Shown here in pieces: positions 1 to 64,000 of a DNA stretch of 64,000 nt. Position 1 is the stretch's first letter, and each line of letters starts with the position of its first letter. Source of the DNA: Verrucomicrobiota bacterium (GTDB lineage Bacteria; Verrucomicrobiota; Verrucomicrobiia; Opitutales; Opitutaceae); the NCBI GenBank assembly GCA_016235555.1, contig JACRKC010000114.1:248001-312000 (forward strand), given 5' to 3'. The position numbers were made by a program, and so were the translations under genes. A model generated the notes under the pieces. The model was not told the DNA's origin. It saw nothing but the letters and a program-made list of their open reading frames with translations, and did no database searches.

Positions 1-1
1 C

Positions 2-550
2 GAGACCAACTACCTCTCCCGCACCGGCCGCCGCGGCTTCGACGATCTCACGCTCGCCACCAAGGCCCTGCTCGTGGCGAAGACGCCCGCCTCCCCAATG
101 CTCGGCGCGAGCTACGAATTGAAACTCGCCAACAGCGACGCCGCTCGCGGACTCGGCAGCGGCGGCCGCGAGCACGAACTTCGATTGCGCGCGCAGCAGA
201 CGTTCGGCGCGCTCACACCGGTCCTCAACGTCGGCCGCGTCCTCGTGGCCGACGTGACCATCGGCGGGGCGGGTGCGCCGCGGCAGGATGCATGGCGCGC
301 CAGCTTCGCGCAGGAGTGGCAGTTGGTGCCGGCCACGAAACTTCTCGGCGAGATCCACTGGCGCACCGCCGATGAGCCCGGCGAAACGCACCGGCTCGGC
401 TGGAACGCCGGCCTCAAGCGGCGCCTCCCCGCGGGCCTTTCCGCCCACGCCGCCGTCGGCGGAAGCCTGCGGCCCGGCGATCGCGGCGGCCCCGCGCTGC
501 GCGTTTACACCGGTTTGAAGTGGGAATTCGCCGCGCCGTGGCGGCCGTAG
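2..550 (+). CDS. C-terminal part of an outer-membrane beta-barrel-like protein (5' end outside window)
   Basis: The reading frame is open from the left edge to the TAG at 548-550, so only the C-terminal ~182 residues are visible. They contain alternating polar/hydrophobic stretches such as ASYELKLA, HELRLRAQQTF and LRVYTGLKWEF, with a terminal aromatic-rich strand, which fits an outer-membrane barrel. A GTG at 74 could be misread as a start, but the frame continues upstream of it. It lies just upstream of a metal-efflux operon, so it may be a channel or sensor-type barrel linked to metal handling. That link is inference from position only, and the family was not recognised with certainty. Confidence 0.5.
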   Translation, partial: ETNYLSRTGRRGFDDLTLATKALLVAKTPASPMLGASYELKLANSDAARGLGSGGREHELRLRAQQTFGALTPVLNVGRVLVADVTIGGAGAPRQDAWRASFAQEWQLVPATKLLGEIHWRTADEPGETHRLGWNAGLKRRLPAGLSAHAAVGGSLRPGDRGGPALRVYTGLKWEFAAPWRP

Positions 551-603
551 GCGCAAGTCGCTTTTCGCGCGGACGGCCGCACCCTCCTTCCGTCGGTGTC
601 ATC

Positions 604-756
604 GGGCGCATCTCAGTTTTCTGCAATGTGACCGCACCGCAGGGGTGGGGCGGGCGCTCCGCGCACGGCCAGCGCGTGGCGATGCCCGCTCGTTCCTGGC
701 CGCCCGCGGAGCGGCCGGCCCACCTTTCGGCTTGCTGCAAGAAAGTGAGATGCGCC
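604..756. mobile_element. MITE-like palindromic element, copy 1 (family A), with flanking direct repeats
   Basis: The ends are inverted repeats: GGGCGCATCTCA at 604-615 and TGAGATGCGCC at 746-756. The element is flanked by a 10-bp direct repeat, CGGTGTCATC, at 594-603 and 757-766, which looks like a target-site duplication. A second copy lies in inverted orientation at 40818-40969. The interior carries GC-rich imperfect arms around GGCCGGC/GCCGGCC and no credible gene. It fills most of the 274-bp gap between the outer-membrane protein and the efflux operon. Confidence 0.75.
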
Positions 757-824
757 CGGTGTCATCGCAGAAAGCCCTTCCGGTTTGACAACCACGCACG
801 TCTCGCGCCTTGTCCGCGCGAAGC

Positions 825-1205
825 ATGCGCCGCCGGCGTTCCCTCACTGCATGGCTGTTGCTGGCCCTCTGGTTGCCGGCGACGCTGCATTGCGCACTGG
901 AGACCGCCGGCGTCGATATCGCCTTTCTGTGCCACGACCACGACGCGAACGAGTCACCGGCCGAGCATTGCGCAGATGATTCGTGCCACGCGCTCGAAGG
1001 CTCGGCGCTCGCCGCCTTCACGTTCACGAAGCTGGTCGGCGCGACCATTTTTTCCGTCGTCGCGCTGCTGCCCGAGCCGATCGAGGTTCCCTCTGCATCG
1101 GTGCGCCCCGAACGCACCGACGTTCCCCGCGAACTCCAGCGAAGTTGGCAGTTCTACACGCGCGCGGCGCCGCCTTCGCGCGCGCCGTCCGTTGGCGTTT
1201 CTTAA
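825..1205 (+). CDS. Small secreted Cys/His-rich protein preceding czcCBA (CzcI-like by position)
   Basis: A 126-residue protein with an arginine-rich N-terminus and hydrophobic segment (AWLLLALWLPATLHCA), read as a signal peptide. The ATG at 825 is chosen over an in-frame TTG at 810 because it places the signal peptide at the very N-terminus. The mature part contains CHDHD, EHCADDSCH and further acidic residues that could bind metal. It lies 117 bp upstream of the czcC-like gene on the same strand. Known czc loci carry a small periplasmic protein, CzcI, at this position; similarity here is positional and compositional only. It could instead be an unrelated lineage-specific protein. Confidence 0.6.
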   Translation: MRRRRSLTAWLLLALWLPATLHCALETAGVDIAFLCHDHDANESPAEHCADDSCHALEGSALAAFTFTKLVGATIFSVVALLPEPIEVPSASVRPERTDVPRELQRSWQFYTRAAPPSRAPSVGVS

Positions 1206-1322
1206 ACTCGCTTAGCGAGTCCTCGGTTCGCGTCGCGTGCAGATTTGCACGCCCGCCTTCTGTCTTTCTCCGCGGAGCTCCGTGCCCGCGGGCACCGCTC
1301 CACCACCCTGCGTCTGATTGCC

Positions 1323-2564
1323 ATGAAATTTCTCCTGCTCGCCCTTTCCCTCCTCGCCGCACTCCCCCTCGCCGCTTCCGCCGCTGATCGCACGCTCACC
1401 CTCGCGGATGCGCTCGCGCGCGTCGAAGCCGGCCATCCGTTTTTCCGCACCAGGGACGCCGAATCGCGCCTCGCCGCCGCCCGCGCCACGCACGCCACCG
1501 CGCGGCCCGCCGCCGAGGTGTCGCTGCAACTCGAAAACGCCCTCGGCAACGGCGAACTCAGCGCGCTGCGCAGTCTCGAAGCCACGCTACAACTCAGCCG
1601 TGCGCTCGATCTCGCCGACCTCCGCTCGGCGCGCGCCGCCGTCGCCGCGGCCCGCAACAGCGCCGAGCATCTCGCGTGGGAGGAACGCCGCCGCGAACTT
1701 CACGCCGAGGCCGCCTGCCGCTTCATTCGCGTCGTCGCCGCCCAGTCCGAACTCAGCGCCACTCGCGAATTCGCCGACCTCGCCGCCAGGACCGCCGACG
1801 CCACCGTGGCGCACGCCCGCGCCAACGTCGCGTCCCCCGCCGATGTCGCCCGCGCGCGCCTCGCGCTCGCCGACGCCCGCCTCGAGGCCGAGCACGCCGA
1901 GCACCTCCTCGAATCCGCACGTCACTCGCTCGCCTCGCTCTGGGGGGCGAGCACGCCTGATTTCGACACCGCAACCGCCTCACTCGCCGCCCTCCCCGCC
2001 GCCGCTTCCTACGAAACCCTCATCGCGCGCCTGGGCGCCACGCCCGCGCAGGCCCGCTTCGCCGCCCTCGCCCGCTGGCGCGGGGCGCAGGAACGCCTCG
2101 CCCGCCGCGAATCGACCCGTGGCGAACTCCGCTGGTCCGCCGGCCTGCGCCGCGTCGAGGCCACCGACAATTTCGGATTCGTCGCGGGCCTCGGTTACAC
2201 GCTCCCCGCCCGGGCCGCCGCCGAGGCCACCGCCGCCGAAGCCCGCGCCGAGCGCGACCGCACGGTGGCCGACGGCGAGACCGCGCTGCTCGCCGTGCGC
2301 ACCACGCTCTTCGCGCTCCACCAGGAACTCGGCCACGCCCGCCTCGCCCACGACACGGCGCGCGACGAACTCATCCCCACTGCCCGCGCCTGGCTCGCCG
2401 CGATTGACGCCGGGCTCGCCGCCGGCCGCTACAGCCCTCGCGACCAGCTCGAGGCCCGCGCCGCGCTCCACTCCGCCCGCCGCCGCCAGATCCAGGCCGC
2501 CGCCGAATACCACGCCACACTCGTCGAGATCGAACACCTCCTCGCGGCTCCCGCTTCCTCCTGA
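1323..2564 (+). CDS. czcC: Outer-membrane efflux factor (TolC/CzcC family)
   Basis: A 413-residue protein starting at the ATG at 1323, which opens a clear signal peptide (MKFLLLALSLLAALPLAASA). The rest is alanine/arginine/glutamate-rich and strongly helical, with two repeated halves typical of outer-membrane efflux proteins (roughly residues 30-210 and 220-400). It should form the trimeric tunnel that takes cations from the RND pump across the outer membrane. It is followed 23 bp later by the adaptor gene and then the pump, the normal C-B-A order. An in-frame TTG at 1245 would add 26 residues in front of the signal peptide and is rejected. Confidence 0.88.
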   Translation: MKFLLLALSLLAALPLAASAADRTLTLADALARVEAGHPFFRTRDAESRLAAARATHATARPAAEVSLQLENALGNGELSALRSLEATLQLSRALDLADLRSARAAVAAARNSAEHLAWEERRRELHAEAACRFIRVVAAQSELSATREFADLAARTADATVAHARANVASPADVARARLALADARLEAEHAEHLLESARHSLASLWGASTPDFDTATASLAALPAAASYETLIARLGATPAQARFAALARWRGAQERLARRESTRGELRWSAGLRRVEATDNFGFVAGLGYTLPARAAAEATAAEARAERDRTVADGETALLAVRTTLFALHQELGHARLAHDTARDELIPTARAWLAAIDAGLAAGRYSPRDQLEARAALHSARRRQIQAAAEYHATLVEIEHLLAAPASS

Positions 2565-2587
2565 ATCCTCTTTCTCAACTCTCTCCC

Positions 2588-3862
2588 ATGAACTGGAAAC
2601 TCGCCCTCTCGGTCCTCGCCATCCTCACCGTCGGCGGCGGCACCGCCTACTACCTGGTCGAAAGCGGCCACGACCACGCCGCCACTTCGCACGATCACGG
2701 CGCCCACGGCGACTCCGCGCCCGCCGCCGACCCCGTCAAGGGCCCGCACCACGGGCGCCTCCTGCGAGACGGCGCGTTCACGCTCGAACTCGCCATTTTC
2801 GAGCAAGGCGTCCCGCCCGAATTCCGCGCCTGGTTCGCGCAGGACGGCAAGTCCCTCCCGCCCGCCGCCGTGCAACTCACCGTCCAGCTCATCCGCCCCG
2901 GCGGCGTCGTGAACGACCACCGTTTCGTCGTCGAGGGCGACTACTTGCGCAGCCCTGACGAGGTGTTCGAGCCGCACTCGTTCTCCTACAAGATTCTCGC
3001 GCGCCACGGCGACCGTCTCCACCGCTGGGAGTTCGACGCTCCCGAGATGCAGACGACCATTCCGGCCGCCGTCGCCCAGCGCGCCGGCGTTCACGCCGGT
3101 CCGGCCGGCCCCGCGACGATGACCGAGTCACTCGCCGTCTACGGCCAGGTCCGGCTCAACGCCAACCGCATCGCCCGCGCCGTCCCGCGCTTCGCCGGCC
3201 TGGTCCGCGAGGCCCGCAAGGCGATCGGCGACCCGGTCGCCGCGGACGAGGTTGTCGCCATCCTCGAGACCAACCAGACGCTTGCCGCCATCGAGGTGAA
3301 GGCGCCCATCGCCGGCACCATCGTCGATCGCAACGTCCACGCCGGCGAGACCGTGGCGGAGGGCGCGACCCTCTACCTCATCGCCGACCTCGCCGACGTG
3401 TGGATCGATCTCAACGTGCCCAAACGCGACCACGAGCGCGTCCGCCTCGGTCACGCCGTGGTCATCGAGACCGACGACGGCGGCGCGCCCGCGCCCGGCA
3501 CCATTGCGTGGATCGCGCCCACGGCCTCGGCCGAGGCGCAGACGCTCACCGCCCGCGTCGTCGTGCCCAATCCCGGCCACCGCTGGCATGCGGGTCTTTT
3601 CGTGAAAGCCGAGATCGCGCTCGCCGAGGCCACCGTGCCCGTCGCGGTGAAGGAGTCCGCGCTCCAGACACTCTACAGTTTCACCGTCGTGTTTTCGCAG
3701 CATGGCGACGTCTACCAGGCGCGCCCCCTCCAGCTCGGCCGTCGCGGTGGCGGCTACGTCGAGGTGCTCAAGGGCCTCGCCGCCGGCGAACGCTACGTCA
3801 TGGAGAACAGTTTTCTGATCAAGGCCGACATCGGGAAGTCGGCCGCGTCGCACGACCACTGA
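2588..3862 (+). CDS. czcB: RND efflux periplasmic adaptor subunit (CzcB/HlyD family)
   Basis: A 424-residue membrane-fusion protein. It has an N-terminal signal/anchor segment (about residues 5-24), then a histidine-rich stretch (GHDHAATSHDHGAHGD) that could collect divalent cations. A barrel-sandwich (lipoyl-like) domain follows, including EVKAPIAGTIVDRNVHAGE around residue 240, then beta-barrel and membrane-proximal domains. It ends in another His-containing tail (SHDH). It bridges the inner-membrane pump and the outer-membrane factor. The pump start codon is 10 bp after its stop, with GAGGAA just upstream of that start as ribosome-binding site. Confidence 0.9.
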   Translation: MNWKLALSVLAILTVGGGTAYYLVESGHDHAATSHDHGAHGDSAPAADPVKGPHHGRLLRDGAFTLELAIFEQGVPPEFRAWFAQDGKSLPPAAVQLTVQLIRPGGVVNDHRFVVEGDYLRSPDEVFEPHSFSYKILARHGDRLHRWEFDAPEMQTTIPAAVAQRAGVHAGPAGPATMTESLAVYGQVRLNANRIARAVPRFAGLVREARKAIGDPVAADEVVAILETNQTLAAIEVKAPIAGTIVDRNVHAGETVAEGATLYLIADLADVWIDLNVPKRDHERVRLGHAVVIETDDGGAPAPGTIAWIAPTASAEAQTLTARVVVPNPGHRWHAGLFVKAEIALAEATVPVAVKESALQTLYSFTVVFSQHGDVYQARPLQLGRRGGGYVEVLKGLAAGERYVMENSFLIKADIGKSAASHDH

Positions 3863-7051
<3,189 letters not shown>

Positions 7052-7118
7052 ATCCACGCGGGCGAAACGACGCACACCCCGCCTTGCGCCGGACAAAAAA
7101 ACTCCCACGCTCCCCCGC

Positions 7119-7397
7119 ATGAGCAAAAAGAACCGCGCGAAGCCCACTGCCCCGGCGCCAGTTTCCGCCCCGACCGCGGTCGTCGCCGCGGCCGGCTCGG
7201 CGCCCGCTGACGCCGGAGTTGAAGCCCCCGCCGCAGAACACGTCGCGTGGATGGACTCGCCGGATCCGCGCAAGCGGCTCATCGGCCAGATCGCCTACGT
7301 CGCGGTGTGGATCTACGTCGCCGCACTCTGCCTGCTCGCACTCGACCAGACTTTCCACTGGGGCATCTTCGGCCCCAAGGTCCCGCCGGTGCCGTAA
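7119..7397 (+). CDS. Small single-pass membrane protein downstream of czcA
   Basis: A 92-residue protein with a lysine-rich start (MSKKNRAK), an alanine/proline-rich linker (about residues 8-40), then one membrane helix (IAYVAVWIYVAALCLLAL, about residues 60-77) and a short tail ending PKVPPVP. It begins 68 bp after czcA and has the same orientation, so it may be the last gene of the efflux operon. The domain family was not recognised. The Ala/Pro linker suggests a tethered accessory subunit, which is inference only. Confidence 0.6.
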   Translation: MSKKNRAKPTAPAPVSAPTAVVAAAGSAPADAGVEAPAAEHVAWMDSPDPRKRLIGQIAYVAVWIYVAALCLLALDQTFHWGIFGPKVPPVP

Positions 7398-7510
7398 GCC
7401 AACGCTGCAAAAGCCGGCCCCCACGAAACACACCAAATACACGAAAGGGAAGGCCTTCAGCGGCAAACCACCCCGGCAAATGCGCGCACCGGTAGCCCGC
7501 CTTTATCCTA

Positions 7511-7677
7511 CCGCGGCAGCCGCAACCAAAGAAGAAGGAGTCAGAATCACCGTGGATTACGCGGATCAAGGCAGAGGCTGCGCGGATGGTTCCCAGACGC
7601 CTCTGCCTTGATCTGCGCCATCCGCGTTATCCGCGGTAAAACTGCTTCCCCTCTTCCTTTGGTTGCGGCTGCCGCGG
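7511..7677. repeat. Nested long palindrome (family C, copy 1)
   Basis: A perfect 21-bp inverted repeat, beginning CCGCGGCAGCCGCAACC, occupies 7511-7531 and 7657-7677. Inside it lies a second pair: ATCAAGGCAGAGGC at 7565-7578 and its exact reverse complement at 7599-7612. GTGGATTACGCGGAT and GCGTTATCCGCGG form further imperfect arms. A shorter relative is at about 55360-55480. Confidence 0.75.
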
Positions 7678-7691
7678 CAGGACTTTTTCGG

Positions 7692-7879
7692 ACTACTGAG
7701 GCTCGCACAATTGAGTGACCCGCGGTGGTTCAGGGAGCGCCCGCGTCCCGCGGGCTGTCCTCGGCGTCTCGCCGAGGATTTCGGAGGTGTCGGCGAGACG
7801 CCGGCACCAGCACCCGAGACGGGTGCGCTCCCCGAACCACCGAACTCTTTGTCACCCTATTTCGCGAGCCTCAGTAAGT
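7692..7879. repeat. 188-bp inverted-repeat element (family D)
   Basis: The terminal arms are ACTACTGAGGCTCGC at 7692-7706 and GCGAGCCTCAGTAAGT at about 7864-7879, which are reverse complements with small differences. Further internal arms match: GGTGGTTC with GAACCACC, and GGCGTCTCGCCG with CGGCGAGACGCC. No reading frame in it looks genuine. Only one copy was seen in the window. Confidence 0.6.
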
Positions 7880-8007
7880 GCTGAGTCTTGCCAGCCGCGT
7901 GCCTGTCCCTCTTTCCTCCTTTCGTGTGTTTCGTATTTTTCGTGGTGAAAGCCGACTGAGTTCTTCCGGCTGAAAGCCACCGCACCAATCTCCCTCATTC
8001 ATCCGTC

Positions 8008-9114
8008 ATGAGTTCCCCACGTGTCCACCGCTACGCCGTGTTTTTGCTCGCGGCGCTGTTCGTTTCCGCCCGCGCCGCCGAACCCACCGCGCTCGAACGC
8101 GCCATCTCCCAAGCCCGCGAGATCGTCACCACCAAACTCGCCCCCAAGGTTCCCGGCCTGTCGGTCGCCGTGGGCGTCGACGGCGCCATCGTGTGGTCCG
8201 AGGGCTTCGGCTTCGCCGACCTCGCCGCGAAACGCCCGGTCACGCGCGACACCCGCTTTCGCATCGGCAGCATCTCCAAATCGATCGCCGCCGCCGGCCT
8301 CATGCTCCTCGTCGAGCGCGGCCAGCTCGACCTCGACGCCCCGGTGCAGAAATACCTCCCGGATTTTCCCGTGAAGTCCGAGGGTGTCATCACCACCCGC
8401 CTGCTCGCCGGCCACCTCGCCGGCATCCGCCACTACAACGGCGAGGCCGAGATGCTCCTCAACCGGCCCTTCGCCAACGTCCATGCCGGCCTCGCGATCT
8501 TCGCCGCCGACCCCGTCGTCGCCCCACCCGGCACGAAATTCCACTATTCGACCTACGGCTGGACCGTGATTTCCGCCGCGATGGAGACGGCCGCCCGCGA
8601 AGATTTCCTGCCGTTCATGGAGAAAAACGTCTTCGGGCCGCTCAAGCTGGCGCACACGCGCGCCGACCGCGCCGGCGCCCCCGATCCCGATCGCACGGAG
8701 TTCTATCAGGGCCAGCCGGGCAAGTTCACCGTCGCGCCCCCGGTCGACAACAGCTACAAATGGGCCGGCGGCGGCTTCCTCTCCAACACCGAGGATCTCG
8801 TGCGCTTCGGCACGGCGCACCTGCAACCCGGTTTCCTGAAAGCCGCGTCGCTCGCGGCGATGTTTACGCCCCAAAAGACGACCGACGGCAAACCCACCAC
8901 CTACGGCATCGGCTGGGTGGTCAACAAGGACGCCCGCGGTCACCGCATCCTGATGCACACCGGCGGCTCCATCGGCGGCACATCCGTCCTGTTGCTGCAC
9001 CCCGAGTCGAAGACGGTCGTCGCGATGGTCTGCAATCACTCGCGCTCGCCCTTCGCGAAGGAAGCCTACGAGGCGATCGCAGAGATTTTCTCACAGCTGT
9101 TCGCGCCGAGATAA
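8008..9114 (+). CDS. Secreted serine hydrolase (beta-lactamase / class C penicillin-binding family)
   Basis: A 368-residue protein with a signal peptide (YAVFLLAALFVSARAA). The SxxK nucleophile motif is Ser88-Ile-Ser-Lys91 (in GSISKS), the second motif is Tyr180-Ser-Thr, and the KTG-box equivalent is His317-Thr-Gly-Gly. These are the three active-site boxes of the class C beta-lactamase-like family, which includes esterases and D-aminopeptidases as well as beta-lactamases. The YST and HTGG variants make an esterase or peptidase as likely as a true beta-lactamase. It is followed 25 bp later by another exported protein gene, so the two may be cotranscribed. Confidence 0.85.
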   Translation: MSSPRVHRYAVFLLAALFVSARAAEPTALERAISQAREIVTTKLAPKVPGLSVAVGVDGAIVWSEGFGFADLAAKRPVTRDTRFRIGSISKSIAAAGLMLLVERGQLDLDAPVQKYLPDFPVKSEGVITTRLLAGHLAGIRHYNGEAEMLLNRPFANVHAGLAIFAADPVVAPPGTKFHYSTYGWTVISAAMETAAREDFLPFMEKNVFGPLKLAHTRADRAGAPDPDRTEFYQGQPGKFTVAPPVDNSYKWAGGGFLSNTEDLVRFGTAHLQPGFLKAASLAAMFTPQKTTDGKPTTYGIGWVVNKDARGHRILMHTGGSIGGTSVLLLHPESKTVVAMVCNHSRSPFAKEAYEAIAEIFSQLFAPR

Positions 9115-9139
9115 CTGCGGCCTTCACGCCCCCACTTCC

Positions 9140-9691
9140 ATGACGCGGCACCAACTCCTTCTTCCGCTGCTCGCGCTCTCCCTCTCCGCACTCGCCGCCG
9201 AAGCCCCGCCCGCCAAGGCGCCGCGCCCCGATCCGTGGCAGCCGATCCGCCGCTTGCTCGGCGCGTGGGAGGGCGAAGCGAAAGGCGAGCCGGGCACCGG
9301 CCGCGCCGAACGCACCTACGCCTTCGCTCTGCGTGACCGCTTCATCCAGGTCACCAACAAGTCCATCTACCCGCCGCGGGAGAAAAAGCCGCAAGGCGAG
9401 ACACACGAGGATCTCGGCTTCCTCAGCTACGACCGTGCGAAGAAGAAACTCATGCTGCGCCAGTTTCACGTCGAGGGCTTCGTCAACACCTACGAGTTGG
9501 AGCGCGTGTCGGACGACGGTCGCACGGTGGTCTTTGTGACCACCGCCATCGAGAACATCGCGCCCGGCTGGCGCGGCCGCGAGACCTACACTTTCGTGAG
9601 TGACGACGAGTTCACCGAAAAATTTGAACTCGCCGAGCCCGGCCAGGACTTCGCGCTCTATTCCGAAGCCCGCTTCCGCCGAAAAAACTAA
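9140..9691 (+). CDS. Secreted lipocalin-like/beta-barrel protein of unknown function
   Basis: A 183-residue protein with a signal peptide (HQLLLPLLALSLSALAA). The mature protein opens with LLGAWEGEAKGEPGTG, a W-x-G start typical of small calycin-type barrels, and continues with regular beta-strand-like segments ending YSEARFRRK. This suggests a ligand-binding barrel of the DUF1579/nitrobindin-like sort. No heme-binding His could be assigned. It lies 25 bp downstream of the serine hydrolase gene. Confidence 0.6.
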   Translation: MTRHQLLLPLLALSLSALAAEAPPAKAPRPDPWQPIRRLLGAWEGEAKGEPGTGRAERTYAFALRDRFIQVTNKSIYPPREKKPQGETHEDLGFLSYDRAKKKLMLRQFHVEGFVNTYELERVSDDGRTVVFVTTAIENIAPGWRGRETYTFVSDDEFTEKFELAEPGQDFALYSEARFRRKN

Positions 9692-9721
9692 CCGCGAAGC
9701 TCCCCAACCCGACGAGACTTG

Positions 9722-9782
9722 AACAGGAAGCACGGGAAGATCGGGAAGTGCATTCTATCCGACCTTCCCGTTTTTCCTGTTT
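9722..9782. terminator. Imperfect hairpin between convergent genes, possible bidirectional terminator
   Basis: AACAGGAAGCACGGGAAGA at 9722-9740 faces GACCTTCCCG followed by TTTTTCCTGTTT at 9761-9782. It lies between the stops of two convergent genes (9691 plus, 9899 minus). It could equally be another palindromic repeat. Confidence 0.4.
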
Positions 9783-9898
9783 CCTTTGGTTTGTCTGGGC
9801 TCACGCAAACTTCGATTTCCGTAGTCAGATTTTCGTCCCTCAAAGCCAAGAGCCGCCGAACTCGCGTGGTCCGCGCCGGTCCGTGCGCCCTGTAGCGT

Positions 9899-10681
9899 TC
9901 AGAGGGAGTGGCGCACCAAGTGCCAGAGCCCCACGGCGCCCAGGGCGACGCCGGAGACGCGCCCACCCGCCGCGCCAAACGGCGCGATTTTTTCCAGCAA
10001 CACGAAGACCGTCAGCGCCGCGATCCACCAGAGATTCATCACGCCCCCGACAAACAAGAGCAGCATGAGCGCCCAGCAGCAGCCGAGGCAGTAGAGCCCG
10101 CTGGCCACCCCCACATGGAAGCCGCCGCTGACCCCCTGCCTCCAATGGCGCGTCAGGAATTCCGCCGGCGAACGGCAGGCGTCCAGACAGGCGCGCTTGA
10201 GCGGGGTGAACTGATAGGCCCCGGCGGCGAGCAACAAGACTCCGCCAAAAACCGGGCTCTCCGCCTTCATCATCGGAGAGAGAAGTAGCGCCTGCGCGAG
10301 CGCATACTGGAGCAGCGTCGCGATGAAACTGAAGGCCGACCAGATCAGCAGATAACCGCCGGCAAACGCGTAGATCTGTTTCGTCGCCTTCTCGCCATCC
10401 GGACTCTTTCGCACGACGCACCCATACAACAACATCGTGGGCGCCGCCGACGGCAGCATCATCCCGGCCATCATCACGACCCACATCGCAAACAGCATCG
10501 CGAGATCGCCGGTGTCGCAGGTCACCCAGCTCGTGACGCCGCACATCATTCCGTCGCGCTTCATCTGCACCGCCATCGGCACCAGCCAGGCCCAGGAAAG
10601 CGCCACCGCGACTCCCAGGGCCCCGCCGACCAGCCAGCGGTCGCGCCGCACCAGCGATTCAATGCGCGTGCGCCCGCTCAC
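9899..10681 (-). CDS. DUF2182 polytopic membrane protein
   Basis: A 260-residue integral membrane protein with about seven hydrophobic segments. The methionine-rich FAMWVVMMAGMMLPSAAPT segment and the later GLYCLGCCWALMLLLFVGGVMNLWW segment are characteristic of DUF2182 proteins, annotated as putative metal-binding membrane proteins. The GTG at 10681 is chosen because it forms a 4-bp GTGA overlap with the stop of the upstream gene; an upstream GTG at 10723 would overlap by 46 bp. The DUF1326 gene lies immediately upstream, so the two products probably work together. The Met/Cys clusters hint at soft-metal binding, but no function is established. Confidence 0.8.
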   Translation of the reverse strand: MSGRTRIESLVRRDRWLVGGALGVAVALSWAWLVPMAVQMKRDGMMCGVTSWVTCDTGDLAMLFAMWVVMMAGMMLPSAAPTMLLYGCVVRKSPDGEKATKQIYAFAGGYLLIWSAFSFIATLLQYALAQALLLSPMMKAESPVFGGVLLLAAGAYQFTPLKRACLDACRSPAEFLTRHWRQGVSGGFHVGVASGLYCLGCCWALMLLLFVGGVMNLWWIAALTVFVLLEKIAPFGAAGGRVSGVALGAVGLWHLVRHSL

Positions 10682-11325
10682 GATGCGCCGTGCACGACGC
10701 CGTGCGTCGTCCAGTGCACGCACGCGAGGTGCGCGTGCGTGCCGTCGAAGGCGAGCTTGATCCCGCCGTTCGCGGTCCGGCCGGTGCCGCTGATGAACTC
10801 GGCCTCGTGAAACTCGAAGCCGGCCGGCATGATGATCCGCGTGGGCACGTCCTTCCCCGAAACGTCGTTCCGGATTGATGCGCCCCGGCCCTCGATCACC
10901 CCGGGCACGTCGACTTGGGCCGAGCGCGCCTTGAGGTCGATCGTCAGCTCGATCGGCTTATAGAGCGTCGGCAGGAATTTCGTGACGGTGGTCGAAAACA
11001 CCTGCCAGATCAGCGTGCCAGGCTCGGTTTCCTTGCCGTGGGAGACGGCTTCGATGGCGGTCCGTTGCTTTGCATCGGCGCGCTCGTCGATGATCGACTG
11101 AAACGTGCCGTTGCCCTCGTGCACCGCGCCCGGCCAGGCCGCGAGGATGCCCCAGCGCAGACCATCGAGCGGCACCTCGCCAAACCGGCCTCGATCGATT
11201 TGCACGAAGCCGTAGGCGCAGCAGTTGCCATACGTGGGCAGGCCCTGGAACTGGCACGGGCAGCCAAAGGCGCAGTTGCAGTTCACGAACTCAGTTCCCT
11301 GCATGGACCATTCGACGAATTTCAT
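10678..11325 (-). CDS. DUF1326 cysteine-rich protein
   Basis: A 215-residue soluble protein beginning MKFVEWSMQGTEFVNCNCAF. The N-terminal Cys cluster (CNCAFGCPCQF, then GNCCAYGF) and the GDFGxVxLxGL-like stretch (GRFGEVPLDGLRW) are hallmarks of DUF1326. The ATG at 11325 is chosen because the region upstream shows no family-like sequence. It is translationally coupled to the downstream DUF2182 membrane protein. The six closely spaced cysteines suggest a metal or thiol function. That is inference; the family has no settled role. Confidence 0.8.
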   Translation of the reverse strand: MKFVEWSMQGTEFVNCNCAFGCPCQFQGLPTYGNCCAYGFVQIDRGRFGEVPLDGLRWGILAAWPGAVHEGNGTFQSIIDERADAKQRTAIEAVSHGKETEPGTLIWQVFSTTVTKFLPTLYKPIELTIDLKARSAQVDVPGVIEGRGASIRNDVSGKDVPTRIIMPAGFEFHEAEFISGTGRTANGGIKLAFDGTHAHLACVHWTTHGVVHGAS

Positions 11326-11481
11326 GGGAGGGCCTTTCGAATACGTCAGACGCGGCATCTCGGATGCGCGACTGGCGCGGGTGGGATGACCAAACCATGA
11401 GCGAAATCTCCGCCGCCGACAAGAATCTTGTCGCCACGACCTCGGAGCCGGCAGCCATACTCGCGCCGCCTCTCGTCACCC

Positions 11482-12063
11482 ATGGACTGCACCGAGCCCG
11501 ATTTCTGGGAGCAACGCTACCGCGAAAACCGGACGCCGTGGGATCAGCACGGCGTGCCGCCTGCGCTGATCAACTACCTCCGGCAGACGCGCACACCAGG
11601 CACGGTGCTCATCCCCGGCTGCGGCTCCGGCTACGAAGTCATGGCCTTTCACGATTTCCGCTGGCAACCGCTCGCCATCGACTTCGCTCCCGCGGCGGTG
11701 CAGCAGGCGCGCACGCTGCTCGAGGCGCTCGCCCCGCTGGTCCGCCAGGCGGATTTCTTCTCCGACGATCTCGGCGGCCCCTACGATTTGATCTACGAGC
11801 GCACGTTCCTGTGCTCGCTGCCGCCCGATCGCTGGCCCGCCTACGCCGGCCGCATGGCGCAGCTCCTGCGCCCCGGCGGCCGGCTCGCGGGCATTTTCTA
11901 CCACGGAATCGATCCCGACGGCCCGCCCTTCCCGTTGTCCGCGGCGCAGCCCGATCAACTCTTCCCGTCGTTCGAGCTGGTGGCGGATCGACCCATCCCG
12001 GCGGGCGAGTCGCTCCCGCTCTTCGCGGGCTTCGAGCGCTGGCAGGAGTGGCGGCTCAAGTGA
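11482..12063 (+). CDS. TPMT-family SAM-dependent methyltransferase
   Basis: A 193-residue protein of the thiopurine S-methyltransferase type. It begins MDCTEPDFWEQRYRENRTPW, the usual opening of this family, and has the SAM-binding motif VLIPGCGSGYEV at about residues 42-53. Bacterial members methylate thiols, tellurite/selenite or halides; which one applies here is not visible. The ATG at 11482 is preferred to an in-frame GTG at 11428 because the upstream part lacks family features. A second methyltransferase gene follows after 16 bp. Confidence 0.8.
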   Translation: MDCTEPDFWEQRYRENRTPWDQHGVPPALINYLRQTRTPGTVLIPGCGSGYEVMAFHDFRWQPLAIDFAPAAVQQARTLLEALAPLVRQADFFSDDLGGPYDLIYERTFLCSLPPDRWPAYAGRMAQLLRPGGRLAGIFYHGIDPDGPPFPLSAAQPDQLFPSFELVADRPIPAGESLPLFAGFERWQEWRLK

Positions 12064-12079
12064 AGAACAAGACCCACTC

Positions 12080-12652
12080 ATGAAACTCCGCGAGAGCGGC
12101 ATGCCCGCCCAAGATTACTGGGAGACGCTGTTCGACGTGCCGCGCATCCTCGACGCGTTCGGCTTCGACGCCGCGACCGGCGACGTGGCAGAGCTCGGCT
12201 GCGGCTACGGCACGTTCACCGTGCCCTTGGCGCAACGCATCCGGAGCCGCGTGTTCGCCCTCGATCTCGATTCGGAAATGGTGGCGGCCACGCGCCAACG
12301 CGCCACTGCGGCCGGCGTGCGCAACGTCGAGGCCGACGTGCGCGATGTGCTCGCGGAGGGCTTCGGCGTGCCGCTTGGTTCGTGCGATGCCGTGCTGCTC
12401 TTCAACATCCTGCACGGCGAGGAACCGGTGACGCTGCTCCGGCGCGCCAGCGAAACCGTCCGCCCCGGCGGGCTGGTGGCCGTGATTCACTGGCGCAGCG
12501 ACATCGTCACGCCCCGCGGCCCGAGCCTCGCCATCCGGCCGCGTCCGGCAGAAATCGCGGCCTGGGCCGCCAGCGCCGGGCTCGCGGCCGACGGCGAGTC
12601 GTTCCTGCTTCCGCCCTGGCACTACGGGCACAAATTGCGCCGCCCCGGCTAA
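12080..12652 (+). CDS. Class I SAM-dependent methyltransferase
   Basis: A 190-residue protein with motif I VAELGCGYGTFTVPLA near residue 37, an acidic end to strand 2 (FALDLDSEMV) and LLFNILHGEEPVTLLRRA as the post-II region, all typical of Methyltransf_25-type enzymes. The substrate is unknown. It probably shares a transcript with the TPMT-family gene 16 bp upstream. Its TAA stop overlaps the 3' end of the convergent SNF2 gene by 4 bp. Confidence 0.75.
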   Translation: MKLRESGMPAQDYWETLFDVPRILDAFGFDAATGDVAELGCGYGTFTVPLAQRIRSRVFALDLDSEMVAATRQRATAAGVRNVEADVRDVLAEGFGVPLGSCDAVLLFNILHGEEPVTLLRRASETVRPGGLVAVIHWRSDIVTPRGPSLAIRPRPAEIAAWAASAGLAADGESFLLPPWHYGHKLRRPG

Positions 12653-15327
12653 TCGATCGTGTAAGGCTCCTGGATTTCCTCGTCCTCGACCGTCGTCGTC
12701 GTGGTGAGGGCAACCAAGCTCTTCAGGCTCGTGAAATGCTGGCTCAAGTCGAAGTCGCCGCCGAGGCCGCCGATGAGTTTGTCGAAGAGATCCTTCTTCG
12801 ACGCCTTCAACGCCTGGATGCGTTCCTCGATCGTGCCGGCGGTGACCATGCGGTAGACGAAAACCGTGTTCGTCTGGCCGATGCGGTGCACGCGGTCGAC
12901 GGCCTGCGCCTCCACGGCGGGGTTCCACCACGGGTCGAGCAGGAAGACGTAGTCCGCCGCGTGCAGCGTGATGCCCGTGCCGGCGGCCTTCAGCGAGACG
13001 AGCATCGCGGCGGCGCCGTGCGTCTGTTGGAAGCCTTGCACGGGTTTCTGCCGGTCGAGCGTCATGCCGGTAAGTTCGAAGCGCGGGAGCTCGGGGAATT
13101 TCTGCTGCAGCGCGGTGCGCACCCGGTCGAGCAGCATCACGAATTGCGAGAAGATCACGACCTTGTGGCCGCCGCTGACGACCTCGGCGAGTTTCTCGAC
13201 CAGCAGGTTGAGCTTGCCCGAATCGGTGAGCGGCGCCTTGAGCCACGGCAGCATGTCGGGATCGCAGCACGTCTGGCGCAGGCGGGTGAGGAGCGCGAGG
13301 AACCCGAAGCTCTTCTCGCGCATCGCCGTGCCGACATCGTCGCCGAGGCGGTCGAGGCCCTCGGAGCAGATGCGGGCGTATTCCGCCCGCTGCACGTCGG
13401 TGAGCGGGCAGATGAGGTCCATCTCGACCTTCGGCGGCAGCTCCTGCGCGACCTCGTTCTTGGTGCGGCGGAGGATGAACGGCGCGAGCTGCGCCCGCAG
13501 CCGCGTGAGCGTGCCCTCGCGGTCGGCGGTAAGCGCAGCCTCGAACGACGTGCGCGAGCCGAGCAGGCCCGGCAGGAGGAAGCGGAAGATGCTCCACAGA
13601 TCGAGCTGGCGGTTTTCGAGCGGCGTGCCGGTGAGCACGATGCGATGGCGGGCGCGGACGGCGAAACACGTGCGCGTGACTTTCGCGTCGGGGTTCTTGA
13701 TGAACTGTCCCTCGTCGAGCACGGCGTAGCCGAACTCCACGCCGGCGAGGAGTTCGCGGTGCTTGCGGAGCTGCGTGTAGCTCGCAAGCCAGAGCACCGG
13801 TTCCTTGCGGTGCGTGAAATCGTGCCCGGTTTTCAGCACATCGATCTGCAGATGCGGGAAAAACTTCGCGATCTCCTCCCGCCAGACCGGGACGACACTC
13901 GCCGGGCATACGATCAAACCGGGGCGGTCGGCCATCGGGCGGGTGGCGAACAGCGACAGGACCTGGAGGGTCTTGCCGAGGCCCATTTCGTCCGCGAGCA
14001 GGCCGTGACAGCCGACTTCGCAGAGGTGGTGCATCCACTCGACGCCGCGGCGCTGGTAGGGGCGCAGCAAATCCGGCAGCGCCGGCGGTGACACCGGCGG
14101 CGCCAGCACGCTCTGCCGCCACGCGTCGATCTCGGGCGTGAGCGTGAGCTTCAGGCGCGTATCGCTGAACAGCGAAAACACGAGGTAAGGCGATAGCGCG
14201 CCGCCACCCGCCGCGCCCGCGGGCTGGGTTTCCTCGAGGTTCTTCTGCCAGGCGCTGAAACTGGCCCACTTGTCCGGCGCCAGCGTGACGATGCCGATGT
14301 TGGGGAGGATGACCGGCTGTCCCTCGCGTTTGAGCACCGAGCGCACCTCCATCTCGGTGAGCAGGCGCTCGCCGGCGCGGAAAATCCAGCGGAGATTGAG
14401 CGCGGTGGCACCACCCGTGCCGCCGCCGCCCGGACCGCCGGTGGGGGCCGCCGCCGTCAGTTCGGCACGTTCCGCCACCGCCTCGATCTCGATCGTGCGC
14501 GTGCCCTTCAGGAGATTGGCGGCCTTCTCGTCCAGCTCGATGGCGAAAAGTTTGCGCCACGCGGGCAGGACGGTCTTCAGGAAATTCGGAATCTCGACGA
14601 GCGACTCCATCAGATAGACCCCCGTCTCCTGATTGTAGTGGAAGTGGGCTTTGCGCGCGTAGGCGGCGAGGCCGATGAGCTTGGCCCGCTCCGACGAGGA
14701 GACGTGGGCGGCGCCATTGGCGTGAGCCTCGGGGCCCAGCGCCGGCACGCGCGTCTTCTTGTCCGCCTGCAACCACTCGGCCTGGAATGCGAGGCCCGCC
14801 GTCCGGATCTTGAACGCCAGCATGAGCGTCCGCGCAGGACCGGCGGCGATCGGAGGCCCGGCCGGCACGGCCCGTGCGGTCGCGCCAACGGTCGGCGGGG
14901 GATGGTGGCCGTTACTGATGCCGGAAACCGGCCGGCCGTGACCATTGCCATTGGCGGGCGCGGCCGGGGTGCGCGGCGGCTCGCCCGGAAGCGGGGAAAT
15001 CTCGTCGGCCACCAGTTCCTCGATCTCATGCAACCCCGCCACGGCCAGCGCGTGGGCGACCTCATGGTCCGTGGACGAAGAGCGCACGGAGAGGCGGTCG
15101 TCCGACCACTCGATCACAGCATACTCGTCGCGCTTTTCCACCCGGCGATGGACGATGGCGTCGCGGTCGGTGAGCTCCAACTCGCGCACCTGACCATCCC
15201 GGTAGATGTCCCGGCCACGCTCCAGTTGGGTGGCGGTAAACGCGCCAGCCCAGTCTTGCTCGAGCTTACCGAACCAGAATTCGAGGGATTGGGGAGTGTA
15301 GACGCGCTTTGGGCCGTGCGACTGCAT
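12649..15327 (-). CDS. SNF2/SWI2-family DNA-dependent ATPase (RapA/HepA-like helicase)
   Basis: An 892-residue protein. Residues 1-420 form an N-terminal region beginning like SWIM-type SNF2 proteins, with YRDGQV but without an evident CxC zinc motif. The ATPase core follows: Walker A DEMGLGKT at about residues 446-453, motif II as Asp538-Glu-Gly-Gln (DEGQ in place of DEAH), and motif III LTGTPLENR. Motif VI is VDRVHRIGQT near residue 810. Such proteins translocate on duplex DNA to remodel protein-DNA or RNA polymerase complexes. It is monocistronic here and convergent with the methyltransferase pair. Confidence 0.88.
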   Translation of the reverse strand: MQSHGPKRVYTPQSLEFWFGKLEQDWAGAFTATQLERGRDIYRDGQVRELELTDRDAIVHRRVEKRDEYAVIEWSDDRLSVRSSSTDHEVAHALAVAGLHEIEELVADEISPLPGEPPRTPAAPANGNGHGRPVSGISNGHHPPPTVGATARAVPAGPPIAAGPARTLMLAFKIRTAGLAFQAEWLQADKKTRVPALGPEAHANGAAHVSSSERAKLIGLAAYARKAHFHYNQETGVYLMESLVEIPNFLKTVLPAWRKLFAIELDEKAANLLKGTRTIEIEAVAERAELTAAAPTGGPGGGGTGGATALNLRWIFRAGERLLTEMEVRSVLKREGQPVILPNIGIVTLAPDKWASFSAWQKNLEETQPAGAAGGGALSPYLVFSLFSDTRLKLTLTPEIDAWRQSVLAPPVSPPALPDLLRPYQRRGVEWMHHLCEVGCHGLLADEMGLGKTLQVLSLFATRPMADRPGLIVCPASVVPVWREEIAKFFPHLQIDVLKTGHDFTHRKEPVLWLASYTQLRKHRELLAGVEFGYAVLDEGQFIKNPDAKVTRTCFAVRARHRIVLTGTPLENRQLDLWSIFRFLLPGLLGSRTSFEAALTADREGTLTRLRAQLAPFILRRTKNEVAQELPPKVEMDLICPLTDVQRAEYARICSEGLDRLGDDVGTAMREKSFGFLALLTRLRQTCCDPDMLPWLKAPLTDSGKLNLLVEKLAEVVSGGHKVVIFSQFVMLLDRVRTALQQKFPELPRFELTGMTLDRQKPVQGFQQTHGAAAMLVSLKAAGTGITLHAADYVFLLDPWWNPAVEAQAVDRVHRIGQTNTVFVYRMVTAGTIEERIQALKASKKDLFDKLIGGLGGDFDLSQHFTSLKSLVALTTTTTVEDEEIQEPYTID

Positions 15328-15403
15328 TCAGCTAAAAAGGGCGACCGTAGGTTTCGGGTCGCGCTGTGCAATCGCAAAGTTGCGCGGCGGACCGGATGGG
15401 GTG

Positions 15404-15592
15404 TAACTCAAAGTGAGGTCATCTTTCGAGGGCCTCGGCTGTAGCGGCGGTCTATGACCGCCGCTACAGCTGGCTGACCTCACTTCCGGTTGCGCCCAAC
15501 CGGATGGGCACGACTCTCCGGTTTGGTTTCGCAACTACAGGTCAGCGCACTGGCCTGCGCGGGAACGATCGGTGGATTCACACCGGAATGCC
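15404..15592 (-). repeat. Family B palindromic repeat, copy 1
   Basis: The core is a hairpin with 15-bp perfect arms, GCTGTAGCGGCGGTC at 15438-15452 and its complement at 15456-15470, around a 3-nt loop. It is enclosed by AAGTGAGGTCA (15411-15421) and TGACCTCACTT (15475-15485). An asymmetric flank of about 100 bp (15486-15592) is shared, in reverse orientation, with 32764-32876 (for example GATCGGTGGATTCACACCGG here). The 467-bp gap 15328-15794 contains this repeat, another small hairpin near 15648-15710 and no gene. Confidence 0.7.
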
Positions 15593-15794
15593 GTGACCGG
15601 TTGGGGCGCAGCTCAGTTTCCTGCCGTCCGGTGAGGCGACGGAGCGGCGGTTTTCAACCGCCGGGCTTGGGCGCCTGGAAAAGCGCCCCTCCGCCTGGCA
15701 AAAAAATCAGAGGCGCCGAACCGGTGGCTCCTACGCCGCTTTTTTCGGCCGGCATGCTTGCGCGCGCTGCAAATTTCGGCCGCACTGGCGCCCC

Positions 15795-16604
15795 ATGTCC
15801 GCCACCTCCCGCGCCGCCTTCGCTGCCGAGATCATCCTGCTGCTCGGGGGCCTCCTGCTGGCGTGGCGCGAGGCACTGAGTCCGGCCGCCCGGGCCCGCC
15901 AAACCCCGGTCCGCCTGTCCGAATGGCCGCTACCCGTCGCGGATTTCCTGCGCTTCCTGCTGATCGTCGTCTGCGCCACGCTGGCGGGCAATCTGGCCGG
16001 CACCCTCGTCCTCAAGCTGTGGTCGATCGGCACCGACACCCGGGCCATGGTGCTGACGGCGTTTTCCCAAGCCGGCATGCTCGCCGGGATCGGTTTCTTC
16101 AAGGCGTCCGCCGAACGCGTGGCGCCGCGAGACTTCGCCGTGACTCCCGGCGATCTGGCCGCCGGCGGCGCGATCTTTCTCGTCGCGCTCCCGTTTGTCA
16201 CCGCGACGAATGCCGGCTGGCTCTGGCTCCTCAAAACCTGCGGCGTCGAACTGCCCAAGCAGGAACTCGTGGACATGTTCCTGCACGCGCGCGCGCCGGC
16301 GTTGCTGGCGTTCATGATCCTGCTGGCCACCGTCACGGCCCCGCTGAGTGAGGAGCTGCTGTTTCGCGCGGGCTTTTTCCGTTACCTGCGGACGCGGCTG
16401 CCGCGCTGGGCCGCGTTGCTGGGGCCGGCGTGTTTGTTCGCCGCCCTGCACCAGCATGTCGCGAGCTTCCTGCCACTCGTGGTGCTCGGGATTATCTTCT
16501 CCCTCGCCTATGAACGCACGGGCCGGGTCGCGCCGGTGATTGTGGCCCATGCCTGCTTCAATCTGAACACGATCGTGCTGCTGCTGTGCGGCGTCGGCGT
16601 CTGA
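15795..16604 (+). CDS. CPBP-family intramembrane glutamic endopeptidase
   Basis: A 269-residue membrane protein with about seven or eight hydrophobic segments. The CPBP (CAAX protease/bacteriocin-processing) motif EELLFRAGFFRYL begins at Glu186-Glu187 with Arg191, and a later His in LFAALHQH (near residue 219) supplies the other conserved active-site position. Family members cleave prenylated or hydrophobic peptides within the membrane; the substrate here is unknown. The thiL gene begins 3 bp after its stop, indicating cotranscription, though there is no obvious functional link. Confidence 0.85.
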   Translation: MSATSRAAFAAEIILLLGGLLLAWREALSPAARARQTPVRLSEWPLPVADFLRFLLIVVCATLAGNLAGTLVLKLWSIGTDTRAMVLTAFSQAGMLAGIGFFKASAERVAPRDFAVTPGDLAAGGAIFLVALPFVTATNAGWLWLLKTCGVELPKQELVDMFLHARAPALLAFMILLATVTAPLSEELLFRAGFFRYLRTRLPRWAALLGPACLFAALHQHVASFLPLVVLGIIFSLAYERTGRVAPVIVAHACFNLNTIVLLLCGVGV

Positions 16605-16606
16605 CG

Positions 16607-17536
16607 ATGAACCCGTTTGCGCCCAGCCTGCACCGGTCCGTCTCGGCCCTCGGAGAGGAAAATCTGATCACCGCGATCCGCCGCTGGCTCGGCCCGGTCT
16701 CGCCCAAGGCGCCATTCGGCATCGGCGACGATTGCGCCGTGCTGCCGGGCTCGCGCGGTCGCCAGCTTATCACGGTCGACCCCGTGATCTTCGGCGAACA
16801 CTTCGATGCCACCGTGCCACCGGGAGCCGTCGGGGCGAAGCTGCTCAAACGCAATCTGAGCGATCTTGCGGCCATGGGCGGCCGACCGCAGGCCGCCGTC
16901 GTCGCGCTCGCCCTCGACCCGCGGACGAGCACGCGCTGGCTCGAGGGATTCTACCGCGGCCTCGCGCGGGTGGCCCGCCGCTATCATGTCCCCGTGGTCG
17001 GCGGCGACATCGCCCAGTCGAAGCACGCGCTGGTGGCCAGCCTCACGCTGCTCGGTCAGGCAACCGGCCCGCGCGTCGTCACCCGCACCGGCGCGCGAAT
17101 GGGCGACTGGATCTACGTGACCGGCCGGCTCGGCGGCAGCCTGCCGAGTTCGCATCATTGGAAATTCACGCCGCGCCTCGCCGAAGGCGCGTGGCTCGCC
17201 CGGCGTCGCGAAGTGCGGGCGATGATGGACGTGAGCGACGGACTCGCCAAGGATCTCCACGCACTCACACCAACCGGCGCCACCCCCGCCATCTCGGCCG
17301 CCGCTCTCCCCTGCCGCCGCGGCGCCGACGTGCGCGCCGCGCTGACCGATGGCGAGGACTACGAACTCGTCTTCGCCGTGTCGGCCGGCGCCGACCGCGA
17401 TGCCCTGGCGCGTGCCTGGCGGCGGCGGTTCCCGCGCACCCGGCTGAGCGGCATCGGACGATTCGTGCAGGCCGGCCGCCTCCCGGCGGAAGCGCTGAAC
17501 CTCGACGACTACCGTGGCTTCGAACATCTCCGCTAA
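16607..17536 (+). CDS. thiL: Thiamine-monophosphate kinase
   Basis: A 309-residue member of the PurM/ThiL fold that phosphorylates thiamine phosphate to thiamine diphosphate. FGIGDDCAVL (Asp41, Asp42), KLLKRNLSDLAAMGGRPQ, VVGGDIAQS, DVSDGLAKDL and ALTDGEDYELVF are the characteristic nucleotide- and metal-binding motifs. The ATG at 16607 gives a normal ThiL length. The gene sits between a CPBP protease gene and tsaE and overlaps tsaE by 23 bp. No other thiamine genes are present in the window. Confidence 0.92.
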   Translation: MNPFAPSLHRSVSALGEENLITAIRRWLGPVSPKAPFGIGDDCAVLPGSRGRQLITVDPVIFGEHFDATVPPGAVGAKLLKRNLSDLAAMGGRPQAAVVALALDPRTSTRWLEGFYRGLARVARRYHVPVVGGDIAQSKHALVASLTLLGQATGPRVVTRTGARMGDWIYVTGRLGGSLPSSHHWKFTPRLAEGAWLARRREVRAMMDVSDGLAKDLHALTPTGATPAISAAALPCRRGADVRAALTDGEDYELVFAVSAGADRDALARAWRRRFPRTRLSGIGRFVQAGRLPAEALNLDDYRGFEHLR

Positions 17537-17954
17537 ACTTCGCGCCGGGGTGACCACCGCTTCAGCCGACGAGACTCGCGCGCTCGCCGCCGAGCTGGCC
17601 GCGGCGTTGCCACCGGAGGCAACGCTGGCGCTGCACGGCGACCTCGGCGTCGGCAAAACGACCTTTGTGCAGGGGCTGGCGCGGGCGTTCGGCGTCACGG
17701 ACACCGTGACCAGTCCGACCTTCACCATCTTCACGCTGCATCGCGGACCGCTGCGCACGCTCGTGCACCTCGATGCCTACCGCCTGGAGTCGGCCGCGCA
17801 GCTCGATGCGCTCATGCTCGAGGATTTTCTCACCCCGCCCTACTGCCTCGCGGTCGAATGGCCGGGCAACGTCGCCGCCTGGCTCCCGCGCGAGGCGTTG
17901 CACCTCGACCTCGGCATCGCCCCCGACGAGCGCCACACCGTGTGCCTGCGCTAG
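17514..17954 (+). CDS. tsaE: tRNA threonylcarbamoyladenosine biosynthesis ATPase TsaE
   Basis: A 146-residue P-loop protein of normal TsaE size. The Walker A motif GDLGVGKTT is at residues 42-50, followed by VTSPTFTI and LVHLDAYRL, both diagnostic of this family. TsaE powers the TsaBDE complex that makes t6A37 in ANN-decoding tRNAs. The proposed GTG start at 17514 overlaps the end of thiL; an alternative in-frame GTG at 17550 would shorten the N-terminus by 12 residues. The 3' end overlaps the convergent glycosyltransferase gene by 4 bp. Confidence 0.9.
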   Translation: MASNISAKLRAGVTTASADETRALAAELAAALPPEATLALHGDLGVGKTTFVQGLARAFGVTDTVTSPTFTIFTLHRGPLRTLVHLDAYRLESAAQLDALMLEDFLTPPYCLAVEWPGNVAAWLPREALHLDLGIAPDERHTVCLR

Positions 17955-19174
17955 AAAAATTTCGTGTTGCCGTTCGTCGGCGGAAACTGCCGGCGGCGCA
18001 GCGTCTTTTCGCCCGCGGCGTCGTTGGCCAGCGCGACGAGTTCGTCAATCAACACCGTCGGATCCTCCTCGTAACGCAGTTTCAGGAAATTCTCCCGCAC
18101 ATGCGCATACGCCGCCGGGTCGGCCATCCAGCGGTCGATGAGACGCGCAAAATCGGCGGCATCCTCGATCTTTTCCGAGGCGGCGCCGTTGCGGAAGAAT
18201 TTCCACGTGAGTTCCTCCTGCGGCATGATGCCACCGAAGGCGTTGAAGATGATCGGGCACTTGAAGTTCAGCGCCTTGGCGCAGGTGGTCGTGCCGCCGC
18301 GGGTCACGATCACGTCGCTCGCCTGCATCAACAGATGCACGATCTCCGAATAGCCCTCGACGTAACAGTCGAACTCCGGATGCAGCGCCCGCCAGTGGAC
18401 GAGTTCGTTGTAAGTCGGTTTGTTGCGTCCGCAGATGATGATGGCCTGCACCCGGCCCGGATGTTTCAGCAGCGCCGGCAGCAACTCGAAGTGGTTGTTC
18501 GCGCCGTTGCCCCCCGTCGCGAGAAACACCGTGAACTTGTCCGGATCGAGCCCGAGGCGCTTCTGCTGAAACACCCGGCGCTCGACCGGCCCCAGAATCT
18601 CGAGGTGCGCGCGCGGCATCATCAGGTAGCCGCGCACCCGGGCCCGCGGTTCGGGGATGCCGCATTTGGTCGCGTAGTCGTTCGCGGTCTGCGTGCGCGA
18701 AATGTAGAGGTCGACCGTCGGCTCGATCCAGTTGCGCGAGTAGCCCCAGCCGCCGGAAAACTCGCCGCAATAGGTGGCGCAGCGCACCTTGTCGGCCCCG
18801 AGCACCTTGCGCGCGAGTTGGAAATAGCCGCGATTGAGGCAGTCGTGCACGCTGAAGACGAGGTGCGGTTTGTAGTCGCGCAGCACCTCGAGGTAATAGC
18901 CCGCGCCGAAGGTCACATCGCGACGGTTGAGCCAGCTGAGCAATTCGACCACGGCGTAAAAGACCTTGTGCAGCCACGGCGCGCCGCGCTGGATGCGATT
19001 GTAGAGGTTCACGCCGGTGCGATTCACGACCGAGGACTTCTCCAGCATCTGCTCGATGCGCACGTCGACTTCGTGCCGGTAAAGCTGGAAGCACCACTCG
19101 GCAAAAGCCTCGGCGCGGGCGTCGTGGCCGCCGCCGGTGCTGGAGGTGAGAACGAGGATGCGGAGCTTGGACAT
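17951..19174 (-). CDS. MGDG-synthase/UgtP-like glycosyltransferase (GT28 type)
   Basis: A 407-residue GT-B enzyme. The N-terminus MSKLRILVLTSSTGGGHDAR matches the TGGGH lipid-acceptor loop of monogalactosyldiacylglycerol synthases and UgtP. The C-terminal nucleotide-sugar part contains FLATGGNGANNH, ASDVIVTRGGTTTCAKAL and a GGIMPQEE stretch. It is therefore likely to glycosylate a diacylglycerol-like or other lipid acceptor at the membrane. The ATG at 19174 starts exactly at the first beta strand. It is the last gene of a minus-strand run of ACP-dehydratase, ketosynthase and SDR genes, with a 156-bp gap before it. Confidence 0.8.
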   Translation of the reverse strand: MSKLRILVLTSSTGGGHDARAEAFAEWCFQLYRHEVDVRIEQMLEKSSVVNRTGVNLYNRIQRGAPWLHKVFYAVVELLSWLNRRDVTFGAGYYLEVLRDYKPHLVFSVHDCLNRGYFQLARKVLGADKVRCATYCGEFSGGWGYSRNWIEPTVDLYISRTQTANDYATKCGIPEPRARVRGYLMMPRAHLEILGPVERRVFQQKRLGLDPDKFTVFLATGGNGANNHFELLPALLKHPGRVQAIIICGRNKPTYNELVHWRALHPEFDCYVEGYSEIVHLLMQASDVIVTRGGTTTCAKALNFKCPIIFNAFGGIMPQEELTWKFFRNGAASEKIEDAADFARLIDRWMADPAAYAHVRENFLKLRYEEDPTVLIDELVALANDAAGEKTLRRRQFPPTNGNTKFF

Positions 19175-19330
19175 CAGGCGGAGGTTTTCGCGACGCGGAA
19201 ACCCAGGTCTGGCTGACCGCCCGAAGCGTCCGGAAAGGAAGCTCCGGGCAGCGGGAGTGGGCGCGAAGAACGCTGATTGCATCCGAACGTAGGACAACCG
19301 GGAACGCGCGAACCGCTATCGGCGTGGAGA

Positions 19331-20164
19331 TCAAACATCGAAATATCCGGCCTGAACCCGGCGTTTGAGATCGAGGGACGCGATGCGCGCCAGCAAGGGC
19401 GCGAGCACGGCCTGGAAAAAACGTCCCGTTCGCACGGTGCCACTGCGGTTGCGCAACAGCGCCCGGCGCAGCGCCGCCGCGGCGTGGGCCGGTGCGGGCC
19501 CCGACTCCATCATGCGCCGGAAGGCCGCCCAACTCCGCTCCATCCGCGGCGTGGCCTCACCCGGCGGACGCTGCACGGAGCCCTCGAAGTCCGTGCGATA
19601 ATCCCCGGGCCGGAAATCGATCACGATCACACCCGTGCCCGCCGTCTCCAGGATGAGGCTCTCGTTGAGCGCCGTGAGACCGGACTTCACGATGTTGTAG
19701 GCGCTTTGGAAGGGCAGCGGAAACTCGGCCGCCAGCGAGGAGATGTTCACGAGGGCGCCGTGCTGCCGCGGGAGCATGCCGCGCAACGCCGCGTGGGACA
19801 GCCGGGCGGTGTGGATGAGCATCACTTCCATCTGGGTCTGCCAGACTGCGAAATCTGTCGCCGCAAACATTCCGAACACACCGAATCCGGCGTTATTGAC
19901 GACGAGGTCAAATCCCCCCGCATCGGTCTCCGCCTCGTGAAACACCGCCTCCGCATGAGCTCCGTGCGCCAGATCCAGGGCCACCGGCGTGAAGCAACCG
20001 GGGTGGCGCTCGGAGATCACATCCAGCCGCGCCACCTCCCGCGAGGTGCCCCAGACACTGACCCCATCGCGCAGGAGCATCTCCGTGAACGCACGCCCGA
20101 GCCCGGTGCTCGCCCCGGTGACGAACGCCGTGCGGTGCAAATCGGAAACGCGGACGGCAGGCAC
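19331..20164 (-). CDS. Short-chain dehydrogenase/reductase (likely 3-oxoacyl reductase-type)
   Basis: A 277-residue classical SDR with the cofactor motif TGASTGLG near residue 15, NNAG in the NAD(P) domain, and catalytic Ser (NISSLA) and YNIVK as the YxxxK pair. A substrate-binding tail follows. The GTG at 20164 is chosen because it begins 4 bp after the ketosynthase stop; a longer form would run into that gene. Its place behind a ketosynthase and an ACP-dehydratase suggests beta-ketoacyl reduction in the same pathway. That is contextual inference. Confidence 0.8.
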   Translation of the reverse strand: MPAVRVSDLHRTAFVTGASTGLGRAFTEMLLRDGVSVWGTSREVARLDVISERHPGCFTPVALDLAHGAHAEAVFHEAETDAGGFDLVVNNAGFGVFGMFAATDFAVWQTQMEVMLIHTARLSHAALRGMLPRQHGALVNISSLAAEFPLPFQSAYNIVKSGLTALNESLILETAGTGVIVIDFRPGDYRTDFEGSVQRPPGEATPRMERSWAAFRRMMESGPAPAHAAAALRRALLRNRSGTVRTGRFFQAVLAPLLARIASLDLKRRVQAGYFDV

Positions 20165-20168
20165 AAGG

Positions 20169-21434
20169 TCAGGCGGCAAGCCGCTTGTAGACGAGCGCCA
20201 CGTTGGCGCCGCCAAATCCGCTGCTGTTTTTGATGACGATCTCGGGTGCCGTCGGCAGCGACGCCCGGAGGACGTTGAGCCCTTCGCACTGCGGTTCGAG
20301 CCGCGTCAGATGCGCATTGCCGGGAGTAAACCCCTCCCGCAGGCCGAGCACGCAGAACCCGCTCTCCATCGCGCCCGCCAGCGAGAGGCCGTGGCCGGTG
20401 AGTGCCTTCGTGCTGCTCACCGCCACGCGGGCCGCATCCTCCTTGAACACCGCGCGGATCGCCCGCGCTTCCGAAATGTCGCCGATGATCGTCGAGGTGG
20501 CGTGCGCGTTGATGTAGCCGACCTGGGCCGGCTCGATGCGCGCGGCGCGCAGCGCGTGCCGCATGGCGCGGGCGGAGCCTTCACCATCCGGGTGCGATAT
20601 CGCGACGTTGTAGCCGTCGGACGCCTGTCCCCAGCCGAGGAGTTCGGCCAGCGGCTTGACGCCCCGGCGGACCACTTCGTCCTCGGTTTCCAGCACGAGC
20701 ACCGTCGAACCGCCGGTGCCCACAAATCCATCGCGCGCGGCGTCGAACGGGCGTGACGCGAGATTCGGGTCCGCCTGCAGCGAGAGGGTGCGCATGCCGG
20801 CAAACGGCAGGATGGCGTCGGCGTTGCCGTCCTCGGCACCCACGATGAACACGCGTTTCTGGCGGCCGAGCGAGAGATCGTCGAAGGCGTAGCCGATGGC
20901 GTGGGCCGACGAGGCGCACGCCGAGGAGAAGCCGCACGACACCCCCTGAATCTTGAACGCAGCCACGAGGTTGAAATTCAACGTCCCGACAATCGAGGCG
21001 ACAATGCCGAGCGGCGAACAGCGCATCACCCCCACTTTGAGCAGGCGCTCATGGTGATGATGTGTGAGATAAGGCGAGCCGCCGGATGCCGCGTAGAGTC
21101 CGGTATCGGGATTCGACACATCGGCCTCGGCGAGTCTGGCATCTTCGATCGCCTGGAGCATCGCGCAATGGGCGAAGAGCCCGTTCGGGGCCATCGAGCG
21201 GAGCAGTTCCCGTTTGATTTTATACCGCGCCGGAAACGTCCAATCCTCCGGGTCCGTGGAATCCGTGGTGAACTCCTTGATGGTGCCGACGACCTTGCAG
21301 GGGACGTCCGGCTTCTGAAACGGCGGGTAGAGCTCGAATCCGTGGCGCAGTTCGCGGAGGTTGCGCGCGACCGTTGCGGCGTCATTGCCGATGCTGGTGA
21401 CAAACCCTAGGCCGGTGATGAATACTCTGGGCAT
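20169..21434 (-). CDS. Beta-ketoacyl-ACP synthase (KAS I/II-like condensing enzyme)
   Basis: A 421-residue thiolase-fold condensing enzyme. The nucleophile is Cys173 in FSSACASSAHA, the two active-site histidines are His311 (in NAHATST, where NAHGTST is usual) and His348 (GHGLSLAGAM), and Lys343 precedes the latter. The Cys-His-His set indicates decarboxylative elongation of acyl-ACP. FabF would normally sit with primary fabD/fabG genes; here the partners are a fused ACP-dehydratase and glycosyltransferases, which favours a specialised acyl chain. The ATG at 21434 precedes the canonical first strand RVFITGLGFVTSIG. Confidence 0.85.
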   Translation of the reverse strand: MPRVFITGLGFVTSIGNDAATVARNLRELRHGFELYPPFQKPDVPCKVVGTIKEFTTDSTDPEDWTFPARYKIKRELLRSMAPNGLFAHCAMLQAIEDARLAEADVSNPDTGLYAASGGSPYLTHHHHERLLKVGVMRCSPLGIVASIVGTLNFNLVAAFKIQGVSCGFSSACASSAHAIGYAFDDLSLGRQKRVFIVGAEDGNADAILPFAGMRTLSLQADPNLASRPFDAARDGFVGTGGSTVLVLETEDEVVRRGVKPLAELLGWGQASDGYNVAISHPDGEGSARAMRHALRAARIEPAQVGYINAHATSTIIGDISEARAIRAVFKEDAARVAVSSTKALTGHGLSLAGAMESGFCVLGLREGFTPGNAHLTRLEPQCEGLNVLRASLPTAPEIVIKNSSGFGGANVALVYKRLAA

Positions 21435-21604
21435 GCGTGAAGGTGGCGGGGCCATAGACCCATCCGCGAGGCGGAGGTGCGCCACTTGAAGAAGTTTCAG
21501 GAGAACGGGTATCTCCGCACCGGTCAACGCGGGAGGCTGGTCCCGAAAAACAAAACGGCGACCTGCAACAGTCGCCGCTCGAACTAATACCTTTGCGCCG
21601 CGCT

Positions 21605-22588
21605 TCAGGCGTTGATCGCCGCGCGGATCGGTCCGGCCGACTCCGCGGCGGGCGCCGGCGTGGTGCCCGCATCGTGCGCCACGCCGTTGATCGGGATCGG
21701 TTGATTGACCGCATCGGCGTAAGCGAAGATCAGCGAGATTTCCTCGGCGATCACCGCTTTTTCCTGCCCGACCCGGATCGAACCCTCGAAGGTCGCCAAT
21801 GGCATTTTGTTGCGCTTCGGCTTGATCGAAAGAGTGAGAATGTCGCCCGGCTTGCAGACCCGGTGCGCGCGCACGCCCTCACAACCGGTGAAGAAAATCT
21901 GCGCGGCGTTGACCACCTTGCCGGGCTCGGGCGTGTGGCCTTCGAGCAAATAGAGCACCGCCAGCTGCCCGAGTGCCTCGAGCATGATGGAGGCCGGCAT
22001 CACGGGGTTGTCCTTGAAGTGCCCCTGCAGGAAGAACTCCTGGCCCGTGATCTTGTATTTGCCATTGGCCGCCGTCGAACTGACCGAGGCCTCGTTCAGG
22101 AACAGGAATGGCGGCTGGATCGGCATCACCGCGCCGATGTGTTCGATGGGGAGGAACTTGGTCGGTCGCGGGAGCGGCAGCCCGCGAATCTTGCAGTCGA
22201 TGAACGTCTTCACGTCGCCCACGGTCCGCAGATTCCGCAACTCGTCGTTGTTGATCGACATCTGGAGCACGTCCTCCACGAGGATGACGATTTCCATCAT
22301 CGTCAGCGAATCGATCCCAAGATCCTCGATCAGGCGGAGGTCGTCGTCCGCATCCTTGAGTTTCGTGCGCAGGTCGGGCTCCACGAAACGCTCGATCACA
22401 CCGATGACGACCGCCGGAACATGCTCCGCGTTGCCGGTCTTCCGAAACTGGATGGCGGCCTCGAACGTCGACGGGGAACACCGCTTCAGGGCTTCGCGCA
22501 GCGCCGCCTCGTCTTCAGGAGCGAAAGGTTTTGGTGTGGTTGGCAAGGTCTTGGTTGTGCCCGCGGCGGGCTGGACTGCGTCTGGCAT
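21605..22588 (-). CDS. Fused acyl carrier protein and FabZ-like 3-hydroxyacyl-ACP dehydratase
   Basis: A 327-residue two-domain protein. Residues about 55-135 form an acyl carrier domain with the phosphopantetheine Ser94 in EDLGIDSLTMMEI. Residues about 145-300 form a hotdog-fold dehydratase with His190 (QGHFKDNPVMPAS) and Glu204 (LEALGQLA), the FabZ catalytic pair. An N-terminal Pro/Thr linker and a C-terminal Ala/Pro tail flank them. The carrier would deliver its hydroxyacyl chain to the attached dehydratase. It is the first gene of the minus-strand run, 170 bp ahead of the ketosynthase gene. Confidence 0.87.
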   Translation of the reverse strand: MPDAVQPAAGTTKTLPTTPKPFAPEDEAALREALKRCSPSTFEAAIQFRKTGNAEHVPAVVIGVIERFVEPDLRTKLKDADDDLRLIEDLGIDSLTMMEIVILVEDVLQMSINNDELRNLRTVGDVKTFIDCKIRGLPLPRPTKFLPIEHIGAVMPIQPPFLFLNEASVSSTAANGKYKITGQEFFLQGHFKDNPVMPASIMLEALGQLAVLYLLEGHTPEPGKVVNAAQIFFTGCEGVRAHRVCKPGDILTLSIKPKRNKMPLATFEGSIRVGQEKAVIAEEISLIFAYADAVNQPIPINGVAHDAGTTPAPAAESAGPIRAAINA

Positions 22589-22802
22589 CGTTCATTTGTT
22601 CTAGTTTCAGGTGCCGGAAAGTAAACCCATTTCTTGGTTTGGAGACAGGTGACCGTCCGGCTGTTTCTCCGTTAGTTCCGCGCCCGCCGGAACCTTATCC
22701 CGGATGCGGATACCATCAGGACGCTTGCCAGCCTCGATTCCGTTTGCACGCTCGACTCCCCGCCAGTTGCCGGCCCAGCGGCTGCACCGGCCGGGACCGC
22801 CC
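22589..22802. promoter_or_regulatory. Divergent intergenic region between the two arms of the lipid-like locus
   Basis: A 214-bp gene-free region separates the start of the ACP-dehydratase gene (minus) from the GT4 gene (plus), so it must carry both promoters. It is more A/T-rich near 22610-22650 than its surroundings. No operator palindrome could be assigned. Confidence 0.4.
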
Positions 22803-23969
22803 ATGGGCACCGCCACCGTCGCTTCGAGCGATCAGCCGATCTTCCTCATCACGCACGAGTTCTATCCCGTGCGCGGCGGCATTGCCACGTTCACGGAGGA
22901 GATCGCCCGCGCGACCGCGGATCTAGGCTACAATATCGAGGTCTGGGCCCAGGCCGCGCCGCCGACCGCGGAGAAGACCGACTGGCCGTTCCGGTTGCGC
23001 CGGCTGCCGTTGCGCGGCTCGCACGACCTCCTCTGCCAGCTCCGCCTCGCCCGCGAACTTATCCGCCATCGTCGCGATCTGCGCCGCGCCACGGTCTACC
23101 TGCCGGAGCCGGGCCCCATGATGACGATGATGCTCTTGCAGTTTTTCCGGGCCTTCCACCCGCGACGGCTCGTGCTGACGTTCCACGGCTCCGAAATCCT
23201 GAAATTCGCCCGGGCGCCGCTTCGCCGCTGGCTGGCGGGCCGGCTGATCCGGCAGGCCGCCCGCGTCAGCACGTTGAGCACTTACACTCAAGAGCTGCTC
23301 CTGGCCCACTTTCCCGAGGCCGCGGACAAGATTTTCCTCACGCCCGGTGCCTTGCGCACCGATTTCGCCGTCGTGCCGGCGCAGCCCGCTGCCGAACGCT
23401 CAAAAATTGTCATTCTCACGGTGGGCCGGCTCCATCCCCGCAAAGGTCAGTTGCTCACACTGCAGGCTTTGCAGATGCTGCCACCGGAAGTGCGCGGCCA
23501 GCTCGAGTATTGGATCGTCGGGGCGCAGAGCAAAGGCGACTACGAACAGAAATTACGGTCCGCCGCCGCGCTTCATCCGGACCTCACGGTCCGCTTCTTC
23601 GGCAACATACCGGACGAGGAGCTCTCCACCCTCTACGACCGTGCCGACATCTTCGCGATGACGAGCATCAATCACCGCGACAGCATCGAGGGATTTGGTC
23701 TGGTTTATCTCGAGGCTGCGGCCCACGGACTGCCGGTGGTGGCGCATGACGTCGGCGGCGTTTCCGAGGCCGTCCTGGACGGCCAGACCGGGCTGCTCGT
23801 GCCGCCCCACCGCCCCGCCCAGCTCGCCGCCGCCTTCGAGAAACTGATCCACGATGCGCCGCTCCGCCGCCGGCTCGGTGCCGCCGGCCGGGCGTGGGCG
23901 CTGCGCAATTGCTGGCGGGAATCGGCCGAAGCGCTGTTTGCCCCGACACCCGCCGACGCCGAACCATGA
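22803..23969 (+). CDS. GT4-family glycosyltransferase
   Basis: A 388-residue retaining glycosyltransferase of the GT-B fold. The acceptor-side motif EFYPVRGGIATFTEE lies near the N-terminus. The donor-side domain carries ILTVGRLHPRKGQ, the E-x7-E-like region SIEGFGLVYLEAAAHGLPVVA and GGVSEAV, typical of glycosyl transferases group 1. Donor and acceptor are unknown. The ATG at 22803 is preferred to an in-frame ATG at 22704, which adds an Arg/Pro-rich extension. It overlaps the thioesterase gene by ATGA and is divergent from the ACP-dehydratase gene. Confidence 0.85.
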   Translation: MGTATVASSDQPIFLITHEFYPVRGGIATFTEEIARATADLGYNIEVWAQAAPPTAEKTDWPFRLRRLPLRGSHDLLCQLRLARELIRHRRDLRRATVYLPEPGPMMTMMLLQFFRAFHPRRLVLTFHGSEILKFARAPLRRWLAGRLIRQAARVSTLSTYTQELLLAHFPEAADKIFLTPGALRTDFAVVPAQPAAERSKIVILTVGRLHPRKGQLLTLQALQMLPPEVRGQLEYWIVGAQSKGDYEQKLRSAAALHPDLTVRFFGNIPDEELSTLYDRADIFAMTSINHRDSIEGFGLVYLEAAAHGLPVVAHDVGGVSEAVLDGQTGLLVPPHRPAQLAAAFEKLIHDAPLRRRLGAAGRAWALRNCWRESAEALFAPTPADAEP

Positions 23970-24367
23970 TCCAGACCCGCGCACAAGTCACCGTTCGCTA
24001 TGCCGAAACCGACATGATGGGCATCGTTTACCACGGCAACTACCTGCCGTGGTTCGAGGTCGCCCGCACCCAGTTGCTGAAGGAGCAGGGCTTTCCTTAC
24101 CGGCAGCTCGAAACCGACGGCTACCGCATCCCGGTGCTGGAGGTCGGCGCCAGGTTTCTCCGCCCGGCCCTCTACGACGACCTGCTCATCGTCGTTGCGA
24201 CGATTCGCGAAAAACCTCTGCTGCGCATCCGGATCGATTACGAGGTGTTCCGCGAGGGCGAGTTGCTGGCCACCGGTCACAGCGCCCACGCCTTCTGCGA
24301 CAAGACCGGCCAGCCGACGCGTCCGCCCGCGGCGTTTGTCGCGAAGATGAAGGAAGCGTTCAAGTAG
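23966..24367 (+). CDS. YbgC/FadM-type acyl-CoA (acyl-ACP) thioesterase
   Basis: A 133-residue single hotdog-domain protein. The signature RYAETDMMGIVYHGNYLPWF contains the catalytic Asp and the HxNY motif of the 4-hydroxybenzoyl-CoA thioesterase group. It hydrolyses acyl thioesters. The ATGA overlap with the GT4 gene shows translational coupling. In this locus it could release or edit chains made by the divergent ketosynthase set, or simply be a housekeeping thioesterase. Confidence 0.85.
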   Translation: MIQTRAQVTVRYAETDMMGIVYHGNYLPWFEVARTQLLKEQGFPYRQLETDGYRIPVLEVGARFLRPALYDDLLIVVATIREKPLLRIRIDYEVFREGELLATGHSAHAFCDKTGQPTRPPAAFVAKMKEAFK

Positions 24368-24415
24368 TGCGGCGCCTCAGCCCGCACCCCGCCACCCTGC
24401 GCATCCGAGTGCGGG

Positions 24416-25546
24416 CTAAGGCACCGCAGTGCTTTCGGCATACTCCGCGAGCACACTCGCATCCGTTTCAACGGCACGAGCAGCCGCAAGCTGTTCACCA
24501 CCGCCCAGCCGCCGCACCGCCCACACCGCATGCGCCCGCACCAGCGGCGATTCATGCTGCGCGGCGAGCCGCACCAGCACCGGCAGGAGCGAACGGTCGT
24601 CCGAGTTTCCCGCCACCACGCACGCATTGCGCAGCAGCCCGGCGGGTTTCAGCCGCTTGATCGGCGTCCGCCGGAACAGCTCGGCAAACTTCGCCGGCGT
24701 GATCTCCAGAATTTCCTGCAGCGAGAGTTGCGTCAGCTCGTGCCGGACCGCGAGCAGGAGCCGCCGTCCTTCGCGCGCAAAGCGGTTCCACGGGCACACC
24801 TCCAGACACACATCGCAGCCAAAGATCCGCGGACCGATCCCGGCGCGCAGTTCCCGCGGGATGATTCCCTTGTTTTCGATCGTTTGATACGAGATGCAGC
24901 GGCGGGCATCCACCACCCCGGGGCCGCGAAACGCCTGCGTGGGACACGCGTCGAGGCAGCGGGTGCATTTGCCGCACCACAGTCCGACTCCGCCTTCCCC
25001 ATTTTGCTTTCGTCTCGGCTGGTCCGCCGCCAGTTCAACCCGCGTGAGGATGGCCGCGAGCAACAGCCAGTTTCCGTGCGTTTGCGAAATGAGCATCGCG
25101 TTCTTCCCGACGAAGCCGATGCCTGCGCGCGCCGCCCACTCGCGTTCCAACACCGGACCGGTGTCGACATAATAGCGGTAGTCCAACCCGCTCACGTCAA
25201 ACAGCTCCTCGATCGCCCGGCCGGCGGCAATCAGCGCCGGCTTGATCGTGTCGTGGTAGTCTTCATGCAGCGCGTAACGGGCCCAGGCCGGGTGCCCCGG
25301 CGCCTGCGGCGACCAGTAATTCACCCCGAGCATCACGATCGATTTCGCCCCGGGCAGGACCAGTTGCGGATCGAGCCGCTTTTCCGCGCTCCGCTCCATC
25401 CAGTGCATGTCGGCGTGCAAACCTTGCGCGAGCCAATCGCGCAGAGCCTGCCCTGAGCTGGTCGAAGGGCCGAACGACGCAAATCGCACGTCGTCGAAAC
25501 CAAGTGCGCCCAGCCGCCGCCGCAACTCCGCCTGCCGCGGGTCCAT
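24416..25546 (-). CDS. queG: Epoxyqueuosine reductase
   Basis: A 376-residue cobalamin-dependent iron-sulfur protein that reduces epoxyqueuosine to queuosine in tRNA. Two 4Fe-4S motifs are visible, CGKCTRCLDACPTQAF and CDVCLEVCPWN, and the C-terminus (about residues 300-370) has HEAT-like repeats, all as expected for QueG. The ATG at 25546 shares one base with the aroK stop (TGATG). Residues about 27-33 (STSSGQA) are encoded by a palindromic repeat that looks inserted into the N-terminal region without breaking the frame. Confidence 0.92.
   Translation of the reverse strand: MDPRQAELRRRLGALGFDDVRFASFGPSTSSGQALRDWLAQGLHADMHWMERSAEKRLDPQLVLPGAKSIVMLGVNYWSPQAPGHPAWARYALHEDYHDTIKPALIAAGRAIEELFDVSGLDYRYYVDTGPVLEREWAARAGIGFVGKNAMLISQTHGNWLLLAAILTRVELAADQPRRKQNGEGGVGLWCGKCTRCLDACPTQAFRGPGVVDARRCISYQTIENKGIIPRELRAGIGPRIFGCDVCLEVCPWNRFAREGRRLLLAVRHELTQLSLQEILEITPAKFAELFRRTPIKRLKPAGLLRNACVVAGNSDDRSLLPVLVRLAAQHESPLVRAHAVWAVRRLGGGEQLAAARAVETDASVLAEYAESTAVP
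25451..25469. repeat. CCCTGAGC-type palindromic repeat inside queG
   Basis: CCCTGAGCTGGTCGAAGGG is an inverted repeat of a type common between genes in many bacteria (CCCTGAGCCTGTCGAAGGG). Here it lies in coding sequence near the start of queG. A related unit is at 28192-28210. Confidence 0.7.
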
Positions 25547-26091
25547 CAGCGCGCCTTCCGGGCCAGATCGGCAGCATCGCGGCGCCACGCCCGCATCACA
25601 TGTCCCACCACATCATGCAACGGCCGCGAGTCCGTCAGGATCACCGTGCCCGATTGCTTGTAGACCGGCTCGCGCGCGGCGTAGAGCGTGCGGATGCGTT
25701 CCTCGGGATTTTCACCCGCCAGGAGCGGCCGGTGTTGATGACGCGAGGTGCGGGCCAGAATCGTCTCCACCGAGGCGTGCAGGCACACGACCACGCCCCG
25801 CTCCTTGAGCACGGCGAGCATTCCGGGTTGCACGACCAGGCCACCGCCACACGACACCACCGTCCGGACCGGCGCATGGCCGCGCTCGACAAACTCGCGC
25901 TCCATCGTCCGGAACGCGGGCTCGCCATCCTGCGCGAAGATTTCCGGAATCGTCTTCCCGCGCAGGCGTTCGATCTCGTGATCGGAGTCGACGAACGCGA
26001 AGCCCAGCTTCGCCGCCACGGCACGGCCCACGGTGCTTTTGCCCGTGCCCATGAATCCCACGAGGTAGAGGTTGACGTCGGCTGCGTTCAA
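25546..26091 (-). CDS. aroK: Shikimate kinase
   Basis: A 181-residue P-loop kinase that phosphorylates shikimate in aromatic amino acid synthesis. The Walker A motif GFMGTGKST is at residues 12-20, the shikimate-binding stretch VDSDHEIE follows, and SCGGGLV and the lid RPLLAG are present. The start appears to be the TTG at 26091; no ATG or GTG precedes the P-loop within the same frame. Upstream sequence consists of a GGGAG-type repeat. The stop overlaps the queG start by one base. Confidence 0.9.
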   Translation of the reverse strand: MNAADVNLYLVGFMGTGKSTVGRAVAAKLGFAFVDSDHEIERLRGKTIPEIFAQDGEPAFRTMEREFVERGHAPVRTVVSCGGGLVVQPGMLAVLKERGVVVCLHASVETILARTSRHQHRPLLAGENPEERIRTLYAAREPVYKQSGTVILTDSRPLHDVVGHVMRAWRRDAADLARKAR

Positions 26092-26200
26092 AACGAGGGA
26101 CTGAGGGAGTAAGGGAGTGCGGGACCAAGGAGCAAGGGATAGTTGCGTGTCACCGCGAGTTCACTCATTCCCTCACTCCCCCATTCCCTCACGCCCCTCC
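26092..26200. repeat. Purine/pyrimidine inverted repeat overlapping the start of the threonine aldolase gene
   Basis: GAGGGACTGAGGGAGTAAGG (from about 26095) is opposed by TTCCCTCACTCCCCCATTCC (from about 26169). A similar structure lies at 40371-40442. It separates divergent aroK and the aldolase gene and extends into the aldolase reading frame. Confidence 0.6.
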
Positions 26201-27226
26201 AGCAACTACGCCTTCGCGAGCGACAACACCGCCGGCATCTGTCCCGAGGCGCTCGCCGCGCTCGCCCGGGCCAACGTGGACCGCGTGCCGAGCTACGGCG
26301 ACGACGCCCACACCGCCCGCGCGAAACGGCTCTTCGCCGAAATCTTCGAGACGAAGTGCGACGTGTTCTTCGTCTTCAACGGCACCGCCGCCAACGCGCT
26401 CGTGCTCGCCGCGCTCTGCCAGCGGCACCACGCCGTCGCCTGCCACGCGATGTCGCACGTCGAGACCGACGAATGCGGCGCACCCGAGTTTTTCACCGGT
26501 GGGAGCAAGGTGCTCACGGTCGACGCGCCGCACGCCAGGCTCACGCCCCGCGCCCTCGCGCCGCTGCTCACCCGCGGCCACGGCGTGCATTTCCCGAAAA
26601 TCCGCGCCGTGTCGCTCACGCAGGCCACGGAACTCGGCACGGTCTACTCGCCCGCCGAGACGCACGCGCTCGCGGGCTGGGCGCACACCCACGAACTGGC
26701 AGTGCACGTCGACGGTGCGCGTTTCGCCAATGCGGTCGCCGGCGGCCACACGCCCGACGAGCTCACCTGGCGCGCGGGCGTGGACGTGTTGTCGCTCGGC
26801 GGCACGAAGAACGGTCTGCTCACCACCGAGGCGGTCGTGTTCTTCAACCGCGCACTCGCCCGCGAGTTCGACTACCGCGTGAAGCAGTCCGGCCAGCTCG
26901 CGTCAAAGATGCGCTTCGCCAGCGCCCAATGGCACGCCGTGCTGCGCGACGGAGCCTGGCTGCGGCACGCCGCGCACGCCAACCGGCAGGCCGCGACGCT
27001 CGCCGCCGGTTTGAAAAAACTCGGCTTGAAACTGCTCGCGCCCGTGCAGGCCAACGGCGTCTTCGTCGAGCTGCGGCCCGCGCTCCACCGCGCGCTCGAA
27101 CGCCGCGGCTGGCATTTCTACAAGTTCGTCGGCGCGCACGGCTATCGCCTCATGTGCTCGTGGGACACGCGCGACGAGGAGGTCGCGGCGTTTCTCGCCG
27201 ACGTGCGCGCGGCGCAAAAAAAGTAG
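26147..27226 (+). CDS. Low-specificity L-threonine aldolase (PLP enzyme)
   Basis: A beta-eliminating-lyase-fold protein that cleaves threonine or allo-threonine to glycine and acetaldehyde. Family opening FASDNTAGICPEA is followed by VDGARFANA and the PLP lysine in SLGGTKNG; the length is about 359 residues. No ATG precedes the conserved start. In-frame GTGs occur at 26117 and 26147, both within or beside a repeat, so the true start is uncertain; 26147 is used. It may cooperate metabolically with glyA at 33618, which also makes glycine. Confidence 0.85.
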   Translation: MSPRVHSFPHSPIPSRPSSNYAFASDNTAGICPEALAALARANVDRVPSYGDDAHTARAKRLFAEIFETKCDVFFVFNGTAANALVLAALCQRHHAVACHAMSHVETDECGAPEFFTGGSKVLTVDAPHARLTPRALAPLLTRGHGVHFPKIRAVSLTQATELGTVYSPAETHALAGWAHTHELAVHVDGARFANAVAGGHTPDELTWRAGVDVLSLGGTKNGLLTTEAVVFFNRALAREFDYRVKQSGQLASKMRFASAQWHAVLRDGAWLRHAAHANRQAATLAAGLKKLGLKLLAPVQANGVFVELRPALHRALERRGWHFYKFVGAHGYRLMCSWDTRDEEVAAFLADVRAAQKK

Positions 27227-27291
27227 GGCGGGTCTGTGACCCGCCCTCGTTGGCGCTTTGGATTTTCGCTGGGCGGGTCATAGACCCGCCC
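27226..27291. terminator. Twin hairpins between convergent genes
   Basis: Two near-identical perfect hairpins with GGGCGGGTC/GACCCGCCC arms occupy 27226-27246 (loop TGT) and 27271-27291 (loop ATA). They fill the gap between the convergent aldolase and FKBP genes and could stop transcription from both sides. There is no long T-run, so they may primarily be repeats. Confidence 0.5.
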
Positions 27292-27301
27292 TGCTTCAAA
27301 C

Positions 27302-28081
27302 CTACTTTTTCGCCGCGGGCGCCGCCGGAGCCGGAGCGGCCGCCTTCACCTCGAGGACCTCGACCTCGAAAATCAGCGTCGAACTCGGCGGAATGCCGGG
27401 GCGGCCATCGTCGCCATAGGCGAGCTGCGGCGGGACGTAGAGCTTGATCTTGCCGCCCTTGGCGACCTTTTGGATGCCCTCGGTCCAGCCGGGGATCACC
27501 TGATCGAGCCCGAACTCGGCGGGCTCGTTGCGCTGCACCGAACTGTCGAACACCGTGCCGTCGACCAACGTGCCGTGATAGTGCACCTTCACCGTGTCGG
27601 TCGCCTTCGGGTAGGCGCCGTCGCCCTGCTTGATGATCTCGTAGCGCAGGCCGCTCGGCAGCGTCACGATGTTTTTGTTCCCTTCGAGTTTCTTAAAGAA
27701 CTCCGTGTTGGCCGCGAGGCTCGCGGTCTTGGCCTTGGCGAGGTAGGCGTTCTGCTTCTTCTGCATGAACTCGTCCATCTTGGGCCCGATCTGCTCGAGC
27801 ACGTAGGGCGAGTCCTTGCCGTTCGCCGCCGCGGTCAGGCCCTTGACCAGCGCCGCGATCTCGTCCCCCGAGAACGCCAGTTCGGTCAGCCCGATGCGCT
27901 TGCCGACGAACCAGCCGAACTCTTCGACGAGTTGCGCTTCGGTGAAGGTCGGCGCAGCGACCGCCGCCGCCGGCACGGCCGGAGCGGGTTTCTGGCCCGT
28001 GGGGAGTTTGACCTCCTGGGCGCGCGCCGCGGCGAGACCGAGCGGGAGCAGGCAGATCGTGACGATGGATTTCAGCTTCAT
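27302..28081 (-). CDS. Secreted FKBP-type peptidyl-prolyl cis-trans isomerase (FkpA/Mip-like)
   Basis: A 259-residue exported protein. The signal peptide is MKLKSIVTICLLPLGLAAARA, the FKBP-N dimerisation region spans about residues 45-145, and the FKBP domain follows with VKVHYHGTLVDGTVFDSS, VIPGWTEGI and LAYGDDGRPGIPPSSTLIFEV cut into separate conserved blocks. It would assist folding of envelope proteins. The ATG at 28081 gives the signal peptide directly. The C-terminus is an Ala/Pro tail ending AAKK. It is convergent with the aldolase gene. Confidence 0.9.
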   Translation of the reverse strand: MKLKSIVTICLLPLGLAAARAQEVKLPTGQKPAPAVPAAAVAAPTFTEAQLVEEFGWFVGKRIGLTELAFSGDEIAALVKGLTAAANGKDSPYVLEQIGPKMDEFMQKKQNAYLAKAKTASLAANTEFFKKLEGNKNIVTLPSGLRYEIIKQGDGAYPKATDTVKVHYHGTLVDGTVFDSSVQRNEPAEFGLDQVIPGWTEGIQKVAKGGKIKLYVPPQLAYGDDGRPGIPPSSTLIFEVEVLEVKAAAPAPAAPAAKK

Positions 28082-28191
28082 ATGAGATGTTTGGATGCGA
28101 GGGAGAGAAACGCGCGGCACTGGTTTGTGCCGGAAAAGCGGCGAGAAGTGCCAGCGCGTCCCGGGAAATGCAATCAATTACTCCCCGCCCG

Positions 28192-28234
28192 CCCCGAGCC
28201 TGTCGAGGGGCCTGCCGTGAGCCTTTCGCAGGGC
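28192..28234. repeat. CCCCGAGCC-type palindromic repeat, two units
   Basis: CCCCGAGCCTGTCGAGGGG (28192-28210) is followed by a degenerate second unit, CCTGCCGTGAGCCTTTCGCA, to about 28234. It lies between the divergent FKBP and LOG-family genes and is related to the repeat inside queG at 25451-25469. Confidence 0.65.
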
Positions 28235-28278
28235 TTGTGTCCCCCGGATCGATGCGTCATTTCCTGCCCCTTATCGAC

Positions 28279-30189
28279 ATGAACCCCGAACAATTCTGGA
28301 CCTCGCAGGACGGCCAAATCCTCACGGTGAAAAACAAGGACGACGGCACGGTCGCCCTCACCCTCGCCTTCTGGCCGCGGCACCCCGCCGAATTTGAGTT
28401 CCTCAAAACCAGCCTCGCGTCCCTCCGCTTTACCGAACGCAGTTCGCTCGCCCGCATCGGCATCGAAATGCTCATCCACGGCCAGCCCCACATCGAGGGC
28501 AACCGCCTGGAACTCTCCGCCGACGCGTTCATCTACGACTCCACGTTCCCCAACGCGCCCTACTGGAAGAAACTCCTCCGCGTGGGCGCCCCGGTCGGCC
28601 GCCTGTTTTTCGCTCCACCCGCCGCCAAGCTCTCCACCGCCGAGATCTGGTCCGCCATCAAGAACAACGACCTCAAGCTGCCCAACACCATCAGCATCGA
28701 CTCGCGCGGCCGCGTATTCTTCACGCCGCACCAGGTCAGCTACACGCTCAGTCCGAAACTCCAGCGGCTGTCCTTCGAGCGGGTGGTCAGCGGTCGCGCC
28801 GGCCGCGGCTTCCTCGACAAGGTCCAGGTCCGCCACGACGCCAGCCCGCTTTCCATCCAACCCCACTCCGGCATCCTCACCAGTTGCTCGATGTATCTGA
28901 AGGAGCACTTCGTCCTCCTCAATCCCGGCGAGGGCAACTTCGGCATCCACACCGCCGCCGTCCTCCTCGATCCGATCAAGACTTTCGGCACGAACATCAT
29001 GCTGGAAATCTACAACAGCGGCGACCAGCCCGTCGTGAACCCCATGGTCTCCGTCGAGATCTACCGCGCCCCCGAAGCCTCCGACCCCGAGACCAAGACG
29101 CTCGCCAAAAAACGCCAGCGCCTCCTCACCGCCGCCAGCACCGTCTTTGAGCGCCTCGATTCCAATCCGCCCCGCGACAACGCCGAGGCTAAGCCCCGCA
29201 CCCGCATCACCGTGCGCGGCCAGAGCAGCATGATGGAGAACCGCGCCGTCGTGCTCCGCGCCACCGACGACCTGAAAAAATTTCTCGACGGCGAAAAAGC
29301 CCCGCTCGGCTCCCGCACGATGATCCAGGCACTTGACGCCGCGCCCTCGGACGCCGACACGCTCATCACCGATTACTTCCCCGACCTGCTCGAAAACTTC
29401 GAACTCGTCACGCGCCTCGGCGGCGACCTGAAGCTCAAGCGCCTCATCTTCCGCAAGGCCTCGCGCACCCACGGCTACTTCCTCTCCAGCAACGCCCACG
29501 CGCGCCTCGACATGTTCGATGCCATCGGCCTCCAAGTCTATTGGTATGACGAGCTGACGAAGGACCTCTACTCGCACATCTACAAAAAGGACCACGGCTT
29601 TTTCGTCCGCGAGGAGATGGCCCGCCGTTTTCAGGAGGCGACGGTGCTCGCCTTCTACGGTTCCGCGCTCGGCCTCGACCAGGCCGACACCGACCGGATC
29701 TCCACCCTCGTCGAAAAACTCACGAGCTTCATCGGCTCCAACCTCGGCGTGCTCACCGGCGGCGGCGGCGGCGTCATGCGCCTCGCCACCGATCAGGCGC
29801 GCGGCAAGGGTGCCCTCACCGGTGCCTGCTTCCTCGAACTCGAAGCACAACCGCCTGAGCTCGGCGTCGATTTTTTCAACACCTTCCAGGAATCGTCGCG
29901 CCACTTCCGGCAAAAATGGTTCGAGGCGGCGGATTTCTGCATCTTCAACGTCGGCGGCGTCGGCACGCTCGAGGAAGTCGGCATCGAGATGTGCAACCTC
30001 AAGCTCGGCATCCGCCCGCGCGTGCCGTATGTGTTCTTCAACGCCAAATTCTGGACCGACCTCCGCAAGCAGGTGCAGGAAATGATCCGCACCAAGCGCG
30101 CCCCGGCGTGGATGGCCGACTACATCCTCTTCACCGACGACCCCGACGAAGTCGTGGCGTTTTACCGGAAGAAGTTGCAGGTGCTGTAA
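28279..30189 (+). CDS. Large LOG-family protein with a dCTP deaminase/dUTPase-like N-terminal segment
   Basis: A 636-residue protein. The C-terminal third (from about residue 450) is a LOG/lysine-decarboxylase-like Rossmann domain: AFYGSALGL, the GGGGGVM loop near residues 494-500 and VGGVGTLEEVG near 558-568 (the Pro of the usual PGGxGT is Val). Such enzymes cleave the glycosidic bond of nucleoside monophosphates. Residues about 195-262 (for example GIHTAAVLLDP and MLEIYNSGDQPVV) resemble the dCTP deaminase/dUTPase beta fold, keeping a Glu near residue 242 but not the upstream RSSLAR block. The middle is unassigned. The ATG at 28279 is used; 28252 is possible. A toxin-antitoxin pair follows 44 bp downstream. 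Confidence 0.65.
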   Translation: MNPEQFWTSQDGQILTVKNKDDGTVALTLAFWPRHPAEFEFLKTSLASLRFTERSSLARIGIEMLIHGQPHIEGNRLELSADAFIYDSTFPNAPYWKKLLRVGAPVGRLFFAPPAAKLSTAEIWSAIKNNDLKLPNTISIDSRGRVFFTPHQVSYTLSPKLQRLSFERVVSGRAGRGFLDKVQVRHDASPLSIQPHSGILTSCSMYLKEHFVLLNPGEGNFGIHTAAVLLDPIKTFGTNIMLEIYNSGDQPVVNPMVSVEIYRAPEASDPETKTLAKKRQRLLTAASTVFERLDSNPPRDNAEAKPRTRITVRGQSSMMENRAVVLRATDDLKKFLDGEKAPLGSRTMIQALDAAPSDADTLITDYFPDLLENFELVTRLGGDLKLKRLIFRKASRTHGYFLSSNAHARLDMFDAIGLQVYWYDELTKDLYSHIYKKDHGFFVREEMARRFQEATVLAFYGSALGLDQADTDRISTLVEKLTSFIGSNLGVLTGGGGGVMRLATDQARGKGALTGACFLELEAQPPELGVDFFNTFQESSRHFRQKWFEAADFCIFNVGGVGTLEEVGIEMCNLKLGIRPRVPYVFFNAKFWTDLRKQVQEMIRTKRAPAWMADYILFTDDPDEVVAFYRKKLQVL

Positions 30190-30233
30190 ACACGACGCTC
30201 GCCAAATCGCCAGACCACCGTCAACTTTGCCCC

Positions 30234-30464
30234 ATGAGTGCCAAGCTCGCTGAGATTTCCGATGCCGCCCGCGCACTTTCCACCGACGAGAAACTCGCCC
30301 TGGCCGAGGAGCTTTTTGCCGCGGCACTCCACGAGAGTCCGTCCCCGCACGAAACTGCCTGGCAGGCGGAAATCCAACGTCGGCGCGAAGAAGTCCTGTC
30401 TGGCAAGGTGAAGTTGATTCCAGGTGATGAAGTCGAGCGCTCGCTCGATCGTTTGCTGGGATGA
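30234..30464 (+). CDS. Putative antitoxin of the addiction-module component family
   Basis: A 76-residue acidic, helical protein (EISDAARALSTDEKLALAEE) ending in EEVLSGKVKLIPGDEVERSL. This is the pattern of the TIGR02574/Unstab_antitox family of small antitoxins paired with RelE/ParE toxins. It is too short for most gene finders, but the ATGA overlap with the toxin gene strongly supports it. It is expected to bind and neutralise the toxin and to repress its own promoter. That promoter would sit in the 44-bp gap after the LOG-family gene. Confidence 0.82.
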   Translation: MSAKLAEISDAARALSTDEKLALAEELFAAALHESPSPHETAWQAEIQRRREEVLSGKVKLIPGDEVERSLDRLLG

Positions 30465-30760
30465 AGCCTGTCGCCTACCACCCGGCCGCACACGCCGAGT
30501 TGGAAGCCGAGATTTCGTATTGCGAATCGGAACGCCCGGGAGCCGGGGTCCGGGTTCGGGCGGATGTCGCTGCCACACTCGCGCGAGTTCGCGAATTTCC
30601 GGGACTCGGGCGTCGGGATCATCAGGGGTGGCAACACATCGTCACCCGCCGTTGTCATTACGTCGTTCACTACGAATTGCTGCGCGACGAAATTGTCGTC
30701 TGGGCCGTGGCCGACCCCGCGCGAGAACCCGGTTATTGGCTGTCACGACGCCAGCTGTGA
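30461..30760 (+). CDS. RelE/ParE-family toxin
   Basis: A 99-residue basic protein. It opens MKPVAYHPAAHAELEAEISY and ends with the beta strands HYVVHYELLRDEIVVWAV, a pattern typical of ParE/RelE-fold toxins. Depending on subgroup these inhibit gyrase or cleave mRNA on the ribosome; the sequence alone does not decide. It is translationally coupled to the preceding antitoxin (ATGA). The purD start codon lies 5 bp after its stop, so read-through into purD is likely. Confidence 0.82.
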   Translation: MKPVAYHPAAHAELEAEISYCESERPGAGVRVRADVAATLARVREFPGLGRRDHQGWQHIVTRRCHYVVHYELLRDEIVVWAVADPAREPGYWLSRRQL

Positions 30761-30765
30761 TTCAC

Positions 30766-32052
30766 ATGCCCTCGCTCCCTCGCTCCCTCCTCGTCGTCGG
30801 CTCCGGCGGACGCGAACACACGCTCGTCCGCGCGCTGCTCGCCTCGCCCGCGCGGCCGCGCGTCCTCTGCGCGCCGGGCAACGCCGGCATCGCGCAGGAC
30901 GCGACGTGCTTTCCCGTCGCCGCCGACGACATCGCCGGGCTCGTCGCGCTCGCCCAGCGCGAGCGAGTCGAGTTCGTCGTCGTCGGTCCCGAGGTCCCGC
31001 TCTCACTCGGCCTCGTTGACCAACTCGAAAAGGTCGGCATCCCCGCCTACGGCCCGAAAGCCGATGGCGCGCGCCTCGAAGCGTCGAAGATTTTTACGAA
31101 GCAGCTCCTGCTGAAATACCACATCCCCACCGCGCCCGCCGGGATCTTCAGCGAAGTCGACCCCGCCCTCGCCTACCTCCGCCAACGCGGCGCGCCCATC
31201 GTGATCAAGGCCGACGGCCTCGCCGCCGGCAAAGGCGTCGTTGTTGCGCAAACACTCGTCGAGGCCGAGACCGCCGTGCGCGACATGCTCGCGGGCGGCA
31301 AGTTTGGCGCCGCCGGCAAACAGATCCTCATCGAGGACTGCCTCGTCGGCGACGAGACGTCCCTCCTCGTCGTCGTCTCCGGCCGCGACTACGTCATCCT
31401 CCCGACCTCGCAGGATCACAAGCGCATCGGCGACGGCGACACCGGCCCCAACACCGGCGGCATGGGCACCTACTCGCCCGCCGAGGTGGTCACGCCCGAT
31501 CTCCTTACCCGCATCGATCGCGAAATCGTCCGCCCGTCCGTCGACGGCATCGCCGCCGAGGGCATCGAATTTCGCGGCACGCTCTTCATCGGCATCATGC
31601 TCACGCCCGACGGCCCGAGCGTGCTCGAATACAACACCCGCTTCGGCGATCCCGAAACGCAGGTCGTCCTCCCGCGCCTCAACACCGATCTGCTCGCCCT
31701 CCTCTGGGCCGCCGCCCGCGGCGAGCTTCGCGGCGTCACCCTCGACGTGAAGCCCGACGCCGCCATGTGTGTCGTCGTCGCCGCGCGCGGCTACCCCGAT
31801 GCCTACCCGAAGGGCGATGTGATCCGCTTCCCCGCCACGCTCCCTCCCGTCGTTACGGTCTACCACGCGGGCACGGCGAAAAACGCCGCCGGCGAGGTCG
31901 TCACCGCGGGCGGCCGCGTGCTCGGGGTGACCGCCTTGGGCCCGACCCTCCGTCTCGCGGCGGATCGCGCCTACGCCGCCTGCGAGCAGATCGGTTGTGC
32001 CTCGAAATACTTCCGTCGCGACATCGGCGCCCGGCAACTCCTTCGCCGCTGA
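30766..32052 (+). CDS. purD: Phosphoribosylamine-glycine ligase
   Basis: A 428-residue ATP-grasp enzyme of purine synthesis. LLVVGSGGREHTL opens the N-domain, VVGPEVPLSLGLVD and the ATP-grasp core IVIKADGLAAGKGVVVA follow, then SQDHKRIGDGDTGPNTGGMG and NTRFGDPETQ, all diagnostic of PurD. It converts phosphoribosylamine and glycine to GAR. The ATG at 30766 lies just downstream of the toxin gene. Its TGA shares a base with the next start (TGATG). Confidence 0.95.
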   Translation: MPSLPRSLLVVGSGGREHTLVRALLASPARPRVLCAPGNAGIAQDATCFPVAADDIAGLVALAQRERVEFVVVGPEVPLSLGLVDQLEKVGIPAYGPKADGARLEASKIFTKQLLLKYHIPTAPAGIFSEVDPALAYLRQRGAPIVIKADGLAAGKGVVVAQTLVEAETAVRDMLAGGKFGAAGKQILIEDCLVGDETSLLVVVSGRDYVILPTSQDHKRIGDGDTGPNTGGMGTYSPAEVVTPDLLTRIDREIVRPSVDGIAAEGIEFRGTLFIGIMLTPDGPSVLEYNTRFGDPETQVVLPRLNTDLLALLWAAARGELRGVTLDVKPDAAMCVVVAARGYPDAYPKGDVIRFPATLPPVVTVYHAGTAKNAAGEVVTAGGRVLGVTALGPTLRLAADRAYAACEQIGCASKYFRRDIGARQLLRR

Positions 32053-32711
32053 TGCGCTCCCTGCTTTTTCTGCTGTTGCTCGCCGCCGCGCCGGCCGAAG
32101 CGGACACGTCGCCCACCGCCACCAAAGCCGCCGACCTGGCCCGCGATCTCGGCGAGGGCCTGGCCTATCACCGAGTCCAGCGCCTGCCCGCGGACCTGCC
32201 CGCGAGCCCGGACTCCGCGCCGCGGCCTGTCGTGCTCGATCTGCGTTACGTGCTCGCGACCAACGGCGATGCCACGGCGCTCGAGGCGTGGGTCCGGTTC
32301 CGCGCCACCCCCCGCTCCCCGATCCTGATCCTCGCCAACACCGACACTACGTCCGCGCTCCTCACGCCGTTTCGCAGCCACGGCGCCGCCGGCCACGTCG
32401 TCGTCATCGGCGCAGCGGCGCCCGGATTCGCCCCCGACATCGCCGTCACGTTCAGCCGGGCCGACGAACGGCGCGCTTATGATGCCTTCGGCGAAGGGGC
32501 CGGTCTGGATGCCCTCCTCAACGACACCCCGGACAAGATTCGCAACGACGAAGCCAGTCTGCTGCGTGAACACCCGCCCGAAAATGGCGGGGGCGATCCG
32601 GCGCTCGGCTCACGCCTGCCCAAGCCGGACGCGCCGGCGATCCCGGTGGACCGCGTGCTCCTCCGCGCCGTGCAACTCCATCGCGCGCTGCTCGCGCTGA
32701 AGAAACTGTAG
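32052..32711 (+). CDS. Secreted protein of unknown function coupled to purD
   Basis: A 219-residue protein with a signal peptide (MRSLLFLLLLAAAPAEA). It contains VVLDLRYVLATNGDATAL and SPILILANTDTT, suggesting an alpha/beta domain, and a Pro-rich C-terminal part before a helical tail (RVLLRAVQLHRALLALKKL). The family was not recognised. The start overlaps the purD stop by one base. The VVLDLRY...G phrase is reminiscent of the S41 protease/DnaJ-like active region, but no catalytic set is visible. Confidence 0.7.
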   Translation: MRSLLFLLLLAAAPAEADTSPTATKAADLARDLGEGLAYHRVQRLPADLPASPDSAPRPVVLDLRYVLATNGDATALEAWVRFRATPRSPILILANTDTTSALLTPFRSHGAAGHVVVIGAAAPGFAPDIAVTFSRADERRAYDAFGEGAGLDALLNDTPDKIRNDEASLLREHPPENGGGDPALGSRLPKPDAPAIPVDRVLLRAVQLHRALLALKKL

Positions 32712-32763
32712 GCGGGCTTCACGCCCGACAGTCGGACGTCGGAGATGCCCCCGCCCCACGGCT

Positions 32764-33007
32764 TTCCGGTGTGCATCCACCAATCGTTCCCGCGCGCGCC
32801 ATCTCGCGCTCGCCAGCGAGCTGACCTACCGTTGCGAAATCAAACCGGAAAGCCGTGCCCCGCCCCGGGTGCAACCGGAAGTGAGGTCAGCCAGCGGTAG
32901 CGGCGGTCTGCGACCGCCGTCGATGCGCCAAGGGTTCTCGTTCGGCGGTCGCAGACCGCCGCTACAACCAACGCTCTGCTTGCTGACCTCACTTCCTGTC
33001 ACACCCC
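32764..33007 (+). repeat. Family B palindromic repeat, copy 2
   Basis: The hairpin arms are GGAAGTGAGGTCAGC (32877-32891) with its perfect complement at 32982-32996, and an inner 23-bp perfect inverted repeat at 32897-32919 and 32943-32965. The asymmetric upstream flank (from TTCCGGTGTGCATCCACC at 32764) is shared with copy 1 at 15486-15592 in the opposite orientation. It fills most of the 363-bp gap 32712-33074; the rest has small G+C-rich hairpins and no gene. Confidence 0.75.
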
Positions 33008-33074
33008 GCCCTGCCCCGCCGCACTCCGGCTTTGCCTTTCCGGCCAAACCGTGTCCTCTCCCCGGCCACGACCC

Positions 33075-33563
33075 ATGCCCGCGTCCGGAACCATCCTCAC
33101 GGTTTGCACCGCCAACATCTGCCGCAGCCCGATGGCCGCGGGGCTGTTGCAGCACGCGCTGGCCGGGCAACCCGAACCGTTGCGCTCCCTCAAGGTCGTC
33201 TCCGCCGGCGTCGCCGCCCGCGAGGGCGATCTCGTTTCCGAAAATTCCGTCGTCGCCCTCAAAAAAGTCGGCATCGACATCGCCGGCCAGCGCAGCCGCC
33301 CCGTCACGCGCGAGTTGGTTGAGCAAGCCGTGGTCGTCCTCTGCATGACCGAAGCGCACCGCGCCATGCTCCAGCTCACGATCGATCCGCCGCCGCGGAA
33401 TCTCTTTCTCCTCCGCGAATTCATGCCCCGCGCCGCCGACAAGGAAATCGGCGATCCCTACGGCGGCCCGATCCGCATTTACGAGGCCTGCCGCGACGAG
33501 ATGGTCGAAGCGATCCCGTCGCTCATCGAGTTCCTTAAGACACGGCTGGCCACCCCGGCCTGA
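33075..33563 (+). CDS. Low-molecular-weight protein tyrosine phosphatase
   Basis: A 162-residue LMW-PTP. The P-loop is Cys11-Thr-Ala-Asn-Ile-Cys-Arg17-Ser near the N-terminus, and the general-acid aspartate lies in GDPYGGP near residue 128, as in bacterial Wzb/YwlE-like enzymes. It may dephosphorylate tyrosine kinases of polysaccharide export or arginine phosphate on proteins; no partner kinase is nearby. The ATG at 33075 is preferred to a GTG at 33051 because it places the P-loop at the usual distance. Confidence 0.9.
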   Translation: MPASGTILTVCTANICRSPMAAGLLQHALAGQPEPLRSLKVVSAGVAAREGDLVSENSVVALKKVGIDIAGQRSRPVTRELVEQAVVVLCMTEAHRAMLQLTIDPPPRNLFLLREFMPRAADKEIGDPYGGPIRIYEACRDEMVEAIPSLIEFLKTRLATPA

Positions 33564-33617
33564 GAAAAAACGCTTTGCGTCTGCGCGCGCTTCCGTGAGC
33601 GTTTTGGCTTTTCCAAA

Positions 33618-34883
<1,266 letters not shown>

Positions 34884-34989
34884 GTCCCTCGCAGGAATCG
34901 GCCCGACCAGCCGGTTTCAGCTCACGTGGGTGCGCACCGGTCGGAAAGAATCTCGAAATCACGCCCACTTGGTGTCGAATGATGGCGTT

Positions 34990-37668
34990 GTGACGAAACC
35001 TGCGTCAGCCTCCACCCCGCCGTTCATTTCGCGCCCCGGCGGCGGACCGGCGCCATTGCTCGTAGTGGCGATCGGCGGCGTCCTCAGCGTGTGGGTGTTT
35101 TTTTCCATCCGGAGCGCCGAGAATCGCGGGCGGGAGCAGGAGTTTTCCCGCCGCGCCCAGAACATCGCGCTGCGCGCCGAGGATTATCTCGGTCGGCGCG
35201 AGGAGGCCGTTTACACGCTGCGGGCGATGTTCGAAACATCGCCCCACGTCAGCCGGGCGCAATTCGAACGCGTCGCGCGGGAACTCCTTTCCCGCCAGGT
35301 CGGCATCTACGAGCTGCAATGGGTGCCGATCGTTCCGGGTGCGGAGCGGGCGCGCTATGAAGCCGCGGCGCGCGCGGAGGGTTTCCCCCGTTTCGAGTTT
35401 ACGGAACATGCGGACGATCCGCCGGGCACGCTCCGCCGCAGCGCCGATCGCCCCGTCCATGCCCCCGTCTATTACGTCGTGCCCTACGCGGGCAACGAAC
35501 CGGCGTTGGGCTTCGACATGGCCTCGGCGCCTTCGGCGTGGGCCAAATTGCAAGGCTTCGCCCGCCAGGGCGTGCTCGCCGCCTCGGGGCGCGTGCCGCT
35601 GCTTGTTGCCAAGGCCGACCCACCCAACTGGGGCTACATCACCGAACTGCCCGTCTACGATCAACCCATCGACGACCTGGCGCCGGAGGCACGTCTCGCT
35701 CACCTCAAGGGCTACATCTTCGGCGTCTTCCGGCTCTCCGACGTGCTCGAGGACATGTTCAACCGCATGAGCGGGCACGGGGTCGATGTGCTTTTCCTGG
35801 ATGAAAGCGCGACCCCGGAACGCCGTTTTCTCCACTACCACACCGCGACCCCGGAACCGGGCCGGACGTCGCCGCCGACGGTCGCGATGATGGCCACCGG
35901 GATGCACCTGCACCTCAACTTCGAGCACGCCGGCCGGACCTGGTCGTTGTGGATGCGGCCGTCGGCTGCCTGGCGGGCCCAACAGTCCGGGTATCGCAGC
36001 TGGTTTTTCGGCAGCCTGCTTCTCGGCCTCTCGATCGGTCTGGGACTCTACCTGCGCACCCAGCGACACCGGGCGGAACTCGTCGCGCGGCTCGTCGCCG
36101 AGCGCACCGCCGAACTGCGCGACAGCCAGCGCAAACTGGACGCTTTCCTCCACGCCCTGCCGGGCATGGCTTACCGCGGCGTCTACGCGCAGGAGTTCGA
36201 GGTCACCTACGTCAGCGAAGGTTCGATCGCACTCACCGGCTACCGTCCGGAGGAGTTTTTGTCCGGCCGGGTTCATTTGCGCGACCTCATCCACCCGGAC
36301 GATCTCCCGCACGCGCGCAAGGTCACCCGTGCCGCCGCGGCCGCGGGAGTGGAGATCGAAGCGGCCTATCGCCTCCGCGCGGTTGACGGCACCGAAAAGT
36401 GGGTGCTCTCCCGCGGCCGTAGTCCCGGCCTGGACGGCCGGGGTCGTCCCCTGTTTGAGGGGCTGGCCATCGACATCACCGCGCAAAAACGCGCCGAACA
36501 CGACCGCCTCGCGCTCGAGCGCAAACTGCTCGACGGCCAGAAACTCGAAAGCCTCGGCCTGCTCGCCGGCGGCATCGCGCACGATTTCAACAACCTCCTC
36601 ACCGGCGTGCTCGGCAACGCCGGCCTCGCCCGCCTTTCCGTGCCGCCCGGCTCCCCCATCGAACCGCAGTTGCGCGCCATCGAGCATTCCGCCCTCCGCG
36701 CCGCCGAGCTCTGCCGCCAGATGCTGGCCTACGCCGGCAAGGGTCGTTTCGTCATCGAATCGGCCGACCTCACCCTGCTGGTCGAGGCCTTGCTGCCGCT
36801 GCTCAACACCTCGATCGCCCGCCGCGCCGAGCTGCGGCTCGAAATGTCGCGCGATCTGCCCGCGGTCATGGCCGATGCCACGCAGCTCCGGCAAATCGTC
36901 ATGAATCTCGTCCTGAATGCCGCCGACGCCATGGGGCCGGAGGGTGGGACGATCACCATCCGCACCGGCCGGGCGCCGGCCGACGCCGCGTTTCTCGCCA
37001 CCTGTGCCGCCGGCAGCGACCTGCCGCCCGGCGAGTTCGTCCTGCTGGAAGTGAGCGACACCGGTTGCGGCATGGCCCCGGAGGTGGTGGCGCGGATTTT
37101 CGACCCGTTCTTCACCACGAAGTTCGCCGGCCGCGGGTTGGGTCTGGCCGCGGCGCTCGGCATTGTGCGCGGTCATCGCGGCGCGTTGCACGTGTGCAGC
37201 ACGGTCGGCCGCGGCTCCCGCTTTCAACTGCTCCTCCCGCCGACCGCCGAACGCGGCACCCTCCCCACCGCCATCACGCCGCCGGAGTCGACCTGGCGCC
37301 GGGCGGGCCACGTCCTGGTGGTCGACGATGAGGAGCCGGTGCGGCTCGTCGCGGCCGACATGCTCAAGTCCGTCGGCCTCACCCCGCGCGTCGTGAACGA
37401 CGGACTGGCTGGCATCGCCGTGTTCCGGGAAAACCCCGCCCACTACGAACTCGTGCTGTTGGATCTGATGATGCCGGCGCAGAGCGGTGAAGAGACCCTG
37501 GCGGCGTTGCGCGCGATCAAGCCGGGCGTCCGGGTCCTGCTGATGAGCGGTTACAGCGAGGGCGATCTGCTCCGCCGGCTCGCCCACGACCGCAGCCCCG
37601 TCGCCTTCCTGCCCAAACCATTCACCCGCGACGCGCTGGTCGAGAAACTCCGCGTGCTGCTCGGCTGA
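34990..37668 (+). CDS. Hybrid sensor histidine kinase: CHASE-like sensor, PAS, kinase, receiver (paralog 1)
   Basis: An 892-residue membrane sensor. TM1 spans about residues 22-42, a periplasmic CHASE-like domain about 60-310, and TM2 about 337-355. Then come a PAS domain (about 375-490), the dimerisation domain with His531 in GGIAHDFNNLL, an HATPase core (NLVLNAADAM, DTGCGM, GRGLGLAAALG) and a C-terminal receiver with VVDDEEPVR and phosphoacceptor Asp825. There is no output domain, so the signal must pass on by phosphotransfer. The GTG at 34990 is used; a GTG at 34930 is possible. The next gene is a tandem paralog. Confidence 0.88.
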   Translation: MTKPASASTPPFISRPGGGPAPLLVVAIGGVLSVWVFFSIRSAENRGREQEFSRRAQNIALRAEDYLGRREEAVYTLRAMFETSPHVSRAQFERVARELLSRQVGIYELQWVPIVPGAERARYEAAARAEGFPRFEFTEHADDPPGTLRRSADRPVHAPVYYVVPYAGNEPALGFDMASAPSAWAKLQGFARQGVLAASGRVPLLVAKADPPNWGYITELPVYDQPIDDLAPEARLAHLKGYIFGVFRLSDVLEDMFNRMSGHGVDVLFLDESATPERRFLHYHTATPEPGRTSPPTVAMMATGMHLHLNFEHAGRTWSLWMRPSAAWRAQQSGYRSWFFGSLLLGLSIGLGLYLRTQRHRAELVARLVAERTAELRDSQRKLDAFLHALPGMAYRGVYAQEFEVTYVSEGSIALTGYRPEEFLSGRVHLRDLIHPDDLPHARKVTRAAAAAGVEIEAAYRLRAVDGTEKWVLSRGRSPGLDGRGRPLFEGLAIDITAQKRAEHDRLALERKLLDGQKLESLGLLAGGIAHDFNNLLTGVLGNAGLARLSVPPGSPIEPQLRAIEHSALRAAELCRQMLAYAGKGRFVIESADLTLLVEALLPLLNTSIARRAELRLEMSRDLPAVMADATQLRQIVMNLVLNAADAMGPEGGTITIRTGRAPADAAFLATCAAGSDLPPGEFVLLEVSDTGCGMAPEVVARIFDPFFTTKFAGRGLGLAAALGIVRGHRGALHVCSTVGRGSRFQLLLPPTAERGTLPTAITPPESTWRRAGHVLVVDDEEPVRLVAADMLKSVGLTPRVVNDGLAGIAVFRENPAHYELVLLDLMMPAQSGEETLAALRAIKPGVRVLLMSGYSEGDLLRRLAHDRSPVAFLPKPFTRDALVEKLRVLLG

Positions 37669-37735
37669 ACGCCCGCGGGCCGCGCCGCCTGATCTTGGCT
37701 TGCGATGCGAATCACCGGCAACACGATGCGCCGGT

Positions 37736-40372
37736 ATGCCTCCAGCTGGCAGCTTTCGTTCCCCGGCCCGTCTGCCGATCGTGGTCCTTGTGGCGCTGTG
37801 CGGTCTCGCCCTCACCGCGTGGATGTGGCGCGAAGCGCGCACCCGCGAGACCCAGAGCCTCGAGGCGGAATTTGAACGGCAGGTAAACGCCCGCCACGCG
37901 CTGGTCCGCGAGACCCTTGGCGGCTATGAAGACTGCCTGCTCGCCCTCAAGCTGCTGCTCACCTACGGCGAGACGGTCGACCGCGAGGAATTCGCCGCCG
38001 CGGCCCAACAGCAGCTCTCCCGCCACCCGGGCTTCCTTGGCGTGCAATGGGCTCCCGCGGTCAGCGCTCTCCAGCGGGCCGGATGGGAAAACGCGCACAA
38101 AACCGATGTGCCCGCCGGCATCCGCGAACGCACCCGCAGCGGTGGCGATGTGCCGGTCGGCGAGCGCGATTTGTATTACCCGATCCTCTTTGCCGAGCCG
38201 CTACAGGCCAACCGCCATGTGATCGGCTCCGATGCCGCCGCGAGTCCGATCCGGGCCGATATCGCGCGGGCGCGAACCACCGGTGCGTGCGTGGTAAGCG
38301 GCCTGCTCAAGTTGGTCTACGAATCCGGCCCGAACGACGGCATCATCATGATCTGCCCGGTCACCGCCGCGCCGTCCGGGCCGGGACGCCGGTCCGACGG
38401 TGACGGGGTGCTGCTCGGCGTTTTCCGGGTGGCCGATCTGTTGATGCAGCCGTGGAACCGGGCGCCCGGGCGGTGGCTCGACGTGATGTTCATCGACGAT
38501 TCCTCCACCCGCGCCGATCGCCGCATCCTCTACACCTATGTGGTGAATGGCGGGCCGGCCCCGACCGAGCAGGAGTTCCGCCGCGGCCAGCTTCGCGAAC
38601 TCCCGCTCCAGATCTCCGGCCGCAACTGGCGCATCCTCTACCGCCCCGTCTCCGCCCCCGGGTCGAGCGAGACCGCCGTGCACCCCTACGTGATCCTGGT
38701 GGCCGGCGTGCTCATCACCACGCTCGGCACCGGCTTCCTCGCGTCGCGGCTGCGCCGCACCGAACTGATCCAGCGCGAGGTGCGGGAGCGCACGGCCGAA
38801 TTGAGCGAAAGCCGGCGGCGGCTCAGCAGCCTCATGCACGCCCTGCCCGGGATGGCCTTCCAGTGCCGGTATGAGGGGCAGGCGCTCACGGTGTTGTATG
38901 CCAGCGAAGGCGCCACCGCGCTCACCGGCTGGACGCCCGACGAGTTCGTTTCGGGTCAGGCCCAGTTTCGCGAGGTCGTGCACCCCGACGACCTCGCCCG
39001 CGTGCGCGAGCACACGGTCGCGGCGCTGCGCAGCCGCACGGACTTCGAGCAGGAATTCCGCATCCGCACGCGTGATGCGCGGGAGAAATGGGTGCTGTCC
39101 CGCGGCCGCGGCGCCGGCGATTCCGCTCGCGGCCCCGGCGTCTTCGAAGGCCTGGTGATCGACATCACCGCGCAGAAACACGCGGAGCGGGAACGCCTCA
39201 ACCTCGAGCGCCGCCTGCTCGAAGGCCAGAAGCTCGAAAGCCTCGGGCTGCTCGCGGGCGGCATCGCGCACGATTTCAACAACCTCCTCGCCACCGTCAT
39301 CGGCAATTCGAATCTCCTGCGCCTCGATCCCGCCCAGAGCGAGGCCGCGGGCCAGAAGCTCGATGCCATCGAGACCGCGGCCCAGCGCGCCTCCGACCTG
39401 TGCCGGCAGATGCTCGCCTACGCGGGCAAGGGCCGCTTCATCGTCGAGCCGACCGATCTCAGCTCGCTGGTCGAGACCCTGGTGCCGCTGCTCGATGTGT
39501 CGGTCGCCAAGCAGGCCCACCTCCGGCTGACGCTCGCCCGCGGCCTGCCGCCGGTTCGCGCCGATGCCACCCAGTTGCGCCAGATCGCGATGAATCTCGT
39601 GCTCAACGCCGCCGATGCCATCGGCGACCGCGGCGGCGAGATCGCCATCTCCACCGGCGTGATGCGCGTCGATCCCCAGATGCTGCGCGCCTGCCAGGTC
39701 GGCTCCGACCTGCCGCCGGGCGATTTCGCCTTTCTCGAAGTGCGCGACAACGGCTGCGGCATGCCCCCGGAGGTCCTCGCCCGTATTTTCGACCCGTTCT
39801 ACACCACCAAGTTTGCCGGGCGCGGCCTCGGCCTCGCCGCCGTCCTCGGCATCGTCCGCGGACATGGCGGCGCACTCTTCGTGCAAAGCGCGGTCGACCA
39901 CGGCGCGCTCTTCCGCCTGCTCCTACCGGCCGCCGGGGGCGCCACGGTCGCCAAGGCGCCGGTCGCCGCGCCCCCCTCGGACTGGAAGTTCACCGGCCGC
40001 GCGCTCGTCATCGACGACGACGAGCCCGTCCGGATCGTGGCCGCCGGCATGCTCAAGTCGATCGGCGCCTCCGTGCAGACCGTCGTCGACGGCCAGTCCG
40101 GCATCGAGGCGTTTCGCGCCAACTCCGCCGGATTCGATGTCGTCCTCCTCGACCTGCTGATGCCCGGACTCAGCGGCGAGGAGACCTTGAAAGTCCTCCG
40201 CAGCATCCGTCCCGATACCCGCGTGCTCATCATCAGCGGCTTCAGCGAGGCCGACGTCATGCAGCGTCTCGCCGACGATACCGGACCGTTCCTCTTCCTG
40301 CACAAGCCCTTCACGCGTGCCGCGCTCATCGCCGCCCTGCGCCAGTTGCTCGGCACGACTGCGCAGGAATGA
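37736..40372 (+). CDS. Hybrid sensor histidine kinase: CHASE-like sensor, PAS, kinase, receiver (paralog 2)
   Basis: An 878-residue paralog of the preceding protein with the same order of domains: TM1 near residues 12-34, CHASE-like periplasmic domain to about 315, TM2 near 320-340, PAS, kinase with His512 in GGIAHDFNNLL, HATPase (NLVLNAADAI, DNGCGM, GRGLGLAAVLG) and a receiver with Asp806. The kinase and receiver parts are close in sequence to paralog 1, while the sensor parts diverge, as expected of duplication followed by change of signal. The ATG at 37736 is preferred to a TTG at 37700. The stop lies in a GGGAG-type repeat. Confidence 0.88.
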   Translation: MPPAGSFRSPARLPIVVLVALCGLALTAWMWREARTRETQSLEAEFERQVNARHALVRETLGGYEDCLLALKLLLTYGETVDREEFAAAAQQQLSRHPGFLGVQWAPAVSALQRAGWENAHKTDVPAGIRERTRSGGDVPVGERDLYYPILFAEPLQANRHVIGSDAAASPIRADIARARTTGACVVSGLLKLVYESGPNDGIIMICPVTAAPSGPGRRSDGDGVLLGVFRVADLLMQPWNRAPGRWLDVMFIDDSSTRADRRILYTYVVNGGPAPTEQEFRRGQLRELPLQISGRNWRILYRPVSAPGSSETAVHPYVILVAGVLITTLGTGFLASRLRRTELIQREVRERTAELSESRRRLSSLMHALPGMAFQCRYEGQALTVLYASEGATALTGWTPDEFVSGQAQFREVVHPDDLARVREHTVAALRSRTDFEQEFRIRTRDAREKWVLSRGRGAGDSARGPGVFEGLVIDITAQKHAERERLNLERRLLEGQKLESLGLLAGGIAHDFNNLLATVIGNSNLLRLDPAQSEAAGQKLDAIETAAQRASDLCRQMLAYAGKGRFIVEPTDLSSLVETLVPLLDVSVAKQAHLRLTLARGLPPVRADATQLRQIAMNLVLNAADAIGDRGGEIAISTGVMRVDPQMLRACQVGSDLPPGDFAFLEVRDNGCGMPPEVLARIFDPFYTTKFAGRGLGLAAVLGIVRGHGGALFVQSAVDHGALFRLLLPAAGGATVAKAPVAAPPSDWKFTGRALVIDDDEPVRIVAAGMLKSIGASVQTVVDGQSGIEAFRANSAGFDVVLLDLLMPGLSGEETLKVLRSIRPDTRVLIISGFSEADVMQRLADDTGPFLFLHKPFTRAALIAALRQLLGTTAQE

Positions 40373-40442
40373 GGGAGTGAGGGGTTGAGCAACGAGAGAG
40401 CGTTCAGCTTCTTTTCCCTCGCTCCCTCAGTCCCTCACTCCC
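40371..40442. repeat. GGGAGTGAGGG inverted repeat
   Basis: GAGGGAGTGAGGGG at 40371-40384 faces TCCCTCACTCCC at about 40430-40442, with a second CCCTCGCTCCCTC just before it. It overlaps the stop codon of paralog 2 and fills the gap to the next gene. It resembles 26092-26200. Confidence 0.6.
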
Positions 40443-40461
40443 TTTTCCCTTTCCCCCGACC

Positions 40462-40809
40462 ATGCGCCTGCCCGCCCTCCGCACCTACGCGCTCTCGCTC
40501 CCGCAGACCACGGTGGTGAAGCAGTGGGGCGAACACCTCGTGTTCAAAGTGGCCGGCAAGATGTTTCTGATCATCGGACTCGATGGCCAGCTCGTCGACG
40601 GCGTCACGCTCAAGTGCGCCCCCGAGGAATTCGACGCGCTCACCGACATCGATGGCATCACGCAGGCACCCTATTGCGCCAAGCGTCATTGGGTGCGCGT
40701 CGGCGACCTCGGCGCTCTGCCCGCCGTCGAACTCGAACGGCTGATCCGCCACAGCTACGACCTGGTCGTCGCCAAGCTCCCAAAGAAGCTGCAGGCCACC
40801 CTGCGATAA
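40462..40809 (+). CDS. MmcQ/YjbR-family protein
   Basis: A 115-residue protein of the CyaY-like fold. The opening ALSLPQTTVVKQWGEHLVFKV, the GKMFLIIGLD strand, and the C-terminal WVRVGD and LIRHSYDLVVAKLPKK are typical of MmcQ/YjbR proteins, described as DNA-binding-like but without a firm role. It stands between a repeat and MITE-like copy 2. The whole family length is present. Confidence 0.85.
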   Translation: MRLPALRTYALSLPQTTVVKQWGEHLVFKVAGKMFLIIGLDGQLVDGVTLKCAPEEFDALTDIDGITQAPYCAKRHWVRVGDLGALPAVELERLIRHSYDLVVAKLPKKLQATLR

Positions 40810-40817
40810 GGCCGGCT

Positions 40818-40969
40818 GGGCGCATCTCACTTTCTTGCAGCGAGGCGAAAGGTGGGCCGGCCGCTCCGCGGGCGGCCAGGGGTGAGTGAAAACTAAAGTC
40901 AACTGGCCGGGCGCGGAGCGCCCGGCCCACCCTCTGGTGTGGGCACTTCGCAGAAAACTGAGATGCGCC
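40818..40969. mobile_element. MITE-like palindromic element, copy 2 (family A), with flanking direct repeats
   Basis: The ends are GGGCGCATCTCAC (40818-40830) and CTGAGATGCGCC (ending 40969). The flanking direct repeat is AGGCCGGCT at 40809-40817 and 40970-40978. Relative to copy 1 (604-756) it is inverted and clearly homologous along its length, including CGGCCGCTCCGCGG and its counterpart. It lies between the MmcQ-like and MFS genes, and its presence argues for the downstream MFS start. Confidence 0.75.
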
Positions 40970-41037
40970 AGGCCGGCTCGAACCGCCGTTTGAGCCTTGG
41001 CGTTTTCCCGCCAGGCGTTTTTCGTCTCCGCCTCAAC

Positions 41038-42363
41038 GTGTCGACCACTGCCGATCCCACCACCCAGCGCCCTGTCTCCCTCGGCGTGATTTTTCTCACG
41101 CTCTACATTGATCTCATCGGCTTCTCGATTGGGTTTCCGCTGGGGCCGGACCTGCTCGACTACTACCTCAAACTCGAAGGCCACAGCGGCGCACTCGGCT
41201 GGCTCGTCGCCCAATCCGCCGCCTTCGCCCACCTCCTGGGCAAGGACGAGAACTTTGCCGCGGTCCTCTTCGGCGGCGCCGTCACGTCGGTGTTCTCCAT
41301 CCTGCAGTTCGTCTTCGCCCCGCTGTGGGGTTCGCTCAGCGACCGCCTGGGACGACGCGACGTCCTCCGCTGGACCGTCGCGGGCAACGCCCTCGGTTAT
41401 CTCGTCTGGGTGCTGAGCGGCTCGTTCTGGCTGTTCGTGCTCTCTCGGGTCATCAGTGGCGCCTTCTCGGGCAACCTCTCAGTCGCCACCGCGGCGGTGG
41501 CCGATGTGACGACGCGCCAGGAACGCTCCAAAGCCATGGGCCTCGTCGGCGCGGCCTTCGGCCTCGGCCTCGTCACCGGCCCGACCATCGGCGCGTTGCT
41601 TGTCCGCTACAATCTCCTCGAACTTTACCCCGCGCTCGGAAAGTTGGGCATCAATCCGTTCTCCGTCCCCGCGCTCGTGGCGCTGGCCCTCTGCCTCATC
41701 AATCTCGTTTGGATCACCGCGCGTTTCAACGAGACGCTCACCGCCGCGGCCCGCGCCCAGCCGCGCGAAAAACGCGAGCGCAACCCGCTCCGCGCCATCC
41801 TCTCGCTCGACAACGCCGCCGTGCGCCGCGTCAACTTCGTCGCCTTCACCTTCTCGATCGCGTTCGTCGCGATGGAGGTCTCGATCACGTTCCTCACGGC
41901 GCAACGCTTCGGCTACACCGCCCGGCAGAACGGCCTGCTCCTCGGCTTCCTCGGCGTCTGCTCCATCATCACGCAGGGCTACATCGTCCGGAAGATCCTG
42001 AAGCCCGCCAATGAAACGCGGGTGCTCGCCGCGGGCCTCGCCCTCTCCGGCGTTGGACTGCTGATCGTCGGCTTCGCCGGCCAACCCTGGGTGATCTACA
42101 CGGGCCTCGCGGTGCTCGCCTGCGGCGCCGGCCTGGTCAATCCCTCCTCCACCGGCCTCATCTCCCTCTACAGCGGCGCCAATGAGCAGGGCCGCGTGCT
42201 CGGGGTGTTCCGCTCGCTCGGTTCGCTGTCGCGCGCATTCACGCCGATCCTGGCCGGCGCCGTGTTCTGGTTGTTCGGCGCCCACGCTCTCTTTGTCGCG
42301 AGCGCGATTCTCGCGGGCATCGCGTTTGCGCTCTGCCGTTCGCTGCCTGAACCGGAGACATGA
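41038..42363 (+). CDS. Major facilitator superfamily exporter (tetracycline-resistance-like)
   Basis: A 441-residue protein with about 12 membrane segments. The loop 2-3 motif GSLSDRLGRRDVL and the motif C-like GLVTGPTIGALL in TM5 are typical of drug/H+ antiporters of the TetA-like group. The substrate is unknown. The GTG at 41038 is chosen because upstream in-frame codons lie in the MITE-like element. The stop overlaps the start of the aspartic-protease gene (ATGA), so the two are translationally coupled. Confidence 0.85.
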   Translation: MSTTADPTTQRPVSLGVIFLTLYIDLIGFSIGFPLGPDLLDYYLKLEGHSGALGWLVAQSAAFAHLLGKDENFAAVLFGGAVTSVFSILQFVFAPLWGSLSDRLGRRDVLRWTVAGNALGYLVWVLSGSFWLFVLSRVISGAFSGNLSVATAAVADVTTRQERSKAMGLVGAAFGLGLVTGPTIGALLVRYNLLELYPALGKLGINPFSVPALVALALCLINLVWITARFNETLTAAARAQPREKRERNPLRAILSLDNAAVRRVNFVAFTFSIAFVAMEVSITFLTAQRFGYTARQNGLLLGFLGVCSIITQGYIVRKILKPANETRVLAAGLALSGVGLLIVGFAGQPWVIYTGLAVLACGAGLVNPSSTGLISLYSGANEQGRVLGVFRSLGSLSRAFTPILAGAVFWLFGAHALFVASAILAGIAFALCRSLPEPET

Positions 42364-43616
42364 GCGCTGAAGACCGAGTGCAGCGAACAGAAGGTGGCGC
42401 ACGCCGCCCCGAGCGCCGGATTCCGACTTCGGTTCTCCGTCCCCTGTTCTCCGTCTTCTGTCTTCTGCTCTCCGGCTGCACCGCCCTGCCGTTGCCCTTC
42501 AGCCGTCCCCCGCCCCGCCCGGGCCGCACGACGCTGGGTGCGCCAATGGTCACGCTGCCCGCGCAGAGCCTGGGCCACTATCTCATCGTCGAGGCCCGGT
42601 GGGATCGCTCCGCCTCCTTCAACTTCCTGGTCGACACCGGCGCGTCGGTCACCCTCGTGAGCCCGGCCATCGCCCGCCGCTACGGCACCCGGAAAGCCGC
42701 TCCGGTCGAGACACCCCGCGTGCAGGTCAAGTCGGCGGATGGCCGGTTCACCGAACTCCCCGCTGCCACGCTGGACCGCCTCGTGTTTGGCGAACTGCGC
42801 TTCGACGAGGTGCCGGTGCTCGTCTATGACTGCGCGCCACTTTCCGCCCACCTCGGGATCAAGATTGACGGCGTCCTCGGGTTCCCGCTGTTCCGCGAGA
42901 CCCTGCTGACGCTCGATTACCCCCAAAGCCGTGTGATCGTGCGCCGCGCCGACGCCAAGGTTCTCCTCCCGGGCACGCCCATCCCCGTCGACGATTCCAA
43001 CAAGACGCCGCTGGTGCGCGTGCAACTCGGCGACCGGACGCTGGTCGCGCTCATCGACTCCGGCAGCGATGCGTCGCTCAGCCTCAACCCCGTCGGCCTC
43101 GAGCCCGGATTCGCCATCGCCCCGCGCGCGGGCGCCATGGCCAGCACCCTGACCGGCGACCGGCCGCAGCAAGTGGCCCGCCTCGCCGACACCCTCGCGA
43201 TCGCGGGCTACGAGTTGCCGCGCCCGATTGTCGAACTCACCGACGAACTCTCCGCGCTGGGGGGCGGCATCCTGCGCCACTTCACCGTCACGTTCGACCA
43301 GCAGCACGACCGCGTGACGTTCTTCCGCGATCAACGTGCACCGATTCCGACGCCGCCCCGCCGCAGCGCCGGAGTGAGCTTCACCCGCACGCCGGCCTAC
43401 TGGCGCGTCGCGAGCGTGATCCCCGGCTCGCCGGCCGATCAGGCGCACATGGAGCCCGGCGATCTCGTCACGCGCATCAACGGCGAACACGTGGCCAAAT
43501 GGGACCTCCGGCGTTACGAAGAACTCGTCGCCACCGCCCGCACGATCACGTGCACCCTGCTCTACGGCTCGACCGAGGCGCCGACGACCTTCGACACGTT
43601 CGAACTCGTGCCGTAG
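42360..43616 (+). CDS. Lipoprotein with two retropepsin-like aspartic protease domains and a PDZ domain
   Basis: A 418-residue predicted lipoprotein with the lipobox LLLSGC near residue 40. Two aspartyl protease half-domains are visible: FNFLVDTGAS (about residues 87-96) and LVALIDSGSD (about 230-239), each with the DTG/DSG catalytic aspartate. A C-terminal PDZ domain (from about residue 345) contains VIPGSPADQAHMEPGDLVTRING. It may process or bind envelope proteins in the periplasm. Translation is coupled to the MFS gene. The leader region is encoded by a TCTTCTGTCTTC-type repeat. Confidence 0.82.
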   Translation: MSAEDRVQRTEGGARRPERRIPTSVLRPLFSVFCLLLSGCTALPLPFSRPPPRPGRTTLGAPMVTLPAQSLGHYLIVEARWDRSASFNFLVDTGASVTLVSPAIARRYGTRKAAPVETPRVQVKSADGRFTELPAATLDRLVFGELRFDEVPVLVYDCAPLSAHLGIKIDGVLGFPLFRETLLTLDYPQSRVIVRRADAKVLLPGTPIPVDDSNKTPLVRVQLGDRTLVALIDSGSDASLSLNPVGLEPGFAIAPRAGAMASTLTGDRPQQVARLADTLAIAGYELPRPIVELTDELSALGGGILRHFTVTFDQQHDRVTFFRDQRAPIPTPPRRSAGVSFTRTPAYWRVASVIPGSPADQAHMEPGDLVTRINGEHVAKWDLRRYEELVATARTITCTLLYGSTEAPTTFDTFELVP

Positions 43617-43941
43617 CGGGCGCGGAACGACCGGCCCGGAGGTCCGGCCCTCCTTCGAGCAACCTTTTTCGACGCCCTCTGACCGCAGACACCTTCACGG
43701 CCATTCGCCCCGTAGCCGCGAGCGCCGGCGAGTGGTCAACCGCAATTCGGACAGCAAGGCGCGGAAGCGCAGAAAGTGAGAAAGCACGCTTCCCCTCCTT
43801 CCCGACCTTCCGGCTCAAGCAATCGCCGCCCGTTTCGCGAAGACCAGGATCTCGCGAGCGCGGCGTGGACTCTGCTTGCGTAGCTCCCCGCGTCGCGGGC
43901 AACCTCGGCGCGCTTTCCACCGCGTTCCGCCGCCTCCCACC
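43617..43941. other. Gene-free interval between two exported-protein genes
   Basis: A 325-bp stretch with a weak G+C-rich hairpin (CCGGCCCGGAGGTCCGG near 43631) followed by a short T-run at 43664-43668, which might end transcription of the protease gene. A GGCGCGGAAGCGCAGAAAG-type repeat lies near 43760. No protein or RNA gene was recognised. Confidence 0.4.
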
Positions 43942-45546
43942 ATGCGCTCCCCCGCCCGCTTCCTTCGTTTCGCTCTTCTCGGTCTCGCCACCTCGTGCCT
44001 CACGCTCGCGCAGACCGGGCCGTTGACCGACTTCAAGAAACAGGTCGTCGACGACGTCGAATCGATGCGGAAGCAGACGCAGGTCATGGTCGACACCGTG
44101 TTCAGCTTCGCGGAGCTCGGCTTCCAGGAATTCGAGACCTCGAAATATCTCACCGCCCTGCTCGAGGCCGAAGGCTTCAAGATCGAACGTGGCGTCGGTG
44201 GCGTGCCCACCGCATGGACCGCCTCGTGGGGTTCGGGCAAGCCCGTGATCTCGCTCGGCTCCGACATCGATTGCATTCCGCAGGCTTCGCAGAAACCCGG
44301 CGTCGCCTACCACGATCCGATCCTCGCCGGCGCGCCCGGCCACGGCGAAGGCCACAACTCCGGCCAGCCGCTCAATCTCACCGCCGCGTTTGCCGTGAAG
44401 CGGTTCCTCGAACGCGCCAGGCTCCCCGGCACGATCAAACTCTGGCCCGGCGTGGCCGAGGAACAGCTCGGCGGCAAGGCGCAGCTTGTGCGCACGGGCG
44501 CGTTCAAGGATGTGGACGTCGCGATCTTCAGCCACGTCGACAACGAGTTTCGCGTGCAGTGGGGGACCGGCAACGGCACCGGGCTCATCTCCATCGAGTA
44601 TGCCTTCGCCGGGGAAAGCGCGCACGCCGCCGGCGCGCCGTGGCGCGGGCGCAGCGCGCTCGACGGCGTGGAACTCATGAACATCGGCTGGAACTACCGC
44701 CGCGAGCACCTCCGCCTCCAGCAGCGCTCGCACTACGTGGTCACCAACGGCGGCGACCAGCCCAACGTCGTGCCGCAGAACGCGAGCGTGTGGTATTATT
44801 TCCGCGAACTCGATTACGAGCGCATCGTCGGCCTCCGCGAGATCGGCGACACCATTGCCAAGGCCGCCGCGGCGATGAGCAACACCACCGTCACCTCGCG
44901 CGTGCTCGGCACCGCGTGGCCGCAGCATTTCAACAAGCCCGTCGCCGAGGCCATGAACGAAAACATCAAGGCCGTCGGCCTCCCGAAGTGGACCGATGCC
45001 GACCAGAAGCTCGCACGCGCGTTGCAGGGCGAACTCAAGTCCCCGATCACCGGCCTCACCCTCGCGCTCAAGGGTCTCCAAGGCCCGGCCACCGACGAGA
45101 CGCGCAACGGCGGCTCCGACGACATCGGCGACGTTTCGTGGACCGTCCCGACCGTCACGCTCCGCTATCCCGCCAACATCCCCGGCCTCCCCGGCCACAA
45201 CTGGGCCAACGCGATCGCGATGGCCACGCCCATCGCGCACAAAGGCACGACCGCCGGCGCCAAGGTGCTCGCCATGACAATGGTCGATCTCTTCACCAAG
45301 CCCGAGCTCGTCGCGAAGTCGTGGGAGTATTTCCGCAAGGAGCAGACGAAGGACCGGAAATACCAGCCGCTGATCGGCCCCAACGACAAACCGGCCATCT
45401 GGCTCAACACGCGCATCATGGCCGACCACCGCGCCGCGATGAAAAAATTTTACTACGACCCGTCGAAATACGACACCTACCTCGAACAACTCGGCATCAC
45501 CTACCCGACCGTCCGCCAAGGCACGGGTGAAGCCGCAAAAAAGTAG
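43942..45546 (+). CDS. Exported M20-family amidohydrolase (aminobenzoyl-glutamate hydrolase-like)
   Basis: A 534-residue M20D peptidase-like protein with a signal peptide (FLRFALLGLATSCLTLAQ). It shows SLGSDIDCIPQ, GHGEGHNSG (a His-rich metal-binding block), KLWPGVAEEQLGGKAQ with the catalytic glutamate pair, and FAGESAHAAGAPWRGRSALD in the dimerisation domain. These match AbgB-type amidohydrolases that remove amino acids or acyl groups from amides. The ATG at 43942 gives the signal peptide; an in-frame start at 43876 adds an unrelated Arg/Pro-rich extension. Confidence 0.87.
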   Translation: MRSPARFLRFALLGLATSCLTLAQTGPLTDFKKQVVDDVESMRKQTQVMVDTVFSFAELGFQEFETSKYLTALLEAEGFKIERGVGGVPTAWTASWGSGKPVISLGSDIDCIPQASQKPGVAYHDPILAGAPGHGEGHNSGQPLNLTAAFAVKRFLERARLPGTIKLWPGVAEEQLGGKAQLVRTGAFKDVDVAIFSHVDNEFRVQWGTGNGTGLISIEYAFAGESAHAAGAPWRGRSALDGVELMNIGWNYRREHLRLQQRSHYVVTNGGDQPNVVPQNASVWYYFRELDYERIVGLREIGDTIAKAAAAMSNTTVTSRVLGTAWPQHFNKPVAEAMNENIKAVGLPKWTDADQKLARALQGELKSPITGLTLALKGLQGPATDETRNGGSDDIGDVSWTVPTVTLRYPANIPGLPGHNWANAIAMATPIAHKGTTAGAKVLAMTMVDLFTKPELVAKSWEYFRKEQTKDRKYQPLIGPNDKPAIWLNTRIMADHRAAMKKFYYDPSKYDTYLEQLGITYPTVRQGTGEAAKK

Positions 45547-45555
45547 CCCAACCGT

Positions 45556-45840
45556 AGGGCGCAACTCAGGTTCCTCGCCAGCCAACCGGCGCCCCGCCCG
45601 AGCGGGGCATGACGTGGATCGAGGTGGAGCGCGTTGCCCCCAACGCGCTTTTTGTGGCACGGGCTTTCCAGCCCATGTTCGTCAAAGATTGGAGAGCCCA
45701 AGCCACGTCCTCCGAGCCAGCGCGTGGTGGGCGATGCGCTCCACCTCGCCAGCCGTCCATCTGCCTTCGCCGAGATTACGACGGACAGGCAGGGCCTCAC
45801 TCCACGCTCGCCCGCGTGCGGCGCACCTCTCACGTTCGGC
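45556..45840. repeat. Composite intergenic repeat region
   Basis: Contains GGGCGCAACTCAGGTTCCTC near 45557, which resembles one end of family A, GGTGGAGCGCGTT with its partner GCGCTCCACCTCGCC about 115 bp further on, and GTGGCACGGGCTTTCCAGCC facing GGAGAGCCCAAGCCAC. The region is gene-free; an in-frame extension of the next gene through it encodes no recognisable domain. Confidence 0.5.
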
Positions 45841-45845
45841 AGAAG

Positions 45846-46199
45846 ATGAACGTCCGACGCGACGACGAAGAAGCCGATGAGCATTCGACGGCCTTGGGCG
45901 CCATGGACTGCGCTGCGGGTGAAGTTCTTCGTAAACGCGCGTCATACGAAAACGAGGGGCCGCGCGATTCTGCTCTCCTGCGTTGGCTGAAGTTCGCGGC
46001 GATTCTCATCGTCCTTCCGGTCATCTTTGGCGTTGGACTTGCCGTGGAAGAGTATTTCCGCGTGGAGGACGACGAGGCCCCGCTCGTGATGCAGAGCGAT
46101 GCCTGGCTGATGGTGAGGTTTAAGATCGGAGCGGCCGTCGGCACCGCGGTAGGATTGGCTTACGTCGTGCGGTGTATCCTCAAAAAGGAAGACCCGTGA
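45846..46199 (+). CDS. Small membrane protein of unknown function
   Basis: A 117-residue protein. A charged N-terminus (MNVRRDDEEADEHS) is followed by two membrane segments, LKFAAILIVLPVIFGVGLAV (about residues 49-68) and AAVGTAVGLAYVVRCIL (about 95-111), with a lysine-rich end. The ATG at 45846 is chosen because upstream in-frame sequence is repeat DNA. Codon use is less G+C-biased than neighbouring genes. The family was not recognised. Confidence 0.5.
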   Translation: MNVRRDDEEADEHSTALGAMDCAAGEVLRKRASYENEGPRDSALLRWLKFAAILIVLPVIFGVGLAVEEYFRVEDDEAPLVMQSDAWLMVRFKIGAAVGTAVGLAYVVRCILKKEDP

Positions 46200-46224
46200 A
46201 AGCAAAGCCGACGAAGCGCCCGCA

Positions 46225-47562
46225 CTACCCCTTCCGCCGCAGCAAAAATGCCCCGGCCCCATCGTGGCCCGTCACCCACGGCTGGCTGACGGCGCTCGCC
46301 TCGAGCGTGAACGCCTCGCCCGCTTTGCCGCGTAGAAAGTCCGCGACGACCTTGTCGTTCTCCGCCGCCTCGAGGCTGCACGTCGAGTAGACGAGCCGCC
46401 CGCCGGGCGCGACCAATCGCGCGGCGGCGTGGAGCAACGTCAGTTGTTGGTGCGGGTGCTTCTTCAGATCGCCCTCCTGGAGACGCCACTTCACGTCCGC
46501 ACGATGGCGGATCACGCCGGTGTTGGAGCACGGGACATCGATCAGCACAGCCGCGTAGTTTTCGGGCTGGTGGTGCTCGCGAAAAACGGCCGCGGCCTCC
46601 TTCGTCACATCGGCCTGCACGAGGGCCACCGTCAGGTCACCGGCCCGCGCGAGATTCTGTTTCAGCCGGTCGATGCGCGTGCCCGGCAGGTCCATCGCGA
46701 CGAGCTTGCCCGCCCCAGCTTCAGCGGAGGCGGGTTTTCCCGCCTTCATCACATCGGCGATCAGCAGGCTCTTGCCCCCGGGCGCCGCGCAAAGATCGAG
46801 CACCGTCTCGCCCGGCTGCGGCGCGAGCAGCTCGACCGCGAGGCGGGTGCCCGGATCCTGGAGATAGAGCTTCCCCTCTTTCAACAGCGGCTCCACCTCG
46901 CGCCAATGGCCGGATTCGACCTCGAAAAAACCGTTCCAGCGCGTGGGCTTCAAGAACGGCGGAACCGCTGCCCCGCCGTCGCGCCACCGCGCATAGACCG
47001 TCGCCGGCCGCTGGTTCCACTCCAGCAGGGACCGCGTGGCCTCCGGCCCGAATTGCCCCAGCCATCCGCGGACCAGCCACTCCGGATGCGAAAAATACTC
47101 CGCCAATTGCGCTGCCGACGCCCCCGGCGGTGGCGGCGGCACCATCATGGCGGGGATGAGTTTTCGAACCACTGCATTCACCAGCCGCGCCTCGGCGAGA
47201 CTTGCGAGCGCCTTGGTTTGCTCGACGGCGTGGTGGACTATCTTGGCCACCTGCCCGGTGTCGCCCGATCCGGAGGCCGCTTCGATCAGCTCATACGCCG
47301 CCACGCACAAGGCCGCACGCGTCGTGAATCGAGGCGGGTGAGCCACCAACCGCTGCAACGCCACCTCCATCCGTCCGAAATGGCGCACGACTCCGAGCAC
47401 AAGATGCTGGCATCGTGCCCGCTCCGCGCCGGTCAGCGTCGGCGGAAGACCGTCCAGGAGGGCATCGATCCGCTCCCCTTGGTCCAGCCAGCGGGCAATC
47501 AAGCGCGCCGCCGCGCCCCATGCGGCCGGCCGGCCTGTTTCCGATCCGACGGGCGCGCTCAT
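46225..47562 (-). CDS. rsmB: 16S rRNA m5C967 methyltransferase
   Basis: A 445-residue protein with an N-terminal NusB-like helical domain (about residues 10-150) and a C-terminal RsmB/NOP2 methyltransferase domain. SAM motif I is VLDLCAAPGGKS, the catalytic cysteine lies in LIDVPCSNTGVIR, and the release cysteine in YSTCSLEAAEN. It methylates cytosine in 16S rRNA. The ATG at 47562 is used rather than an upstream in-frame codon at 47604. It is divergent from the long greA gene with a 104-bp gap. Confidence 0.92.
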   Translation of the reverse strand: MSAPVGSETGRPAAWGAAARLIARWLDQGERIDALLDGLPPTLTGAERARCQHLVLGVVRHFGRMEVALQRLVAHPPRFTTRAALCVAAYELIEAASGSGDTGQVAKIVHHAVEQTKALASLAEARLVNAVVRKLIPAMMVPPPPPGASAAQLAEYFSHPEWLVRGWLGQFGPEATRSLLEWNQRPATVYARWRDGGAAVPPFLKPTRWNGFFEVESGHWREVEPLLKEGKLYLQDPGTRLAVELLAPQPGETVLDLCAAPGGKSLLIADVMKAGKPASAEAGAGKLVAMDLPGTRIDRLKQNLARAGDLTVALVQADVTKEAAAVFREHHQPENYAAVLIDVPCSNTGVIRHRADVKWRLQEGDLKKHPHQQLTLLHAAARLVAPGGRLVYSTCSLEAAENDKVVADFLRGKAGEAFTLEASAVSQPWVTGHDGAGAFLLRRKG

Positions 47563-47666
47563 GCGACGGCGACCCAACGGGCCGCCCAGTGCCACTCGAC
47601 ACACAGTTTGACAAAGCGATTCATTATCCGCTCAACTCTCCGGTTCACGCCCGACCACACGCAACC

Positions 47667-49514
47667 ATGAATTCCGAAGCCGTTTCCGCGCTGATTGCCA
47701 AGACCCCGTCCCTGAAGGCGGCCAAAGCCCGTCTCGAGGCCATGGAACCCGGCGCCTACGTCGTCCATCGCAGCTGGGGCTTCGGTCAGATCAAGAGCTA
47801 CAACGACGCGTCCCAGAAGCTCCTCATCGACTTCAAGGGCAAGAAGAACCACCCGATGGACCCGGCATTTTGCGTGACCACGATGGAGGTCTTGCCGGAA
47901 AAGCACCTCCTCGTGCGCAAGGAGACCGAGCCCAAGAAGATCACCGAACTCGTCGCCGATCATCCCGCCCAGTTGGTGGTGGAGGCCCTGCAGGCTTATC
48001 CGAACAACGCCGCCACGGTCATCGAACTCGAGATCACCCTCGCGCAGGTGGTGGGCGAGGACAAATTCAAGAAATGGTGGTCCGCCGCGAAGAAGGCGGT
48101 CGCCAAGGATCCCCGCGTCGCCGTTCCCGAAAAGAAGACCGAGTGCTACGTCCTGCGTGAGACCCCGGTTTCAGCCGAGGACGAGATCATCGAGGCGTTC
48201 ACCGCCACCCGCTCCGCCCGCCGCCGCATCGCCCTGGCCGAGGAACTCCTTGCTGCCACGGAAAAAAAGGAACTCAAAACCGACCTCTCCGCGGTGCTCA
48301 AGGGCGTGGCTGACGCCGTCAAGGATTCGAATCAAATCGATGCCGCCGAACGCCTCTACGGTGCCGCCGTCCGTGACGATCTCGCCAAGCATCTCGGCAG
48401 CGAGGCCACGTTCGAACCCGCGCAGGCCTCGCTCATCGCCACTGTCCGCGACCTGCCCGCCATCGCCGAGAAGATCCCGGTCCACTTCCAGTCGCGCTTC
48501 CTCGACCTCGTCAACGAGACCCACCCGATCGAGGCCCGCGACATTCTCTTCACGCTGCTCAAGGTCTCGCAGGGCAAGTTCACCACCGAGTGCATCAACT
48601 TCCTCGTCGAGCACGGTCACGCCGACGAGCTCGCCGCCACCCTCAAACGCTGGCAGACCGAGCAGAACCTGCGGGCCCCGGTGCTCCTCTGGATCGTCAA
48701 GAATCGGCACTCGAAGAAGTTCGCCAAGCTGCTTAACGACCTCATCACCCCCCGCCTGCTCGGCGCCATCTTCTTCGCGATCGATTACGAGGCGCTGCAG
48801 GCCTCCAGCGCCCGCCGCATCCCGCTCGCCGACATCCTCAGCGAAGACACCGATCTCATCGCCGACCTGCTCTCGACGGCCGATCCCGAGACCGCGCGCG
48901 ACCTCGCCAACACCCTCATGCTCAACCAGGGCTTCGAGGAACTCACCAAGAAGTCGCTCCTCGCCCGGTTCATCAAAATCTTCCCCAACATCCAGTCGCT
49001 CGTCGCCGCCGATGCCGAGGGCAAGGAGGAGCAGCTCCTCGTTTCCCGCGCCAGCTACGACCGCAAACGCGAGGAATACGAGGCCATCGTCTCGAAAAAG
49101 ATCCCGGAAAACTCCAAGGCCATCGCCGTCGCCCGCGAACACGGCGACCTCAAGGAAAACTCCGAATACAAGATGGCCAAGCAGGACCAGCAGGTCCTCA
49201 TGGCGCAGAAGGGCCTCCTTGAACGCGACCTCGCCCGCGCCCGCATCACCGACTTCAAGGACGCCACCGCCGAGCAAGTCAGCGTCGGCAGCGTGGTCGA
49301 GGTTCGCAGCGAAGCCACCGGCCTCAACCTCACCTACAAGATCCTCGGCGCCTGGGACGGCGACCCGGACAAGCACATCATCTCCTACAAGACCCCGCTC
49401 GGGGCCGCCCTGCTCGGCAAAAAGGCCGGCGACGTGGTCAAAGTGAAAGCCGGCGCGTCCGAGGACACCTACACCGTCCTCTCGCTCGCGCGCTACATCG
49501 ACTCGAACAACTGA
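47667..49514 (+). CDS. greA: Long GreA-type transcript cleavage factor
   Basis: A 615-residue protein. The last ~170 residues are a complete GreA: a coiled-coil NTD with AREHGDLKENSEYKMAKQDQ and a C-terminal FKBP-like domain (VSVGSVVEVRSEATGLNLTY and ISYKTPLGAALLGKKAGDVV in blocks). These stimulate cleavage of backtracked RNA by RNA polymerase. The first ~440 residues are an extra module: a small beta domain near residues 25-75 (YVVHRSWGFGQIKSY) and a long helical-repeat region. Chlamydial GreA is also about 700 residues, so this is a lineage trait rather than a recent fusion. A terminator follows. Confidence 0.88.
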   Translation: MNSEAVSALIAKTPSLKAAKARLEAMEPGAYVVHRSWGFGQIKSYNDASQKLLIDFKGKKNHPMDPAFCVTTMEVLPEKHLLVRKETEPKKITELVADHPAQLVVEALQAYPNNAATVIELEITLAQVVGEDKFKKWWSAAKKAVAKDPRVAVPEKKTECYVLRETPVSAEDEIIEAFTATRSARRRIALAEELLAATEKKELKTDLSAVLKGVADAVKDSNQIDAAERLYGAAVRDDLAKHLGSEATFEPAQASLIATVRDLPAIAEKIPVHFQSRFLDLVNETHPIEARDILFTLLKVSQGKFTTECINFLVEHGHADELAATLKRWQTEQNLRAPVLLWIVKNRHSKKFAKLLNDLITPRLLGAIFFAIDYEALQASSARRIPLADILSEDTDLIADLLSTADPETARDLANTLMLNQGFEELTKKSLLARFIKIFPNIQSLVAADAEGKEEQLLVSRASYDRKREEYEAIVSKKIPENSKAIAVAREHGDLKENSEYKMAKQDQQVLMAQKGLLERDLARARITDFKDATAEQVSVGSVVEVRSEATGLNLTYKILGAWDGDPDKHIISYKTPLGAALLGKKAGDVVKVKAGASEDTYTVLSLARYIDSNN

Positions 49515-49562
49515 TTGCGCTGGGAGCGCGGACGCCCTCGTTCGCGCCCTCTCAGCTCGAAA

Positions 49563-49595
49563 CCCGCCTCCCTCCGACGGCGGGCTTTTTGTTTT
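49563..49595 (+). terminator. Rho-independent terminator of the long greA gene
   Basis: The stem CCCGCC (49563-49568) pairs with GGCGGG (49579-49584) around a 10-nt loop and is followed by CTTTTTGTTTTC. It begins 49 bp after the greA stop and is the clearest intrinsic terminator in the window. Confidence 0.8.
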
Positions 49596-49620
49596 CAAAA
49601 AACACCTCTCGCTCCGCCCT

Positions 49621-50244
49621 GTGCATCCGCTCCTCCACGGTTTCGCCATCGGCTTTTCGATCGCCGCGCCCGTCGGCCCCATCGGCCTGTTGTGCATCCG
49701 GCGCTCGCTGGCCGAAGGGCGTGCCGCCGGCTTCGTCTCCGGCCTCGGCGCCGCGACCGCCGATGCGCTCTACGGCGTCCTCGCCGCCCTCGGCCTCACC
49801 GCCATCACGCACATTCTTCTCGCCTATCAGCCCTGGCTGCAATTCGGCGGCGGCGCCTTTCTGCTCTACCTCGGCCTGGCCACCCTGCGCGCTCCGGCCC
49901 CGGCACCCGCCGCCAGCACCCCCGCTGCACCCCATCTCCTCGCCGCCTACGGCTCGACGCTCATCCTCACTCTCGCCAATCCGCTGACGATCCTCTCGTT
50001 CCTCGGCATCTTCGCCGGACTCGGCGTCGGCGCGGCGACGAGCAGTGCGTTCGCTGCGGGCTGGCTGGTGGTGGGTGTGTTTCTTGGCTCGGTCGCGTGG
50101 TGGCTGTTCCTCAGCACCGCTGCCGGCTGCCTCGGCCGCCGCCTCGATCGCGGCGGCCTGCGCATCGTGAACCTCCTCTCCGGGTTCGTCATCGCCGCCA
50201 TCGGCGCGGGGCAACTCGCCGGCGTGCTTCGGTCGTTGCGTTGA
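49621..50244 (+). CDS. LysE-family amino acid exporter
   Basis: A 207-residue inner-membrane protein with about six membrane segments. The N-terminal SIAAPVGPIGLLCIRRSL matches the PGP-like motif of LysE/RhtB transporters, and TLANPLTILSFLGIFAGL is the conserved TM4 region. Members export lysine, threonine, homoserine lactones or other small amines. The GTG at 49621 is the only start before the first conserved motif. The ArsR-methyltransferase gene follows after 27 bp, probably in the same transcript. Confidence 0.85.
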   Translation: MHPLLHGFAIGFSIAAPVGPIGLLCIRRSLAEGRAAGFVSGLGAATADALYGVLAALGLTAITHILLAYQPWLQFGGGAFLLYLGLATLRAPAPAPAASTPAAPHLLAAYGSTLILTLANPLTILSFLGIFAGLGVGAATSSAFAAGWLVVGVFLGSVAWWLFLSTAAGCLGRRLDRGGLRIVNLLSGFVIAAIGAGQLAGVLRSLR

Positions 50245-50271
50245 CGCCCGCGTTTCCCACGCTCGCTCCGC

Positions 50272-51213
50272 GTGAACGCCTCCTGGGATATCCTCAAAAC
50301 GCTCTCCGACCCCACGCGGCTCCGCCTGCTCGCCCTCGTCGCGCGTGAAGAACTCTCCGTCGCCGAGCTCCAGGAAATCCTCGCGATGGGCCAGTCCCGC
50401 ATCTCCTCGCAGCTCGCGCTCCTCCGGCAGGTCAATCTCGTGCACGACCGCCGCGAGGGCAAAAACGCCTTCTACTCCCTCCGCGGCAATCTCCCCGCCA
50501 AGACCCTCGCCCTGCTCCGCGCCGCCCTCGACGCCACCGCCGACGATCCCGCCACCGCCGAGGATCGCGAGAATCTCGACCGCATCCTGCAAAAACGCCG
50601 CCGCACGCAGGAGCAGTATTTCAACCTCATCGCCGGCCGCCTCGGCAAAAACTACTGCCCCGGCCGTTCATGGGAAGCCATCGGGCACCTCGCGCTCCGC
50701 CTGACTCCAGCGATCGACATCGCCGACCTCGGCGCGGGCGAAGGACTCGTTTCCCAGCTGCTCGCCCACCGCGCCCGCCAGGTCTGGTGCATCGACAATT
50801 CCCCCCGCATGGTCGAGGTCGGCACCGACCTCGCCGCCCGGAACGGCCTGCACAACCTCGCCTACAAACTCGGCGACATCGAGCGCGTGCCGCTCCCCGA
50901 CGCCGCCGTCGACCTCGCCATCCTCTCGCAGGCCCTCCACCACGCCCAGCACCCTCAGCGCGCCGTCGAGGAAGCCTATCGCATCCTGCGGCCCGGCGGC
51001 CATCTGCTCGTGCTCGATTTGAACGAACATGCCTTCGCCAAGGCCCGGGAACTCTATGCCGATGTCTGGCTCGGCTTCAAGGAGAGCGCCCTGCACGGTT
51101 TCCTCAAGAAAGCGGGTTTTCAGAAAGTCGAGGTGACGGCGGTGGCCCGGGAGGACACCGAGCCTTTCTTTGAAACCCTGCTCGCCAGCGGCCTCAAACC
51201 GGGACGGAACTGA
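50272..51213 (+). CDS. ArsR-family regulator fused to a SAM-dependent methyltransferase
   Basis: A 313-residue two-domain protein. Residues 1-85 are an ArsR winged helix (LKTLSDPTRLRLLALV, ELQEILAMGQSRISSQLALL). Residues about 110-313 are a class I methyltransferase with IADLGAGEGLVSQLL, a strand-2 acidic residue (WCIDNSPRMVEVG) and LAILSQALHHAQHP. No cysteine pair of metal-sensing ArsR proteins is visible in the recognition helix. Such fusions are found near methionine or one-carbon genes in some bacteria, with the enzyme domain possibly sensing SAM. Translation starts at a GTG. Confidence 0.85.
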   Translation: MNASWDILKTLSDPTRLRLLALVAREELSVAELQEILAMGQSRISSQLALLRQVNLVHDRREGKNAFYSLRGNLPAKTLALLRAALDATADDPATAEDRENLDRILQKRRRTQEQYFNLIAGRLGKNYCPGRSWEAIGHLALRLTPAIDIADLGAGEGLVSQLLAHRARQVWCIDNSPRMVEVGTDLAARNGLHNLAYKLGDIERVPLPDAAVDLAILSQALHHAQHPQRAVEEAYRILRPGGHLLVLDLNEHAFAKARELYADVWLGFKESALHGFLKKAGFQKVEVTAVAREDTEPFFETLLASGLKPGRN

Positions 51214-51241
51214 CCCGCCCGCCCCCGCGTCTTTTCCGCGA

Positions 51242-51814
51242 ATGATCCATCGACTGCGGTTTGCCCTCGCGCTTCTGCTGACCGCGGCCGGCGCGGCGGA
51301 GCACGCCCCGCTGCTGACGGTGTTCGGCCAGCGCAAGCTCGCGCTTACCCTGCCCGCGGGCTTCACGCTCGATCAGGCCCCGGAGGTGTCGCGCGGCCTC
51401 ACCGCTGTGCGCCTCTCCGGCCCGAAGGACGCCATGAATCTGCAGCTCTTTTTCGTGCCGGATCCCACCGGCGGCGAACTCGCCCGATCCGCCCGGGCGC
51501 GGAAGGAATTCCTGGTGCGCGAATTTCAGGCCTACGTCGGCTCGTCCACCGAGCAAGCCATGCAGTTCGAGGAGTTCGACGAACGGAACGGCAGCGCCGG
51601 CACCTACTGCGCGTTCACCGACTCGGCGTTGCTCGGCAAACCACAGCTTCCGCCCAACGAGTTTCTGCACGTGACCGTGGGCCTCCGGGCCTGGCCGGAC
51701 GGCTGCGCCCTGTTCAAACTCTTCAGCCACGACCTGATCTCCGCCGAGTATCGCGCCCTCCTGGCTGTGATGCGCGACGGCCTGGAACTCAAACCGCTCA
51801 CTCCGCTCAAGTAG
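51242..51814 (+). CDS. Secreted protein of unknown function
   Basis: A 190-residue exported protein (signal peptide RLRFALALLLTAAGAA). The mature part has alternating strands, including KLALTLPAGFTLDQAPEV and MNLQLFFVPDPTGG, and resembles periplasmic proteins with a profilin-like/DUF1795-type fold. That assignment is weak. It lies 28 bp downstream of the ArsR-methyltransferase gene in the same orientation. It is convergent with a lipoprotein gene. Confidence 0.55.
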   Translation: MIHRLRFALALLLTAAGAAEHAPLLTVFGQRKLALTLPAGFTLDQAPEVSRGLTAVRLSGPKDAMNLQLFFVPDPTGGELARSARARKEFLVREFQAYVGSSTEQAMQFEEFDERNGSAGTYCAFTDSALLGKPQLPPNEFLHVTVGLRAWPDGCALFKLFSHDLISAEYRALLAVMRDGLELKPLTPLK

Positions 51815-51843
51815 CGCTCCCGCGGCGCGACTCCCGTTCCGCG

Positions 51844-52488
51844 TCACCGCCCCGGGGCCGGAGCGGAGGGCTCGATCATTTTCTTGGCGTCCAGTTCCTT
51901 CACCGCCGCATCGCGCACCGCCAGCACGTCCGGGGCGTTTTGCTGGACGTGCACGGGCACCTCCACGTGCGTATCGGTGCCGGCATAGGTCGCCGCCATC
52001 GTCGAGAGCAACGGCAGGGCCGTTTCGAACCGCCCCTGCAACCCCTGCAAGGCGGCCCGCACATCCCAGATTTCGGGACCGCGCCCTCGCTCGACCAATC
52101 GCTCGGGGTTGGCCCGCGCGGAGAGTTGCAGAAAACTCTCCCGGGTCAGCGGATCGATCCGCGCCGCTGTGTCCGTGCCGAAGATGACTTCGACGAAATA
52201 ATCCGGCGCCACTTTCTCCGGAGCCTCATACATTCCTTTCTGATTCAACGCCGCCTTCACGCACGCCGACACCACGCCGATGTTGACCTGCGCCAGACTC
52301 GATACGACCGATTTGCGCGCGACGAGCTTGTAGGATTTCCCCGCCGGCTTGTCGCCGCCCGCCACACTGATCGCATCGATCAACACCTTGACCTTGGGCG
52401 TGAAGACGTTCGCACAGCCCCCGAGGATGAACGCGAGCAATCCCGCCACCGAAGCCACGATGAAATGGAGCCCACGGGTTCGATTCAT
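51844..52488 (-). CDS. Predicted lipoprotein of unknown function
   Basis: A 214-residue protein with a signal sequence ending in the lipobox LGGC (about residues 22-25), so Cys25 is probably lipidated. The mature part contains SYKLVARKSVVSSLAQVNIG and a C-terminal Pro/Ala tail. The pattern (parallel strands and an Asp/Thr-rich middle) is reminiscent of DUF4136-type lipoproteins, but no firm match was recognised. It is convergent with the preceding secreted protein and lies 93 bp downstream, on the same strand, of the ptsI start region's partner gene set. Confidence 0.5.
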   Translation of the reverse strand: MNRTRGLHFIVASVAGLLAFILGGCANVFTPKVKVLIDAISVAGGDKPAGKSYKLVARKSVVSSLAQVNIGVVSACVKAALNQKGMYEAPEKVAPDYFVEVIFGTDTAARIDPLTRESFLQLSARANPERLVERGRGPEIWDVRAALQGLQGRFETALPLLSTMAATYAGTDTHVEVPVHVQQNAPDVLAVRDAAVKELDAKKMIEPSAPAPGR

Positions 52489-52581
52489 GGATGTTGCGTG
52501 CTGTTCAATAGTCGTCGCCGGGGTTTTCGCAACCGGCGAGGTGTAACGAAAGCGTTACCGCATCCATGATGCCGCCCGGCG

Positions 52582-54345
52582 CTAGTCCACCTGCACCCGC
52601 GCGCGATAGAACGCATCGCACCGCGCGTAGATCTCCTTCGGCGAACTTTGGGCGAGCGCCTCCGCCGCCAGCCCCCGGGCATCCGCCATCGTCATCGCCC
52701 GCACGAGGTATTTTACCGAGGGCAGCCAGGCCGGCGACATGCTCAGTCCATCGATTCCCAGTCCGAGCAGGAGCGGCGCATAGACGGGATCGCCCGCCAT
52801 CTCGCCGCAGACACTCACGGGCACCTGCCGCTTGTGCGCCTCGTCGACGATGTGTTTGAGCGTGCGGATCACCGCCGGATGCGTGGGCTCGTAGAGGTGC
52901 GCGATGCGGTCGTTCACGCGATCGATCGCGAGGAGGTATTGGATCAGATCGTTCGTCCCGATGCTGAAAAACGCGCAGTCCCGCGCGAGCAGGTCCGCCG
53001 TGGTCGCCGCACTCGGAATCTCGATCATCGCCCCCACAGCGAGTTTCTCGTCAAACGGCACGCCTTTGGCCCTCAGCTCGGCCATGCACTCGGCGAGCAC
53101 CGCATTGGCCCGCGCCAGTTCCTCGTGCCCGCTGATCATGGGATACATCAGCCGCACCTTGCCGTGCGCACTCGCTCGCAGGATCGCCCGGAGCTGTTCT
53201 TTGAAAATGTCCACGTGCTCCAGGCAAAACCGGATCGCCCGGAAGCCCATGAAGGGATTGCTCTCCTTGGGGAACAGCCCTGCCGCGCCCGTCATCGGCT
53301 TGTCCCCGCCGAGGTCGAGGGTGCGGATGGTCACCGGCTGCGGGGCCAGCGTCTCGACCACCGATTTGTAGGCGAGATACTGCTCCTGCTCGTTCGGCAT
53401 CCGCGCCGAGTTGAGAAACAGAAACTCCGTGCGATACAGCCCGACGCCCTCGCCGCGAAACTGCTTCACCTGCCCCACCTCCTCGTGGTGCTCGATGTTG
53501 GCCATGAGCGTGACCTCCACGCCGTCCTTGGTCACCGCCGGCAGCCGGTTCGCCTCCAGCATGCGCTGCTCGAAGGATTTCTTCCGCTCCTGGATCTTCC
53601 CGTAGCGGAACAGCGTGCTTTCCGACGGATGCAGGATCACGATGCCGTCGTAGCCGTCAACGATCGCCCAATCGCCATCCTTCGCCCGCCGCGTGAGATC
53701 GCGCACGCCCACGACCGCCGGCACTTTCATCGAGCGCGCCACGATCACCGCATGGCTGGTCTTGCTGCCCGAGTCGGTCACGAGCCCCAGCGCCGCACTG
53801 CGATCGATGCTCGCCGAATCCGACGGCGAGATGTCGTTCGCGACGACGATGCGTTTTTCCACGAGCCGCGAAAGCGAGTGCTCGGTCTGGCCGAGCAGAT
53901 TCTGCAACACGCGCTGCGCCACATCGCGCAGGTCCCCCGCGCGCTCCCGCAGGTAGGCATCATCGATCTCGGCAAACGCCTGGATGTAGCGGGCCGAGAC
54001 TTTGTTGAAGCAGGTTTCGATGTTGCGCCCGGTCGCCTCGAATTCGCGGATGGTCTCACCGATCAGCGCCTGATCCTCGAGCACCATCAGGTGCGCATCG
54101 AAGATCGCGGCTTCTTCCGGCCCGATGTTCTTCTCGACCTCGTTTTTTATCTTCGAAATCTGCTGCCGCGTCACCACCAGCGCGCGATCGAACCGCGCCA
54201 CTTCGTCGATCCGCTTCTCCGGCTCGACGAGGTAGCTTGGCACCTCGACGTCACTCTGGATGTAGATGAAAATCTGCCCATACGCGATGCCCTGCGAGGC
54301 AGCGATGCCTTGCACAGTGATTTCTTTGTTCGTGCGGGACTCCAT
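52582..54345 (-). CDS. ptsI: Phosphoenolpyruvate-protein phosphotransferase (PTS enzyme I)
   Basis: A 587-residue enzyme I of normal length. The N-terminal HPr-binding and phospho-His domain has the active His198 in SKTSHAVIVARSMKVPAVVG (split across the motif). The C-terminal PEP-binding TIM barrel has YRTEFLFLNSARMPNEQEQY, MYPMISGHEEL and FFSIGTNDLIQYLLAIDR, then SVCGEMAGDP. It transfers phosphate from PEP to HPr. No HPr, EIIA or sugar permease gene is in the window, so it may serve a regulatory or nitrogen-type PTS encoded elsewhere. Confidence 0.93.
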   Translation of the reverse strand: MESRTNKEITVQGIAASQGIAYGQIFIYIQSDVEVPSYLVEPEKRIDEVARFDRALVVTRQQISKIKNEVEKNIGPEEAAIFDAHLMVLEDQALIGETIREFEATGRNIETCFNKVSARYIQAFAEIDDAYLRERAGDLRDVAQRVLQNLLGQTEHSLSRLVEKRIVVANDISPSDSASIDRSAALGLVTDSGSKTSHAVIVARSMKVPAVVGVRDLTRRAKDGDWAIVDGYDGIVILHPSESTLFRYGKIQERKKSFEQRMLEANRLPAVTKDGVEVTLMANIEHHEEVGQVKQFRGEGVGLYRTEFLFLNSARMPNEQEQYLAYKSVVETLAPQPVTIRTLDLGGDKPMTGAAGLFPKESNPFMGFRAIRFCLEHVDIFKEQLRAILRASAHGKVRLMYPMISGHEELARANAVLAECMAELRAKGVPFDEKLAVGAMIEIPSAATTADLLARDCAFFSIGTNDLIQYLLAIDRVNDRIAHLYEPTHPAVIRTLKHIVDEAHKRQVPVSVCGEMAGDPVYAPLLLGLGIDGLSMSPAWLPSVKYLVRAMTMADARGLAAEALAQSSPKEIYARCDAFYRARVQVD

Positions 54346-54443
54346 TCAGGTCGACCACGGTCGGACTGCTCCGCGGCGACGGAGGATAACGCCCCCGGCC
54401 CGCCGCGGGTCAATGCGGATTTACGCAAAACCCACCACCAGAG

Positions 54444-55328
54444 TCACAAGAGCCGGGCTTCGCGGACAAACGCCGATTCGCCCCACGCGCCGCGGATCAC
54501 CGCCGCGATCGCCGGCCCATCCGCCTCCTCCGGCAGCAACGCAAAGCACGCGCTCCCGCTCCCGCTCATCCGCGGCGCCAGCCCGAATCGGGTCCGCAAC
54601 TCCTCCAACAGCACGGGCAGCGCGACGAACTTCTCGAACGCGACGCGCTCCATGTTGTTAAAAAGCAGCGCTTCCGCCTCTGCCGGGCCACCAAGCCACC
54701 GCGCGAGTCGCGCCTCGGCTTCCGCCGCCGGCAGGTAAGTCGCCGGCTCCGCCGCCATCCGCCCGTAGGCCCACGGCGTCGCGATGCCGAAGGCCGGTTT
54801 GAAAATCAGCACGCGCCGTCCGCGCAGCCGCGCCGCCGCCTCCGCCGGCAACGGCGTCACGCGTTCCCCGCGCCCGCGCATGACGATCGGCGCGCTGTGC
54901 AGGAACAACGCGCAGTCCGAGCCGATCCCCGTCGCCAGCTTCGTCAGTTGCGCCGCGTCGAGCGGCTCGCCCGCGATTTGGTTGAGCGCCCGCAGCGCCG
55001 CCACCGCATCGCTGCTCCCGCCCCCGAGGCCCGCGCCCATCGGGATGCATTTCTCCAGGAAAAATGTCGCCCCACGGATGGCCCCTTTGTCCGCCGTCGC
55101 GGCGGCAAAGGTCGACGCCGCCTTCAACACGAGATTCGTCGCGTCGCACGGCACTGCCGGATCGTCACACGCGAGCGAGAATCCCTCCGCCGGCTCGGCC
55201 CGCAGCGTGTCGCCAAAATCCAACGGCGCCACCACCGACACCAAATCGTGAAACCCGTCCGCCCGCCGACCCGTGACGGCAAGGAAGAGGTTTATTTTGG
55301 CCGGAGCGAAGATCGAGATGCCAGGCAT
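54444..55328 (-). CDS. ispE: 4-diphosphocytidyl-2-C-methyl-D-erythritol kinase
   Basis: A 294-residue GHMP kinase of the MEP isoprenoid pathway. The N-terminus FAPAKINLFLAVTGRRADGF is the IspE substrate-binding start, IPMGAGLGGGSSDAVAAL is the ATP-binding glycine-rich loop, and MSGSGSACFALL the GHMP-C motif. It phosphorylates CDP-ME. The ATG at 55328 is chosen since the upstream frame runs through repeat DNA. It is divergent from pyrF; ispD and ispF lie about 1 kb away on the other strand. Confidence 0.92.
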   Translation of the reverse strand: MPGISIFAPAKINLFLAVTGRRADGFHDLVSVVAPLDFGDTLRAEPAEGFSLACDDPAVPCDATNLVLKAASTFAAATADKGAIRGATFFLEKCIPMGAGLGGGSSDAVAALRALNQIAGEPLDAAQLTKLATGIGSDCALFLHSAPIVMRGRGERVTPLPAEAAARLRGRRVLIFKPAFGIATPWAYGRMAAEPATYLPAAEAEARLARWLGGPAEAEALLFNNMERVAFEKFVALPVLLEELRTRFGLAPRMSGSGSACFALLPEEADGPAIAAVIRGAWGESAFVREARLL

Positions 55329-55603
55329 GGGAACTGAACCACTAATGCACAGGGCGGCGGAGCCGCAACCAAAGCTTCGACCAAGGCATTCTTGACCGCA
55401 GATAACGCGGATATCGCGGACAGCGGAAGGAATACCCCGGTCCATCCGCGCCATCTGCGTAATCTGCGGTGAATGGATTGGAAATCTTCGTCGCAAGACG
55501 CGTGCATGTTCAGGGATAGTGAAACACTGATACCCGCGAATCCAGACCTTCGGATTTTTGCTTCATTCGTGCCCATTAGTGTCCATTAGTGGTTTCCCAC
55601 CCG
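55329..55603. repeat. Composite repeat region with a family C relative
   Basis: GGAGCCGCAACCAAAGC (near 55367) and GACCGCAGATAACGCGGAT facing ATCTGCGTAATCTGCGGT (55396-55472) match parts of the palindrome at 7511-7677. An outer pair, AACCACTAATGCAC (about 55337) and CCCATTAGTGTCC continuing as ATTAGTGGTT (about 55571-55594), resembles other nested arms. It is gene-free and separates the divergent ispE and pyrF genes, so both promoters must lie in or beside it. Confidence 0.6.
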
Positions 55604-56299
55604 ATGCCCTGCGACCTGATCCTCGTTCTCGACGCCCAATCACCGCGTGAAGTCACGCCCGCGCTTCGCCAACTCCAAGGCACCGTGCGCACCGTCAAGG
55701 TGGGCCTCGAAATGTTCACCGCCTGCGGCCCCGACTGCGTGCGCGAGATCGCGGGCCTCGGCTTCGATGTCTTCCTCGACCTCAAGCTCCACGACATCCC
55801 CAACACCGTCGCCAAAGCCGTCGAATCCGCCGCCAAGCTGCCCATCAAAATGCTCACTCTCCACACCGGCGGCGGCCGCGAGATGATGTCGTGGGCCGCG
55901 AAAGCCCAGCAACAGCACAAACCCAACCTCCTCCTCCTCGGGGTCACCGTGCTCACCTCGATGAGCGCCGCCGGCCTCGCCGAAACCGGCGTTGCCGATT
56001 CCCCGGAAAAACAAGTCGTCCGCCTCGGCCGCCTCGCCGTCGACTCCGGCCTGCGTGGCCTCGTCTGCTCGCCGCTCGAAATCGCCCCGCTCCGCGCCGT
56101 GCTCCCGCGCGAGGTCGCGCTGGTCACCCCGGGCATCCGCCCGCGCGGCGCTGACGCCGGCGACCAGACGCGCATCATGACTCCCGCCGAAGCCGCCGCC
56201 GCCGGCTCCACCTACATCGTCGTCGGCCGCCCCATCTTCAAGGCCCCCGACCCCGTCGCCGCCGCCCGCGCGATCCTCGCGGAACTTTCAAGTGTTTGA
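55604..56299 (+). CDS. pyrF: Orotidine 5'-phosphate decarboxylase
   Basis: A 231-residue TIM-barrel enzyme that makes UMP from OMP. It opens CDLILVLDAQSP, has the catalytic DLKLHDIPNTV (Lys and two Asp of the charged network) and ends with LVTPGIRP and VGRPIFKAPDPVAAAR, as in bacterial type 1 PyrF. The ATG at 55604 is preferred to a GTG at 55589 that would add five residues. ispD follows 36 bp later across a short CTCAACTCTC repeat. Confidence 0.94.
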   Translation: MPCDLILVLDAQSPREVTPALRQLQGTVRTVKVGLEMFTACGPDCVREIAGLGFDVFLDLKLHDIPNTVAKAVESAAKLPIKMLTLHTGGGREMMSWAAKAQQQHKPNLLLLGVTVLTSMSAAGLAETGVADSPEKQVVRLGRLAVDSGLRGLVCSPLEIAPLRAVLPREVALVTPGIRPRGADAGDQTRIMTPAEAAAAGSTYIVVGRPIFKAPDPVAAARAILAELSSV

Positions 56300-56335
56300 G
56301 ACTCTCAACTCTCAGCCCTCAACTCTCAACCAACC

Positions 56336-57076
56336 ATGTCCCGCACCGCCGCCATTCTTCTCGCCGCCGGCAGCGGCACGCGCATGGCCGGCACCGTCGC
56401 CGACAAAGTCCTCGCGCCCCTCGCCGGCCGCCCCGTCTTTGCACACTCCGTCGCCGCGTTCATGCAGAGCTCCATCGCGGATCTCTACGTGATCGTGCAC
56501 CGCGACCAGCGCCAGATGATGGAACTCTCCGCCTACGCGCCCACGCCATCCGTGCTCGTGAGCGGCGGACGCGAGCGCCAGGACTCCGTCGCCGCCGCCC
56601 TCGCCGCGCTTCCGCCCGACATCGCGCATGTGTTCATCCACGATTGCGCCCGCCCGCTGGTCCGTCCCGAGCAACTCGTCGCGCTCCACAAAATCGTCCG
56701 CCGCGAAAACGCCGTCGTGCTCGCCCACCGCGTGACCGACACTATCAAAGAGCACAGCCCGTCCGCCCGGCTTCGCACGCTCGAACGCCCCCGCCTCTGG
56801 GCGATGGAGACGCCGCAGGTTTTTTCGCGCGATCTCATCTGCCGCGCCTACGCCCGCGTCGCGAAGAAGAAGCTCCGCATCACCGACGACGCCCAGGCCG
56901 TCGAGCAACTCGGCCACCCCATCGCGCTCCTCGAAAACACCTTTCCGAACCCGAAGCTCACCACCCCCGCCGACCTCGGCTATCTCGAGTTTCTGCTCGC
57001 GTCTCACTCCCCGGAAGACTCCAAACGCCAATACCCAAACTCCAAAGAAATCCCAAACGATAAACCTCAAGACTGA
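56336..57076 (+). CDS. ispD: 2-C-methyl-D-erythritol 4-phosphate cytidylyltransferase
   Basis: A 246-residue enzyme that joins CTP to methylerythritol phosphate. AAILLAAGSGTRM with Lys24 (VADKVLAPLAG) forms the CTP loop; VLVSGGRERQDSV, HDCARPLV and TPQVFS are further family motifs. The final ~20 residues (SKRQYPNSKEIPNDKPQ) do not look like IspD and are encoded by an arm of an inverted repeat (57018-57129), so the native C-terminus has probably been extended. ispF follows 54 bp later. Confidence 0.93.
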   Translation: MSRTAAILLAAGSGTRMAGTVADKVLAPLAGRPVFAHSVAAFMQSSIADLYVIVHRDQRQMMELSAYAPTPSVLVSGGRERQDSVAAALAALPPDIAHVFIHDCARPLVRPEQLVALHKIVRRENAVVLAHRVTDTIKEHSPSARLRTLERPRLWAMETPQVFSRDLICRAYARVAKKKLRITDDAQAVEQLGHPIALLENTFPNPKLTTPADLGYLEFLLASHSPEDSKRQYPNSKEIPNDKPQD

Positions 57077-57129
57077 TTCATTCGACCTTGATCATGTTTT
57101 GGGATTTGGCGTTTGGCCTTTGAGATTTT
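57018..57129. repeat. Inverted repeat spanning the ispD 3' end and the ispD-ispF gap
   Basis: ACTCCAAACGCCAATACCC (57018-57036) and a following AACTCCAAAGAAATCCCAAA face TTGGGATTTGGCGTTTGGCC (57098-57117). The left arm is in frame at the end of ispD; the right arm abuts the ispF start. Confidence 0.65.
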
Positions 57130-57130
57130 C

Positions 57131-57610
57131 ATGAAGTATCGCATCGGCCACGGCTACGACATCCACCGCCTCGTCCCCGGTCGTCCGCTCGTGCTCGGCG
57201 GCGTGCGCTTCGCCACTGATTATGGCCTCGACGGCCACTCCGACGCCGACTGTCTCACCCACGCGATCTGCGACGCGCTCCTCGGCGCCGCCGCGCTCCC
57301 CGACATCGGCCACTTTTTTCCGAACACCGATCCCGCTTACAAGAACGCCGACTCGCAGGTCCTCCTCCAACGCGTCGTCGCTGAGATCACCAAGCTCGGT
57401 TTCAACATCGCCAACATCGACGCCAGCCTCATCGCCGAGAAACCGAAGATCGCTCCGCGCCTCGCCGAGATGAAGGCCGCGCTCGCCCGCTCCACCGGCC
57501 TGCTCCCCGACGAGATCGGCCTCAAGGCGACGACCAACGAGGGCGTCGGCGATCTCGGCCGCGGCCTCGCCATCGCCGCCCACGCCGTCGCCCTCATCTA
57601 CCGATCCTGA
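57131..57610 (+). CDS. ispF: 2-C-methyl-D-erythritol 2,4-cyclodiphosphate synthase
   Basis: A 159-residue trimeric zinc enzyme of the MEP pathway. RIGHGYDIHRL supplies metal ligands Asp10 and His12, DGHSDADCLTHAICDALLGA the third histidine and substrate loop, and ATTNEGVGDLGRG the C-terminal CMP/isoprenoid contact region. The ATG at 57131 is preferred to 57113, which starts in the repeat. With ispD it forms the usual ispDF pair. Confidence 0.95.
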   Translation: MKYRIGHGYDIHRLVPGRPLVLGGVRFATDYGLDGHSDADCLTHAICDALLGAAALPDIGHFFPNTDPAYKNADSQVLLQRVVAEITKLGFNIANIDASLIAEKPKIAPRLAEMKAALARSTGLLPDEIGLKATTNEGVGDLGRGLAIAAHAVALIYRS

Positions 57611-57616
57611 CTTCTC

Positions 57617-59233
57617 ATGCTCCGCCTGCTCCTCTCCGTTCTCGGTCTTCTGTCTTCGGCCCTCTGTCTCAGCTCCTGCGCCAAGCGCGAAACCGTCGTC
57701 GACCGTGCCACGCGCGAAGGCATCCTCCACCTCAGCGTCGGCTACGAGCCCAGCGACCTCGATCCCCACACCGTCACCGGCCTCGGCGATGCGCGCATCA
57801 TCCAATCGCTGTTCGAGCCACTTGTTTCCTTCGAGCCCGTCACGCTCAAACCCGTCCCCGCCCTCGCCGAACGCTGGGCGGTCTCGCCGGATGGCCTCAC
57901 CTACACGTTTCATCTCCGGCCCGATGCCAAGTGGAGCAACGGCGAACCCATCACCGCGCAGGACTGCGTCGATTCCTGGCGTCGCATTCTCACGCCCTCG
58001 CTCGCCGCCGACTACGCCTACTTCCTCTACCTGATCAAAGGCGCCGAGAATTTCCACAAGGGCCGCGCCAAGGATTTTTCCTCCGTCGCCGCCAAGGCCG
58101 CCGACGCCACCACCCTCACCGTCACCCTCACCAACCCCGCGCCCTACTTTCTCCAGATCCTGCTCAACTCCCCGTGGCGCCCCGTCAACCTCCGCGCCAT
58201 CGCCGCCGCCGGCGATCCCTACAAACGCGGCCAGCCGTGGACCAAACCCGGCCGCCTCGTGTCGAGCGGCCCCTTTGTCCTGAAGGAATGGACCCCGCAC
58301 CAGCACGTGATCGTCGAAAAATCGCCGACCTACTGGGATCGCGCCAGGGTGAAGCTCAACGCCATCCACTTCTACCCGATCGACAACAACGACGCCGAGG
58401 AGCGCGCGTTCCGCGCCGGCCAGCTCCACGCCACTTGGGCGCTCCCGCTCTCGAAAGTCCGCCCGCTCCAAAACGAAAAATCCCCGTCGCTCCGCATCGA
58501 CGCCAACCTCGAAACCTACTTCTTCCGCGTCAACGTCCGCAAAGCCCCGCTCACCGACGCCCGCATCCGCCGCGCCCTCTCGCTCTCGATCAACCGCGCG
58601 CTCATCGCCGACAAGATCCTCCCCGGTGGCCGCACGCCCGCGCCGACTTTCGTTCCGCCACTGCTCAAGGACTACACGCCGCCCGCGCGGAAGGACTACG
58701 ACCTCGCCGCCGCCCGCCAGCTCCTCGCCGACGCCGGACACGCCGATGGCAAGGGCCTGCCCCCGATCGAAATTCTCTACAACAACTCCGAAATCCTCCG
58801 CCTCGTCGCTGAAGCCATCCAGCAGATGTGGCGCCGCGACCTCGGGCTCGACGTGCGCCTCGTGAATCAGGAATACAAGGTCGTCTTCGCCAACCGCCGC
58901 GCCGGCGATTACCAAGTGCTGCTCAGCACGTGGACCGCCGACTACCTCGACGCCACCACCTTCCTCGACATGTGGCGCAGCGACTCCGGCAACAACCACA
59001 CCGGCTGGTCCGATCCCGCCTACGACGCCCTCGCCACCAAGGCCGACGCCACCGTCGACCCCGTCGCCCGCGCCGCCCTGCTCCAGCAGGAAGAAACGCT
59101 GGTCCTCGACGCCGCCCCGATCATCCCCGTCTATTTCAACACGCACGTCTACCTGCTCCACCCCTCGGTCAAAGGCTGGCAGCCCACGCCGATGGATCAC
59201 GCCGACTACCGTTATGTGTGGCTGGAAAAATAA
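57617..59233 (+). CDS. OppA-like peptide ABC-transporter substrate-binding lipoprotein
   Basis: A 538-residue family 5 solute-binding protein. The leader ends in the lipobox LSSC (about residues 18-21). SVGYEPSDLDPHTVTG, the family signature region FHLRPDAKWSNGEPITAQDCV, VSSGPFVLKEW and the C-terminal MDHADYRYVWLE-type end are typical of oligopeptide binders. No permease or ATPase gene is present in the window. A second OppA-like protein starts at 63516. The leader is encoded by a TCTTCTGTCTTC-type repeat like that of the 42360 lipoprotein. Confidence 0.87.
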   Translation: MLRLLLSVLGLLSSALCLSSCAKRETVVDRATREGILHLSVGYEPSDLDPHTVTGLGDARIIQSLFEPLVSFEPVTLKPVPALAERWAVSPDGLTYTFHLRPDAKWSNGEPITAQDCVDSWRRILTPSLAADYAYFLYLIKGAENFHKGRAKDFSSVAAKAADATTLTVTLTNPAPYFLQILLNSPWRPVNLRAIAAAGDPYKRGQPWTKPGRLVSSGPFVLKEWTPHQHVIVEKSPTYWDRARVKLNAIHFYPIDNNDAEERAFRAGQLHATWALPLSKVRPLQNEKSPSLRIDANLETYFFRVNVRKAPLTDARIRRALSLSINRALIADKILPGGRTPAPTFVPPLLKDYTPPARKDYDLAAARQLLADAGHADGKGLPPIEILYNNSEILRLVAEAIQQMWRRDLGLDVRLVNQEYKVVFANRRAGDYQVLLSTWTADYLDATTFLDMWRSDSGNNHTGWSDPAYDALATKADATVDPVARAALLQQEETLVLDAAPIIPVYFNTHVYLLHPSVKGWQPTPMDHADYRYVWLEK

Positions 59234-60452
59234 TCGGACGCACGCGGCGCTGCTGGCGCTCGCCTCAGTTCTCGTGCTTCCACTCCGCGCGGAGCCGCTG
59301 ATGGCCTATGTCGGCACGTTCAGCTCCCCGCTCCGCGACATGCTGCCGACGCAGGTCGATCTACCGCCGGGCAACGGCCGCGGCATCCACCTCTTCCAAG
59401 TCGATCGCGTCACGGGCGCGCTGACGCCGAGCGGCGCCTACGAACTCGGCACCAGCCCAAACTGCCTCGCGATCAACGCCGCCGGCACGCGAATGTATTC
59501 CACCAACGAGACCGATCGCGTCGGCGAGGGGAAGGAAGGCACCGTTAGCGCCTTTGCGATCAATCGCGACGACGGACAACTGACCTTGCTCAACACGGTC
59601 CGCTCCGGCGGGCACGGGCCCACCTACGTCAGCATTCACCCGTCAGGCAGATTTCTGCTCATCGCCAACTATTTCGCCGGCTCCGTCGCGGTGCTGCCGA
59701 TCCTGCCCGACGGCCGCCTCGGCGCCGCCACCGACGTGAAGTCGGACAGCGGCCCCATCGGCCCACGCCAGGCGACGAATGCTCCGTCCGGCAGCTTCGC
59801 GTTCAGCGGCCACGACCGCACCCACGCGCACATGATTCAGTCGGACGCCTCCGGCCGTTTCGTGCTGCACGTCGATCTCGGCCTCGATCGCATCTACGTC
59901 TGGAAATTCGACGATCGCGCCGGCACGCTCACCGCGAACGATCCGCCGTTCGTCTCGCTCCCGCCAGGCGATGGGCCGCGCCATTTCGCCTTCCACCCCA
60001 ACGGCCGCTGGTGCTACTCGCTCCAGGAGGAAGGCTCGACCGTCGTCCTGTTCGACTACGACGGTTCGCGCGGCCGGCTCGCCCCGCGCCAGACCATTTC
60101 CAGCCTGCCGCCCGGTTTCGCCGGCAGCAATTTCTGCTCGGAGATCCTCGTTTCGCCCGACGGCCGATTCGTCTATGCCGGCAATCGCCTGCACGACAGC
60201 ATCGGCATCTTCGCCATCGGCGCGACGGGTGAGCTGACCTTTGTCGGCGAGGAATGGACGCACGGCAATTATCCCCGCAGCTTCAATTTCGATCCCACCG
60301 GTGGATTTCTTTATTGCTGCAACCAGCGCGGCGACAACGTCGCGGTCTTTCGCGTGGATCGCGCCACCGGCAAGCTGAGCTTCACGGGCCATTACGCCCC
60401 CGTCGGCAACCCCTCCGCAATCGTGTTCCTCGATCTTTCGCGCACGAAATGA
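59214..60452 (+). CDS. Exported lactonase-family beta-propeller protein (6-phosphogluconolactonase-like)
   Basis: A 412-residue protein with an N-terminal hydrophobic leader (ALLALASVLVLPLRAEP) and a seven-bladed propeller of repeated blades such as AYVGTFSS, THAHMIQSDASGRFVLHVDLG and FCSEILVSPDGRFVYAGNR, as in YbhE/Pgl lactonases and muconate-lactonising-like proteins. The ATG at 59214 overlaps the OppA-like gene by 20 bp. As an exported member it probably acts on an extracellular or periplasmic sugar lactone; the substrate is not visible. Confidence 0.85.
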   Translation: MCGWKNNRTHAALLALASVLVLPLRAEPLMAYVGTFSSPLRDMLPTQVDLPPGNGRGIHLFQVDRVTGALTPSGAYELGTSPNCLAINAAGTRMYSTNETDRVGEGKEGTVSAFAINRDDGQLTLLNTVRSGGHGPTYVSIHPSGRFLLIANYFAGSVAVLPILPDGRLGAATDVKSDSGPIGPRQATNAPSGSFAFSGHDRTHAHMIQSDASGRFVLHVDLGLDRIYVWKFDDRAGTLTANDPPFVSLPPGDGPRHFAFHPNGRWCYSLQEEGSTVVLFDYDGSRGRLAPRQTISSLPPGFAGSNFCSEILVSPDGRFVYAGNRLHDSIGIFAIGATGELTFVGEEWTHGNYPRSFNFDPTGGFLYCCNQRGDNVAVFRVDRATGKLSFTGHYAPVGNPSAIVFLDLSRTK

Positions 60453-60665
60453 TCCCGCTGGCGTCGCGAGCCAGCCTCACGGGCCGAACGCGCGCGCATT
60501 GTTGGCCAAAAAGTGACGAGGCCCCGCGATTGCACTCGCGCCCTCCGCCCATCACGTTGCCGCAAGCTTATCGACGCCCCGCACGCCACGCCGACTTCGT
60601 CGCCCCGACTCCGCCAGCCGTCGCGACCGCTTTCCCCGACAAGCCCCCCTTCCTCTCGCACCGCC

Positions 60666-61946
60666 ATGAACACCACCCCGTCTCTCACCCGCCGTGATTT
60701 CCTCGTTCTCGGCACGGCCGCCGTCGCCGCCCCGGCCATCCTCCGCGGAGCCGAACCCACGAAAGACCCCGTCCGCCTCGGCCACATCGGCCTCGGCACC
60801 CGCGGCTGGGATCTCATCAAATACACCGGCGCGATCCCCGAGGCCAAAGTTGTTGCGCTCTGCGACGTCTACACGCCGCACCTCGAGCGCGGCGCCGCCG
60901 CCTGTGGCAATCCCGACGTCAAGCGCTACGCCGACTACCACGACCTGCTCTCCGACAAGAACGTCGAGGCCGTCATCATCGCCACGCCCGACCACTGGCA
61001 CGAGCAGATGGTCCTCGACGCCGTCGCCGCCGGCAAAGCGATCTATTGCGAGAAAGGTCTCACCACCTCCATCGCCGCCGCCAAACGCATGCGCGCCGCC
61101 ATCAAGAAAGCCGGCACCGTCTTCCAACTCGGCCACCAAGGCCGCCAGTTGCCCGCCACCGCCGAAGCCGGCCGCCTTATCCGCGACGGCAAGATCGGCG
61201 CCGTGACGATGATTCACGTCGGCCGTTTCTTCAACGGCACCAAGGAGCGCGCCCCATGGCGCTGGTATGGCTACTACAGCCAGTGGGATCGCCCCGACCC
61301 GAAGCAGGTGCTCAAGCAACTCGATTGGAGCAAATGGCTCGGGCAGTTGCCCAAGATCGAATTCAACGAGCGCCACTTCTGGCACTGGCGTTGTTACTGG
61401 CCCTACGGCACCGGCCAGGCCGGCGACCTGCTCACGCACGAAATGGATCACGTGCAGACCGTGCTCGGCTGGGGCATCCCCGACACCTGCGCGTGCACGG
61501 GCCTCAACACCTTCTATCACGACGATCGCGAAGTGCCCGACACCTGGACGGCCGCCTATCGTTTCGTGAAACAAAACTGCCTGCTCACCTTCGAGGGCTG
61601 CATGAACTCCGGCCGCCAGCAACCGCCCGAATACATCGGCCGCGAAGGCCGCCTCATCTTCAACGCCATCGGCCAGGACGCGAATCGCTTCTGGGTTTAT
61701 CCCGACGGCCCCGCCTTCCCGCACATGGGCCGCATGCCCGAGCCCACCTACAGTTTCGACCGCGCCAAGGCTCCGAAATGGCCGAGCCACATGGACGACT
61801 TCCTCGGCTGCGTGCGCACCGGCGGACGCCCCAAGTGCAACATCGACGAAGCGTTCATCGAAATCGCCACCGCGCTGATGAGCACCGAGTCGTATCGCCT
61901 CAAACGCGAAGTCCGCTGGGACACCGCCAAGGAAGAGATCGTCTGA
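60666..61946 (+). CDS. Exported Gfo/Idh/MocA-family oxidoreductase
   Basis: A 426-residue NAD(P)-dependent oxidoreductase with a twin-arginine leader (LTRRDFLVLGTAAVAAPAIL). The Rossmann motif GHIGLGTRGW, then ATPDHWHEQMVLDAVAAGK and YCEKGLTTS (the conserved EKP-like motif with Gly in place of Pro) lead into the C-terminal sugar-binding domain. Tat export suggests it is folded with its cofactor before export, as glucose-fructose oxidoreductase is. It sits between a lactonase and a fucosidase gene. Many PVC-group bacteria carry large sets of such proteins. Confidence 0.88.
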   Translation: MNTTPSLTRRDFLVLGTAAVAAPAILRGAEPTKDPVRLGHIGLGTRGWDLIKYTGAIPEAKVVALCDVYTPHLERGAAACGNPDVKRYADYHDLLSDKNVEAVIIATPDHWHEQMVLDAVAAGKAIYCEKGLTTSIAAAKRMRAAIKKAGTVFQLGHQGRQLPATAEAGRLIRDGKIGAVTMIHVGRFFNGTKERAPWRWYGYYSQWDRPDPKQVLKQLDWSKWLGQLPKIEFNERHFWHWRCYWPYGTGQAGDLLTHEMDHVQTVLGWGIPDTCACTGLNTFYHDDREVPDTWTAAYRFVKQNCLLTFEGCMNSGRQQPPEYIGREGRLIFNAIGQDANRFWVYPDGPAFPHMGRMPEPTYSFDRAKAPKWPSHMDDFLGCVRTGGRPKCNIDEAFIEIATALMSTESYRLKREVRWDTAKEEIV

Positions 61947-62019
61947 TTTTTCCTAACACGCTCACTCCGTAGCGGCCGACGTGAGGAGGCCGGCGCAATC
62001 GAACACACTTATCACTCCC

Positions 62020-63492
62020 ATGCCCCGTAAACTCGCCTGCCTCCTGACGCTTCTCGCGCTCGCCGCCTCCACGCGCGCCGCGCCGCCGCCTGCCCCCTAC
62101 GGCGCCCTGCCCACCGAGCGCCAACTCCTCGCGCACGCCCGCGCCGCTTTCGCGTTCGTGCACTTCACGACCAACACGTTCACCGACCGCGAGTGGGGCT
62201 ACGGCGACGAATCGCCCGCGGTCTTCAACCCGACCGCCTTCGACCCCGACCAGATCGTCGGCGCGGCCAAGGACGCCGACCTCCGCGGCGTCATCCTTAC
62301 CGCCAAACACCACGACGGCTTCTGCCTCTGGCCGTCGAAGTTCACGGAGCATTCCGTGAAACACTCGCCGTGGAAAAACGGTCGCGGCGATGTCGTGCGC
62401 GAGATGGCCGACGCCTGCCGCCGCGCCGGTCTCGAGTTCGGCGTCTACCTCTCGCCCTGGGACCGCAACCGCGCCGACTACGGCCAGCCGAGTTACATTG
62501 AGTATTACCGTCATCAACTCCGCGAACTGCTCACGAACTATGGCCCGATCTTCGAAGTCTGGTTCGACGGCGCCAACGGCGGCGATGGCTACTACGGCGG
62601 CGCCCGCGAAAAACGAAAAATCGACAACACCACCTACTACGACTGGCCCAACACCTGGAAGATCGTCCGCGAACTCCAACCCCTCGCCGTGATGTTCAGC
62701 GACGCCGGCCCCGACGTGCGCTGGGTCGGCAACGAACGCGGCATCGCCGGCGATCCGTGCTGGGCCACGATCGACGCCGCCGGTTACTTCCCCGGCAAAG
62801 CCGATTCAAAAATCCTCAACTCCGGCACGCGCGGCGGCGCCATGTGGCTGCCGGCCGAGGTCGACGTCTCCATCCGCCCCGGCTGGTTTTACCACGAAAA
62901 GGAAGACGCCCGCGTAAAGACCGTCTCGCATCTTCTCCAAATCTACTTCGAGTCCGTCGGCCGCGGCGCCACGCTCAACCTCAACCTCCCGCCCGACCGC
63001 CGCGGCCAGATCCCCGCCGGCAACGTCGCGACCCTGCGCGAGTTCGGCCGCGTCCTCCGCGAAACCTTCGCGCGCAACCTCGCCGCTGGCGCCACCGCGA
63101 CTGCCACCAACACCCGCGGCCGCGACGCCACCTTCGCGCCGGCCAACGTTCTCCCAAAATCCCCGTCGTCTCCTCCACTCTACTGGTCGACTGACGACAC
63201 CGCCCTCACTCCCACGCTCACGCTCGATCTCGCCCGCCCCACCACCTTCGACGTCGTCCGCCTTCGCGAGCACATCGCCGTCGGCCAGCGCGTCGACACG
63301 TTCACCATCGAAATCTGGGAACGCGAATCGTGGCGCCAGATTGCCGCCGGCACGGCCATCGGCGGCCAGCGCCTCGTCCGCCTGTTTTCGCCGGTCACCA
63401 CCACCAAAGTCCGCGTGCGGTTCAGCGCCGTCGCCTGTCCGGCGATTTCCGAGGTGTCACTCTTTGCGCTCGCCGCCGTGCGCGATCCTTGA
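62020..63492 (+). CDS. Exported alpha-L-fucosidase (GH29)
   Basis: A 490-residue protein with a signal peptide (LACLLTLLALAASTRAA). The GH29 TIM barrel shows VHFTTNTFTDREWGYGDE, AKHHDGFCLWPS and the nucleophile Asp183 in EVWFDGANGG. The C-terminal ~150 residues (from about residue 345) form a discoidin-like beta domain (LARPTTFDVVRLREHIAVGQR). It should remove terminal fucose from glycans outside the cytoplasm. The ATG at 62020 is preferred to a GTG at 61981. It ends a sugar-processing block with the oxidoreductase and lactonase genes. Confidence 0.9.
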   Translation: MPRKLACLLTLLALAASTRAAPPPAPYGALPTERQLLAHARAAFAFVHFTTNTFTDREWGYGDESPAVFNPTAFDPDQIVGAAKDADLRGVILTAKHHDGFCLWPSKFTEHSVKHSPWKNGRGDVVREMADACRRAGLEFGVYLSPWDRNRADYGQPSYIEYYRHQLRELLTNYGPIFEVWFDGANGGDGYYGGAREKRKIDNTTYYDWPNTWKIVRELQPLAVMFSDAGPDVRWVGNERGIAGDPCWATIDAAGYFPGKADSKILNSGTRGGAMWLPAEVDVSIRPGWFYHEKEDARVKTVSHLLQIYFESVGRGATLNLNLPPDRRGQIPAGNVATLREFGRVLRETFARNLAAGATATATNTRGRDATFAPANVLPKSPSSPPLYWSTDDTALTPTLTLDLARPTTFDVVRLREHIAVGQRVDTFTIEIWERESWRQIAAGTAIGGQRLVRLFSPVTTTKVRVRFSAVACPAISEVSLFALAAVRDP

Positions 63493-63515
63493 ATCTCTGC
63501 GCGTTGCCCACGCGC

Positions 63516-64000
63516 ATGTCTCGCCCGTCTCCGACCTCGATCGTTCTACGCCTCCTGAGCCTCCTGTGGCTCGTGCCGTTTTTTGCGTCGTGTTCGAAGC
63601 CCGCGCCTTCCTCGCCCGCCCAAGTCCTCCGCGTCAGCCAGCGCAACGAACCCGCCGACCTCGATCCCGCCACCGCCACGCTCCCCGACGAGTTCTTCAT
63701 CATCCGCGCCCTCGGCGAGGGCCTGCTCATCCCCGATCCCGCCGGCGGCGCACCGCTGCCCGCCGCCGCGCAGCGCTTCGATATTTCGCCCGACGGCCTC
63801 ACCTACACGTTTCACCTGCGCTCCGACGCGAAATGGAGCAACGGCGAGCCGGTCACCGCTGCCGATTTCCTCGACTCGTATCGCCGTCTGCTCACGCCCG
63901 CCACCGCTGCACCCAAAGCCCACGTTTTTTATCCCGTCAAAAACGCCCGCGCCTACGTCACCGGCGCCATCACCGATTTTTCCGCCGTCGGTTTCGCCGC
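63516..64000 (+). CDS. OppA-like substrate-binding lipoprotein (3' end outside window)
   Basis: The visible 161 residues start at the ATG at 63516 and run off the right edge. The leader ends in the lipobox FASC (about residues 23-26), followed by RVSQRNEPADLDPATATLPD and GLTYTFHLRSDAKWSNGEPV, the family 5 solute-binding signature. It closely parallels the protein at 57617, so the two are paralogs bracketing the lactonase-oxidoreductase-fucosidase genes. Confidence 0.88.
   Translation, partial: MSRPSPTSIVLRLLSLLWLVPFFASCSKPAPSSPAQVLRVSQRNEPADLDPATATLPDEFFIIRALGEGLLIPDPAGGAPLPAAAQRFDISPDGLTYTFHLRSDAKWSNGEPVTAADFLDSYRRLLTPATAAPKAHVFYPVKNARAYVTGAITDFSAVGFA

Follow-up and report, generated by a model that had tools for sequence, protein, structure and literature searches.

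Apparent tandem dCTP-deaminase-like domains joined to a LOG-like domain in a 636-residue protein of Opitutaceae and kin

In trimeric dCTP deaminases, the RSSxxR motif and the Glu of one active site are supplied by different subunits, and the canonical enzyme (Dcd) has a C-terminal nucleotide lid of the form KY..Q/R. E. coli without dcd is reported to need added thymidine to grow well (PMC10733785). The monomeric herpesvirus dUTPase has a doubled chain, with the motifs shared across its two domains. Tandem folds are also found in the alphaproteobacterial two-domain dCTP deaminase (DCD_N, PF06559; structure 2r9q); in the nine members that we compared, domain 1 carries KSSxGR and domain 2 carries HYAGxxDxGFG...VLEVR. 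LOG proteins offer another kind of precedent: PpnN (YgdH) is reported to be a LOG-core enzyme that is gated by its flanking domains and acts on nucleoside monophosphates, UMP among those it cleaves (PMC6717881 and PMC12322656).

Here, we describe a gene that combines features of these systems, found in a window of 64,000 nucleotides (the whole stretch of DNA analysed) from a Verrucomicrobiota bacterium (Table 1). The gene is genuine: the frame is open from 28087, the ATG at 28279 gives 636 amino acids, and the N-terminal start MNPxQFWTSQDG is common to homologs, supporting this ATG. The chain most likely consists of two tandem dCTP-deaminase-like domains with complementary motifs, after which come a middle domain of alpha/beta type and the LOG-like domain. 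That a dCTP deaminase/dUTPase-like module and a LOG domain share one chain had been proposed by a sequence-only reading of this DNA, and profiles and folds now agree with it. Conservation was counted in two overlapping alignments, a diverse one of 37 rows and a closer one of 80 rows. The dCTP-deaminase-like motif set and GGxGTxEE are invariant in homologs as distant as 49% identity (the divergent homologs span 49 to 71%), and the mean majority share is highest in the LOG half (0.80 versus 0.63 to 0.78 in other parts).

Table 1. Features of the gene and its downstream neighbours, in window coordinates.
Feature	Position	Strand	Basis or remark
636-residue protein, apparent tandem DCD, middle and LOG-like domains	28279..30189	+	Start kept across homologs
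Domain 1, residues 1-114, dCTP-deaminase-like	28279..28620	+	hhalign to Dcd; 2r9q aligned from residue 2
RSSLAR, residues 54-59	28438..28455	+	R54, S55, A58, R59 invariant (37/37 and 80/80 rows)
Domain 2, residues 115-268, dCTP-deaminase-like	28621..29082	+	hhalign to Dcd; structural match
HTAAVLLDP, residues 224-232	28948..28974	+	H224, A227, D231, P232 invariant (37/37 and 80/80 rows)
LEIYNSG, residues 242-248	29002..29022	+	E243 invariant (37/37 and 80/80), catalytic-Glu equivalent
Middle domain, residues 270-445	29086..29613	+	Cytidine-deaminase-like by structure alone; without zinc ligands
LOG-like domain, residues 450-636	29626..30186	+	Pfam PF03641; hhalign to LOGs
RHFRQK, residues 541-546	29899..29916	+	R541, H542, R544, Q545, K546 invariant
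VGGVGTLEE, residues 558-566	29950..29976	+	PGGxGTxxE motif, Pro replaced
Antitoxin-like gene, neighbour outside the system	30234..30464	+	PF09720; ATG at 30234
ParE-like toxin gene, neighbour outside the system	30461..30760	+	PF05016
purD, conserved downstream neighbour	30766..32052	+	Pfam GARS domains; start by inspection

Neither Pfam nor NCBIfam places a DCD model in the N-terminal half, and Pfam hmmscan of 37 members as single sequences matched the DCD model in 0 of them. Profile-to-profile comparison with 22 Dcds aligned residues 52 to 113 (hhalign E = 3e-4, probability 40%) and residues 117 to 265 (E = 1.6e-4, 51%), with a weaker alignment for domain 2 alone (E = 0.0024), against a background of E = 0.025 to 0.61 for unrelated pairs; the HH-suite probabilities to Dcd are modest at 40 to 59%. 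Profile scores against the Dcd alignment were 33.2 for residues 30 to 130, 25.9 for residues 150 to 275, and 36.5 for residues 1 to 275, and 0 of the 200 column shuffles of each segment reached the score of that segment. The middle and LOG segments had shuffle-like scores, and since shuffles of the middle segment score up to 32.3, the 25.9 of residues 150 to 275 is weak taken alone.

The motifs are split between the two domains. Domain 1 keeps the RSSLAR block, within ERSSLARIG at residues 53 to 61, without a conserved catalytic Glu, position 78 being variable. Domain 2 opens with the helix KLSTAEIW, which lines up with the Dcd N-terminal helix; in alignment to the Dcd profile it lacks RSSxxR and carries the His/Asp/Glu set as H224, D231, and E243. 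The catalytic Glu is E138 in E. coli Dcd numbering, and PDB titles mention both E138 and H121. The sequence-only reading had called the RSSLAR block missing before the stretch GIHTAAVLLDP...MLEIYNSGDQPVV (residues 222 to 253), which is right in that none stands directly ahead of it, but the block is present in domain 1. Single-domain Dcd and dCTP deaminase-dUTPase share the fold and the RSSxxR, H, D, and E motifs with the 636-residue protein; it differs from Dcd in this division of the motifs, in its other, fused domains, and in the C-terminal lid pattern [KR]Y.{1,3}[QR] after the Glu, found in 1 of 37 rows versus 18 of the 22 Dcds (0/37 versus 9/22 for the strict form with Q). Because the canonical lid is nearly absent, catalysis is only putative.

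Predicted structures point to the same superfamily. The first model is weak (mean pLDDT 65, falling below 50 at residues 488 to 550 within the LOG domain); the second, of residues 1 to 270, has a mean pLDDT of 73, with values below 50 at residues 206 to 238, which hold H224, A227, and D231. The best PDB match of model 1 in Foldseek was 2r9q (E = 2.1e-6), to which VIA aligned residues 2 to 268 with Z = 14.4 (237 aligned, 3.7 A). For model 2, VIA was run on Foldseek's list of structures, and 2r9q scored Z = 10.3 over 229 residues, with the next row at 6.0. In model 1, residues from 116 on matched single dCTP deaminases and dCTP deaminase-dUTPases with Z = 7.2 to 9.5; a viral fold library gave no match at E <= 0.001. 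From these models, the N-terminal half looks like a dUTPase/dCTP-deaminase fold, apparently as two tandem domains that share one motif set. The relation to the dUTPase superfamily anticipated for this part of the chain is thereby supported, with two tandem domains in the place of the module drawn earlier.

How close is this architecture to the known two-domain enzymes? Although 2r9q is the best structural match for both models and the order of the tandem folds is equal, the PF06559-type enzymes show no significant profile similarity to the 636-residue protein (hhalign E = 0.11, nine members). In contrast to it, their domain 1 additionally has a Glu that is conserved, they retain a YQ lid at the C-terminus, and they are without a middle or LOG domain. 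PF06559 had no match in this genome; it matched 3 of the 288 genomes sampled from the phylum, and 0 of these were in this family. Herpesvirus dUTPases (EBV, 2we2, 2bt1) gave weak structural rows with model 2 (Z = 4.8 to 5.1), in which domain 2 alone was matched; they are of a different lineage and have no LOG domain. The N-terminal half of this gene, which is near-universal in one bacterial family, goes unseen by Pfam and NCBIfam and apparently represents a second, sequence-divergent two-domain dCTP deaminase design with shared motifs.

In the modest model, the middle domain matched cytidine-deaminase-like structures in 9 of the 50 rows listed (Z = 6.0 to 6.7, middling by the tool's own note), 6 of them from Nitrosomonas europaea and apparently one protein. 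At the sites aligned by eye with the zinc ligands (H/C)xE and PCxxC, no conserved Cys or His is found; P368 is invariant, but it is followed by (N/D/S/T)xxE372. As comparisons with deaminase profiles gave E = 0.30 to 0.54 in local and 0.57 to 0.88 in global mode, a true deaminase relationship stays a lead. Matches of the middle domain to BtuF (E = 0.075 or worse) were disregarded.

The C-terminal LOG domain, already recognized from sequence, is confirmed by PF03641 (35.4 bits; cut-off, 27), by hhalign against 15 LOGs (E = 3.6e-13), and by a structural match to 1t35 (Z = 11.4), and it also aligns structurally with the LOG core of PpnN (9hs3, Z = 8.5), which likewise is flanked by extra domains. 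The flanking domains of PpnN, DUF4478 and DUF3412, were not detected in the 636-residue protein. The fold, GGxGT, and terminal Glu are common to LOG phosphoribohydrolases of types I and II, from which the domain differs in a score below the TIGR00730 cut-off (32 versus 96.35 bits), a replaced motif Pro, and RHxRQK instead of Arg-Lys. Five of the six fixed positions of PGGxGTxxE are invariant (G559, G560, G562, T563, and E566); 37/37 rows have V, M, L, I, or T in place of the Pro, leaving the full motif unmatched. RHFRQK is a family-specific basic motif roughly at the position of the LOG catalytic Arg-Lys, in an approximate register. In CgLOGII, the catalytic residues are Arg155 and Glu178 (PMC5379747). 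E566 aligns with Glu178. Two alignments place Arg155 at H542 or F543, with the invariant R541 and R544 on either side.

Within one family, whose named loci are titled Opitutaceae and kin, 56 of 61 genomes carry the gene, and its neighbours among 88 loci include purD (68), glyA (58), and a low-molecular-weight phosphatase (53). It looks like a core gene of this family with conserved housekeeping surroundings. Since 41/61 family genomes have no match (E <= 0.001, hand count) to either TIGR02274 or TIGR00576, the protein was considered as the family's missing dUTPase. This was rejected because the dimeric dUTPase (PF08761) is found in 47/61 genomes and a trimeric dut in 11 of the other 14; the remaining three genomes (G011, G027, and G033) are 67 to 89% complete. 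A replacement of dcd was also considered: G047, which has dcd, retains only remnants of the gene, but the six other dcd-bearing family genomes keep it, and hence we claim no pattern. The nucleotide-pool sanitising suggested earlier, in the sense of dUTP removal, is not needed here, as this genome has a dimeric dUTPase; the pathway is already served by dUTPases and by PF00383 deaminases.

The protein, whose architecture is new, is most likely an enzyme of housekeeping nucleotide metabolism or else a nucleosidase gated by nucleotides, with putative chemistry. By analogy with the trimeric dCTP deaminases, domain 1 and domain 2, from one chain or from adjoining chains, may form one composite pyrimidine-nucleotide site, which would bind, and probably deaminate, a cytosine (deoxy)nucleotide, and the LOG domain would cleave a nucleoside monophosphate to a base and (deoxy)ribose 5-phosphate. 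The fusion could then let the nucleotide state sensed by one half control or feed the other, in the way that PpnN has its LOG core gated by domains that sense nucleotides. We give an even chance to this combination of a composite site and a LOG nucleosidase, kept family-wide for housekeeping in nucleotide metabolism. It is supported by the Dcd profile E-values and shuffles, the 2r9q matches, the invariant motifs, the LOG matches, the family-wide presence, the recurrent neighbours (purD, glyA, and the phosphatase), and the PpnN precedent, and weakened by the modest HH-suite probabilities, the weaker result of domain 2 alone, the near loss of the lid, the replaced Pro and uncertain placement of the catalytic Arg in LOG, the modest models, the absence of DCD from Pfam and NCBIfam results, and a pathway that is already covered. 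A possible but less probable account makes the tandem part a noncatalytic sensor of a pyrimidine triphosphate (e.g., dTTP or dCTP) that opens or closes the LOG site, much as pppGpp acts on PpnN through its flanking domains (PMC6717881). The near absence of the lid pattern, the regulation of dCTP deaminases by dTTP (PMC4827122), and the greater conservation of the LOG half fit this account, but E243, D231, H224, and R59 are invariant, residues expected for chemistry beyond mere binding. The same invariance, together with that of GGxGTxEE down to 49% identity, argues against an inactive scaffold with every enzymatic centre degenerate and an unrelated structural or regulatory job, which we consider unlikely even though the middle domain has no zinc ligands, the lid is nearly lost, and LOG has a replaced Pro and a catalytic Arg not placed with certainty.

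A defence function had seemed tempting, with the protein depleting or sanitising nucleotides together with the adjoining toxin-antitoxin pair. dCTP deaminases and cytidine deaminases are able to defend against phage, the AvcD deaminase being a case in point. The pair downstream is real (PF09720 and PF05016). However, the gene belongs to the core of its family and has conserved surroundings of a housekeeping kind (usually near purD and glyA), the outcome that the sequence-only reading had named as refuting, homologs in housekeeping contexts only, largely holds, the pair is complete at only 2 of 90 other loci and hence a sporadic neighbour that lends no support, and PADLOC had no defence match. 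Among 56 pattern matches on viral contigs, 0 were relatives; phage records matched at the LOG end only (E = 4), and the N-terminal half as query found only three matches on plasmids (E = 3), all to one holin gene. Distribution and genomic context led us to reject the defence reading, which we regard as highly improbable, and to correct the impression given by the toxin-antitoxin neighbour.

Returning to the composite-site reading, the LOG fusion ties dNTP handling to nucleoside-monophosphate breakdown within one chain. A bolder version, which we find doubtful, is a single-chain pyrimidine-nucleotide triage enzyme, in which a composite dCTP-deaminase site made of two halves acts in concert with a LOG nucleosidase and a deaminase relic that lacks zinc; it might deaminate (d)CTP and then destroy the monophosphate that results, or the dNTP level might switch monophosphate breakdown, which would make it a counterpart of PpnN with a dNTP instead of pppGpp as the gating signal. 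If active or gating, the protein would provide a new form of pyrimidine-pool control and a function for a gene near purD and glyA.

Matches of residues 131 to 153 to Pizza/NHL-repeat proteins were judged to be chance, with repeated matches of ~3 to 7 bits to designed repeat proteins summing to a small E. Weak LOG matches were inspected in five family or order genomes; G017 and G069 had no LOG frame among the ORFs listed, and G033, G080, and G028 encode LOG proteins.

The 636-aa protein very likely carries two dCTP-deaminase-like domains (residues 1 to 114 and 115 to 268) with shared motifs, joined through a middle domain (residues 270 to 445) to a domain of the LOG phosphoribohydrolase family (residues 450 to 636). 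The start of its gene at 28279 is backed by MNPxQFWTSxDG, which is common to the homologs. Only the C terminus is known to sequence libraries: PF03641 of Pfam matches residues 545 to 626 (35.4 bits; cut-off 27), and TIGR00730 of NCBIfam, at 32 bits, stays under its cut-off of 96.35. At the thresholds applied, residues 1 to 435 hit nothing in Pfam, NCBIfam, PADLOC, or PHROGs, and PADLOC has no match for any part of the protein. In HMM searches, residues 131 to 153, KLPNTISIDSRGRVFFTPH, resemble an NHL/beta-propeller repeat and attract designed Pizza proteins, a likeness that is probably due to chance.

Coordinates of the gene and other features discussed
Feature	Location	Strand	Remarks
Gene under study	window 28279-30189	+	636 codons, single open reading frame
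Antitoxin (PF09720) and ParE-like toxin	window 30234-30760		four-base overlap; in the gap before purD
Second LOG, canonical	G000:C125:94065-94580 (L211)		PGGIGTLEE; same genome as the window
Decayed gene pieces in G047	G047:C1:3284655-3285063 (L131, L198)		residues 1-107 and 603-635 within ~400 bases; G047 carries dcd

The tandem domains emerge from profile comparisons. In a diverse alignment of 37 sequences (A1; window protein included, 49 to 83% identity to it), RSSLARIG occupies residues 54 to 61, about 190 residues ahead of LEIYNSG. Against a profile of 22 single-domain dCTP deaminases (Dcds) from related genomes, residues 52 to 113 gave an E value of 3e-4 and a probability of 40% (59% with the query cut to residues 30 to 130), and residues 117 to 265 of the same query (residues 1 to 275) aligned end to end (E value of 1.6e-4, 51%), the KLSTAEIW helix falling on the Dcd N-terminal helix. 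Residues 150 to 275 alone reached an E value of 0.0024 and 12%, and the middle and LOG segments had no significant match to the Dcd profile (E values of 0.51 and 0.61). As a control, columns were shuffled 200 times per segment, 1,000 times in all. The scores of 33.2 (residues 30 to 130), 25.9 (150 to 275), and 36.5 (1 to 275) were reached by none of the 200 own shuffles each, the closest being 24.7 against 25.9 for residues 150 to 275; the observed scores of the middle and LOG segments were reached by 147 and 171 of 200. One middle-segment shuffle hit 32.3, so that 36.5 and 33.2 stand above every one of the 1,000 shuffles and 25.9 does not.

By profile alignment, R54, S55, and R59 correspond to R110, S111, and R115 of Escherichia coli Dcd, and H224, A227, D231, and E243 to H121, A124, D128, and E138. 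All seven are invariant in the 37 rows of A1 and in the 80 rows of a closer alignment, A2, both of which contain the window protein and have some sequences in common. Domain 1 has no conserved Glu: A, E, F, I, L, T, V, and Y all occur at position 78 in A1. In domain 2, GEGNFG stands in for RSSxxR. The two domains are thus complementary. In nine alphaproteobacterial two-domain dCTP deaminases from plasmid records, domain 1 carries KSSxGRxD and domain 2 carries HYAGxxDxGFG...VLEVR, and the motif split is therefore the same; unlike the 636-aa protein, they also have a conserved Glu in domain 1 and retain a YQ lid. Their profile matches single Dcds strongly (E values of 1.8e-16 and 5.7e-8) but not the 636-aa protein (E value of 0.11). 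The tandem arrangement may have arisen independently or may have diverged past the reach of profile comparison.

Two structure models were built. For model 1 (whole protein, 80 sequences; mean pLDDT of 65, pTM of 0.42), the top PDB match in Foldseek is 2r9q (E value of 2.1e-6), the dCTP deaminase with two domains from Agrobacterium tumefaciens, followed by LOGs and Dcds. With the structural aligner VIA, 2r9q scores Z 14.4 over residues 2 to 268 (237 aligned, 3.7 A), LOGs up to Z 11.4 over residues 459 to 636, and single dCTP deaminases or dCTP deaminase-dUTPases up to Z 9.5 over residues 116 to 267. Model 2 (residues 1 to 270, 79 sequences; pLDDT of 73, below 50 at residues 206 to 238; pTM of 0.69) again ranks 2r9q first in VIA (Z 10.3 with 229 residues aligned; the row after it has Z 6.0). 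The loop with H224 to D231 is poorly modelled in both, and the fold assignment depends on two modest models in agreement.

Conservation is lowest in the middle domain. Its fold in model 1 is similar to that of cytidine deaminases: such proteins make up nine of the 50 listed rows (Z 6.0 to 6.7, six from Nitrosomonas europaea), among them human dCMP deaminase 2w4l, RibD, N. europaea guanine deaminase, and APOBEC3H, and by eye the order of helices and strands is similar. It has no zinc ligands, and its profile gave no significant match to 26 PF00383 proteins; the likeness is a lead suggested by the model.

The LOG domain matches 15 LOGs of related genomes in profile comparison (E value of 3.6e-13), residues 488 to 550 being poorly modelled in model 1. 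In its motif VGGVGTLEE, the three Gly, the Thr, and both Glu are invariant, but none of the 37 rows retains the Pro. In one LOG study, Arg155 and Glu178 are identified as catalytic, and activity is reported to be lost on substitution of Arg155, Lys156, Thr175, or Glu178 and nearly lost on that of Asp177 (PMC5379747). E566, E565, and T563 correspond to Glu178, Asp177, and Thr175, and an invariant RHxRQK replaces the Arg-Lys pair, whose exact register is ambiguous. Since the genome encodes a second, ordinary LOG, that of the 636-aa protein is probably specialised.

The gene is a feature of the window's own bacterial family. Among 95 genomes searched (61 of the family and 34 of the order outside it), a copy, full-length or cut by a contig end, is present in 56 of the 61, with an additional partial copy in G057. 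No match was found in G011, G022, and G036, a weak match to the LOG end only in G033, and short remnants only in G047; completeness is 67 to 86% for the first four and 97% for G047. Outside the family, one of 34 genomes (G083) has the gene, at 49% identity. In a 288-genome sample of the phylum, among whose matches G083 does not figure, full-length matches are confined to the family and only the LOG end matches elsewhere. Named genomes yielded 204 relatives, the best 80 of which are titled Opitutaceae, Opitutae, Opitutia, Opitutales, Opitutus, Lacunisphaera, Cephaloticoccus, or unspecified Verrucomicrobia/Verrucomicrobiota. The viral contigs searched held no relatives, and the phage records only LOG-end matches (E value of 4).

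Neighbours, named by Pfam on the window copies, were counted over those 88 loci, out of 90 longer than 9 kb plus the window, in which the gene is called; the counts are approximate, as some loci come from near-identical species or from one genome present in two sources, and neighbours were grouped by single linkage. purD occurs in 68 loci and in 50 cases is the very next called gene, on the same strand. Other frequent neighbours are glyA (serine hydroxymethyltransferase; 58 loci), a low-molecular-weight phosphatase (53), and a divergent upstream FKBP gene (45). The toxin-antitoxin pair is a sporadic guest of the gap before purD: a complete pair follows the gene at the same place in two of the 90 other loci (L067 and L090), two further loci have partial toxin matches there, and a fifth has a weak match at another position.

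As for function, there is about an even chance that the tandem half would form a composite pyrimidine-nucleotide site acting with the LOG nucleosidase as one housekeeping unit. The lid bears on catalysis: 18 of 22 Dcds have the C-terminal KY pattern [KR]Y.{1,3}[QR], but one of 37 rows does, and its strict Q form is found in nine Dcds and in no row, a sequence trait that would speak against catalytic activity. A purely sensing deaminase half is a less likely alternative. By analogy, the best guide is PpnN, described as a LOG-like core gated by flanking pppGpp-binding domains (PMC6717881) and active on UMP (PMC12322656). Among the open-literature matches listed, none deals with a dCTP deaminase-LOG fusion.

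In the window's genome, dcd (TIGR02274) and dut (TIGR00576) were not found; a dimeric dUTPase and PF00383 deaminases, candidates only for the dCMP deaminase role, are present, and therefore dUTP removal and dUMP supply do not obviously depend on the 636-aa protein. Across the 61 family genomes, seven have dcd and 14 trimeric dut above cut-off (one more just below), and 47 have dimeric dUTPase. A genome of the family generally has either trimeric dut or dimeric dUTPase (PF08761) but not both: 11 of the 14 genomes without the dimeric enzyme have the trimeric one, as do four of the 47 with it, one just under the cut-off.
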